A stretch of 41,892 nucleotides of DNA from the NCBI GenBank assembly GCA_018817795.1, contig JAHITJ010000073.1:1-41892 (forward strand), read 5' to 3'. This document shows positions 1 through 41,892 of the stretch, piece after piece. The notes under the pieces were generated by a model, which worked only from the letters and a program-made list of their open reading frames with translations, was not told where the DNA came from and ran no database searches. Origin of the DNA: Myxococcota bacterium. Its GTDB lineage: Bacteria > Myxococcota_A > Polyangia > HGW-17. The first letter of the stretch is position 1. Each line of letters starts with the position of its first letter. Both the position numbers and the translations under genes were made by a program.

Positions 1-1
1 C

Positions 2-328
2 ACGCTGCGACGCATGCCGGGCCCGATCCTGATCCCCTATCATCCATGGTCCGCCGTGCTGGCCGGCTCACCGCCCCACTTCCACCAGCACGCCCTCACG
101 GACATCCGCGGGGCCGGTCTCCCGGTGCCCCGTGATTTCACCGCCGGACTCCGAAGCGGACGATGGAGCACCATCGTTCACGACAGGCACGGCCACACCT
201 TCTGGCGCCAGTGGCCCGGCTTCACCTCACACTACCGCAACACCTCGGCCGTCCGTGGACGCCGCCTGCACACGTGGGCCGGCAACCCATGCGGCCCACG
301 CACGTTCTGGACGCCGGTGACGCCATGA
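2..328 (+). CDS. C-terminal end of a probable membrane glycosyltransferase (partial)
   Basis: This reading frame is open from the left edge of the window and stops at TGA 326-328, so only the last 108 codons are present. The visible part is rich in His, Pro, Trp and Arg and contains PGPILIPYHPW followed by a LAG(S)PPHFHQHAL segment. Similar endings occur in bacterial GT39/GT87-type polytopic mannosyltransferases, where this part forms a soluble tail; that resemblance is my recollection, not an alignment. The stop codon overlaps the next start as ATGA, so the two genes are probably translationally coupled. The family assignment is weak because no transmembrane region or catalytic loop lies inside the window. 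Confidence 0.5.
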   Translation, partial: TLRRMPGPILIPYHPWSAVLAGSPPHFHQHALTDIRGAGLPVPRDFTAGLRSGRWSTIVHDRHGHTFWRQWPGFTSHYRNTSAVRGRRLHTWAGNPCGPRTFWTPVTP

Positions 329-912
329 TTCGATCCGCCCGCACCTGGGACATCTCCATGCCGATCACCGAGTCGATGCCGGTCTATCCCGGAGATCCTC
401 CTCCCGGGTTCACCACATCCCTCGCCGACGGCGTCACCCTCACGATCGCGCACCTGTCGCTGCACGCGGGCACCCATGTGGACGCACCACTTCACGTTTT
501 CCCAGACGCGCCCGACGCCGGGCAGTTGCCATGGATGCGCCTGTGCGGACCCGCGTGCGTGGTTCAGGCCCTGGCGACTCCTGTGGACGCCGAACAGGTC
601 GGCTGCTGGCCCCTGCGCAATCGGGATCGCGTGCTGGTCCGGGCAGCCCCCGGGGGATGCGTCTTCACCGCCGACGGTGCCCGGGCCCTGCTCGGGCGTG
701 ACATCATCCTGCTGGGGGTTGAGTGCCTGGGTCCCGACAATGACGACGATCCGCGTCTGCCGGTTCATCGTATCCTGCTGTCGGCGTCAGTCCCGCTGCT
801 GGAAAACCTGTGCCTGAGGGACGTCCGCCCTGGCCGCTATCTGCTGACGTGCCTGGGCCTGCCGCTCCCCGGACGAGAGGCCGCCTGGGTACGTGCGGTG
901 CTGTCATGCTGA
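325..912 (+). CDS. Cyclase family protein (kynurenine formamidase-like metal hydrolase)
   Basis: A 195-aa member of the cyclase family (PF04199), metal-dependent amidohydrolase-like enzymes that include bacterial KynB. It opens with WDISMPITESMPVYPGDP, the usual N-terminal signature, and carries the metal motif HAGTHVDAPLH around residues 51-61. A late Glu in PLLENL and the closing RAVL segment also fit. The usual GxDxxSxD motif reads GVECLGPD here, so the first acidic residue is Glu rather than Asp. Start ATG 325 was chosen because it overlaps the upstream stop (ATGA) and places the family N-terminus at residue 1. The natural substrate cannot be read from the sequence; no other kynurenine gene is nearby. 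The stop overlaps the next start (906) by seven bases. Confidence 0.85.
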   Translation: MIRSARTWDISMPITESMPVYPGDPPPGFTTSLADGVTLTIAHLSLHAGTHVDAPLHVFPDAPDAGQLPWMRLCGPACVVQALATPVDAEQVGCWPLRNRDRVLVRAAPGGCVFTADGARALLGRDIILLGVECLGPDNDDDPRLPVHRILLSASVPLLENLCLRDVRPGRYLLTCLGLPLPGREAAWVRAVLSC

Positions 913-3900
913 AAACCGCGATGCTCTGGCTGGGAATCCTGCTGTCCTCGTGCACATGGTTCTCCCGACCTATGCCACCGAAAGCGACCCCGGATCCGGC
1001 CACCGAAAAGCGTGCATCCATCCGCCAGGAACTTGCGGTGACCCGTGACGCCCGGACGCGCTGTCTGCTGCATCTGCACGGCGCCGTGCTCGATCTCATG
1101 GACGGCCGGGATCCCGCTGCCCTGGGCACCGCGATCGCGCGTGTCTGCCCCGACGGTTGGGACGCCGGTTTCAAGGCGTTGCAGTCCCTCCTGGCGGGGG
1201 ACCCGTGGAGCCTTCAGGAGCACGCCCTGCGTTTTCTCGAAACTACTTCCGTCCCGGGGAGGGACGAGGCCCTGCATCACCTGCGCCTTCTCGCCGCTGC
1301 CCTGCTCGTTGACGCCGATATTCCGGACACCTCCTTCACCAGGCGGCTCGCCATGGTCGCCATGCGGGATCCATACCTCCCTGCGTTCCTCTGGACGGGC
1401 GTGCCCCACCTGCTGCGGGAGGTGGCCCCTCCAGCACAGACACGCACCCTTGGAACCGGACTGACCTTCTCGCGCTCGGATCCCCTGCCGCTGCTCGGGC
1501 GACTGCACTTCTCCCGTCCAGCGCCCGTAACGGGCGGCTCCCACTGGAAGGACGGCGACCGTCTCAGCGCCGGCTCCGATCACCCCGCGCGGGTGACCCT
1601 GTCGCTTCCCCTCTCCTGTTCGACTCCCGGACCGATGCTCCTGGAGCTGCGGTCGTTGGGCCCCGCCTCTGTGCGCATCGACGGCGTGCTCGATGCCGAG
1701 AGCGGGCGCACCCCCGGCGTGGAAGGCGGGATCTGGCGGCTGCAGGTTCCACCCTTCTCCGGGTCCAGAACCCTGGTAATTTCCCTGGTAGCCACCCCGC
1801 GGGCCGGCGCTCCGCGGCTCCGGCTGGTGCCCTCATCCGCCTGCAGCTTCGGCGTCGATCCGTTCCCTTCCGTGAACGCCCGGCGCCCGCTTCCGGCCTG
1901 GCTTTCCCCCTTCGCAGGACTGGTCGTCGCCACCCTCGATGCCTCCGCAGGATCCTTCTCGGGTCCGCGGGCCGTCCTGGCCGGTATCACCTCCGGAAAA
2001 CCCCGGTTCATGCTCGCCCGCGCGCTGTTCACCCGCATGATCCTCGCCGACCCGTCGCTGCTTCCAGAGACCGCCAGGCGCCTGGCCCTGCTGCAGACGG
2101 CCGCCTTCCCCGGGGACGGATGGTCCCTGTTCGAGCAGGCCCGCATCGCCGAGGTCGACGGCCGTCCCGAGCAGGCCATGGAAAAACTGTCCCGCCTCGA
2201 CTCAGCGTGGGCCATCGTGGCCAGGGCCCGCCTGGCCCTGGAAACCAGCGGTGTCCCTACCGCCGGGGACACAGGCGGAGTAAAATTCGGCGCTCCCCTA
2301 GCCGGGCTGCTCGTCTCCTCCCGTCATCACCGAGTGTTCCTGACAGCCGCAGCAGCCGTCCGCCGCCGCGACCCCCGCCTGGCCCTGGCTTACCTGAAAC
2401 CGGCGCTGGCCCTTCGTCCCGACCTGCCGGACCTGCTGCAGTTCCATCTGCAGACGCAGCAGTTCCCTGAGGCCCTCGCCGAGGGACTTCGGCTCTTCAC
2501 TGCCGGATACCTGAACGAGACCCTCCTCTCCTCACTTGGTTCGGCCTGCCTGGGACTTCGCAACCTCGGGTGTGCCCTGCAATGGAATGATCAACGGCTC
2601 GCAGACGATCCCGTATCCGAGCCGGCCTTCCTGCGCCGGCTCGACGTGCTCACCGCGCTGGGCCACGACCCGGGCGAACTGTTCCGGGAGCTGGCCACCC
2701 ACGTCGCACGCTTTCCGTACCATCGGGACGCCCTGCTCCTGTACTGGGCCTCCCCGTTGTTTCGACAGACGACCCTTCCGGACCTGAAGACCCTGTTGGA
2801 CCTGAACTGGGGCAAGGACGCTCCAGCGGTCTTCCTGCTCAACCGGGAGGAGCATTTTCTTTCGTCCCGCGGAGGCGCCTTCGTCCGCGTCACGCGCTGG
2901 GTCCGCCTGAACACTCCGGTGGCCGTGGAGGAGCTCGGGGAGCTGGAACTCCCGTCCGATGCACTGATCCTCGACGTTCGGACCCTCAAGGCCGACGGAA
3001 CCGTGTACCCGCCCTCCTCGACACCGCAAAAATCCAGTTTCTCCCTGCGGAACCTCGAACCCGGGGACATCGTCATCTTTTCGTACCTTCGCGTGAACGC
3101 CCCCGTCCCGGGGCTCCCCGGACGGACCTGGGGACCCCGGTTCCAGTTCTCACACCGGGCCTTCCCCACCGTGCTTGCCGAATGGGTCGTGCATGCCCCC
3201 CTCGACCTTCCGCTGGTGCTCCGCCCCGAGGGCCGCCTGCCCGGGATCCAGCGCACCATCGACGCCGACGGCGTGCATCTGAAGTTGCAATCATGGACCG
3301 GCGAGCGCCTGCCCTCCGAACTGCGCATGGCCCACTTCGTGTCCCCGTCGATCCAGGTGCACGCGGGCTTTTCCGAGGAGGACCTGTACGCCCTGTTCGC
3401 CGAAGAGACGCCCTGGCCGGACTGGGACAGCCTGGAGCTCGCCCAGCTGGCCCGCCAGTTGTGTCCCCGTCCGAGCGCCGCCTGTGTTCCCGAAACGGCC
3501 CGATGGGTGCTGCGCCATATCCGGGACGATCGCCAGCTCACCAGGGCTGCGCACATCCTCCAGCGTCGGGCCGGCTCACGCATCCACCTTCTCTTCGCGC
3601 TGCTGCGGCACCAGGGATACCACCCGCGCATGCTTCTCGCCCGGGCCTCGCGCATCTCGGACGGACCGATCGCCTGGCCGGACCCGGCCGAATTCCCGAT
3701 CTGGTTGCTGGAGGTGCCCGGCTTCGGCTTCATCGACACTCGGTTTTCCCACCTGCCCCCGGGACGGATGGTCCCCGCCGTGGGCGGTTCCGAGGCCGTG
3801 GTGCTGTCCCCCAGGCCCACGACGGTCCGACTGGGTCCGGCCTCGCCCCAGTCACGCACCCTCGAGGCGCGCGCCAGGATTGCCCTGGATCGCAGCGCGC

Positions 3901-4493
3901 ACTTCGAGATCCGCGAGGTCTCCTCGGGCTTCCATGCCGTGCAGAAGCTCGACACGTTCGCGCGCCTTTCACCCGAGGCCCTGCGCGAGCAGATCCAGGT
4001 TGATTCGCTGCAGCGGTATTTCCCCGGCTCCCACCTGCTCTCCCTGGACTGGAAACGGCCACCCGCAGACCGGGAAGAACTGACCGCGACCTACACGTTC
4101 TCGGCACCCTCGGTCTGCGCGCCTGCCGACGGAAGGAACCTCGAGCTTCGGCGCTTCCCGTTCCCCTGGAATCTTCGTCGCCGGTTCGGCGTGTTCCTGC
4201 CCCGCACGACGGACTTCCTGCCCAACGCTTTGCCGGACACGCGCCTGGAATTGACCATCGAGCCTCCTGCGGGCATGCGGGTGGAAGCCTCTCCGGAACT
4301 TAACCTGGAGACCGAATTCGGACGCCTGCATCGCCAACTGGTGCCCGGACCCGGCCGGTCGGCGCGCCTGATCCTGGAGAAGTCCCTCCGCCCTGAGGTG
4401 ATTCCGGTCGCCCGCTGGAAGGCTTTCTCCGCCTTCGTCCAGCTCTTTGATGAGTATGAGACCCTGCCGGTGGTCCTGGTGCCGGTCCGATGA
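906..4493 (+). CDS. Large DUF3857 lipoprotein with helical-repeat N-half and degenerate transglutaminase-like domain
   Basis: A 1195-aa probable lipoprotein. A signal peptide ends in lipobox LSSC (Cys16 or so), placing it in the envelope. Residues about 200-640 form an Ala/Leu/Arg-rich helical region resembling TPRs. A DUF3857 domain follows at about 655-800, shown by RVTRWVRLNTPVAVEELGEL, LKADGTVYPP and NLEPGDIVIFSY. Residues about 860-950 look like a transglutaminase core: a helix with FALLRHQGY and an IDT strand remain, but the catalytic Cys position reads AGSRIH and the His position lies in FPIWLLEV, so the Cys-His pair seems lost. ATG 906 overlaps the cyclase stop and gives the signal peptide. 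Such proteins are common and largely uncharacterised. I infer a structural or binding role rather than catalysis. The end overlaps ATGA with the next reading frame. Confidence 0.85.
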   Translation: MLKTAMLWLGILLSSCTWFSRPMPPKATPDPATEKRASIRQELAVTRDARTRCLLHLHGAVLDLMDGRDPAALGTAIARVCPDGWDAGFKALQSLLAGDPWSLQEHALRFLETTSVPGRDEALHHLRLLAAALLVDADIPDTSFTRRLAMVAMRDPYLPAFLWTGVPHLLREVAPPAQTRTLGTGLTFSRSDPLPLLGRLHFSRPAPVTGGSHWKDGDRLSAGSDHPARVTLSLPLSCSTPGPMLLELRSLGPASVRIDGVLDAESGRTPGVEGGIWRLQVPPFSGSRTLVISLVATPRAGAPRLRLVPSSACSFGVDPFPSVNARRPLPAWLSPFAGLVVATLDASAGSFSGPRAVLAGITSGKPRFMLARALFTRMILADPSLLPETARRLALLQTAAFPGDGWSLFEQARIAEVDGRPEQAMEKLSRLDSAWAIVARARLALETSGVPTAGDTGGVKFGAPLAGLLVSSRHHRVFLTAAAAVRRRDPRLALAYLKPALALRPDLPDLLQFHLQTQQFPEALAEGLRLFTAGYLNETLLSSLGSACLGLRNLGCALQWNDQRLADDPVSEPAFLRRLDVLTALGHDPGELFRELATHVARFPYHRDALLLYWASPLFRQTTLPDLKTLLDLNWGKDAPAVFLLNREEHFLSSRGGAFVRVTRWVRLNTPVAVEELGELELPSDALILDVRTLKADGTVYPPSSTPQKSSFSLRNLEPGDIVIFSYLRVNAPVPGLPGRTWGPRFQFSHRAFPTVLAEWVVHAPLDLPLVLRPEGRLPGIQRTIDADGVHLKLQSWTGERLPSELRMAHFVSPSIQVHAGFSEEDLYALFAEETPWPDWDSLELAQLARQLCPRPSAACVPETARWVLRHIRDDRQLTRAAHILQRRAGSRIHLLFALLRHQGYHPRMLLARASRISDGPIAWPDPAEFPIWLLEVPGFGFIDTRFSHLPPGRMVPAVGGSEAVVLSPRPTTVRLGPASPQSRTLEARARIALDRSAHFEIREVSSGFHAVQKLDTFARLSPEALREQIQVDSLQRYFPGSHLLSLDWKRPPADREELTATYTFSAPSVCAPADGRNLELRRFPFPWNLRRRFGVFLPRTTDFLPNALPDTRLELTIEPPAGMRVEASPELNLETEFGRLHRQLVPGPGRSARLILEKSLRPEVIPVARWKAFSAFVQLFDEYETLPVVLVPVR

Positions 4494-4507
4494 GGGAGGT
4501 TTTCTTC

Positions 4508-5557
4508 ATGCAGTCTCTCAGGATGTTCCTGCTGTTGCTTGTGCTGTCGGCCGGGTGCCGTCGCTCCGAGCCTGTCGAGGATCTGGAGCCCTTCGTGACG
4601 GCGCGCCGGACGGGTTCGACCCGCCCCCTGACCACGGCTGATCCCGAAACCCCCCGCCAGTTGTCCGTCACCGACGCGGGACCAGGCGGTGAACCACTGG
4701 TCTTCATGCAGGATCGCGGCGGCTGGATGCTGCTCGATGAGCAGGCCCGACGTGTGTTCCAGGCCTTCGCTCCCGTCCCCGAGAACGACCCACAACCCGC
4801 CCGCGTGGCTGCAGCGTTTTTCGCTGCCGGGCACCGGACGGTCTACGTCCTGTACCAGCAGAGCCTGCACGCGATCCCCCTGGCCAGGCCTGCCCTGCGC
4901 ACCATCGCCACGTTCGGTGCCGGCGCCCTGTGCGCCTTTTCACCCCCCTTCGAGCAGCACGTGCTCCTGGAAACCGATCTCGGGGAGGATCCCGACCGGA
5001 AGGTCATCTGCGCCGTGCTGCGTGACGCCCCGGAGCCGGACACCCACCGAACCTGCTCGATCGCGGTCAGCCCTGACGACGGCACCGTGAAGACCGCCTG
5101 CACCCGGGACGACGGAGGCCAGACGGGACGCCCGGTGGAGCCCGCCACCTGCACGATTCAGCCGCCACTTTTGCACCCACCGGCCATCTCGGGATGGACC
5201 CTCGACGAGTCCGCCTGTGCGATCCGTCAGGACCGCCCGGAACGGACGGTCCCCCTGCTGCCCGATGCCGACGAGCCCTCGGAGTGTCGGATCCGGTTCG
5301 AGGGGATGACCGCCGACGGCCGGTTCGCGATCTGGTGCACGTCCGATCCGGAGCCGGAATACGCCGGTCAGAAGTGCCGGGTCGTCGATCTCCAGCGGGC
5401 CCTGTCCCTTGAACCTTCCTTCGACCTGCCCGTGGAGACCCACGTCCGCTGGGACGGCTCGGCCCGTGCCGCCCTCGCGGGTGACTTCCTCATTTTGATG
5501 CACCGCTCCCCGGTGCATTACGTCGAGCTCAACGCCTCCGCCCTCTTCGTCCGATAG
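4508..5557 (+). CDS. Lipoprotein of unknown function
   Basis: A 349-aa protein with a clear lipoprotein signal: Met-Gln-Ser-Leu-Arg, a run of Leu, then lipobox LSAGC. I prefer ATG 4508 over the in-frame ATG 4490, because GGGAGG (4494-4499) lies eight bases before it and the signal peptide then starts properly. The mature part has ten or more Cys residues and many Asp, Glu and Pro, with the rhythm of beta-propeller-like repeats (for example DGRFAIWCTSDPEPE), but I recognise no family. It is the last gene of the plus-strand run, 14 bases after the DUF3857 gene, and is followed by a hairpin that may end transcription. The two lipoproteins probably act together at the envelope. Confidence 0.8.
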   Translation: MQSLRMFLLLLVLSAGCRRSEPVEDLEPFVTARRTGSTRPLTTADPETPRQLSVTDAGPGGEPLVFMQDRGGWMLLDEQARRVFQAFAPVPENDPQPARVAAAFFAAGHRTVYVLYQQSLHAIPLARPALRTIATFGAGALCAFSPPFEQHVLLETDLGEDPDRKVICAVLRDAPEPDTHRTCSIAVSPDDGTVKTACTRDDGGQTGRPVEPATCTIQPPLLHPPAISGWTLDESACAIRQDRPERTVPLLPDADEPSECRIRFEGMTADGRFAIWCTSDPEPEYAGQKCRVVDLQRALSLEPSFDLPVETHVRWDGSARAALAGDFLILMHRSPVHYVELNASALFVR

Positions 5558-5606
5558 CAGCCTGTCGGTTTCATTCTGGATTTGCGGAACGTCGTTTGTC
5601 CAGGCC

Positions 5607-5643
5607 CTGAGAACCCTTGATCCGCACCCATTAAGGGTTTCAG
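5607..5643. terminator. Hairpin between convergent genes, possible bidirectional terminator
   Basis: CTGA(G)AACCCTT pairs with AAGGGTTTCAG: an 11-bp stem with a single bulged G and a 14-nt loop. It lies in the 113-bp gap between the stop of the upstream plus-strand lipoprotein and the stop of the minus-strand EFR1 gene, the right place for a shared terminator. There is no strong T-run on either side, so Rho-independent action is uncertain. Confidence 0.4.
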
Positions 5644-5670
5644 ACGGTATCATCCTTACCTGATCAACTG

Positions 5671-6567
5671 TCAGTCCTCGAAAAGCCGGCGCATCTGCGC
5701 AGAGGGTCCGTGGTAGCGTGCCGCGCCCGCGGGCAGCGGCGCCACGCGGATCGCACCCTCAGGGCAGTGGTTGTAGCAGGTATAGCAGCCGTTGCAGCCC
5801 GGTCCGAAAACGGGCATGAACGCCTCCCCGGCCAGCGAGATCACCTGCTCCGGGCAGAGCTTCACGCAGACGCCGCAGGCGGTGCACCTCTTCGGATCGA
5901 CCGTGAACCTCGTGAACCGGGCGATCTTCTCGCGGGTCATGGAGAATCCCATGGCCTTGACGCCGGGCAGGCAGGGGTGGAGCTTCTCCACGGCGGGCAT
6001 CCCGACGCGGGGCGAGGATGCGGTCTCCAGCACGACCCGGCAGAACGCCTCGAGGTCGTCACGGTCCGAAGGGGTCGGCTCGAGCGCCACATGGCTGAAG
6101 AGGCCCACCAGCGGGCGGACATGGGGGGACAGGGCCGCCAGACGAAGCGCCACAGGATTCAGGAGTCGCGTATGGTCGGCCAGAAACCGGTGATGCGGAT
6201 AGTTCGAGGGTGCCAGGTTGTATTTTGCACCGATCACGCGGTAGCCCTTGTCCGCCAGGAGATCGGCGTAGATATCGAACTGGGCGCCCGGCTCACCACC
6301 GCAGGTGGCATAGAGGAACACCGGGTGCAGGGCTCGCCGCGCCGCGGGCAGGTTGATCAGGATCCGGTCCATGGTCAGCGTTCCGCGGAAATACATCGTC
6401 GGGTTGGCGACGCCGAGCAGGTCGAAGTCGTTCGGATCCGGACAGGCCCCCCGGGTCACGTCGAACAGCAAGACCTCATGGCCCTGCCGTTCGAACCATC
6501 TGCAGGCATGCTGCATCATCAGGCGGGTGTTTCCGGTGGTCGAGTGGAGCAGAACCAGGATGCGCAT
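5671..6567 (-). CDS. EFR1-family flavodoxin-ferredoxin fusion
   Basis: A 298-aa redox protein. The N-terminal part is a flavodoxin-like domain with the FMN phosphate loop HSTTGNT (residues 8-14). The C-terminal part holds two 4Fe-4S ferredoxin motifs: CTACGVCVKLCP and CNGCYTCYNHCP, each CxxCxxCxxxCP. This order is that of EFR1 (EF_0023-like) ferrodoxins, whose partners are mostly unknown. The start has AGGAG eight bases upstream, and a strong GC hairpin (6581-6597) precedes it. It is last in the minus-strand run after ileS, and sits 47 bases beyond the thioesterase gene. It probably moves electrons in the cytoplasm for an unidentified reductase. Confidence 0.9.
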   Translation of the reverse strand: MRILVLLHSTTGNTRLMMQHACRWFERQGHEVLLFDVTRGACPDPNDFDLLGVANPTMYFRGTLTMDRILINLPAARRALHPVFLYATCGGEPGAQFDIYADLLADKGYRVIGAKYNLAPSNYPHHRFLADHTRLLNPVALRLAALSPHVRPLVGLFSHVALEPTPSDRDDLEAFCRVVLETASSPRVGMPAVEKLHPCLPGVKAMGFSMTREKIARFTRFTVDPKRCTACGVCVKLCPEQVISLAGEAFMPVFGPGCNGCYTCYNHCPEGAIRVAPLPAGAARYHGPSAQMRRLFED

Positions 6568-6580
6568 GGGGCTATCTCCT

Positions 6581-6597
6581 GCCCGCCGTGGGCGGGC
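6581..6597 (-). terminator. GC-rich hairpin in front of the EFR1 gene
   Basis: GCCCGCC-GTG-GGCGGGC forms a perfect 7-bp stem with a triloop in the 47-bp gap between the thioesterase stop and the EFR1 start. No T-run follows, so it may be a processing or attenuation element rather than a full terminator. It abuts the EFR1 ribosome-binding site (AGGAG). Confidence 0.3.
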
Positions 6598-6614
6598 CGG
6601 CCAGTGGTTGCCAA

Positions 6615-7136
6615 TCAGAAGATTGTGTCGTTGTCGTTGAAGTCTTCGCTGTCCAGATCGTGGCGACGGCGCAGGACCTCCTCGTCAGGCGCGGGGGCTG
6701 TTTCCACGACGGGCAGTTCGGTGGAACTGTTCCCGGACCCCGGGTCCGCGGTCATGACCTTCTCCAGGAACTTCGCGGTGTCCACCACATGCCGGCGATG
6801 GAAGCCGGTGGAGATCACACGGTGCTCGTCGCGGGCGGTCAGGGTGAAGTCGATCCGGCTCTTGTCCACCTTGGCGACCACCAGGTCGATGGTGAAGGAC
6901 TCACCCACCGGTGTGGGATACAGGTGCACGATCTCGACGCGCGATCCGACGGAGGTGGTGCCCTCCTCCAGGTATGGCAGAATCGAGGACGCGGCGGTGT
7001 TCTCCATGGCCAGCACGAGGGCTGCCGTGGAAAGCACGGGCACGTGGCCGCTGCCCATCTGATCGGCTGCCCACTCAGGTCGGACCTTGAAGTTGCGTGA
7101 GAATGAAATGCCTGGCTGGATTTTCGATATGGACAT
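6615..7136 (-). CDS. FlK-type hotdog thioesterase with acidic C-terminal tail
   Basis: A 173-aa protein whose first 120 residues match the hotdog thioesterases related to fluoroacetyl-CoA thioesterase FlK. Thr37, Glu45 and His71 are spaced 8 and 26 residues apart, exactly as the FlK catalytic residues Thr42, Glu50 and His76. The surrounding TTSVG, VHLYPTPVG and DEHRVISTGFHRRHVVD segments are typical. Residues about 125-173 form a low-complexity acidic tail ending DNDTIF, unusual for a family of about 130-140 residues. Start at 7136 has GGAGG just upstream; longer in-frame starts lie inside the preceding gene. It is expected to hydrolyse a short acyl-CoA in the cytoplasm; fluoroacetyl-CoA specificity is not implied. 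Confidence 0.85.
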   Translation of the reverse strand: MSISKIQPGISFSRNFKVRPEWAADQMGSGHVPVLSTAALVLAMENTAASSILPYLEEGTTSVGSRVEIVHLYPTPVGESFTIDLVVAKVDKSRIDFTLTARDEHRVISTGFHRRHVVDTAKFLEKVMTADPGSGNSSTELPVVETAPAPDEEVLRRRHDLDSEDFNDNDTIF

Positions 7137-7153
7137 CCTTGCCTCCGCTTCGA

Positions 7154-8077
7154 TCAGAAAAACTGACGACGACCGGCCGACCTGAAAAGGCTCTCCACAG
7201 GCAGCCAGGAAGGTCCCGCACCAAGGGAAATCGTGCCGGACCCCGTGAAAACTCCCCAGGTGCCGTCCTCCTGTCGGGACAGCCGGCCCTCGGTAAAGCC
7301 CTTCCTCCGGAACACCCAGCGCAGGGGCCGACGGCTGCCTAAAAAGGACATCGCCACCCCCGTGGCCACCGCGTCGGATTGTCCGGTCCTCACGACGGCG
7401 GTGTAGCGCTCCAGTTGGCCGTCGGGCGTCTTCTGGGACCGGATGTTCCCCACAGGGACCACATGCCCGGCAGGAAACCACGCCAGCCGGTGCGGCGACG
7501 GGGTCACTGCATAGAACCACCGGCGGCACTGCGTCTGCTCACAGACCTCGGTCTCCCCCTGGATCCAGACCTCGTCCCGGTAGCCCAGTTTCACGATCGC
7601 CGAGAGGAACCGGGGAAGCCGGGCCTCGGGATGGATGAAGCCCGCAACCTGCGGGTACAGCGCCACGCCCAGCTGCGGATAGGGCGGCTGCACACGAGCG
7701 AGCCGGAGCTGGCCGCGGGAGGACCCCGGCACCTGCAGCGACACCGCGACGCCGTCGAAGCGGCGCAGGGAGAAGGCCGCGACCGGGGCGACCGGATCCT
7801 CCAGCAGGGAGAGCCCCCGGGAGAACGCCTCCACGCGACGCGAGAAGGGTCCGAGCCAGACCCGCACGTCCTGACCCTCGGTGCCCGTCCCCGGGTCGAC
7901 GATCAGCACCTGCTGCGTGCGGTTTCCCAGATGTCTGTCAGGTTGAAAACGATCGGCGATGGACCGGGCCTGACGCGGGGTCTGCCGGTCGGCGATCTCC
8001 AGCCAGATCTGCGGGGTCCGGACCGGCGCCGGAGCAGCCGTTCCCAGAATCCACCCGAACCAGAACAGGACCGGCAT
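7154..8077 (-). CDS. Secreted protein with SPOR-like N-terminal segment
   Basis: A 307-aa protein starting with a short hydrophobic signal (MPVLFWFGWILGTAAPAP) and a likely cleavage after Ala. Residues about 20-95 run IWLEIADRQTPRQARSIADR ... VRVWLGPFSRRVEAFSRGL, the pattern of a SPOR peptidoglycan-binding domain (a 'GPF' turn between an opening helix and a closing helix). This is an inference by eye. The remainder (about 100-307) is a beta-rich region of unknown fold, with two Cys in EVCEQTQC that may form a disulfide. It lies 8 bases after the preceding lipoprotein gene and 17 before the thioesterase gene, so all are probably cotranscribed. Confidence 0.7.
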   Translation of the reverse strand: MPVLFWFGWILGTAAPAPVRTPQIWLEIADRQTPRQARSIADRFQPDRHLGNRTQQVLIVDPGTGTEGQDVRVWLGPFSRRVEAFSRGLSLLEDPVAPVAAFSLRRFDGVAVSLQVPGSSRGQLRLARVQPPYPQLGVALYPQVAGFIHPEARLPRFLSAIVKLGYRDEVWIQGETEVCEQTQCRRWFYAVTPSPHRLAWFPAGHVVPVGNIRSQKTPDGQLERYTAVVRTGQSDAVATGVAMSFLGSRRPLRWVFRRKGFTEGRLSRQEDGTWGVFTGSGTISLGAGPSWLPVESLFRSAGRRQFF

Positions 8078-8085
8078 GGTGGCGA

Positions 8086-8679
8086 CTACTTGCCCGGCTT
8101 GGCGGGTTGTTCGGATTTGCCTTCGTCCCCGGTCGTACCTGGGTCGGTGGCGGCGGGCTTGGCGTCACCTGCGGGGGCGCCCTTGCCGGTGGCCTCGTCG
8201 GGCGTCTCCCCGTCGTCGCCGGTGTCGGGAGTCACCTTCTTGATCTCAGGCTTCTTGTTCGAGGGCATGGCCGGCATCTTCTTGCGGATGTCGTCGATCA
8301 TCGAGTACAGGTCGTCGGAAAGCTTGTTGTACTTCCTGCTCTCCTCGGGGTTCATGCTCTCGTTGCGGATATGCAGGGCCTTGTCGTTGCAGAGGCGCGC
8401 CAGGAAGCCCATCACGGAGACGACCCTGGAGACGTTCTCGCGGTACATCGTGGCCATCGGGTAGACGTTGAGGATGTCGCCGGCGGCCTTCAGCGCGAGG
8501 TTGGCGGACTTCTCGAGCTTGCCCTTCTTGCGCAGGGCCACGATCTCCTTCTGCCGGCTAATGAGCTCCTCGTTGACGTTCTCGAGCGTGTAGCTCTTCT
8601 GTTTCTTGGTGCAGGCCATGCCGAACAGGCCGACGGCCAGGATTGCGAACAACAGGGCGGATACTGACTTGCGAACCAT
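8086..8679 (-). CDS. Probable lipoprotein with charged Pro-rich tail
   Basis: A 197-aa protein with a signal segment MVRKSVSALLFAILAVGLFGMAC; the FGMAC site is an acceptable but not ideal lipobox. The mature part has one helical domain (about residues 28-130) with LENVNEELISRQKEIVALRK, which could form a coiled coil, then a Lys/Pro/Asp/Gly-rich tail of about 50 residues that is probably disordered and may span the periplasm. Start 8679 is preferred because GGAGG lies five bases before it; a second ATG at 8691 would overlap this ribosome site. The gene follows ileS after 15 bases. No family is recognised. Confidence 0.75.
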   Translation of the reverse strand: MVRKSVSALLFAILAVGLFGMACTKKQKSYTLENVNEELISRQKEIVALRKKGKLEKSANLALKAAGDILNVYPMATMYRENVSRVVSVMGFLARLCNDKALHIRNESMNPEESRKYNKLSDDLYSMIDDIRKKMPAMPSNKKPEIKKVTPDTGDDGETPDEATGKGAPAGDAKPAATDPGTTGDEGKSEQPAKPGK

Positions 8680-8694
8680 GGGAACCTCCATACC

Positions 8695-11600
8695 TTAGAT
8701 TTTCCGGACGAACACCTGGACGAACCGGCCGTCCAGATCGAAATCCTTGCATTCCTCGGCGGCCATCCTGCCGGTCGCCTCCCAGGACACCGCGAGCACC
8801 TCTCCGGCCACCGTGGCGCCATGGACGGCCAGGGCACCCTCAAGCTCCGCGTCGTCGGTGTGCCAGCGAACCGCGATGCGGTCCTGCACCTCGAACCCGG
8901 AGTCCTTGCGCAGGCGCTGGATGCGGTTGATCATCTCGCGGGCGAGCCCCTCGGCCCGCAGCTCGGGCGTGATCGTCGTGTTCAGCGCCACCGACAGGCC
9001 GGTGCCGGCGGTCACCACCTGGCCCGGCAGTGCCGTGCGCGTGATCAGGAAGCAGTCCGCGTCCAGGGTCTCGTCCTCGATCACGAGGGTGCCGCCGGAC
9101 TGCACCTTGCGCAACTGATCCTGGGACAGCGCGCCGATCGCGGCAGCGACCACCTTCATCTTCTTGCCCAGACGGGGGCCGAGCACCTTGAGATTGGGCT
9201 TGGCGTCCAGGTGCACATAGTCAGCCTCGTTGGTGGCGAAGCGGATCTCCTTGACGTTCAACTCGTCGCGAATCACGCCCACCAATGGTGAAAACCGTTC
9301 ACTCAGGGATGCTTCCGGATGAATGACAGTCATCTCCGGCAGGGGCTGGCGCACGCCGATCTTCTGCTCCTCGCGCAGGCTTCGGCCCAGCAGAATCGCC
9401 TCCTGCATCAGGAAGAACGTGTTCTCGAGGCCCGGATCCATGCTGCCGGAGCCCTCGGGGAAGTCCTGCAGGTGCACGGAATCTGCGCTTTGCTCTGCGC
9501 CTGAAGCGCCCTGCTCTGCACCTGTGAGATTGCCCCAGATCTCCTCGGCCAGGAAGGGCGTGAACGGCGCCAGCAGCAGCGAGAAGTTCACCAGCACGTC
9601 GTAGAGGGTGCCGTAGGCCTTGGCCTTGTCGCCCTCGAGACCGGGCTTCCAGAAGCGGCGGCGGTTCAGGCGGATGTACCAGTTGGTCAGGTCGTCGATG
9701 AAGCGGATCAGTTCGGGCACCACGCGGTACAGGCGGTAGGCGTCCATCTCCTCGCGCACGGTGCGCGTCAGGGTGGACACGCGGGAACTGATCCACTGAT
9801 CAAGGATGTCGTCGCTCTGGGCCGGCCGCGGGGTCGCCGGGTCGAAGCCGTCGATCAGCGCGTAGGTCACGAAGAAGTTGTACGCGTTCCACAGCGGCAG
9901 CAGCGCCAGCCGCACCACGTCGCGCACGCTGCGCTCGGAGAAGCGCAGGTCCTCGGCGCGCACGGCCCCGCTGTTGATCAGGTACAGCCGCAGGGCGTCG
10001 GCGCCGTGGGCGTCGAGGATCGCGTCGGGCGGCGGATAGTTGCGCAGCCGCTTGCTCATCTTCTTGCCGTCCTCGGCCAGGATCAGGCCGTTGACGATGA
10101 CGTTGGAGAAGGCCGGACGGTCGAACAGCGCCGTGGAAAGCACCATCAGCGTGTAGAACCAGCCGCGCGTCTGGTCCAGCCCCTCGGCGATGAAGTCCGC
10201 GGGCAGGCCGTTCTCGACGTGCTCGCGGTTCTCGAACGGGTAGTGGTTCTGGGCGTACGGCATCGCGCCGCTCTCGAACCAGCAGTCGAGCACCTCAGGG
10301 ATGCGCTTCATCCGGCCGGCGCCGCACTTCGGACAGGTCCAGCCGAGATGGTCGATCATGTGCATGTGCAGATCCTCGACCTTTTCTCCGGAGAGCTGCT
10401 CGAGCTCGGCGATGGAGCCGATGACGGTGAGATCGCGGCAGGCGTCGCAGCGCCAGATCGGGATCGGCGTGCCCCAGTAGCGGTTGCGGCTGATGTTCCA
10501 GTCGCGCGCGCCCTCGAGCCACTTGCCGAAGCGCCCGTCTCGCAGGTTCTCCGGGATCCAGGAGGTCTTTGCGTTGGCCGCGAGCATCCGGTCCCGCAGC
10601 TCGGTCACCTTGACGAACCACACCGGCATGGCCTTGTACATCAGCGGAAAGCCCGAGCGCTCGCAGTACGGGTACGAATGCACCAGCGTGACGTGCTTGA
10701 CCAGCCGCTTCTGCTTCTTGAGCTCGGCGATGATCAGGGGATCGGCGTCCTTGATGTACAGCCCCTTCCAGGTCGTGACCGGCTCGGTGAAGCGGCCGTC
10801 GAGATCGATGGGGTCGGCCAGGGTGATCCCCTCACGCAGGCAGATGCGGAAGTCATCCTCGCCGTAGGCCGGCGCCAGGTGGACGATGCCGGTGCCGTCC
10901 TCGGCCGTGACGTACTCGTCGACGAGCACGCGGAAGGCGCCCTCGGCGCGCTTGCCCTCAAAGAAGTCGAACAGCGGCGTATAGCCGATGCCGGCGAGCT
11001 CGCGGCCCTTCATCCTCGCGAGGATCGTGTACTCCTCGGGCTTCTTGAAGTACTGCGCGACCAGGCCCTCGGCGAGCACCCAGCGGCGACCTTCGGTGTG
11101 ATCCTGCAACTTGACGTAGTCGATCTCGGGATGCACCGCCACGGCCAGGTTCGCCGGAAGCGTCCATGGGGTGGTCGTCCACACCAGGAAAGCCGTGTCC
11201 GGGTCGTCGATCCACGGCATGGTCACGGTGATCGCGGGATCCTGCACGTCGCGGTAGTCGGCCGAGGCCTCGAAGTTCGACAGCGGGGTGTGACAGCCCG
11301 TGGAGTACGGCAGCACGCGGTGCCCCTCATATATCAGTCCCTTGTCCCACAACTGTCTGAACACCCACCACACGCTCTCCATGAAGGAGGGCTGCATGGT
11401 GAGGTAGCGGTCCTCGAAGTCGACCCAGCGGCCGGTCTTCTCGACGGTGCTCTCCCATTCCTTGGCGTACTTGAGCACCGAGGCGCGGCACGCTTCGTTG
11501 AACTTGTTGATGCCCACCTCGGCGACGCCCTTGCCGACGATGCCCAGGTCCTTCTCGACCTCCATCTCGACGGGCAGCCCGTGGGTGTCCCATCCGAAGC

Positions 11601-11847
11601 GGCGGTGGACACGGAAGCCGCGCATCGTCCAGTAACGCGGCACGATGTCCTTGATGATGCCGGCCAGCAGGTGCCCGTAGTGCGGCAGGTTGTTGGCGAA
11701 CGGAGGCCCGTCGAAGAAGACGTACTCCTTGGCGCCGGCGCGCTGCTCAATGGAACGCCTGAACGTGTTTCCGGCCTTCCAGCGCTCCAGAATCCGTTTT
11801 TCCAGTTGCGGGAAATCGATGTCTTTCTCGATGCTTCTCATGTTCAA
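8695..11847 (-). CDS. ileS: Isoleucine--tRNA ligase (IleRS2 type)
   Basis: A 1050-aa class I aminoacyl-tRNA synthetase that charges tRNA(Ile). The adenylate motifs are PHYGH (residues 55-59) and KKMSKR (near 595). The editing domain (about 190-400) contains FLVWTTTPWTLPANLA and DGTGIVHLAPAYGEDD. The metal-binding CDAC ... CPKC pair is present before DCWFESGAMPYAQ. The C-terminus lacks the final Zn finger of IleRS1 and instead has the NVKEIRF ... LNTTITPELRAEGLAREMIN segment of the eukaryote-like IleRS2 class, often linked to mupirocin tolerance. An insert near residue 785-805 repeats GAEQ and looks like a small local duplication. lspA, a frequent ileS neighbour, is absent. ATG at 11841 is an alternative start. 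Confidence 0.97.
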   Translation of the reverse strand: MNMRSIEKDIDFPQLEKRILERWKAGNTFRRSIEQRAGAKEYVFFDGPPFANNLPHYGHLLAGIIKDIVPRYWTMRGFRVHRRFGWDTHGLPVEMEVEKDLGIVGKGVAEVGINKFNEACRASVLKYAKEWESTVEKTGRWVDFEDRYLTMQPSFMESVWWVFRQLWDKGLIYEGHRVLPYSTGCHTPLSNFEASADYRDVQDPAITVTMPWIDDPDTAFLVWTTTPWTLPANLAVAVHPEIDYVKLQDHTEGRRWVLAEGLVAQYFKKPEEYTILARMKGRELAGIGYTPLFDFFEGKRAEGAFRVLVDEYVTAEDGTGIVHLAPAYGEDDFRICLREGITLADPIDLDGRFTEPVTTWKGLYIKDADPLIIAELKKQKRLVKHVTLVHSYPYCERSGFPLMYKAMPVWFVKVTELRDRMLAANAKTSWIPENLRDGRFGKWLEGARDWNISRNRYWGTPIPIWRCDACRDLTVIGSIAELEQLSGEKVEDLHMHMIDHLGWTCPKCGAGRMKRIPEVLDCWFESGAMPYAQNHYPFENREHVENGLPADFIAEGLDQTRGWFYTLMVLSTALFDRPAFSNVIVNGLILAEDGKKMSKRLRNYPPPDAILDAHGADALRLYLINSGAVRAEDLRFSERSVRDVVRLALLPLWNAYNFFVTYALIDGFDPATPRPAQSDDILDQWISSRVSTLTRTVREEMDAYRLYRVVPELIRFIDDLTNWYIRLNRRRFWKPGLEGDKAKAYGTLYDVLVNFSLLLAPFTPFLAEEIWGNLTGAEQGASGAEQSADSVHLQDFPEGSGSMDPGLENTFFLMQEAILLGRSLREEQKIGVRQPLPEMTVIHPEASLSERFSPLVGVIRDELNVKEIRFATNEADYVHLDAKPNLKVLGPRLGKKMKVVAAAIGALSQDQLRKVQSGGTLVIEDETLDADCFLITRTALPGQVVTAGTGLSVALNTTITPELRAEGLAREMINRIQRLRKDSGFEVQDRIAVRWHTDDAELEGALAVHGATVAGEVLAVSWEATGRMAAEECKDFDLDGRFVQVFVRKI

Positions 11848-11869
11848 TCATCCCGGGCGCAATCGGCTC

Positions 11870-11883
11870 CGCCGGATCCGGCG
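11870..11883. repeat. 14-bp perfect palindrome upstream of ileS
   Basis: CGCCGGATCCGGCG is fully self-complementary and lies 22 bases upstream of the ileS start codon on its 5' side. It could be an operator half-site pair or part of a leader structure; nothing further can be said from sequence. Confidence 0.4.
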
Positions 11884-11903
11884 CAGCCCTTGGCAACCTG
11901 TGG

Positions 11904-11995
11904 TGCCCGTCACTTCAGGTGACGCCGTCACTTCCTGTGACGCCCGTCACTTCAGGTGACGCCGTCACTTCCTGTGACGCCGTCACTTCTTGTAG
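11904..11995. repeat. 37-bp tandem repeat with nested GTCAC/GTGAC dyads, two and a half copies
   Basis: Two copies of a 37-bp unit lie head to tail at 11904-11940 and 11941-11977, identical except for the first base. Each holds two related 18-19-bp subunits: one with GTCAC-TTCAG-GTGAC, one with GTCAC-TTCCT-GTGAC. A fifth subunit at 11978-11995 is a diverged partial copy. It overlaps the end of the 62-aa gene, whose stop codon (11983-11985) lies in a GTCAC arm. Each arm pair can form a 5-bp stem, and adjacent subunits pair through GTGAC-GCC-GTCAC. The array fills the gap between the small gene and ileS, both on the minus strand. Confidence 0.85.
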
Positions 11996-12171
11996 ATCAG
12001 GGTGATGGAAAGGCAGTGATAGTCGTTGTCCGAGCTCTGGTTCAGTTGGGTGTCCAGGATCTCCGGATTGCCGTTCTGGCGCAGCCACAGGGATACGGAC
12101 TCGCCGAGCTCCTCCCGCTCCTTGGCCTTGGTGGCCGTAAACACCTTCACTCCTACCGTAGTCGCGAGCAT
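11983..12171 (-). CDS. Conserved-looking 62-aa protein of unknown function
   Basis: A 62-aa protein that begins MLATTVGVKVFTATKAKERE and ends CLSITLIYKK. The pattern is beta strand, helix, a stretch with WLRQNGNPEILDTQL, and a final strand, compatible with a small alpha-beta fold. I believe similar short proteins occur in deltaproteobacteria, but I cannot name a family. ATG 12171 was chosen because AGGTGA sits about five bases upstream and longer in-frame extensions read through composition unlike a protein. Its last codons fall in the tandem-repeat array. It is divergent from the beta-lactamase-family gene and lies 135 bases upstream of ileS. Confidence 0.7.
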   Translation of the reverse strand: MLATTVGVKVFTATKAKEREELGESVSLWLRQNGNPEILDTQLNQSSDNDYHCLSITLIYKK

Positions 12172-12379
12172 GAAATCACCTGCCTTGACGTGAAAAGACC
12201 CTTTGTTCGACAAGGGCCGTCGGCCGGTTTGGCCGAGTGCGGCATTCCTAACACACGAGCCGCCAAAGTAAAGGAAAAACCCCGCCGTACGTGGACCAAG
12301 GGGGTCACGAAGCGGGGACTTCCAACCCGTCCGACAGGTCCGGGGCCCGTCCTGCGGTCGCACCATTTCCATTGCTCCC

Positions 12380-12407
12380 TTGTCATTCGTTCCGAAAAGT
12401 CGATACT
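12380..12407 (+). promoter_or_regulatory. Predicted sigma70-type promoter for the beta-lactamase-family gene
   Basis: TTGTCA (12380-12385) and GATACT (12402-12407) are separated by 16 bases, placing a start site near 12414 and a leader of about 37 bases before ATG 12451. It lies in the 279-bp gap between divergent genes. The match is five of six and four of six bases; no minus-strand promoter of equal quality was found in the same gap. Confidence 0.4.
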
Positions 12408-12450
12408 GAGTCCCCGGGGGGCCGGACAGCCCTCCCGAAAGGATGATTTC

Positions 12451-14511
12451 ATGAAAAAGTTGTCTGTTGTCTTTCTGTCAATTGTTTTTCTGACGCTCTC
12501 CCTCCCCGCCTGCGGCCCCACCAAGGCCAAGACTCTCTCCGCCACGCCGCCGCCACCGGTGAAGGCCGGGACGACCGCCCCCCCCGCGTCGCCCCCTGCA
12601 GCCCCCGTCGCCCCTGACGCCGCCTGCACCGGTCCGTGCACGATCGCGACGGTCAACGGCGCCACGTTCCCGGTGCCCGAACTGTTCAAGGCCGAGCGCC
12701 GAGGGAACGTCATCCAACTGATCGAGCCCGACGGGCAGGTGCAGGTCAGCGCCGCAGAGCTCGAAGGGGACACCTGCGCCCCGGCGGTGGCGTCGGCCTG
12801 GAAACTGATCGCGCCCTCGGAAAAGTGGGCGCTGGACAAGGCCGTGACCCCGCCGCCGACCGGTGGCTTTGACGAGGTCTATGCCGAGATCTACGTCCCG
12901 GCCGCCGACAAGAAAATCGCCCAGGCCATCGCGCGCCGCAAGGGCCGGCGGATCTGGGTCGTCATCCTGCGGGCGCCCGTGGCCGCCGTCGACCGCCGCG
13001 CGGCCCAGGTGATGACCTTCATCACCGGCATGAAGGCCCCCGGCGTCGAAGAGGAGAACCTGAAGGACAAGCCGCTGCAGTCCATCGCCGGGAACGCCGA
13101 CGTGCTGCGCACCTTCATCCGCGAGACAATCAAGGCCACCGGCGTCCCGGGCCTGTCCATCGCCATCGTCGAGAACGGGAAGATCGTGTTCTCCGAAGGC
13201 TTCGGCGTGCGGGAGCTGGGCAAGACCGACCCCGTCACCCCGGAGACGCTGATGATGATCGGATCGGTGACGAAGTCCCTGACCACCCTCATGATGGGCA
13301 CCCTCGTCGATGACGGAAAGCTGGCCTGGGACAAGCCGGTCAAGGAGGTCTACCCGGCGTTCGCCCTGGGCGACGCCAAGCTCACCGGCGTCCTCACGAT
13401 GGAGCAGTTGGTCTGCGCCTGCGCGGGCCTGCCGCGCAAGGACCTGCCGTTGATCCTTTCGTTCTGGGGCAAGAACGCCTCGGACTGCATCAAGGAGCTC
13501 GGCGGCATGAAGCCCTCGACCGGCCTGAAGGAGACCTTCCAGTACCAGAACCACATGGTCGCAGCCGGCGGCTTCCTCAGCGCCCACGTGCTGTTCCCGA
13601 AGCTCTCCATGGACAAGGCGTACGAGAAGGCCATGAAGGAACGGGTTTTCACACCGCTGGGCATGAAGGGCACCCTGCTCGACCTTGATGCCGCCCGGAA
13701 GGTGAAGAACCACGCCACGCCGCACTCGCAGGACATGGACATGACCCACCGCATCGTGCCGCTGGAGCATGAGCGCTTCGCCGCCTACATCGGACCCTCG
13801 GGCGGCGTGTGGTCCAACGTGCTGGACATGGCCCGCTTCGTGATGACCGAGCTCGCCGGCGGCGTCACCCCCGAGGGCAAGCGCGTGATCTCCGAGAAGA
13901 ACCTGCTGCACCGCCGCGCGCCGCAGGTGAAGATGGACGCCGACTCGGCCTACGGACTGGGCCTGGCCGTCTCCAAGTCCAAGGGTCTGCTGGTGGTCTC
14001 CCACAGCGGCGGCACCATGGGGTTCGCGACGCTGCTGACCTTCCTCCCAGAGAAGAACGCCGGCCTGGTCATGATCTCCAACGGCACCGGCGGTCACCTG
14101 GCCGAAAAGGCGATCCAGCGCCGCCTTGTTGAACTGTGGTTCGGCTCCGAGGCCCGCGCCCAGAAGTCCCTGGAGTACTCACTGGAGCAGATGAAAAAAT
14201 CCCTGGCCGAGGCGAAGGCCCGCCTGTCGGCCCCCACCACCGAGTTCATGGCGCCCTTCCTGGGCACGCTGACCCACCCCGAGCTCGGGGACGCGGTCAT
14301 CGCGAAGGTGAAGGACGAGTACTTCATGACCCTGGGCAAGTACCGCACCCGGTTGATGCTCTACAAGCGTCCCGACGGAAAGATCGTGCTCGCCTTCACC
14401 GAGGTGCCTCTGGCCGGCCTGGAACTGTCTCCCGTCGAGGGGACCCCCGGCGCGCTGGAGCTCGAGCGTGCCCAGGAACGCTACGTCCTGACCCCGAAGA
14501 CACCGAAGTAG
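12451..14511 (+). CDS. Beta-lactamase-family serine hydrolase lipoprotein
   Basis: A 686-aa lipoprotein. The signal peptide ends in LPAC, followed by a Pro/Ala/Thr linker (about residues 24-55). Residues about 60-200 form an extra N-terminal domain. The class C beta-lactamase/esterase domain spans about 215-570 with the nucleophile motif SVTK (Ser272, Lys275), YQN at 365 and HSGG at 518, standing for the SxxK, YxN and KTG-like motifs. A C-terminal beta domain (about 600-686) follows, as in many members of this family. Such proteins are esterases, D-amino peptidases or penicillin-binding-like enzymes; true beta-lactamase activity is not implied. Start ATG 12451 has AAAGGAT upstream. Confidence 0.9.
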   Translation: MKKLSVVFLSIVFLTLSLPACGPTKAKTLSATPPPPVKAGTTAPPASPPAAPVAPDAACTGPCTIATVNGATFPVPELFKAERRGNVIQLIEPDGQVQVSAAELEGDTCAPAVASAWKLIAPSEKWALDKAVTPPPTGGFDEVYAEIYVPAADKKIAQAIARRKGRRIWVVILRAPVAAVDRRAAQVMTFITGMKAPGVEEENLKDKPLQSIAGNADVLRTFIRETIKATGVPGLSIAIVENGKIVFSEGFGVRELGKTDPVTPETLMMIGSVTKSLTTLMMGTLVDDGKLAWDKPVKEVYPAFALGDAKLTGVLTMEQLVCACAGLPRKDLPLILSFWGKNASDCIKELGGMKPSTGLKETFQYQNHMVAAGGFLSAHVLFPKLSMDKAYEKAMKERVFTPLGMKGTLLDLDAARKVKNHATPHSQDMDMTHRIVPLEHERFAAYIGPSGGVWSNVLDMARFVMTELAGGVTPEGKRVISEKNLLHRRAPQVKMDADSAYGLGLAVSKSKGLLVVSHSGGTMGFATLLTFLPEKNAGLVMISNGTGGHLAEKAIQRRLVELWFGSEARAQKSLEYSLEQMKKSLAEAKARLSAPTTEFMAPFLGTLTHPELGDAVIAKVKDEYFMTLGKYRTRLMLYKRPDGKIVLAFTEVPLAGLELSPVEGTPGALELERAQERYVLTPKTPK

Positions 14512-14616
14512 CCGGACAGCCTGTCGGACCCATATCATATTGGTTCTGGATTTTTCCGCGGGATCCGATTATTGTCTCCCCACGTTGCGCAGGCAGCGGA
14601 CGTACACGGAGGCATT

Positions 14617-15627
14617 TTGAAACACGGCATCCATTCACATACCGACATCGGCCGGATGCGGGAAGAGAATCAGGACTCGATGGGGACCCGGGTTCTCGCC
14701 GACGACTTCACCTTCCTGGTCGTGGCCGATGGCATGGGGGGATACGCAGGCGGCTCGGTCGCCAGCTCCCTGGTCACCTCGACAATGCTCTCGGAGCTTG
14801 CCAACGTGACCGTGGACGCCTTCCGCGAGAATCCGCAACTGTTCCTGCGCACTGCCATCCTGTCGGCCAACGCCGCCGTCAACAAGGAAGCCCGTGCAAA
14901 CCACGAACTGAGGGACATGGGATCCACCGTCGTGGCCGGCGCCGTGATCAACGATCATGCGTACATCGCCCACGTCGGCGACTCCCGCGCCTACCTGCTT
15001 CGCGACGGCTTCATCCGGCAGATCACCGAGGACCACACGGTCGTGCAGGATCTCGTGCGTGCAGGCTACGTCAACCCCGAGGACGCCGTCTACCATCCCA
15101 GTTCCGGCATCCTCACCCGCTGTCTCGGACAGATGGACATGCCCGATCCCACGTTCGCCGAGGTGATTCTGCTGCTGCCCGGCGACCGAATATTGTGCTG
15201 CTCTGATGGTCTCTCGGGCATGCTCGAGGACGATGAGATCGCCGAGGTCGTCTTCCACGAGCCCCCCGAGGACGCGGTCAACCTCCTCGTGAACCTCGGC
15301 AACGAGGCCGGCGGCTTCGACAACATCACCGTCGTCCTGTTCTCCTTCGGAGATCTCCCCGAGGCGGCCAGGAACTGGCCGATCCGCGTGGGGACGCCCC
15401 TGTACCGGGAGAGCCTCATGCCCCGGACGATCGACGAGCCCACGGTTCCGTTCAAGTTCGCCACGCGCGACAAGGCCAAGCTGCACGACACCATGGCCAT
15501 GGGAACGGCCTCCGGGGATCCCTCGCGTTCCGGCGAACGGATGGCCTGGCTGTGGCCCATTTTAATCGGCCTGGCCATCATCTCGATCGGGCTGTTTGTC
15601 TGGTACTTCATAGGGACCGGATCATGA
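14617..15627 (+). CDS. PP2C-family protein phosphatase with C-terminal membrane anchor
   Basis: A 336-aa protein phosphatase of the metal-dependent PP2C/Stp1 family. Motifs in order: DIGRMREENQDS (metal Asp/Glu), ADGMGGYAGG, DMGSTVVAG, HVGDSRAYLLRDG, ITEDHT, CSDGLSGML and DNITVVL. After the 240-residue domain comes a linker and one transmembrane helix (WLWPILIGLAIISIGLFVW), so the enzyme is tethered with its domain probably in the cytoplasm. TTG 14617 is the likely start: GGAGG lies at 14608-14612 and the family N-terminus begins here. No matching intact kinase is in the window; a kinase remnant occurs at 22326-23850. Its stop overlaps the next start as ATGA. Confidence 0.92.
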   Translation: MKHGIHSHTDIGRMREENQDSMGTRVLADDFTFLVVADGMGGYAGGSVASSLVTSTMLSELANVTVDAFRENPQLFLRTAILSANAAVNKEARANHELRDMGSTVVAGAVINDHAYIAHVGDSRAYLLRDGFIRQITEDHTVVQDLVRAGYVNPEDAVYHPSSGILTRCLGQMDMPDPTFAEVILLLPGDRILCCSDGLSGMLEDDEIAEVVFHEPPEDAVNLLVNLGNEAGGFDNITVVLFSFGDLPEAARNWPIRVGTPLYRESLMPRTIDEPTVPFKFATRDKAKLHDTMAMGTASGDPSRSGERMAWLWPILIGLAIISIGLFVWYFIGTGS

Positions 15628-17924
15628 AAACAACGCTATTGCTGGCCATCTGGTGGGTCCTGTCCGGCGTGACCCCGGCGGTGACACCCTCCCCCGGAAT
15701 CTTCTCCCAGAACCCCGAGATCCGACAGGTCGTGCGTTTTCTCTCCTCCGAGAGCGTGCAGGACATCCTCACGGGGCTGGACCGGGCCCAGAACCTGCCC
15801 TGGACCGAACTCCGATCCTACGTGGTACCGCTGACCACGCACAAGAACCAGAAGGTCTCGGCGCGGGCCGTGCAGGTCATGGTGCATCACAAGGATCCCG
15901 ACGCCAGCTCGATGATCCGCCAGACCATCGCCCATTCCATCCAGGCCAAGGAACGGGTCGCCGCGATCAACCTGCTGGGCGCTCTGGAGAACCCGGCCGA
16001 CCATGCCTTCTTCCTGCGTCTGCTGCGGATCGAGAACCAGGACACCCGCGTGGCGGTCATCTCCTGGATCGCCAAACTGAAGATCCCCAATGCCGTGATG
16101 CCCCTGATCCAGCTGCTTGAGGATTCCCGCGACGTGGTGCGCGCCGAGGCCGTCCGTGCGCTGGCCGCCGTGGCCCAGAAGCAGGCGCTGCTGTCGATCA
16201 TCTCGCGGCTGTCGGACTCCTCGCAGATCGTGCGGCAGGCGGCCATCGCGGTGCTCAAACCCGAGGACCTTCCGCTGGCCCGGCACGCGCTGATGAGGCT
16301 TTTGCAGTCCGGCTCGCGCACCGAACGCATCGAGATCATCAAGTTGATGCCGTTCGGCCCCGACATCAAGCCCCACTACCTTGATCTGGTGCGGACCAGC
16401 CGCAACGAGGAGATGCCGGCGGTGATCCAGTTGTTCTCCGGAACGATGGATCTCGAGATGCTCAAGGAGTTCGTGAACCTGGCCAGCACGGGCATTTACA
16501 ACCAACAACTGCAGGAGGTCGCGCCGAAGATCACGGTGACCTCCGTTGATCCGCTCTACACCTGGATCCTCTCGCCGCAGAGCAACTTCAACATCCGCAA
16601 CTTCTGCGCCCTGCTGCTGATGAACACGCCCGACCCCCGCACGCCGGAGATCATGCGGCGCGCCTGGCGCCTGGGCTACTTCAGCGGCGCCCACATCACC
16701 ACCCTGTACCGCAACCAGAAGGAACCGCTGCCCGTGCAGTTCCTGTTCGAGCTCTTCAGCGATGGCACGCCTGCGGACAAGACCGCCGTCGTGGAGACCT
16801 TCATCCACCGCAAGGACGACCGCCTCGCGCCGCTGTTCCTGGCCGCCCTGCGCGGCACACCCGAGCTGGGCATGCTGCTGCTTGGCTACGCCGAGGCCAC
16901 CGGGAGCCGCCTCCTGATCCAGCCGCTGCTGGAGATCCTCAAGACCCCGCAGATCAAGATTTCGCGGCGTGACGTGCTGATGGCGCTCAAGGACATCGCC
17001 ACCGTCGAGGACATGCCGGCGATCGTCGCCACGGGCCCGGACCTTGCGCGCGATGAACTGGTGCTGTGGAGCGAGATCCTTTGGCCGCGCTTCTCCGCCC
17101 CCATGTTCGCCTCCATGGACCGGCTGCCGCTGACCACACCCGAGCTTGAGAAGGAACTGTCCTTCTTCCAGTTGCTGGCGTCCACCCGGCGCATGACCGG
17201 ACTCTCCCGGTTCCGCAAGTTCCGCTTGCCCGCCAATCCTCAACTTCATCACCTGTGGATGCACTTCGCCATGCACGGTTCCTCGGTGGTGCCCCAGAAG
17301 CTCACTCCCTCGCTGCAGGCCGCCTGGATGGACCTGCTGCCTGCTGGCGCCCCGCCTGCGGAGTTCGCGCGCACGCTGCCGACCGAACCCCGGCTGCTGA
17401 TGGCCCTGGCCCGCTTCAACTGGCCCCGGGACCGGCTCGCCGGCTGGTTCGCCAAGGGCGGCGTCTGCGTGCGCATCAACGTGTCCCACGCCTGGATGCG
17501 GCACCAGCCCAGGAACGACGCCCGTGTCTGGACCTGGATCGAGAAGGAGACCCACCCGCTGGTTTTGCTGAACCTGCTCCTGGGCGTGGACTATGATCCG
17601 CGCGCCGTGGACGTCCTCAAGAAGGTGTGCCGCGCCCAGCCCGAGGCCTGCCGCAACCATCTGCCGGTCCTCACCGCCGGCTGGCCCAAGGCCGCCCTGG
17701 CAACGCTGGGAGAGCTGCCGATCGCCCTGGGCGACACACCGAAGACCGGGACGCCTTCCCACATGATGCGCTTTCATTTTCCGTCGGTGCCCTCGAACCT
17801 TTCCTGCCTGGCCGTCGGCAATCCGGGCCAGGGCTTCCGGGCGCTGTCGATCCTTCCCGAGTCCGATCTGGCCGTGCTGCACCTGACCGGAGAAACGGTC
17901 ACCCTGCATCCCCAGTACCGGTAG
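15624..17924 (+). CDS. Secreted HEAT-repeat protein
   Basis: A 766-aa protein with an N-terminal signal segment (MKTTLLLAIWWVLSGVTPAV) and no lipobox. Residues about 60-300 are HEAT-type alpha repeats, seen as repeated V..A.A...L and pairs such as DVVRAEAVRALAAVAQKQAL and SSQIVRQAAIAVL. The repeat rhythm becomes irregular afterwards but stays helical to about 640. It probably works as a protein-binding scaffold in the periplasm. It overlaps the phosphatase stop (ATGA), which supports ATG 15624 and coupled translation. The next gene begins 7 bases after its stop. Partners are unknown. Confidence 0.85.
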   Translation: MKTTLLLAIWWVLSGVTPAVTPSPGIFSQNPEIRQVVRFLSSESVQDILTGLDRAQNLPWTELRSYVVPLTTHKNQKVSARAVQVMVHHKDPDASSMIRQTIAHSIQAKERVAAINLLGALENPADHAFFLRLLRIENQDTRVAVISWIAKLKIPNAVMPLIQLLEDSRDVVRAEAVRALAAVAQKQALLSIISRLSDSSQIVRQAAIAVLKPEDLPLARHALMRLLQSGSRTERIEIIKLMPFGPDIKPHYLDLVRTSRNEEMPAVIQLFSGTMDLEMLKEFVNLASTGIYNQQLQEVAPKITVTSVDPLYTWILSPQSNFNIRNFCALLLMNTPDPRTPEIMRRAWRLGYFSGAHITTLYRNQKEPLPVQFLFELFSDGTPADKTAVVETFIHRKDDRLAPLFLAALRGTPELGMLLLGYAEATGSRLLIQPLLEILKTPQIKISRRDVLMALKDIATVEDMPAIVATGPDLARDELVLWSEILWPRFSAPMFASMDRLPLTTPELEKELSFFQLLASTRRMTGLSRFRKFRLPANPQLHHLWMHFAMHGSSVVPQKLTPSLQAAWMDLLPAGAPPAEFARTLPTEPRLLMALARFNWPRDRLAGWFAKGGVCVRINVSHAWMRHQPRNDARVWTWIEKETHPLVLLNLLLGVDYDPRAVDVLKKVCRAQPEACRNHLPVLTAGWPKAALATLGELPIALGDTPKTGTPSHMMRFHFPSVPSNLSCLAVGNPGQGFRALSILPESDLAVLHLTGETVTLHPQYR

Positions 17925-17931
17925 ACAAGCC

Positions 17932-18642
17932 ATGCACCCGGATGCCACCTCCCCGAGACTGACCCCGATCCTGGGGCTCTTCCTGGCGTTCACGGCCCTG
18001 CTCGCCGTGCTGTACCTGATCGCGGGGCGGGTCGGCTTCGTGTCGGCACACCTGACCGAGATCTATGCGGTCCTGTTCCTGGTGATCCCGCATCTGTGGA
18101 GCAGGCAGTCCGGCTTTCCCGTGCCCGAGTTCGGATCGCTGCCCCGCGGCCTGCTCTGGGGCGTGGGCGTGTCGGTCGTAGTGTGCGCCCTGTTTGCGCT
18201 GGGCTATGACATGTACTTCCGCGCGCTGTGCTCGGGGGAACTCCCGGCGTGGAACCTGGGTCGCTCCTGCCGTGCCCTGCACGGGTTCCGCTTCCCGGGG
18301 TGGTCCGTCACCGGAAACCTGTTCCTGGTTCACGCGATCGCCGTGGCCCTCCCCGAGGAGTACTTCTACCGGGGCTTCCTGCAGCCCCTTATTCAGCGTT
18401 CGTCCACCCTGGCCACCATGGCTGCCCCGCGGCGCCTGGCGCTGGCGATCGGCATCCAGGCAGTCTGCTTCGCGCTGGGACACGCCCTGGTCGATTTCAA
18501 TCCGCTTCGCGCGGCCGTGCTCCTGCCCGGCCTGCTGTTCGGCGCGCTGGCGGCCGGCAGCGGCGGACTCTGGGCGCCGATCCTGTGCCACACCGCTGCC
18601 AACGTCCTTTCCGAGACCCTGGAGGCGGGGTATTTTGGATAA
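17932..18642 (+). CDS. CPBP-family intramembrane glutamic protease
   Basis: A 236-aa polytopic membrane protein of the CPBP/Rce1 (Abi) family. The active-site elements are all visible: EEYFYR near residue 142 (EExxxR), a His in ALGHAL near 184, and HTAAN at 220-224 (HxxxN). About six or seven membrane segments are apparent. The context LPEEYFYRGFLQ recalls the MrtC-type myxosortases that process C-terminal sorting signals, but I see no matching sorting tail in the window, so a general CPBP call is safer. It sits 7 bases after the HEAT gene and 15 before nadC. Confidence 0.88.
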   Translation: MHPDATSPRLTPILGLFLAFTALLAVLYLIAGRVGFVSAHLTEIYAVLFLVIPHLWSRQSGFPVPEFGSLPRGLLWGVGVSVVVCALFALGYDMYFRALCSGELPAWNLGRSCRALHGFRFPGWSVTGNLFLVHAIAVALPEEYFYRGFLQPLIQRSSTLATMAAPRRLALAIGIQAVCFALGHALVDFNPLRAAVLLPGLLFGALAAGSGGLWAPILCHTAANVLSETLEAGYFG

Positions 18643-18657
18643 CCCGAGGAGGATCCC

Positions 18658-19499
<842 letters not shown>

Positions 19500-19503
<4 letters not shown>

Positions 19504-21206
19504 AGATTTCCTGGTGCAGCCTGCTGCTCCTGCTGGTCTCCTGCGCCCCGCGCCAGGACGCCTGGGAACGCGTCTCCTCCAACCCCACGATGCCGACCCT
19601 GCGGCGCTACATCCTGGATCACCCCGGCACCGAGGAGACCCAGATCGCCCGGCTGCATCTGGAGCGGCTGTCGGCCCGCGCGGCGCTGGCCGCCGGTGGC
19701 ATCGCTCCCCTGCAGTTGCACCTGCAGGCGTATCCTGCGGGCGCCCACGCCGCCGAGGTTCGGGGCCGCCTCATGGTCCTGCGCGCGGCCCGCGCCCTGG
19801 CCGAGGACACGCCCTGGGCACTCCTGCGCTTTTTGTACCTGCACCCGGATTCCAAGGAAGCTGCGCCCGTGCGTGCACGCCTGGAGGAAACCTGGTGGAA
19901 ACAGTTGCAGGCCGATCCCTCCCCCCACGGGCTCAAGCAGTACCTCGAGGTGTTCCCGGCCGGCTTGCACGAGACCGAGGCCCAGGAGCTGCTGGCCCAC
20001 GTCATCTTCGAGAAGCTGGGGCCCGAGCCCGATCCCGAGCTCCTGCGCATGTTCGTGCTGAACCACCCCAAGAGCCCCACCGGAAAGCGCGCGCTGGCGC
20101 TGCTGCGGGAATGGGAGCGCTCCGAGGTGCTGGTGTCCGGGGAGACCACCACGGTCGTCGAGCTTCTGCGTCGTGGCGAGAGCCTGCCCGCAGAGCTGGT
20201 CATGGCCTCGTTCGCCGCCCACCTCGAGGCCGCCCTGTGGTCCTTCGACCTGGACCTGCTCGGCCAGTTGTGCGACGCCGCGCCCAGACAATGCGACGCC
20301 CAACTGCCGGCTGCGATCCAGTACTGGAAAAAGATGGCGCCGCAGGCTCGGGAGCGGCTGTCCGAAACCGTGCGCGCCGCCGGACCCTTCCGTCCCATGC
20401 CGGCCTTCCGCACCCTAGAGGTCGCCCTGAACGTGGAGGATCTGCACACCGTCTGGGTGGCTTTGCGCTCACTGTCGCACCGCCCCGAACCCCGGGCCTT
20501 CGCGCTGCTGCTCTCCCGGGCAGGGCATCCGGATTCCGCCATCGCCTGGCCGGCCGCCGACGCCTGCCGTGCATGGCTCGCACGCTGGCCCTCGCGCGGC
20601 GCGGTTCTGGCCGCCTTTGAACTGCGGCGCCGTCAGAACCGGCGGGACCAGTTCCCCTCCCTGATACAGACGGCCCTGCTGTCCGAGTTCCTCCAGCGCC
20701 CCCTCCCGGTCGCCGACATCGCCCGGCTAAAGCCTGCCGAGCCGGTGCTGCTCTCCACGCTCGTTCTGCAGGTCCTGACCGTCCCGGCCGCCCCCTGGAA
20801 CGCGTTTGTCACCGAGATCAACTCCTCGATCTCCCGGCTGCACGAGCTTTTCCCCGCCGCACCTGATCGCGCCTCGTATCCACTGGCCCGCAACCTCGTA
20901 CGCCGGATGTACCGGTTTCAGTTGCTGCTCGAGACGCTCCGGTTCGCGCCGGGGCCCTTTTCCACTGCGGTCTCGGACCGCCTCGCCCAGACCCAGACGC
21001 TGGTGACCGAGTGGGAAGCCAGGCTCGCAGGCTTTCCCGATTACATCCCCAGCGCAGAGGACCCCCTGTCCGCCCAGATCCAGGCCCATGAGACGAACCG
21101 GAAGGCCGCCCGGGACCGGCTGGCCGCCAGTGCAGATCCCTTCGGCGGTTCCTGGTGGAAGATCGCCCTGGGTGTGACGGCAGCGCCCCCACCTGCCGGC
21201 AACTGA
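19500..21206 (+). CDS. Lipoprotein with TPR-like helical repeats
   Basis: A 568-aa probable lipoprotein: MKISWCSLLLLLVSC gives an LVSC lipobox. Residues about 30-210 contain four related helical units built on the theme 'L..YL..(H/Y/F)P.....' (RRYILDHPGTEETQIARL, LHLQAYPAGAHAAEVRGR, LRFLYLHPDSKEAAPVRARL, LKQYLEVFPAGLHETEA), each about 40 residues, as in TPR/SEL1-like proteins of outer-membrane assembly factors. The rest is helical without a known family. It starts by ATGA overlap with the nadC stop and ends the plus-strand run. I infer an envelope scaffold role. Confidence 0.85.
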
Positions 21207-21364
21207 CCGTGAACAAACCTTCACACACCGATTTTTTGTTTAATTACCGCCCGTCAACCATCGGAGGGGCACCCATGGTCGCTTTGGACCGATTTTTCTT
21301 GCAAAATCAAAGGAAGTTCATCCCGATGAAAGGCCTTCTTTTTCAGCAAAACGGAAAAAACCAC
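21207..21364. other. AT-richer intergenic region before the barrel gene
   Basis: This 158-bp part of the 238-bp gap is far richer in A and T than its surroundings. GTGAA-CAAACC-TTCAC (21209-21224) can form a weak 5-bp hairpin and is followed by T6 at 21232-21237, so it may be the terminator of the preceding operon. The remaining part holds the possible 38-codon frame described separately. Confidence 0.4.
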
Positions 21365-21391
21365 CTGACAAATTGTGATTTTGGGCTATAG
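21275..21391 (+). CDS. Possible 38-aa small ORF (doubtful)
   Basis: ATG 21275 is preceded by GGAGG at a spacing of seven bases and the frame runs to TAG 21389-21391. The peptide (MVALDRFFLQNQRKFIPMKG ... NCDFGL) is basic and unlike anything I know. The end overlaps the predicted -10 box of the following promoter. It may be chance; only the good ribosome site argues for it. Confidence 0.2.
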   Translation: MVALDRFFLQNQRKFIPMKGLLFQQNGKNHLTNCDFGL

Positions 21392-21392
21392 T
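21365..21392 (+). promoter_or_regulatory. Predicted sigma70-type promoter of the barrel gene
   Basis: CTGACA (21365-21370) and TATAGT (21387-21392) have 16 bases between them, each matching consensus in five of six positions. The start site would be near 21399, giving a leader of about 46 bases before ATG 21445. This is the best-matching promoter by eye in the window. Confidence 0.55.
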
Positions 21393-21444
21393 GACTTTTG
21401 GCACAGCCCTTGCTCAAGGTTTGCTCGACGATTGGAGGTTCACC

Positions 21445-22245
21445 ATGAGACACGTCACTTCAACCCTTCTGGTTTCCCTTGTTCTTGCTTCCCTCTCCTT
21501 TATCGACTCCGCCAGCGCACAGGTGTGCGGCGGCGGCCTGATCGGCGTCGGTCCCATCGGCATCGGCGTGATGATTCCCTGTCCGCCACCGCCGCCGGTC
21601 TATGTGGTGCGGCCCCGGCGCGTGATCCGTCCGGTCTACGTGCAGCAGCCCGTCATCGTGCAGCAGCCCGTTCAGCGCACCCTGCCCCCGCCTCCGGCCG
21701 GGATCATGGGACCCCAGGAACAGTTCGTTCCCCGGCTGACGCTGGGCGTGATGATGGACAGTTCCTCCTATGACGACGGCGGGCTCGTCGGCGGCGGCGT
21801 TTACGCCCGGTACCTGCTCTCTTCGCAGTTCGCTGTGGAAGGCCACGTGGGCAGCCTGAGCTCGTGCACCAACTGCAACGAGGTCGCCTACCGCAACGAC
21901 GCCCGCGTCGGCGTGGCGGGTATGTACTTCCTGAATCCGGTGATGCCCGTGGGCATGAACCTGTATGTCAAGGGCGGCCTGACGGTCAACAACATCACCT
22001 TCTCCAACGACATCACCTGGGAATCCGAGTCGATCTCCCAGACCAACCTCGAGATCGGCGGCGGCGTGGAATGGCGGCTGACCCCGTGGCTCTCCCTCAA
22101 CGTCGAAGTGACCGGCATGGGCTCGGTCGGCGGCGAGGAGATCGGCACCGGCCCGATCAACGAGCAACTGTCCCCAGGTATCCCTTCCTCGGATATCAAC
22201 AACGGCGCGGTGAACTTCCGCCTCGGCGTCTCCACCCACTTCTAG
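21445..22245 (+). CDS. Outer-membrane beta-barrel protein (OmpA/OprF N-domain-like)
   Basis: A 266-aa secreted protein. A signal peptide ends SASA-Q. Residues about 28-95 are Gly- and Pro-rich with repeated VYV.RP and VQQPV units, a periplasmic or extended linker. Residues about 95-266 alternate hydrophobic and polar residues in barrel strands (RLTLGVMMDSSSYDDGG, GVYARYLLSSQFAVEGHVG, MNLYVKGGLTVNNITF, LEIGGGVEWRLTPWLSLNVE) and end in a terminal Phe (VSTHF), the usual BAM signal. An extracellular loop holds CTNC. GGAGG precedes ATG 21445 and a good promoter lies upstream. It faces the kinase remnant tail to tail. Function is probably structural or a small porin. Confidence 0.85.
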   Translation: MRHVTSTLLVSLVLASLSFIDSASAQVCGGGLIGVGPIGIGVMIPCPPPPPVYVVRPRRVIRPVYVQQPVIVQQPVQRTLPPPPAGIMGPQEQFVPRLTLGVMMDSSSYDDGGLVGGGVYARYLLSSQFAVEGHVGSLSSCTNCNEVAYRNDARVGVAGMYFLNPVMPVGMNLYVKGGLTVNNITFSNDITWESESISQTNLEIGGGVEWRLTPWLSLNVEVTGMGSVGGEEIGTGPINEQLSPGIPSSDINNGAVNFRLGVSTHF

Positions 22246-22325
22246 TCCCCTGCCGCTCCCGACCCCCACTCTCCCCTGAAGAGACCACGGAAAAGACGAA
22301 TCAGGCACGGCAAGCTCAGACGTCG

Positions 22326-23850
22326 TTAAAAACCGGAACCAGCACATCCACATGCCGGCCTCGTTCTTCACTCCCTGCTGCTGCATGAAGGAACGCCCCG
22401 ACTGCACCATCCAGATCGCCTCGAGGAGCGCTCCGAGGGCACGGCTCCATGCCGCCTTTCCCCGCAGCAGGGCCTTTGCGTGACCAGGCACCCTGGACAG
22501 TTGGTTCCGGCGGGCCGAGCCCTGCAGGGTCATGGCGCGGGCCAGCAGGCTCCGGCCTTGCAGGATCAGGCTCTCGCTGTGGATCGCCGGCACGTGCAGC
22601 AGAAACGAACTCTTCAGGGTCTTCCAGTCCTTTTCGAGGATGTCGTTGATTTGCTCATGCCGTTGGTCGTACAGGTTGGCATGCACCCGCGAGAGCAGGG
22701 CCCAGTAGTGTTGAAGATGATAACCACGAACGGTCCACCTTGAATTGTTCGCCTCGATGGTCATGGCGGCCAGGATCCGTCCGGGCTCGCCCATCCGCAG
22801 GGCCGCCAGGAGGAAACGCGTGGTGAAGTCCGCACCGCGGATGTGATCGGTCATGGACAGCCCGCGGGCGATCGAATGCAGGATGTCCACGTTGACGAGG
22901 TCCGTCCCCGGGATCTCGGTCTCGTCGCGCTCCCGGAAGCGTGTGCCCCGCAGTCGCACCAGGAAGCGTCGCCAGGCCAGGGAGGCCGGCCGGAAGACTT
23001 CTGCTGATTTGATGCCGAGGGCCAGGGCGGCCAGGCCCTGCCGAAGTGGACCGAACGAGAGGGAGACAAGCTCCACAAGATGACGGGACGGGGCCTCCAG
23101 GGAGCCAATGCGTTTCCAGAGCACGTCGTCGAGGCGCAGGTCGCCCCCCAGGTCGCCGGCAGCCTGAGATTGCAGGTGGCGCAGTAGTTCGCTCTTGCCG
23201 AGCCCCGAAGCACCATGGATCAGCCGCACCTGAAGCCCCAGATCGGCGACGGTGGCCTGGCCTTCGACAATCCAGGCCAGCTCCTGTTCACGACCCACAA
23301 ACAAGGGCATCCGCGTGCCCATCGAGATACAGGCTCGACCGGCCGGCCCAGCTTCGCGACGGAGGACATGCAGGATCTCCACTGCACCGGGCCGCTTGTC
23401 CGGGTCGTGCTCGAGCAGGGCCGAACACAACCGATCCAGGTCCGGAGGCACATCCGATCGGAGCGCCCTGACCTGGGGCGCCACACCGGCGAACTTCGCG
23501 ATGAGCAGCTGGGAGAATGTCCCGGTGAAAGGATGGGTCCCCGTCAGGGCCTCGAAGAGCATCACGCCCACGGCGTACCAGTCGGCGGCCGGACCCACCT
23601 GCAGGGAGGCCGCCTGCTCGGTCGCCATGAAATTGGCCGTCCCGACCGGATAGAAGCCCTCCTGGCTCAGTTCTCCGGGATCGCTCTGGGTGACGAGCCC
23701 GAAGTCGAGCAGGACAACGCGCCCTGTGGATTCGACAAGGACGTTTTCCGGCTTGATGTCACGGTGGACGCGATCCGACGCATGCAGGTAAGCCAGCGCC
23801 TCGACAAGCTAGGTCAGGGATCTTCGCAGCCGTTGCTCATGAAAGAGCGG
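22326..23850 (-). pseudogene. Decayed Ser/Thr protein kinase fused to an AAA-type ATPase
   Basis: A remnant of a PknK-like signalling ATPase. Reading from high to low coordinates: the end of a kinase N-half (LFHEQRLRRSLT), then TAG 23811-23809 where family members have Gln, then LVEALAYLH, HRDIKPENV (about 23766), DFGLVTQ (about 23706), the DWYAVGVMLFEALTG helix and RPGAVEIL. A GREQELAWI link and Walker A GASGLGKS follow. Most of the ATPase core between 'SLSFGPLRQGLAAL' and 'FLVRLRGTRFRERDE' seems deleted. The C-terminal helical part then runs to about 22340; a frameshift there would restore a plausible stop at 22326-22328. The N-lobe with the ATP-binding loop is missing. ATG 23628 gives only a kinase C-lobe, so I call it a pseudogene. 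Confidence 0.8.
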
Positions 23851-23904
23851 ACCACCCCTCCATCTTCTCCGCTCCCCCTTTGTCTTCTCCGAAGTCTCTT
23901 CTAC

Positions 23905-24591
23905 TCAGGCGTATCTCGTCGGATCGGGCACGCCTGCGGCTTCGAAGCCGCGCCGGCGCAGGATGCACGCGTCGCAGCGGCCGCAGGCGGCGCCGTCGGC
24001 GGCGACGGGATCATAGCAGGTGTGCGTCAGGCCGTAGTCCACGCCCAGGGACACGCCCAGCTCGATGGTCTCCTTCTTGGAGAGGTGCATAAGCGGCGCG
24101 TGCACGGTGATGTGCCGGCCCAGCTCGGTTCCGACGCGGGTCGCGGCGTTGGCCAGGGTCTCGAAGGCCCCGATGAACTCGGGACGGCAGTCAGGGTAGC
24201 CGGAGAAGTCCACCGACGAGACGCCGATGAACAGGTCGGCGGCTTCGAGATGCTCGGCCCAGGCCAGCGCATAGGACAGAAAGATCGTGTTGCGCGCAGG
24301 CACGTAGGTCGACGGGATTCCGGCGTGGGCCAGCGGGTCGCGATCCTTGGGCACGGCGGCGCCACCCACCAGCGAGGAGTCGCCGAAGAGATCCGGCGGC
24401 AGGGTCAGCACCCGGTGTTCGAGCACGCCGAAGGCCAAGGCGATCTTCCGTGCGGCGGCCAGCTCGAAGTCATGCTTCTGGCCGTAGGAAAATGAAAGCG
24501 CGTACAGTTCGAAGCCGCGGCTGCGGGCCACGGCCAGAACGGTGGAACTGTCCAGCCCGCCCGAGAGAAGTACAATAGCTTTTTCAGACAT
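23905..24591 (-). CDS. queC: 7-cyano-7-deazaguanine synthase
   Basis: A 228-aa ATP-dependent enzyme that converts 7-carboxy-7-deazaguanine and ammonia to preQ0 in queuosine synthesis. The PP-loop LLSGGLDSST opens the protein; SFSYGQKHDFE, YVPARNTIFLSYA, SGYPDCRPEF and the zinc ligands CYDP ... CGRCDAC follow in the standard order. ATG 24591 begins at the family N-terminus; ATG 24606 adds five residues and cannot be excluded, as neither has a strong ribosome site. The gene is six to 21 bases after the acyl-CoA hydrolase gene, so the two are probably cotranscribed. queD, queE and queF are not in the window. Confidence 0.96.
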   Translation of the reverse strand: MSEKAIVLLSGGLDSSTVLAVARSRGFELYALSFSYGQKHDFELAAARKIALAFGVLEHRVLTLPPDLFGDSSLVGGAAVPKDRDPLAHAGIPSTYVPARNTIFLSYALAWAEHLEAADLFIGVSSVDFSGYPDCRPEFIGAFETLANAATRVGTELGRHITVHAPLMHLSKKETIELGVSLGVDYGLTHTCYDPVAADGAACGRCDACILRRRGFEAAGVPDPTRYA

Positions 24592-24612
24592 CGGTGCTTT
24601 TCCCATTTTAAA

Positions 24613-26508
24613 TCAGTAATCAGGATTGAATTCATTGGCGTTGGCGCGGTCAAAGTCGAATTCGACGCTGTAAACGCCGTACTCGAGCTTGGTGCTCGTG
24701 TTGAAGCCCGACCGCGTGAAGACGCGCAGCATCTTCTTGTTCTCGGCGAGCACCTCGGCTGTGAAGCCCCGGATGCCCTTTCTCTGGGCGACCGTCACCA
24801 GGTTCTGAAGCAGGAAGCGACCGATGCCCTTGTTCTGCCAGTCGGGCAGGACCGTGAAGGCCACCTCGGCGCGGTTCGTGGGGCGGTCGAGGAACCAGCG
24901 GCCGATGGCCACGATCTCGTCGTCTGGCTCCTCCCCGATGGTACCCACGATGGCGAACTTTTCCTCGTAGTCTAGCACCACCAGCGGCTGCGCCTGGGAG
25001 TGCGACAGCGTCTTGACCAGTCCCATGAACCGATAGTAGACATCCTCCTGCCGCAGGCTGTAGAAGAACCGGCGCAGCTTCTCCTCGTCGATCATCCGGA
25101 TGGGCCGGAAGTTGACCTCGCGGCCGTCGGAGAGCTTGAACTGCCAGAAATAGTAGTCCGGATAGACCACGCCGTCCTTGGGCAGGATCTGATCCGGATA
25201 CGCATAGTTGAGCCTCTTGGCTTCCTCGAGGAGCATGGTGCGGAACTTCGGGTGGGCGATGTTGATCAGCGCCATGGCGCGCTCGCGGATGTTCTTGCCG
25301 TGCAGGTAGGCGATGCCGTATTCGGTCACCACGTAGTGCACGTCACCCCGGGTCGTCACGACCCCGGCCCCCGAGGACAGTAGCGGAACGATGCGGGAGA
25401 TCTCCCCGTTCTTGGCCGTCGAAGGCAGCGCGATGATCGGGCGGCCGTTTTTTGCCAGTGCCGCCCCGCGGATGAAGTCCGCCTGCCCGCCGAATCCCGA
25501 GTAGAAGCGGTGACCGATGGAGTCGGCGCACACCTGGCCGGTCAGATCGATCTCCAGCGCGGAGTTGATCGCGCACATGCTGTCGTTCTGGGAGATCACG
25601 CGGGGATCGGAGACATAATCGGACGGGTAGAACTCGAAGGTGGGATTGTTGTTGATGCTGTCATAGAGCCGCTTCGTGCCCAGGCAGAAGGAGGCGATGA
25701 TCTTCCCCGCGTGCAGGCTCTTGGCCGAGTTGTCGATCGCGCCGCTCTCCCACAGGTCGATGAGCCCGTCGGAGAACATCTCCGTGTGCACGCCCAGGTG
25801 TTTCTTGTCCTTGAGGTACTTGAGCACCGCGTTGGGAATCGCGCCGATGCCGGCCTGGATCGTGGATCCGCTGGGGATCAGGCGCGACACGTAGAAACCG
25901 ATGCGCTCGCTGATCTCGTCGGGAGGCTCGGAGACGAACTCCAGGATCGGCTCGTCGTATTCGATGAAGGCATGGAAATGCTCGACACTGACGAACCCCC
26001 CGCCGAGCGTCACCGGCATGTGCCGGTTCACCTGGGCGATCACGTACTTGGCGTGCTTGACGGCGGACAGCACCGTCTCCACGGCCACGCCCAGGGAGCA
26101 GTTTCCGAACGGGTCAGGCGGGGAGACCTGCACCAGGGCGACATCGATGGGGATGCGTCCGTTGCGGATCAGTTTGGGGATCTCCGACAGGAAGATGGGT
26201 GTGTAATCGGCCTCACCGGCCGAGACCGCGGAGCGGGCCGCCCGTCCGATGAAGAACGTGTTGAGCCGGAACATGTCCCGGAACTTGCCGGAGGTGACCG
26301 GCGACACGTTGAGGCTGATCAGGTGCAGGATCTCGGTGTCGGCGATGTTGGCCGGAAAATCACCCAGCCGCCGGGCCAGAAACTGGGGCTCGCTCACGCC
26401 TGAGCCGATGTAGATCCGGTTTCCGGGATTGATCTTCTGGTAGGCCTTCTCCACCGTGGTGAGGCGGCTTTCGTAGATTTCCTTCATTCGCGGCATGCGC
26501 CATTCCAT
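24613..26508 (-). CDS. Acetyl-CoA hydrolase/transferase family protein fused to a GNAT acetyltransferase domain
   Basis: A 631-aa two-domain protein. Residues about 15-440 are a CoA-transferase/acetyl-CoA hydrolase of the 4-hydroxybutyrate CoA-transferase type, with VSPPDPFGNCSLG, GIGAIPNAVL, the catalytic Glu in HTEMFSDG, GFGGQADFIRGA and VVTEYGIAYLHGKNIRERA. Residues about 465-631 are a GNAT domain (VNFRPIRMIDEEKLRRFFYS, AEVAFTVLPDWQNKGIGRFL with the acetyl-CoA loop QNKGIG). The same fusion is seen in other delta-type bacteria and GNAT domains of this kind can acetylate CoA enzymes, but the role here is inferred. GGAGG lies before ATG 26508. It follows gcvPB after 66 bases that contain two hairpins (26524-26538 and 26547-26562). 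Confidence 0.93.
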   Translation of the reverse strand: MEWRMPRMKEIYESRLTTVEKAYQKINPGNRIYIGSGVSEPQFLARRLGDFPANIADTEILHLISLNVSPVTSGKFRDMFRLNTFFIGRAARSAVSAGEADYTPIFLSEIPKLIRNGRIPIDVALVQVSPPDPFGNCSLGVAVETVLSAVKHAKYVIAQVNRHMPVTLGGGFVSVEHFHAFIEYDEPILEFVSEPPDEISERIGFYVSRLIPSGSTIQAGIGAIPNAVLKYLKDKKHLGVHTEMFSDGLIDLWESGAIDNSAKSLHAGKIIASFCLGTKRLYDSINNNPTFEFYPSDYVSDPRVISQNDSMCAINSALEIDLTGQVCADSIGHRFYSGFGGQADFIRGAALAKNGRPIIALPSTAKNGEISRIVPLLSSGAGVVTTRGDVHYVVTEYGIAYLHGKNIRERAMALINIAHPKFRTMLLEEAKRLNYAYPDQILPKDGVVYPDYYFWQFKLSDGREVNFRPIRMIDEEKLRRFFYSLRQEDVYYRFMGLVKTLSHSQAQPLVVLDYEEKFAIVGTIGEEPDDEIVAIGRWFLDRPTNRAEVAFTVLPDWQNKGIGRFLLQNLVTVAQRKGIRGFTAEVLAENKKMLRVFTRSGFNTSTKLEYGVYSVEFDFDRANANEFNPDY

Positions 26509-26574
26509 GGCAGTACCTCCTGAGCGCGCCAGGCGCGCCGGACAGTGGGAACGTTTCTTCCCGGTTCGCGGATT

Positions 26575-28062
26575 TCAGGGCTGCGGGGGCGTCCAGCGAA
26601 GGATGCGCTTGCGGGCGGCCGTGGTCTCGTCGAGACGGCCAACACCGGTCCGGTAAGGCGCCCCGATCACCTTCTCGGGGTCGGTGCGGGCTTCGGAGAT
26701 GATGGTTTTCACCGTCTCCACGAAGTTTTCAATCTCGATGCGGCTCTCGGTCTCGGTGGGCTCGACCATGAAGGCTCCGGGCACGATCAGCGGGAAGTAC
26801 ACCGTGGGCGGATGGAAGCCGAAGTCGAGCAGGCGCTTGGCCACGTCCATGGTGGAGACGTGCGTCTCCTTCTTCAGGTCGCGATCGGTGAACACCACCT
26901 CATGCAGCGTGTCCACGTCCACGGAGACCGTGAGCGTGTCCTTGAGCAGCGAGCGGACGTAGTTGGCGTTGAGCACGGCCATCTCGGTAACCTTCTTCAG
27001 GCCGGAGCCGCCGTTCTCCATGATGTACGTGAAGGCGCGCACCAGGATCGAGAAGTTGCCGAAGAACGGATGCACGCGGCCGATCGTGTTGGGCAGTTCG
27101 GAGACCAGGCGATACCTGCCCTCGTTGGTGCGCAACACCCGCGGCACCGGCAGGTACGGGGCCAGCTCTTCAGTGCAGCCCACCGGGCCCGCGCCCGGAC
27201 CGCCGCCGCCGTGCGGTGTGGCGAAGGTCTTGTGCAGGTTGAAGTGCATCGTGTCCACGCCCAGATCGGCGGGACGGACCTTGCCCATGATGGCGTTGAA
27301 GTTGGCGCCGTCCATGTAGACGTAACCACCGGCGCCGTGCACCAACTCGGAAATCTCCTTGAGGTGGCTCTCGAAGATGCCAAGCGTGTTGGGGTTGGTC
27401 ACCATGATCGCGGCCAGCTCGTCGTTGAGGTGCGGACGCACCGCGTCGGGCAGCAGCACACCCTCGGGCCCCGTGACGATGAGCACGGGTTCGAAGCCGT
27501 TGAGCACGACAGACGCCGGGTTGGTGCCGTGAGCGGTGTCCGGGATCAGCACCTTCTTGCGCCGCGCTCCCTGTCCGCGCAGGTCGATGGCCTTCTTGAT
27601 CAGGGCCAGGCCCGTGAATTCGCCGTTGGCGCCGGCTGACGGCTGCAGGGTGACGGAGTGGAAGCCCGAGACGCGGCACAGGGCGCTCTCGAGTTGGTAC
27701 ATCAACTCCAGCGAGCCCTGGACGAATTCGTCCTCCTGCAGCGGATGGGTGGCCGTGAAACCCGCAAGCCCGGACATCGCGTCGTTGATCTTGGGGTTGT
27801 ACTTCATCGTGCACGAACCCAGCGGATACATGCCCGTCTCGATGCAGTGGTTCCACTGCGACAACCGCACGAAGTGGCGCACGACCTCAACCTCGGAGAG
27901 TTCGGGAAGGCCGGGAGCCTTTTCACGCAGGAAATGGCCGGGAAGGCCCTCGCAGTCAAGGTTTTCGGGTGCGGGCAGCGCGTGACCGGTGCGGCCCGGC
28001 GAGCTCAGTTCGAAGATCGGGGGTTCCCGATGGAGAAGACCGGAGTGAATATGGGTGGTCAT
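26575..28062 (-). CDS. gcvPB: Glycine dehydrogenase (decarboxylating) subunit 2
   Basis: A 495-aa PLP subunit of the split P-protein of the glycine cleavage system. It decarboxylates glycine and passes aminomethyl to the lipoyl arm of GcvH. Visible signatures: GMYPLGSCTMKYNPKIND, LQPSAGANGEFTGL, DTAHGTNPAS, MDGANFNAI and NLHKTFATPHGGGGPG, whose Lys binds PLP. Length is normal for subunit 2. One base separates its start from the stop of gcvPA, so the two subunits are made together. Confidence 0.97.
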   Translation of the reverse strand: MTTHIHSGLLHREPPIFELSSPGRTGHALPAPENLDCEGLPGHFLREKAPGLPELSEVEVVRHFVRLSQWNHCIETGMYPLGSCTMKYNPKINDAMSGLAGFTATHPLQEDEFVQGSLELMYQLESALCRVSGFHSVTLQPSAGANGEFTGLALIKKAIDLRGQGARRKKVLIPDTAHGTNPASVVLNGFEPVLIVTGPEGVLLPDAVRPHLNDELAAIMVTNPNTLGIFESHLKEISELVHGAGGYVYMDGANFNAIMGKVRPADLGVDTMHFNLHKTFATPHGGGGPGAGPVGCTEELAPYLPVPRVLRTNEGRYRLVSELPNTIGRVHPFFGNFSILVRAFTYIMENGGSGLKKVTEMAVLNANYVRSLLKDTLTVSVDVDTLHEVVFTDRDLKKETHVSTMDVAKRLLDFGFHPPTVYFPLIVPGAFMVEPTETESRIEIENFVETVKTIISEARTDPEKVIGAPYRTGVGRLDETTAARKRILRWTPPQP

Positions 28063-28063
28063 C

Positions 28064-29425
28064 TTATTTTCCCTCCCGGTAGAACTCTTTGGCCAGCAGA
28101 ATCGTGTGCGAGATGTCGTCGCGGCACGCGGTCTCGGTGGCAGACAGCAGGATCGCTTCCTTGTACTCGGGCTTGTCCGGATAGAAGCGGCCCAGCGGCA
28201 CGCCGAAGAAGATGCCGTTGTCGGCCATGTGCGCGCGGAGTCCCTCGGCGTTTTTCGGAAACACCAGCGCGAACTCGTTCATGACGGGTCCCGACACCAG
28301 CTCGCAGACGCCCGGGATCTCGAGCAGGCCGCGACGCAGCTCCATGGCGCGGTTGCGCGACAGGACGGCCATGTCCTTGAGGCCTGAAGGGCCGAGCAGC
28401 GACATGTGCACGGTGAAGGCGAGGGCGACCAGCGCCTGGTTCGAGCAGATGTTCGAGGTCGCCTTTTCGCGGCGGATGTGCTGCTCACGCGTGGCAAGCG
28501 TGAGCACATAGCCGGGGTTGCCGCGGCTGTCGACGGTCTGTCCGACGATGCGTCCGGGCATCTGCTTGACGTACTCGTCACGCACGGCCATCAGCCCCAG
28601 GCCCGGGCCGCCCATGCCGCCGGTGCCGGAGATGCCCATGCCCTCGCCCACGGCGATGTCCACTCCGAGCTGGCCCGGAGACGCAAGCACCGCCAGGTGC
28701 GACGGATCGGACACGCTCACGATCGAAAGCGCACCGCCCTGTCGAGCGGCGACTGCCACCGCGGCCACGTCCTCGACGACGCCCAGGAAGTTGGGGTAGC
28801 CCACCGCCACGGCGGCCACATCGGAGGTCACCGGTCCCGGCAGGAGGGTCGCGCCGGTCTTCCCGTCCAGCGGGAGCCAGCGGATCTCCACCTCTCCGAA
28901 GGCGTGCAGCATGGTGCGGATAACGGTCTGGGCGTGGGGATGCAGGCCCTCGGAGACCCACACCGAGCGGCGCTTTCCTTTGTGGACGCGAAGCGCCAGG
29001 AGCAGGGCCTCACCCACGGCCGAGGCTCCGTCGTACAACGAGGCGTTGGACACGTCGAGACCCATCAGTTCGGTGACGATGGTCTGAAACTCGAACACCG
29101 CCTGCAGGGTTCCCTGGCTCACCTCGGGCTGGTACGGCGTATAGGCTGTCTGGAACTCGGAGCGGCCGATGATGGTCTCCACCGCCTTGGGAACGGCATG
29201 AAACGGTGCACCCGCCGACGCGAGCATCACGCAGAAGACCTTGTTCTTCGAGGACAGGCCCTCGATGTAGCGGCGCAACTGGCACTCGGGCAGGCCCGGC
29301 GACTCGTCGGGCTTCTCGGTGCGCTGATCCCGCGGGATGGAGCGGAACAGTTCCTCGACGTCCTCGACCCCGATCGTCTTCAGCATGTGTTGGATATCAT
29401 GTGGGGAATGGGGCAAATATCGCAT
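28064..29425 (-). CDS. gcvPA: Glycine dehydrogenase (decarboxylating) subunit 1
   Basis: A 453-aa first subunit of the split P-protein. It begins MRYLPHSPHDIQHMLKTIGV, the classic N-terminus, and contains FQTAYTPYQPEVSQGTLQ, ASLYDGASAVGEALLLALR, GEGMGISGTGGMGGPGLG and REQHIRREKATSNICSNQAL. ATG 29425 has AAGGAG five bases upstream; a longer frame upstream is not supported. The gene lies between the intrinsic terminator after gcvH and gcvPB. It probably forms a tetramer with GcvPB in the cytoplasm. Confidence 0.97.
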   Translation of the reverse strand: MRYLPHSPHDIQHMLKTIGVEDVEELFRSIPRDQRTEKPDESPGLPECQLRRYIEGLSSKNKVFCVMLASAGAPFHAVPKAVETIIGRSEFQTAYTPYQPEVSQGTLQAVFEFQTIVTELMGLDVSNASLYDGASAVGEALLLALRVHKGKRRSVWVSEGLHPHAQTVIRTMLHAFGEVEIRWLPLDGKTGATLLPGPVTSDVAAVAVGYPNFLGVVEDVAAVAVAARQGGALSIVSVSDPSHLAVLASPGQLGVDIAVGEGMGISGTGGMGGPGLGLMAVRDEYVKQMPGRIVGQTVDSRGNPGYVLTLATREQHIRREKATSNICSNQALVALAFTVHMSLLGPSGLKDMAVLSRNRAMELRRGLLEIPGVCELVSGPVMNEFALVFPKNAEGLRAHMADNGIFFGVPLGRFYPDKPEYKEAILLSATETACRDDISHTILLAKEFYREGK

Positions 29426-29456
29426 GCACACTCCTTTTCTGGGAGGTATGGAAACC

Positions 29457-29483
29457 AAAAAGGCGTTCACCGGCCCCGGTGAA
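29457..29483 (-). terminator. Intrinsic terminator between gcvH and gcvPA
   Basis: On the minus strand TTCACCG-GGGC-CGGTGAA forms a perfect 7-bp stem with a 4-nt loop (29466-29483) and is followed by CGCC and T5 (29461-29457). It sits 11 bases after the gcvH stop. Partial termination here would give more gcvT and gcvH message than gcvPA-gcvPB message. Confidence 0.6.
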
Positions 29484-29494
29484 GAACAGGGGAT

Positions 29495-29881
29495 CTATTC
29501 TTCTAAAGCGCAGTGATCCGAGTACAGCGTGGCGTCCAGGAGATCGCTGGTGTCGTCACCGCCGGACGGTTCGATTTCGAGAATCCATCCGTCGGTGTAG
29601 GGGGCGTCGTTGACGAGCTCGGGTGCATCGGCCAGATCTTCATTGAATCCGACGATCTTGCCGGAAACGGGCGCATAGATGGGGCTGGCGGTCTTCACGG
29701 ACTCGATGGTGCCCACCTCGTCGCCGGCATCGACGACATCGCCTTCATCCACGGAAAGGTCGACTTCGACCACGTCACCCAGGTGACCCACCGCGAACGA
29801 GGAGATGCCCATGCGGTTGGTCTCGGGATCGAACCATTCATGCGTGCGGGAATAACGAAGATTGTTGGGATATTCACTCAT
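29495..29881 (-). CDS. gcvH: Glycine cleavage system H protein
   Basis: A 128-aa lipoyl carrier that shuttles the methylamine group between the P, T and L proteins. The lipoylated residue is Lys63 in IESVKTASP. LRYSRTHEWFDPE and GISSFAVGHLGDVVEVDLSVDEGD are the usual N-terminal strands, and PYTDGWILEIEPSG the C-terminal one. AAGGAGAG precedes ATG 29881. A 6-bp hairpin (29901-29918) lies in the 59-bp gap to gcvT. A terminator follows it directly. Very acidic, as usual for H proteins. Confidence 0.97.
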   Translation of the reverse strand: MSEYPNNLRYSRTHEWFDPETNRMGISSFAVGHLGDVVEVDLSVDEGDVVDAGDEVGTIESVKTASPIYAPVSGKIVGFNEDLADAPELVNDAPYTDGWILEIEPSGGDDTSDLLDATLYSDHCALEE

Positions 29882-29940
29882 TACCAATCTCTCCTTCACT
29901 GATTCTCTCGAAAGAATCCTCGATGAAAACGCATCCATAC

Positions 29941-31053
29941 TCAGGAACGTTTGTAAAATGGTCCTTTCACCAGGGTCGCGGGGACCCACTTGCCGCCGGC
30001 GTCGACCACGATCGCGGTCTCGGGTTTGCTGTTCTCGGTCGGCACGTAGGCCATGCCGATGGACTGGTTCAAAAACGGCGTTCGCGTCCCTGAGGTCACG
30101 TGGCCGATCTTGGCGCCCGGGGCTTCGGGGGTCCCGCCCGGCAGATACACGTCGTGATGCTCGCGGGGGATGCCCTTTCCCGTGGCCACGAAGCCCACGA
30201 GCTTCCGTTTGGGCTTCTCTTCCTTCTGGCGCACCAGGGCCTCACGGCCGATGAAGTCACCCTTTTCCAGCTTCACGGTGAAGTTCATGCCGGCCTCCCA
30301 CGGGGTCGTGGTGTCGTCGATGTCGTTCCCGTACAGCCAAAGGCGGGCCTCCAGCCGCAGCGTGTCGCGCGCACCGAGTCCGGCAGGAGCCAGTCCCAGC
30401 GGACGCCCGAATTCAAACAGGCGCTCCCAGGCGGCCTCGGCCTGGTCGGGGTGGAGGAAGATCTCGAAGCCGTCCTCGCCGGTGTAGCCGGTGCGGGCGA
30501 TCATGGTCTTCCTGCCGCACAGGTCAATCCAGCCAAGCCCGAACCCGGGGATGGTGCCAAGATGATCCGCGCCGGCGGCCAGCGCCAGGATCTGGGCGGC
30601 CTTCGGGCCCTGCAGCGCCAGCAGCGCCACATCCTCGCTGACATCCACGGGCTTGACGATCCTGGCATGCTCGGAAAACCAGGCAAAGTCCTTGTCCTTG
30701 TTGGACGCGTTGACCACGATGATGAGGTCGGTGGCGGTGCGCTTGTACACGATGCAGTCGTCCACGATGCCGCCATGGGGATGGCAGATCGGGGTGTAGA
30801 TGGCGTGGTTGTCGGGGATGGCGGCCACGTCGTTGCTCACCATGTAATTGATGGTCTCGAGCGCACCGGGACCCTGGAACAGGATCTCACCCATGTGCGC
30901 GACATCGAAAAGCCCGGCCTCCTGACGGACGGCCATGTGCTCCTTGCGGATGCCTTCGTACTGCATGGGCATCAGGTGGCCGGCGAAGTCGACCAACTTG
31001 GCACCCATTTTCGCATGAATACCGGTGTACGGAGTTTGTTTGGTCTGTGACAT
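29941..31053 (-). CDS. gcvT: Aminomethyltransferase (glycine cleavage T protein)
   Basis: A 370-aa folate-dependent enzyme that releases ammonia from the H protein and makes 5,10-methylene-THF. Signatures: HAKMGAKLVDFAGHLMPMQY, FDVAHMGEI, IVVNASNKDKDF, LALQGPKA, RTGYTGEDGFEIF, LGARDTLRLEARLWLYGNDI and IGHVTSGTRTPFLNQSIGMAYV. ATG 31053 has AGGAGG upstream and starts the family N-terminus; a longer in-frame TTG start lies in the AT-rich leader. It heads the gcv run. A glycine riboswitch was looked for in the leader and not found. Confidence 0.97.
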   Translation of the reverse strand: MSQTKQTPYTGIHAKMGAKLVDFAGHLMPMQYEGIRKEHMAVRQEAGLFDVAHMGEILFQGPGALETINYMVSNDVAAIPDNHAIYTPICHPHGGIVDDCIVYKRTATDLIIVVNASNKDKDFAWFSEHARIVKPVDVSEDVALLALQGPKAAQILALAAGADHLGTIPGFGLGWIDLCGRKTMIARTGYTGEDGFEIFLHPDQAEAAWERLFEFGRPLGLAPAGLGARDTLRLEARLWLYGNDIDDTTTPWEAGMNFTVKLEKGDFIGREALVRQKEEKPKRKLVGFVATGKGIPREHHDVYLPGGTPEAPGAKIGHVTSGTRTPFLNQSIGMAYVPTENSKPETAIVVDAGGKWVPATLVKGPFYKRS

Positions 31054-31245
31054 GAACACCTCCTGCCAGCGAGAATTGAACGAAAGATCAATTTCGGTCA
31101 AGAAAAAAAACCTGCTTTTTCAGCATTTGAAAAGTCTAGATATGATGCCGATTTTTTCTTCTTTTTCCGCGCTCTTCAGAGCGGACCCCGAAAGGCCCCG
31201 GGGAGTTGGTGAAATCTTTCGCGAAAAGCAGAAATCAGGCGGATG
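31054..31245 (-). other. Leader region of gcvT with several palindromes
   Basis: The 192-bp gap holds a T8 run (minus strand, 31110-31103) after a weak hairpin TGCT-GAAAA-AGCA (31125-31113), a CGCTC-TTCA-GAGCG palindrome at about 31179-31193, a CCCCG/CGGGG stem just beyond it, and a 10-bp palindrome TTTCGCGAAA (31217-31226). Together they could end transcription of the preceding lipoprotein gene and separate it from gcvT. I found no clear promoter and no aptamer consensus here. Confidence 0.4.
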
Positions 31246-31791
31246 CTATTTGATGCGCCAGGGCTTCGGGAAGATGCGCCAGCGCTCGTTCACGTAAATG
31301 AGTCCGTCGAAGCGCATGCCGCGCTCCTTGCCCGGCTCGGTGAAGCGAACCATGTATATGGTCAGACCGGCCTTCAGATTGGGCGCCATCTCCAGCCAGC
31401 CGCCCGGAAATTCGCGGCTCTTCTCGGACTTGGCCTTCAGATCCTCGGAGGTGACCGACAACACGTTGATCTCGGTCTGCCCGGGTTTCGTCTTCAGCGT
31501 AAGCAGGCCCTTGTCCCAGGGCTCCTTGTAGGTCTCCGCGGCCTTCTTCGCAAAGTCACCTTCGAACACGGCGGCATAGTCCTCGGCTACAGGGCGCAGC
31601 AGGTTGGAGAGCTTCTCGGCGTTGGAGCCACCGTCGGCGATGAACTCGCCCATCAGTTTCTTCAGGCCTTCCTCGGTCCCGGGATACTGCCCCTTGGCCT
31701 GTGCGCCCGGACCGCCCTTCTTGCCGCCGCAGGAAACCGCGACCGCCAGGATCACCAGGAACAGACACCCACGCACAAAATAATTTTTCAT
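31246..31791 (-). CDS. Lipoprotein of unknown function
   Basis: A 181-aa protein with signal MKNYFVRGCLFLVILAVAVSC and an AVSC lipobox. The mature part has a helical segment (TEEGLKKLMGEFIADGG, about residues 42-80) and a mixed region with a basic beta section ending RWRIFPKPWRIK, which resembles small SnoaL/NTF2-like or DUF domains but cannot be assigned. AAGGAGG precedes ATG 31791. It follows the CPBP gene after 32 bases, so the two may form an operon. Confidence 0.75.
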   Translation of the reverse strand: MKNYFVRGCLFLVILAVAVSCGGKKGGPGAQAKGQYPGTEEGLKKLMGEFIADGGSNAEKLSNLLRPVAEDYAAVFEGDFAKKAAETYKEPWDKGLLTLKTKPGQTEINVLSVTSEDLKAKSEKSREFPGGWLEMAPNLKAGLTIYMVRFTEPGKERGMRFDGLIYVNERWRIFPKPWRIK

Positions 31792-31823
31792 TTTACGCCT
31801 CCTTAAGGGCAGTTGACGGCGTC

Positions 31824-32591
31824 TCAGCGCCAGAACGTACAATTCATGAAATCCATGCTGCCGGCAACCAGAAAATGGAGCGCCATGCCGGGCATGATGG
31901 AGCGGCCGTTGAGGCTCAGGCGGCACAGGATGAAGCCCGCGGCGATGGCGGCGAAGATCTCGGCCTCGGGCTTGCCCCAGTGCGCGACGACGAACGGCAT
32001 CGTCGAGAACAGGATCGCCCCCTCGCCATAGCGTTTGTAAAGACCGAACAGCAGGTAGCCACGGAAGAAGAACTCCCACGCCAGCCACTTGATCAGGTAC
32101 GCAGCCTGGTACATCACAAAATAGTCGAAACTGTTCTTGATCAGCGGCAGCTTCGGATACTTCGCCTGGAAACCGGCCGTCTGGGACATGAGGATGACCA
32201 CCGGCACGAACGCCAGGAACAACAGCAGCACGATGCGGAACTCCCGGCCGGCGCCGGCGAACCGGACCCCCAGGTCCGCCGGGGTCAACTTCAGGAAGAA
32301 CCACGACAGCGCGACCGGCAGACACATCAGCAGCGCGAAGGCCACGACATGGGAGTACAGATACGAGTACAGACCCACCTTCGCAGCAGGCAGGGTCTTG
32401 GCGTACTGCGGGAACATGCGCACGAAGTCCTCGGGCTTGCCGTGATAGAGGTACAGGATCAGCACCGCGCACCCTGTGACGGCTACGAACACGCTCTGGA
32501 AGTCAAGCTCGGGAAACCAGTGATGGAACCAGCCGCCGGGATCGAGCCGGACGGGGGTCGAAACCGTCTTTTTTGTCGCGGAGCGTTTCAT
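31824..32591 (-). CDS. CPBP-like intramembrane protease homologue with altered active-site motifs
   Basis: A 255-aa polytopic membrane protein of the CPBP family. The helix with WEFFFRGYLLFGLY occupies the EExxxR position, with the first Glu replaced by Trp but the Arg kept. VVAHWGKPEAE supplies the second-motif His. The third motif HxxxN is LHFLVAG, with the final Asn missing. So it may be a non-catalytic relative or a subfamily with a shifted site. ATG 32591 is preferred over an upstream TTG; the ribosome site is weak. It is cotranscribed with the small lipoprotein after it. Seven or so membrane segments. Confidence 0.75.
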   Translation of the reverse strand: MKRSATKKTVSTPVRLDPGGWFHHWFPELDFQSVFVAVTGCAVLILYLYHGKPEDFVRMFPQYAKTLPAAKVGLYSYLYSHVVAFALLMCLPVALSWFFLKLTPADLGVRFAGAGREFRIVLLLFLAFVPVVILMSQTAGFQAKYPKLPLIKNSFDYFVMYQAAYLIKWLAWEFFFRGYLLFGLYKRYGEGAILFSTMPFVVAHWGKPEAEIFAAIAAGFILCRLSLNGRSIMPGMALHFLVAGSMDFMNCTFWR

Positions 32592-32661
32592 CCGCAAAAA
32601 CCCCTGTGTTTGATGATGTTTCGTTGGAAGGTCGCTGGACGGGAAGGATGCAGGCCGTGCA

Positions 32662-33036
32662 TCAGATGTCCAGGTATTCCTTTTCCTTGCGCTCCTGCTC
32701 TTCCTTGCAGCGGATGCACATGGTGGTCACCGGACGGGCCTTGAGGCGCCCGGCGGTGATTTCCTCCCCGCAGGACTCGCAGATGCCATACTGTCCCTCA
32801 TCCATGAGCGTGATCGCGTCTTCGATCTTGCGCAAAAGGAACTTCTCGCGGTCGCGGATGCGCAGCTCGAAGGAAAGCAGGTACTCGCTCGAGGCCAGAT
32901 CGTTCTCGTCGGCCAGCTCATCCCGGTCCAGCCCCAGATCCGTGGTCATCTGGTTCTTGGCCGCGTCGAGCAGCTTCTGACGGCGCATGTTCAGGTCGGC
33001 GCGGATTTCTTCAAGGTCCTTGGGAGAAAGGGGCAT
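32662..33036 (-). CDS. DksA/TraR-type zinc-finger regulator
   Basis: A 124-aa member of the DksA/TraR family, which bind RNA polymerase in the secondary channel with ppGpp. A long coiled-coil N-terminal helix (residues about 5-75) has Asp/Glu-rich turn DRDELADENDLAS, and the C-terminus has a four-Cys finger CESC-x17-CIRC. Length is shorter than E. coli DksA (151), closer to the TraR-like and proteobacterial 'DksA-type' group. AAGGAG precedes ATG 33036, and a promoter with a perfect TTGACA lies upstream. Whether it is a true DksA cannot be settled here. Confidence 0.92.
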   Translation of the reverse strand: MPLSPKDLEEIRADLNMRRQKLLDAAKNQMTTDLGLDRDELADENDLASSEYLLSFELRIRDREKFLLRKIEDAITLMDEGQYGICESCGEEITAGRLKARPVTTMCIRCKEEQERKEKEYLDI

Positions 33037-33089
33037 GTCGGTTCTCCTTTCCATGGCCTTCACAGGCACAGGGAACAAACAGAAAACAC

Positions 33090-33118
33090 AGTGTCCCGGA
33101 TGCACCGTCGGTTGTCAA
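33090..33118 (-). promoter_or_regulatory. Predicted promoter of the DksA-type gene
   Basis: On the minus strand TTGACA (33118-33113) is perfect and GACACT (33095-33090) lies 17 bases downstream. The start site would be near 33083, about 47 bases before ATG 33036. It sits in the 120-bp gap after the PAS gene. Confidence 0.5.
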
Positions 33119-33156
33119 GGGTTTTGATGGTCTTCGATACGGGGAAAAGCGGGAAT

Positions 33157-33504
33157 TCAACCCGGGGGCCGGCGCACGAAATGGGGCATCTCGGTCGGTA
33201 TTTCCAGGCTCAGTTCGACAAAGCCGGCATACTCCCCGCCTTCAAACCACGGGGTCTGGTAAATCATTTTATTCACGCCGGCCTTCTCGATGGTGTAGAC
33301 GTTCTTCTGACGGTGCTCCATCAGATCGAGGAGCTTGCTGCGGGCCGGCTCCGGGTGACAGTCGATCAGGCTCTGGCCGAGCAGGGATCGGCCGCCCCAG
33401 CGCTCGAAGGAGCGCACGGCGCGTTCGTTCATGTACAGGATGATGCCGTCGCGATCGCAGACCGTGACGGCGCCGTCGAAATCAAGAATCCAGTCAGGCA
33501 TCAT
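33157..33504 (-). CDS. Single-domain PAS protein
   Basis: A 115-aa protein that is almost entirely one PAS domain: DWILDFDGAVTVCDRDGIILYMNERAVRSFE opens it, then LLGQSLIDCHPEPARSKLLDL, and a strand with KMIYQTPWFEGGEYAGFVEL. No output domain is attached, so it may sense a small ligand or redox state and act by binding another protein. GGAGG precedes ATG 33504 by seven bases. It is divergent from the cysteine-repeat gene. Ligand is unknown. Confidence 0.85.
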   Translation of the reverse strand: MMPDWILDFDGAVTVCDRDGIILYMNERAVRSFERWGGRSLLGQSLIDCHPEPARSKLLDLMEHRQKNVYTIEKAGVNKMIYQTPWFEGGEYAGFVELSLEIPTEMPHFVRRPPG

Positions 33505-33529
33505 GGGGGCTCCTCCAGTCGCGGAAATA

Positions 33530-33538
33530 TGCTACAAT
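33530..33538 (+). promoter_or_regulatory. Extended -10 promoter of the cysteine-repeat lipoprotein gene
   Basis: TG-C-TACAAT (33530-33538) matches the extended -10 form, with five of six bases of the hexamer. No recognisable -35 is present 17 bases upstream, as is usual for this class. The start site would be near 33545 and the leader about 73 bases. Confidence 0.4.
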
Positions 33539-33617
33539 TCCGGCGCGAAAGAAAGCTGTCCGCTTTCGCCGCGGAAAGGGCAACTTCGTTGCCGCCATGA
33601 AAGGAAGGCCCGTACCC

Positions 33618-35252
33618 ATGAAAAGATTCCTGATTCCATTGATGTGGCTCCTCCTGCTGCCCGCCTGCGACGACACGGCGGGGAAGTCCGTGTGTCCCGA
33701 CGGCATCGCCACCGGCTCCGAGAGCTGCGACGGCACCGACCTGCGCGGTGCCACATGCCAGACACTCGGCTATTACGGCGGCGCGCTGGCCTGCTCGGCT
33801 GAGTGCGGCTGGGATCTGGCGGGCTGCGAGCCCTCGGGCCGCTGCGGAGATTCCATCGTCCAGTCGGCCTTCGAGCAGTGCGACGGCACCGATGTGGGTC
33901 TTGCAACGTGCGAAAATCTCGGACTGGGGACCGGTGAGATCCTGTGTACGTCCAACTGCCGCATTGACGACTCCGGCTGCTCCAATCCTGCCGTCTGCGG
34001 TGACGGCCTGCTCCAGGGATCCGAACTGTGCGACGGCCTGGATTTCGGCGGCCAGACATGCAACGGCCTCGGCTTCGCCGGCGGGCAGCTCGCCTGCAAC
34101 ACCTCCTGCGAGTTCGACACCTCCGCATGCCAGGCTGCAGCCGTGTGCGGCGACGGTATTGTCGGCGACGGCGAGGTGTGCGACGGCGCCGACCTTAACG
34201 GGCAGACCTGCACCGGCCTCGGATACTACGGCGGGGACCTCGCCTGCACGGGCGCCTGCACACTGGATCAGGCCCCCTGCGCGGCCGCCGGACGCTGCGG
34301 CGACGGCACGATCCAGGGCACCTTCGGAGAGGTCTGCGACGGCGCCAACCTGGCAGGGCAGACCTGCGAGACCCGCGGCTTCGTCGGCGGCACCCTCGCC
34401 TGCAGCACCTCCTGCTCCTTCAATGAGAGCGGCTGCGGAGACAGCCAGGCCGACATCGTGTGCGGCCGCTGGAACGCCGACCGCGTCGACATGAACGAGG
34501 GCATCTGGTCGGGCAGCGTGAACACCTGCAGCGCAGGCGACATCGGGGCCCCCGGCCGCGCCAACGCGCTCAAGTTGGTCAACCTGTACCGCTTCCTGGT
34601 GGACCTGCCCCCGGTGACGACGGATCCCACCCTCGATGCCAAGGCCGAGAAGTGCGCGCTGATGATGACCGCCAACAACACGATCAACCACTTCCCCCCC
34701 ACCAGCTGGACCTGCTACTCCGCCGACGGCGCCAACGCCGCGGGCTCCTCCAACCTGGCGACCACGCCTGGCGTCCAGGCCGTGGATCTCTACATGGTCG
34801 ACCCGGGCAACCCCACGACCATGGGCCACCGTCGCTGGATCCTCTCCAACTCCTTCGGACCCACGGGGCTGGGCTCGACGAACTCCTACTCCTGCATGTG
34901 GGCCTTCGGCAGCGGCAACGCCGGCAAGAGCTGGACGGCCTACCCGGGGCCGGGCATCTTCCCGGTCCAGGCGGTGAATCCGTCGTGGTCGTCGATCGAC
35001 CAGACCGGCTGGACGCTGCAAAGCGACTCGATCAACCTCGGCTCGGCCGTGGTCACCATCACCATGGACGGCAGCACCGCCCGCCCGGTGACGATCACCC
35101 ACCTGGGAGCGAACTACGGCTCCTCCTATGCGATCTCCATGATCCCGCAGGGCTGGTCCACGCAAGCCGGCCACACCTATCACGTCTCGGTCACGGGCGT
35201 GACCCCGGCGATCTCCTACGACGTCGAGGTCGTGGACTGCTCGGCGTTCTGA
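33618..35252 (+). CDS. Lipoprotein with five six-cysteine repeats and a C-terminal CAP domain
   Basis: A 544-aa surface-type lipoprotein: signal MKRFLIPLMWLLLLPAC. Residues about 26-273 are five tandem repeats of about 45-50 residues, each with the pattern C(G/P)D-x-ExCDG-xx-TC-LG-GG-L-C-C-C (six cysteines), a design common in Myxococcota and Bradymonadales surface proteins. After a linker comes a CAP/SCP-type domain (about 310-430) with KLVNLYRFLVDLPPV, KCALMM and GHRRWILSN, which has the family's His/Glu region. The last 110 residues are a beta-rich domain (WTLQSDSINLG, VVTITMDGSTARPVTI). ATG 33618 gives the signal peptide; ATG 33597 lies upstream without one. Confidence 0.88.
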   Translation: MKRFLIPLMWLLLLPACDDTAGKSVCPDGIATGSESCDGTDLRGATCQTLGYYGGALACSAECGWDLAGCEPSGRCGDSIVQSAFEQCDGTDVGLATCENLGLGTGEILCTSNCRIDDSGCSNPAVCGDGLLQGSELCDGLDFGGQTCNGLGFAGGQLACNTSCEFDTSACQAAAVCGDGIVGDGEVCDGADLNGQTCTGLGYYGGDLACTGACTLDQAPCAAAGRCGDGTIQGTFGEVCDGANLAGQTCETRGFVGGTLACSTSCSFNESGCGDSQADIVCGRWNADRVDMNEGIWSGSVNTCSAGDIGAPGRANALKLVNLYRFLVDLPPVTTDPTLDAKAEKCALMMTANNTINHFPPTSWTCYSADGANAAGSSNLATTPGVQAVDLYMVDPGNPTTMGHRRWILSNSFGPTGLGSTNSYSCMWAFGSGNAGKSWTAYPGPGIFPVQAVNPSWSSIDQTGWTLQSDSINLGSAVVTITMDGSTARPVTITHLGANYGSSYAISMIPQGWSTQAGHTYHVSVTGVTPAISYDVEVVDCSAF

Positions 35253-35281
35253 CGCGACAGTTCTTCATAGCAACGATTCAT

Positions 35282-35310
35282 TTGACGAGACTGGAAAAGG
35301 GGTTTAGCCT
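35282..35310 (+). promoter_or_regulatory. Predicted promoter of the DMT-like transporter gene
   Basis: TTGACG (35282-35287) and TAGCCT (35305-35310) are 17 bases apart. The start site would be near 35317, about 62 bases before ATG 35379. The -35 matches five of six bases and the -10 three of six. Confidence 0.4.
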
Positions 35311-35378
35311 CGGGTTTTACGCCGGATTTTTCTCCACGGCAGAAGATCCGGCGGCTCCGTGTCAGAGAGGTGTCCACG

Positions 35379-36470
35379 ATGTTCTTCAAGGCAAAAGAAG
35401 GCTCCACGACCGCACTGATCCAGTTGTGCATAGGCTACTTCATCTTCTACGTGATCACCGGCGTATCCGTTAAGTATTTCCTTAATGGTGCTCCCGGGTT
35501 CCCCGCCATGGAGGGCATGGAGTTTCTTGTATACTCCACGGCCGGCGGCATGGGCATCTCCATGCTCGTGGTGATGATCCTGAAATGGTATCGCTTCGAA
35601 TCCCCGAACCGGGCGAAACTGGGTCCGTTCGACGTGCCCGCGGAGTTCCTGTACATCATTCCGTCTGGCATATGCACGGCCGTGGTCGTTCCTACCACCA
35701 CGCTGCTGTACAGTTTTGACGGCATCTCGGTCATGGTGGCCATGGTCCTGATGCGGGGCTCGGTCATCGTCATCTCCCGCTTCGTCGACGAACTCCAGAT
35801 CCGGCAGGGCATCCTGAAGCGGACCGTCTACATGGAGGAGAACATCGCCGTGATCATCGCCATCGCGACGGTGGCCCTCGGAATCCTGAGCCCGGCCAAG
35901 GGAGGCGCCAGTCCGTTCTCCTCGGTCCCGGTGATGGTCATCTTCATCTCCTACATCTGCGCCTACGCCCTGCGCATCTACATCATGAACTACTACAAGA
36001 ACACCCGTCCCAAGGGCTCCACCGGCTCCAACAAAGGGTTCTTCGCCATCGAGCAGATCACCGCCACCACCACGGTCGGGCTGGTGACGCTGGTGCTGCT
36101 CGTGCTGTACACCGCCGGCGTCGTCTCGGGTCCCCGCTCCAATTGCGTCGCGGAGTCGATCCTCTCCCCCAACCCGGGCTGGTGGTACTGGGCGCTGCTG
36201 GCCGGCGCGGCCTACGGCGTCGTGGCCTTCTTCTCCGTGTTCATCTTCATGTTCAAGGGACGCACGGCCACCTTCGCCGGTCTGGTCAACCGCCTCACGA
36301 GCCTGGTGGCCGGCACCATCGCCACGCTGCTGTTCGCGGTGATGTTCGGCGGCAAGTATCCGCACTACATGGACTGGGTCGGACTGGGCCTGATCCTGGT
36401 CGCCGTGGCGTTCATGACCAAGGCCGAGAAGCGGCGCGCCCGGGAACTTGCCCAAGAGGAACTTGGGTAG
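35379..36470 (+). CDS. DMT/EamA-like membrane transporter of unknown substrate
   Basis: A 363-aa protein with nine or ten predicted membrane segments. Its two halves resemble the drug/metabolite transporter fold: PTTTLLYSFDGISVMVAMVLMRGS in the first half, and NRLTSLVAGTIATLLFAVM ... WVGLGLILVAVAFMT at the end. The cytoplasmic tail KRRARELAQEELG is basic and polar. GAGAGG precedes ATG 35379 by eight bases. The substrate cannot be predicted. The last codons and the stop form a hairpin (36451-36467) with a direct repeat beyond. Confidence 0.75.
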   Translation: MFFKAKEGSTTALIQLCIGYFIFYVITGVSVKYFLNGAPGFPAMEGMEFLVYSTAGGMGISMLVVMILKWYRFESPNRAKLGPFDVPAEFLYIIPSGICTAVVVPTTTLLYSFDGISVMVAMVLMRGSVIVISRFVDELQIRQGILKRTVYMEENIAVIIAIATVALGILSPAKGGASPFSSVPVMVIFISYICAYALRIYIMNYYKNTRPKGSTGSNKGFFAIEQITATTTVGLVTLVLLVLYTAGVVSGPRSNCVAESILSPNPGWWYWALLAGAAYGVVAFFSVFIFMFKGRTATFAGLVNRLTSLVAGTIATLLFAVMFGGKYPHYMDWVGLGLILVAVAFMTKAEKRRARELAQEELG

Positions 36471-36483
36471 GCCCAAGAGGAAC
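36451..36483 (+). repeat. 13-bp direct repeat and hairpin across the transporter stop codon
   Basis: GCCCAAGAGGAAC occurs at 36450-36462 and again at 36471-36483, on either side of the TAG at 36468-36470. The first copy also forms CCCAAG-AGGAA-CTTGGG (36451-36467), a 6-bp stem ending just before the stop. The second CCCAAG could pair with the same CTTGGG, so two alternative hairpins exist. Confidence 0.55.
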
Positions 36484-36495
36484 GAAATCTGGATT

Positions 36496-36513
36496 CGGAC
36501 CTCTCCGGGTCCG
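36496..36513. terminator. Hairpin between convergent genes
   Basis: CGGACC-TCTCCG-GGTCCG is a perfect 6-bp stem in the 45-bp gap between the transporter stop and the RsbRD-like stop. It has no T-run on either strand, so its strength as a terminator is unclear. Confidence 0.3.
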
Positions 36514-36515
36514 GC

Positions 36516-37055
36516 CTACTTGTCCTTGAGATCCGAAATGGCGAACCAGGTCTGGGTGGGGCGGATCCGGCGGGGAGAATCCCTTGGCTCGGGGGGCCGG
36601 CGATCACCCGGCTCCACGGTCGCGCATTCGGTCTGGTAGCCCTGGATGGTGTACACCAGCGCTCGGTCGAAGAAGTCCATCATCATGACCATCAGTTCGA
36701 ACACGCCGTGCATCTGGAGGGCATCGGAGAACAGGCTCTCCTCCTCGAGCACCTCCATGAGAATGGTCTTCTCCAGGGACAGCGCCACGACGAGTTCGAG
36801 CAACTCGAAGCCCTCGGCGCAGCGACGACGGCCCAACTGGAAGTAACGGTCCTTGGCCTCCTCGCGGGAGATGCGGTGATCCAGCCAGTGCCCGAGGGAG
36901 GCGTAGACGTTTTCGGCGCGCCTGCCCAGTTCGACCTCGGACAGCCGCCGGTAGGAGGTGGTCAGCGGGTTCTCCAGCACCACCTTGCTCCATCGAGCCC
37001 CGAGCGCGGGCGCCTTGCGTTCTATCAGTTCAATCATTCGAGTGGAAAGGATCAT
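36516..37055 (-). CDS. RsbRD-N-like regulatory domain protein
   Basis: A 179-aa mostly helical protein. The pattern W..VVLENP.T..YR.LS..EL..R...V...LG.WLD and a GFELLELVVALSL helix match the RsbT co-antagonist RsbRD N-terminal domain, a sensory helical domain. The family match is by eye. The final 30 residues are Pro/Arg-rich and probably disordered. GGGAG lies eight bases before ATG 37055. It is 23 bases after smpB, likely in the pfp-smpB run. Confidence 0.65.
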   Translation of the reverse strand: MILSTRMIELIERKAPALGARWSKVVLENPLTTSYRRLSEVELGRRAENVYASLGHWLDHRISREEAKDRYFQLGRRRCAEGFELLELVVALSLEKTILMEVLEEESLFSDALQMHGVFELMVMMMDFFDRALVYTIQGYQTECATVEPGDRRPPEPRDSPRRIRPTQTWFAISDLKDK

Positions 37056-37078
37056 GGTATACTCCCGTCCGGCGAAGG

Positions 37079-37555
37079 TCAGTCGCGCATCCGGGCCATC
37101 TGGCGTTCGTCGTCCTTGCGTCGCAGATCCTCGCGTTTGTCGTACTGACGCTTGCCCCGGACGAGCGCGATTTCAAGTTTCGCCTTGCCTCTATCGTTAA
37201 AATATACCGTCAGAGGAATGAGGGTCAACCCCTTTTCCCGGGTTTTCACCGTGATGCGGGTGATCTCGATGCGGTTCATCAGCAGCTTGCGGCGGCGCAG
37301 GGGCTCGTGGTTATAGCGGTTGGCCTGCTTGTACTCGGCGATCCGGGCGCCCACCAGCCACAGTTCCATCCCGGCGACCTCGACGTAGGCGTCGGCGATG
37401 TCCATCCCGCCGCCCCGCAGGCTCTTGATCTCGGAGCCGGTCAGCGCCATGCCGGCCTCGTGACGCTCCACGATCTCGTACTCGAAATGTGCCTTGCGGT
37501 TGCGTACCACGACCTTTCCGGTCACAGTGGATTGCTTTTTTTTGGCGGTCGTCAT
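37079..37555 (-). CDS. smpB: SsrA-binding protein
   Basis: A 158-aa OB-fold protein that binds tmRNA and brings it to stalled ribosomes (trans-translation). Signatures: NRKAHFEYEIVERHEAGMALTGSEIKSLR, DAYVEVAGMELWLVGARIAEY, NHEPLRRRKLLM, LTLIPLTVYFNDRGKAKLEIALVRGKRQYDKR. The basic C-terminal tail (KREDLRRKDDERQMARMRD) inserts in the mRNA channel. The ssrA gene was not found in the window. It follows pfp after 21 bases. Confidence 0.97.
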   Translation of the reverse strand: MTTAKKKQSTVTGKVVVRNRKAHFEYEIVERHEAGMALTGSEIKSLRGGGMDIADAYVEVAGMELWLVGARIAEYKQANRYNHEPLRRRKLLMNRIEITRITVKTREKGLTLIPLTVYFNDRGKAKLEIALVRGKRQYDKREDLRRKDDERQMARMRD

Positions 37556-37576
37556 CGGGGTACAGTCGATTCCGGA

Positions 37577-38788
37577 TCAGTAAATGCGGTCCACGCGGCC
37601 CTGCACTTCCTTGAAGGTCGGGCGGGCGGGCTCTACCTGGCGGCCGAAGCAGATTCCCATGTTTTCGAAGAAGCGGCACTCCTCAAGGTCCACAAAGCGC
37701 TGCTTGATCAGTTCTGCGGTCTTCTGGAAGCGGATCTCGGTGCCCTTGACCTCGACCACGGAGACGCCGGAATATCCAGCCATCAGCAGCTCCACCGCTG
37801 CCACACCGGCCTCGGCGCCGAAGTTGACGTCATAGGCCGAGGAGCCGCCGGAGCGGACCAGGTGGGACGGCTGGATCATGCGGATCTCGGGCATCTCGTA
37901 GAGCTTCTCCACGAACATGCCGGTCTTCTTCATCATCTCCTTGGTGAACAGGTCATGCTCCATGCGCTTCTTGAGCTCCTGCACGACGTACTTGCCCGCG
38001 CCGGAGAGCTTCTTGTGGCCGAACGAGTCCACGCCGGCGGTGTCGTCGGTGAGCTCGGCACCGGAGGAGTCGCGGATGCCCTCGGCCACCACGATCGAGT
38101 ACGTGCCGGCGTTGACATCGCTCTCCATGATGCGGCGCCAGTAGATGGTCTTCATGTGCTCATAGAGCACGTCAAAGTCGACGGGCAGCTCCGGAATCAG
38201 GATCGCGTCGGCGGCCCCGGCGATGCCGCCGCGGAAGGCCGTGTGGCCGGCGTAACGGCCAAAGACCTCGATGACCATGATGCGGTTGTGGGTGCGCCCT
38301 GTGGTCTTGAGGTCCTGGGTGATCTCGGAGATGCGGTTGATCGTGGAGTCGCCGCCGACCGAGTAGGAGTTCAGGTCCAGATCCATGGTCTTGGGTGCAT
38401 GGATGCAGCGGATGCCGTTGCTGGCCAGATCCACGAGCACCGAGCCGGTGTCGTCACCGCCGGAGATGATCAGCCCGTCGATGGAGTGCTTGGCGAGGCC
38501 CTCTTTGATCCGCTCGTACTTCTTCTCGTCCTTGATCGAGGAGATCTTCACACGAGAATGGCCCGCCTCCGAGCCGGCCACCGACACGTTGACGTTGTCG
38601 AGGCGGCGGGGGGTCAGTTCGGTGAGCTTGTCGAACTCAATCAAATTATACAGGCCGGCATAGCCGTTGGGGATGACCAGCGCCTTGATGCCGTGGGAGA
38701 GCGCGGTGAGGCTCACGCCCTTGACCACCGCGTTGAGGCCGGCGCAGTCGCCGCCGGAGGTGATGATGCCGATGTTGCGCATTTGCAT
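37577..38788 (-). CDS. pfp: Phosphofructokinase, PPi-dependent type
   Basis: A 403-aa phosphofructokinase of the group A family. SGGDCAGLNA is the N-terminal loop. GGDDT (residues 110-114) has Asp where ATP enzymes have Gly, and PKTMD (132-136) has Lys where they have Gly; both are diagnostic of PPi as phosphoryl donor. The catalytic Asp136 is kept, but TIDND reads TMDLD and MGR reads FGR (EVFGRYAGH). It would interconvert fructose 6-phosphate and fructose 1,6-bisphosphate reversibly. ATG 38788 has AAGGAG nine bases before it. It heads the pfp-smpB-RsbRD-like run and has an extended -10 promoter. Confidence 0.9.
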   Translation of the reverse strand: MQMRNIGIITSGGDCAGLNAVVKGVSLTALSHGIKALVIPNGYAGLYNLIEFDKLTELTPRRLDNVNVSVAGSEAGHSRVKISSIKDEKKYERIKEGLAKHSIDGLIISGGDDTGSVLVDLASNGIRCIHAPKTMDLDLNSYSVGGDSTINRISEITQDLKTTGRTHNRIMVIEVFGRYAGHTAFRGGIAGAADAILIPELPVDFDVLYEHMKTIYWRRIMESDVNAGTYSIVVAEGIRDSSGAELTDDTAGVDSFGHKKLSGAGKYVVQELKKRMEHDLFTKEMMKKTGMFVEKLYEMPEIRMIQPSHLVRSGGSSAYDVNFGAEAGVAAVELLMAGYSGVSVVEVKGTEIRFQKTAELIKQRFVDLEECRFFENMGICFGRQVEPARPTFKEVQGRVDRIY

Positions 38789-38846
38789 GAGGGTCAACTC
38801 CTTTCGGGTTCGTTTCGATCAGGTTTTCGCCTGCGAAAGCGGGGGA

Positions 38847-38855
38847 TTTATAGCA
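38847..38855 (-). promoter_or_regulatory. Extended -10 promoter of the pfp gene
   Basis: On the minus strand TGC-TATAAA (38855-38847) fits an extended -10 box, five of six in the hexamer. Its start site would be near 38840. A hairpin with TTTCG/CGAAA (about 38827-38840) lies in the leader before the ribosome site. Confidence 0.5.
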
Positions 38856-38893
38856 TTGAACGGAAAGAAGGGGAAGAAGGAAGAAAAAGGGTG

Positions 38894-38947
38894 GTCGGAC
38901 GGGTCAGACTGGTCAGACGGGTCGGACTGGTCAGACTGGTCAGACGG
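38894..38947. repeat. 9-bp tandem repeat, six copies
   Basis: Six head-to-tail 9-bp units with the theme GTC(A/G)GAC(T/G)G cover 38894-38947. Two unit types alternate (ending CTG or CGG, with A or G at the fourth base). The array lies directly after the stop (38951) of the minus-strand barrel-like lipoprotein gene and upstream of the pfp promoter. A further partial unit GTCCTAC touches that stop codon. Confidence 0.85.
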
Positions 38948-38950
38948 GTC

Positions 38951-40318
38951 CTACTCCCGCTCGATCCCCTCCAGCTCCAGGTACAGGGCGGCCTTGAGCA
39001 GCGTGTTGGCGGTGTGGTGGGTGACGTCGGCGCGGAGCGTGCGTCCGTCGGGGGTCTGGGGCCAGGCGCCCTCGACCAGGACCGGGTCGACCGCGCCTCG
39101 TGTGTCGCCGGCGCGCAACTGGAGCTTCTGCAGCGCGTACAGGGCGAAGAGCGTGCTCTCACGATAGGTCAGGGCCCGCTCTGTGTCGCCCCGCAGGACG
39201 GCCAGCCGGTACCCGTCCACGACCCCCTCCAGGCGCAGGGCGGTGCGCCAGGTGGCCCCACCACCGGCCTCCGGGCAGACATAGTGGCCCAGCTTTTCGA
39301 GATCGCCGGTGTTGTGGGGCAGGTGCTGGGACGCCACGATCGGATCGGTCAGCCGGAACAGGTACTCAGGGATCCATTCCAGCGGCCGCTGCGCGTACAG
39401 CCGCAGCAGCGGATCGGCCACCCAGAGGCTCATCAGATAACCCTCGTCGGTGGCCTCGTAGGACCGCTCCGGGTGCAGATACAGCCAATAGCCCGTGCTC
39501 TCCATCGCATCCAGGTAACGGACGTCCCCGGTGATTTCGTGGAGCCTCCCGAGGGCCTGCAGGGCCTGCCCCCACTGCAGGGCGCCACCCCGGGTGAAGA
39601 GCCCGCCCTCGCCTATGCTGCGCAGCAGGTACAGCCCCAGTTGGTCTATCAACCCATCCCGGGACGAATCACCGGTCTGCTGGGCGTGGGAGGTCAGGCT
39701 CAGGAGCAGAAGCGCGGTGCCTCCCAGATCGGCCAGCGAGGCAGAACCGTCGGCCTGCTGCGTCACCTGTGGGGTGATCCATCGCAGCGCCCACTCGGTG
39801 GAGAGGGAGAACTCCGGCCGCCCCGTGAGCTCGGCCAGCATCGCCTGCGTGAAGGTGCTGCCGCACTGGCGATGAATCTCGTCGTCGTCGGCCCACGTTC
39901 CGGTGCGGAGGTCGTACTGGTAGCCGAAGCCGCCGTCGGAACGCTGAACCTTCATGAGATAGTATCCACCCAGGGCGGCCGCGTAGATGATTCCGTCCTC
40001 GCCCGTGTCCGGACCGGAGAGCGAAAGCGGCGGGGTCAGGGCATCGGCGGCCTCGGTGATGGTGGCGTATTCCGCTGGCCATTGGCCGCGCGGAAGGCGG
40101 GAGGAATCGTAAGTGCAGAAGGCTGGCTCCTCGAGGACGAAGTTTCTCAGGGAGGTCAGATCCTCGCTGCAGCCGACTGTGATGACCAGCAGGAGGAGAA
40201 GCCCCATGGACCAGGGAATCCAGGAAGGACGTGCTGGGCGCACACCCGAGGGGGGCGTGGATCCACCAACAGCGGAAAAGACCTGAGAATCGATCCTTTC
40301 ATGCCTGCCTATTTCCAT
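38951..40318 (-). CDS. Lipoprotein with alpha/alpha-barrel-like helical domain
   Basis: A 455-aa protein. Starting from ATG 40318 it has about 37 residues before a signal segment MGLLLLLVITVGC with lipobox TVGC; ATG 40207 would begin right there. The start is therefore uncertain, though 40318 overlaps the upstream stop, which suggests coupling. Mature residues include GGYYLMKVQRSDGGFGYQYD, EWALRWITPQ, GLYLLRSIGEGGLF, ALGRLHEITGDVRYLDAME and TALRLEGVVDGYRLA, the six-helix-pair rhythm of terpenoid-cyclase-like or glycosidase (alpha/alpha)6 barrels. No catalytic motif is clear. It is the last gene of the Memo run. Confidence 0.8.
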   Translation of the reverse strand: MEIGRHERIDSQVFSAVGGSTPPSGVRPARPSWIPWSMGLLLLLVITVGCSEDLTSLRNFVLEEPAFCTYDSSRLPRGQWPAEYATITEAADALTPPLSLSGPDTGEDGIIYAAALGGYYLMKVQRSDGGFGYQYDLRTGTWADDDEIHRQCGSTFTQAMLAELTGRPEFSLSTEWALRWITPQVTQQADGSASLADLGGTALLLLSLTSHAQQTGDSSRDGLIDQLGLYLLRSIGEGGLFTRGGALQWGQALQALGRLHEITGDVRYLDAMESTGYWLYLHPERSYEATDEGYLMSLWVADPLLRLYAQRPLEWIPEYLFRLTDPIVASQHLPHNTGDLEKLGHYVCPEAGGGATWRTALRLEGVVDGYRLAVLRGDTERALTYRESTLFALYALQKLQLRAGDTRGAVDPVLVEGAWPQTPDGRTLRADVTHHTANTLLKAALYLELEGIERE

Positions 40319-41334
40319 GCGATGCCTCCGAGATAGCCGATGACGCTCTCGGCATTGCCGTTGCCCTCGTAGCTGTCGGATTCGGCGATTATCTCCATCT
40401 CCGTGTGACCCAAAACACGCAGCGCCGACATCATGATCGCGGTGGGGATCTCACCGCAGATCGAGATCTGCTGGCCGGTGACGTAGTCGTACAGGCCCTG
40501 CACATCCAGCGCAGCCACGTAATCCCGAAGCACCGCGTCCTTGGCGCGGGCGATCTCCAGGGGCTCGCGGTGCACCAGATCCGTCGTCGTCAGCAGCAGG
40601 ACATCCTCTCCGGCGGCCTCGAGGTCTTGCATGAAGGCGGCCAGGGCAGCGCCCACCTCGTTGACGCGATCGTGGGTGAAGTCCTTGAAGTGGTTGCGGC
40701 TGTTGTCGGCAAAGGCGATCACGATGATCCGGGCGTCGGGGTTGACGTACGGCAGGAAGACCACCTGCAGTTCGGCCGGGTGGCTCTCAAAGGGCGCCTC
40801 CTCGGCGACCAGCTCCGGGATCCGCGCCTGCAGCTCCGTGACCAGCGTCCGGTCCACCGGGACCGCATAGCCCGGGATCAGCCACGGCCCCTGATCCCAG
40901 ACGGCCATGGGTGACCCCTTCAGGTCGTGGTCCGACGCCAGCACGATCACCACCCCGGGCACCTCGACGCGGGCGAGCACCTCGGCCTGCACCACGCCCG
41001 AGTACCGCAGGCTCGCGTGGGGCGTGAGCACGGCCGTCGCCCGACGACGCTCCGGCGCCTGCACGTCCCGCATCAGGCCCACGACGTTGCGATACAGGTC
41101 CACCGGGTCCCCCGGATAAAAGTCGTCTGCGTACATCCACATGCGGGCATCGGGATCATCAGCGCCGGGCTGGGGCCCGGAGAAGTCCGGCGTCTCGATG
41201 TCGTCCCACCCGGTCTTGGTCTCGTCGGAGCATGCGACGGCCGAAAAAAGAAGCAGGACCCACAGCGCCAGCACGGTGGCACCCGGGGAAATCCAACTTA
41301 TGGGCGGGGGGGATTCAAATCTTCGCATGGGCAT
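40309..41334 (-). CDS. Lipoprotein with a Memo (AmmeMemoRadiSam B, DUF52) domain
   Basis: A 341-aa protein. ATG 41334 has GGAG five bases upstream and starts a lipoprotein signal (hydrophobic run, then SAVAC, Cys35). Residues about 80-335 are the Memo domain: TPHASLRYSG supplies the first metal His, VVIVLASDHDLKGSPMAVW the second, and GQQISICGEIPTAIMM the Cys. EGNGNAESVIGYLGGIAWK is the characteristic C-terminus. Memo homologues are normally cytosolic iron-binding proteins, paired with a radical SAM (AmmeMemoRadiSam) and AMMECR1 protein; neither partner is in this window. An outer-membrane or periplasmic anchor is unusual. The next gene overlaps by ten bases. Confidence 0.9.
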   Translation of the reverse strand: MPMRRFESPPPISWISPGATVLALWVLLLFSAVACSDETKTGWDDIETPDFSGPQPGADDPDARMWMYADDFYPGDPVDLYRNVVGLMRDVQAPERRRATAVLTPHASLRYSGVVQAEVLARVEVPGVVIVLASDHDLKGSPMAVWDQGPWLIPGYAVPVDRTLVTELQARIPELVAEEAPFESHPAELQVVFLPYVNPDARIIVIAFADNSRNHFKDFTHDRVNEVGAALAAFMQDLEAAGEDVLLLTTTDLVHREPLEIARAKDAVLRDYVAALDVQGLYDYVTGQQISICGEIPTAIMMSALRVLGHTEMEIIAESDSYEGNGNAESVIGYLGGIAWK

Positions 41335-41399
41335 CCTCACTCCACGATCACCCTTCCACTGAACCCAGCCCCATGTCAAGCCTCTTGGCCGGGTCAGTT

Positions 41400-41892
41400 T
41401 CACAGCCGCAGGGTCAGCCAGGTCGCCACATCGGCGGGCAGGATCGTCTCCTCCCAGACCTCGGAGAGCAGGTCTGCCAGGGCCTCGTCGGCGGGGATGA
41501 TCGTCAGCGGATCGGCCGCGAAGTCGGCCACGTACGATGTCGGTGAGAGCCACTCCAGAAGCCGCGCGGCCACTGACGAAATGGACTCTCCGCGGCCCTC
41601 GAGCACGCGGATCCGGGCCAGGTACGCGGTCATCGCGGGGCGGCTCCAGGCATACCAGCGGGTCGCGCCGTCGGGCACCAGGCGGGAGATCAGGTAGCCC
41701 GTGGCCAAGGTGGTCATCGAGGGAAAGACCGGCTCGGCCGACATCGGGCCGTGGGTCAGCGAGGTCGTCTCCCAGTCGACGGGCGTGTCGTGGGTCCAGG
41801 TCAGCGCATCCACGCCCGGGCAAGCCGCGACCAGATCGGTGCTCTGGGAAAACGGCACCAGGGTATCCCAGTCGTCGTGGAGCACCAGCGTG
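41400..41892 (-). CDS. C-terminal end of an alpha/beta hydrolase (partial)
   Basis: An open frame from the right window edge to TGA at 41400, 164 codons, lacking its 5' end. TLVLHDDWDTLVPFSQSTDL is the strand-and-turn of the alpha/beta-hydrolase acid residue (Asp in HDDWDTLVP), and SLTHGPMSAEPVF supplies the usual catalytic His region. The remaining 90 residues form a helical extension (about LISRLVPDGATRWYAWSRPAMTAYLARIRVLEGRG). The nucleophile is outside the window. It precedes the Memo lipoprotein by 65 bases and was probably cotranscribed with it. Confidence 0.75.
   Translation of the reverse strand, partial: TLVLHDDWDTLVPFSQSTDLVAACPGVDALTWTHDTPVDWETTSLTHGPMSAEPVFPSMTTLATGYLISRLVPDGATRWYAWSRPAMTAYLARIRVLEGRGESISSVAARLLEWLSPTSYVADFAADPLTIIPADEALADLLSEVWEETILPADVATWLTLRL

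Follow-up and report, generated by a model that had tools for sequence, protein, structure and literature searches.

Remnant of a large Ser/Thr kinase-ATPase gene next to queC, very probably a recently inactivated pseudogene, in a metagenome-assembled Myxococcota-type genome

The locus beside queC and its intact orthologue

The window analysed is a stretch of 41,892 nucleotides from a metagenome-assembled genome, designated here as G000, that consists of 263 contigs and is 88% complete. Two relatives from the same genus, G001 and G002, were compared with it. The remnant of a kinase-ATPase gene is located on the minus strand at positions 22316–23849, beside queC. Its upstream flank is the intact queC gene (23905–24606, minus strand), and its downstream flank is an intact, convergent gene for an outer-membrane beta-barrel protein (21442–22245, plus strand). 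The gap between queC and the start of the remnant is 55 bp, and the queC stop codon at 23907–23905 is in the frame of the remnant, so that the close, in-frame position reported in the first-pass annotation is confirmed. After a TAG at 23811–23809, the sequence ...LVEALAYLHASDRVHRDIKPENVLVESTGRVVLLDFGL... follows in the minus-strand frame (23811 to 22336), and the motifs HRDIKPENV and DFG, as well as the frame and coordinates given earlier for them, were found there. In Pfam, this ORF matched Pkinase with 33.7 bits at profile positions 164–259 of 263 only, and AAA_16 with 24.9 bits, which is below the cutoff of 32.6.

In the sister species, an intact orthologue is present on contig C265 of G002 (locus L053, AC No. 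PHAZ01000220.1, HGW-Deltaproteobacteria-22). The gene order there is the same, with queC (4719–5420; dS 0.142 to the window gene), a gene for 1242 aa in the same orientation, and the convergent barrel gene at the start of the locus. The orthologue is coded on the minus strand of L053 at 941–4669, is 3729 bp long, and in Pfam its protein matches the kinase domain in full with 169.7 bits and AAA_16 with 73 bits. Its C-terminal part is termed TPR-like according to its helical look and family context, as no Pfam repeat model passed. It is the only intact syntenic orthologue in the comparison (n=1), because the G001 genome, which is 70% complete, does not contain the locus.

When the remnant was aligned to the orthologue with cheap long gaps, five collinear pieces were obtained, all on the minus strand. 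Piece A (23184–23849) is 87% identical to L053 4311–3646 and carries the C-lobe of the kinase with HRDIKPENV, DFG, and a damaged APE, followed by the linker and the start of the ATPase with the Walker A motif GASGLGKSEL. Piece B (22989–23183) is the C-terminal part of the ATPase module and 90% identical to L053 2970–2776. Two helical-repeat segments follow, piece C (22745–22988; ASLAWRRFLVRLRGTRFRERDETEIPG...) with 96% identity to L053 2181–1938 and piece D (22400–22744; SRWTVRGYHLQHYWALL...) with 86% identity to L053 1514–1170. Piece E (22316–22399; GRSFMQQQGVKNEAGM...) is the C-terminus, assigned by the alignment to the orthologue, with the old TGA at 22318–22316 now out of frame. The likeness is not due to chance, since the five pieces are collinear, 86–96% identical on the DNA level, and flanked on both sides by orthologous genes.

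In G000, 39 kinase matches were found, and three of them are paralogues of the kinase-ATPase kind (C31, C139, and C84). The C31 paralogue is an open frame of 1270 codons, while those on C139 and C84 are cut by contig ends.

Several other elements of the window were recorded. A purine-rich stretch after queC at 23845–23900 (GAAGAGACTTCGGAGAAGAC...) has imperfect copies at C130 and C179 (81–84%), and in G002 an 88-bp copy flanks the kinase gene on both sides (85%); perhaps it is a small dispersed intergenic repeat. Deletion by means of these repeats was considered and rejected, as none of the deletion junctions is matched by two copies of the repeat. Upstream of queC, at 24613–26508 on the minus strand, an acetyl-CoA hydrolase/transferase and a GNAT acetyltransferase domain are fused in one frame of 631 aa according to Pfam. 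In the gene of a CAP-domain protein (33597–35252), the part at about 33700–34440 on the plus strand has matches of 64–89% DNA identity at dozens of sites in each of the two same-genus genomes and, judged by these matches, appears to be a widely repeated coding module. The gene at 4490–5557 on the plus strand has no Pfam match and is 82% identical to its counterpart in G001 with dS of 0.51, while most of its neighbours are 88–95% identical.

A PP2C phosphatase gene is located on the plus strand at 14572–15627; it matches PP2C_2 with 64 bits, and its Stp1/IreP-like match falls just short of the NCBIfam cutoff. The earlier statement that this gene is kept was correct, as it is present in both same-genus genomes, but the implied link to the lost kinase is not supported. 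A distance of 8 kb with several genes separates it from the remnant, it is on the opposite strand, and it is conserved like its neighbours, so it was rejected as a partner of the kinase.

Lesions of the kinase gene

Compared with the orthologue, the window copy has lost 2189 of 3729 bp (59%). The loss consists of five large deletions, and in addition there is a CAG to TAG change and a 1-bp deletion. The deletion at junction 23849/23850 removed 352 bp, including the start region and the kinase N-lobe, so that the 3' flank of queC is joined to about residue 120 of the orthologue; the absence of the N-lobe had already been recognised. The GTG at the annotated start of the orthologue is still present in the window copy, but out of frame. 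From the queC stop to the TAG, the frame contains no start codon, and ATG is first met at 23628, past the HRD catalytic loop and DFG. The TAG at 23811–23809 stands in place of the orthologue's CAG for Gln133, and Gln is found in 12 of the 13 other relatives with that region, in agreement with the Gln codon predicted for this place. In the activation segment, APE is changed to ATE (P196T, 23620–23622), although the proline is present in 14 of 14 relatives.

Four internal deletions are all in frame. At 23183/23184, just after Walker A, 675 bp with the ATPase core including Walker B are lost, and an imperfect repeat (GAACTnnTGCGC) flanks this junction. The others comprise 594 bp at 22988/22989, 423 bp at 22744/22745, and 144 bp at 22399/22400. 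Loss of much of the ATPase core was thus rightly noticed in the first-pass annotation, but it is one of four internal losses and not a single one. Alignment to the orthologue placed the 1-bp deletion at 22350/22351, where it shifts the frame near the C-terminus; the frameshift was anticipated, but the real end of the remnant is 22316. A single homologue, L053, aligns to the remnant in pieces, with the gap exactly between the segments of Walker A and RGTRFRERDE and with Gln at the TAG, which is the pattern expected if one large gene had decayed. The predicted translation of the remnant contains peptides spanning the deletion junctions, such as GKSELLRHLQSQ.

Neither domain is complete by Pfam. 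The kinase has no N-lobe with its Gly-rich loop and VAIK Lys, and its APE is ATE; of the AAA_16/STAND module, Walker A is there and Walker B is inside the 675-bp deletion. Since the deletions took away the start region, the kinase N-lobe, the core of the ATPase, and parts of the repeat region, and since a nonsense codon and a frameshift are found in what is left, the remnant is predicted to make no working kinase or ATPase. Two features of a pseudogene are present: lesions that abolish the product (deleted start region, TAG, four internal deletions, frameshift) and, in the close relative G002, an intact orthologue with the same genes on either side. As the lesions are seven and separate, one sequencing error is irrelevant to this.

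The frameshift also lets the remnant read on in the antisense of the barrel gene. For this reason, the ORF of 722 aa at 21460–23628 on the minus strand is spurious; its last approximately 290 codons run antisense through the barrel gene. An automatic gene call would give a false protein here.

Time of the breakage and origin of the allele

The kept pieces have dS of 0.32 to G002 (95% bootstrap 0.25–0.39), dN of 0.056, and omega of 0.17 (0.12–0.24). In intact orthologue pairs of a paralogous kinase, omega is 0.17 (G000–G002) and 0.14 (G002–G001), and because the values are alike, most of the divergence predates the decay. Nonsynonymous differences are 57–59 on both branches together, whereas about 65 would be expected on the branch of the window copy alone under neutral drift since the split (0.06 × 1090 sites, a rough estimate). 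The count is below this neutral expectation, which places the breakage after the split from G002. The nonsynonymous differences are not clearly above those of living genes, and neutral drift after death is not visible in them; nonetheless, the invariant APE proline was lost. The substitution pattern supports a probably recent breakage of the kinase gene, as had been proposed from the reading frame.

The synonymous divergence stands out. For 22 neighbouring genes, dS between G000 and G002 is 0.085–0.177, while that of the kinase pieces reaches the level found between G000 and the third species G001 (0.22–0.57 for the neighbours). Along the gene, dS is 0.42 (C-lobe and linker), 0.21, 0.11, and 0.39, with the lower values in the middle. 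High dS together with low omega points to a more divergent allele and not to faster decay. As the synonymous divergence of the kinase pieces is about 2.5 times that of the neighbours, we infer that the allele of G000 or that of G002 may have been exchanged with a more distant lineage by homologous recombination. Old tandem copies, differently kept in the two genomes, would explain the excess divergence as well. In intact members of the family, synonymous divergence is also uneven, and for this reason the lower dS at mid-gene need not mean a second exchange.

The best explanation of the locus, with a probability of roughly 93%, is a pseudogene that was inactivated recently and derives from the gene for a large signalling protein of the Ser/Thr kinase-AAA_16 (STAND-like) ATPase-TPR type, which belongs to a small paralogous family in a deltaproteobacterial/Myxococcota-type environmental genome; this call relies on the assembled sequence of one metagenome-assembled contig. 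The kinase gene could have been dispensable, since paralogues remain and their redundancy may have made the loss tolerable. Deletion-biased decay would then have taken the gene away piece by piece, and the decayed allele, or that of G002, would have come from a more distant lineage through homologous recombination.

An alternative is stepwise shedding of domains, in which a shortened product was selected in frame through several deletions and the loss of the start, the TAG, and the frameshift came only late. All four internal deletions (675, 594, 423, and 144 bp) are divisible by three, for which the chance is (1/3)^4 = 1/81 (p = 0.012), and omega stays low. This pattern hints that some deletions at least occurred while the frame still mattered, but the events are only four. 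Two junctions are located on short imperfect repeats in coding sequence, the repeat mentioned above at the 675-bp deletion and nine bases of microhomology with one mismatch at the 594-bp deletion, and such repeats may mechanically favour in-frame events. The nine-base match is reached by about 0.1% of random pairs; the remaining junctions have no notable repeat. Moreover, the intermediate would be without Walker B, and no shortened form of the gene was found among 39 genomes or 80 loci; relatives with full-length frames keep the deleted regions. Domain shedding as such is therefore unlikely, and the fuller scenario of four successive in-frame deletions that shrank the product under selection before its death, the allele having come by exchange from a more distant lineage, is slightly less probable still.

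An assembly artefact, that is, a contig that is a chimera of strains or paralogues while the real gene is intact, would be compatible with a metagenome-assembled genome in 263 contigs and with the odd divergence profile along the kinase gene. It is very improbable, as the junction repeats are imperfect and about 12 bp or less, which is too short for jumps in an assembly graph, both flanks are orthologous, and the pieces are 86–96% identical to the orthologue but only about 67–81% to any paralogue. The deleted stretches are on no other contig; a search of the whole G000 genome recovered only the 67–81% paralogues, and no second intact copy of the broken gene was found there. A living short gene from ATG 23628, such as one for a pseudokinase fragment, has 431 open codons in the kinase frame before 22336 and a codon-position composition resembling that of the orthologue, but it is hardly credible, as this ATG comes only after the catalytic loop and DFG, neither Walker B nor the invariant proline of APE is left, the frameshift takes the C-terminus into the antisense of the barrel gene, and no homologue of the same length starting there was found in any relative examined.

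Comparison with known kinases and pseudogenes

According to its domain order, the parent gene is presumably PknK-like, as PknK of Mycobacterium tuberculosis. Like the Ser/Thr kinase-AAA_16-TPR kinases of Myxococcota, Planctomycetota, and others, it codes for a kinase that is followed by an AAA_16 ATPase and by a C-terminal part that is long and helical. Of these, the remnant has only the C-lobe of the kinase and the edge of the ATPase at Walker A. Nothing specific was found in the literature on PknK-like kinases. The anti-phage kinases Mad6 and PD-T4-6 were also considered and rejected, as the orthologue matches them over the kinase domain only and not in full length. The nearest counterpart is the G002 orthologue, which likewise lies between queC and the convergent barrel gene and has 86–96% DNA identity to all kept pieces, but its frame of 1242 aa is intact, whereas the window copy is reduced by 59% and broken at the start, in the middle, and at the end.

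The gene that decayed is of a known kind, and the remnant is an ordinary pseudogene whose deletions form a mildly curious pattern. It records the loss of one member of a kinase family expanded in these bacteria, and if the in-frame pattern recurs elsewhere, it would have a bearing on the way in which large modular genes die. The remnant resembles the bacterial pseudogenes shaped by deletional bias (Kuo and Ochman 2010, PMC2916853) in its loss by deletion, its recent age, and its intact syntenic flanks. Among 378 pseudogenes of Salmonella, 346 carry just one inactivating mutation, and the removal of young ones is faster than expected under neutrality (PMC2916853). In contrast to these, the remnant has at least seven lesions yet little neutral substitution; it lies in the tail of the Salmonella lesion-count distribution and would fit rapid removal.
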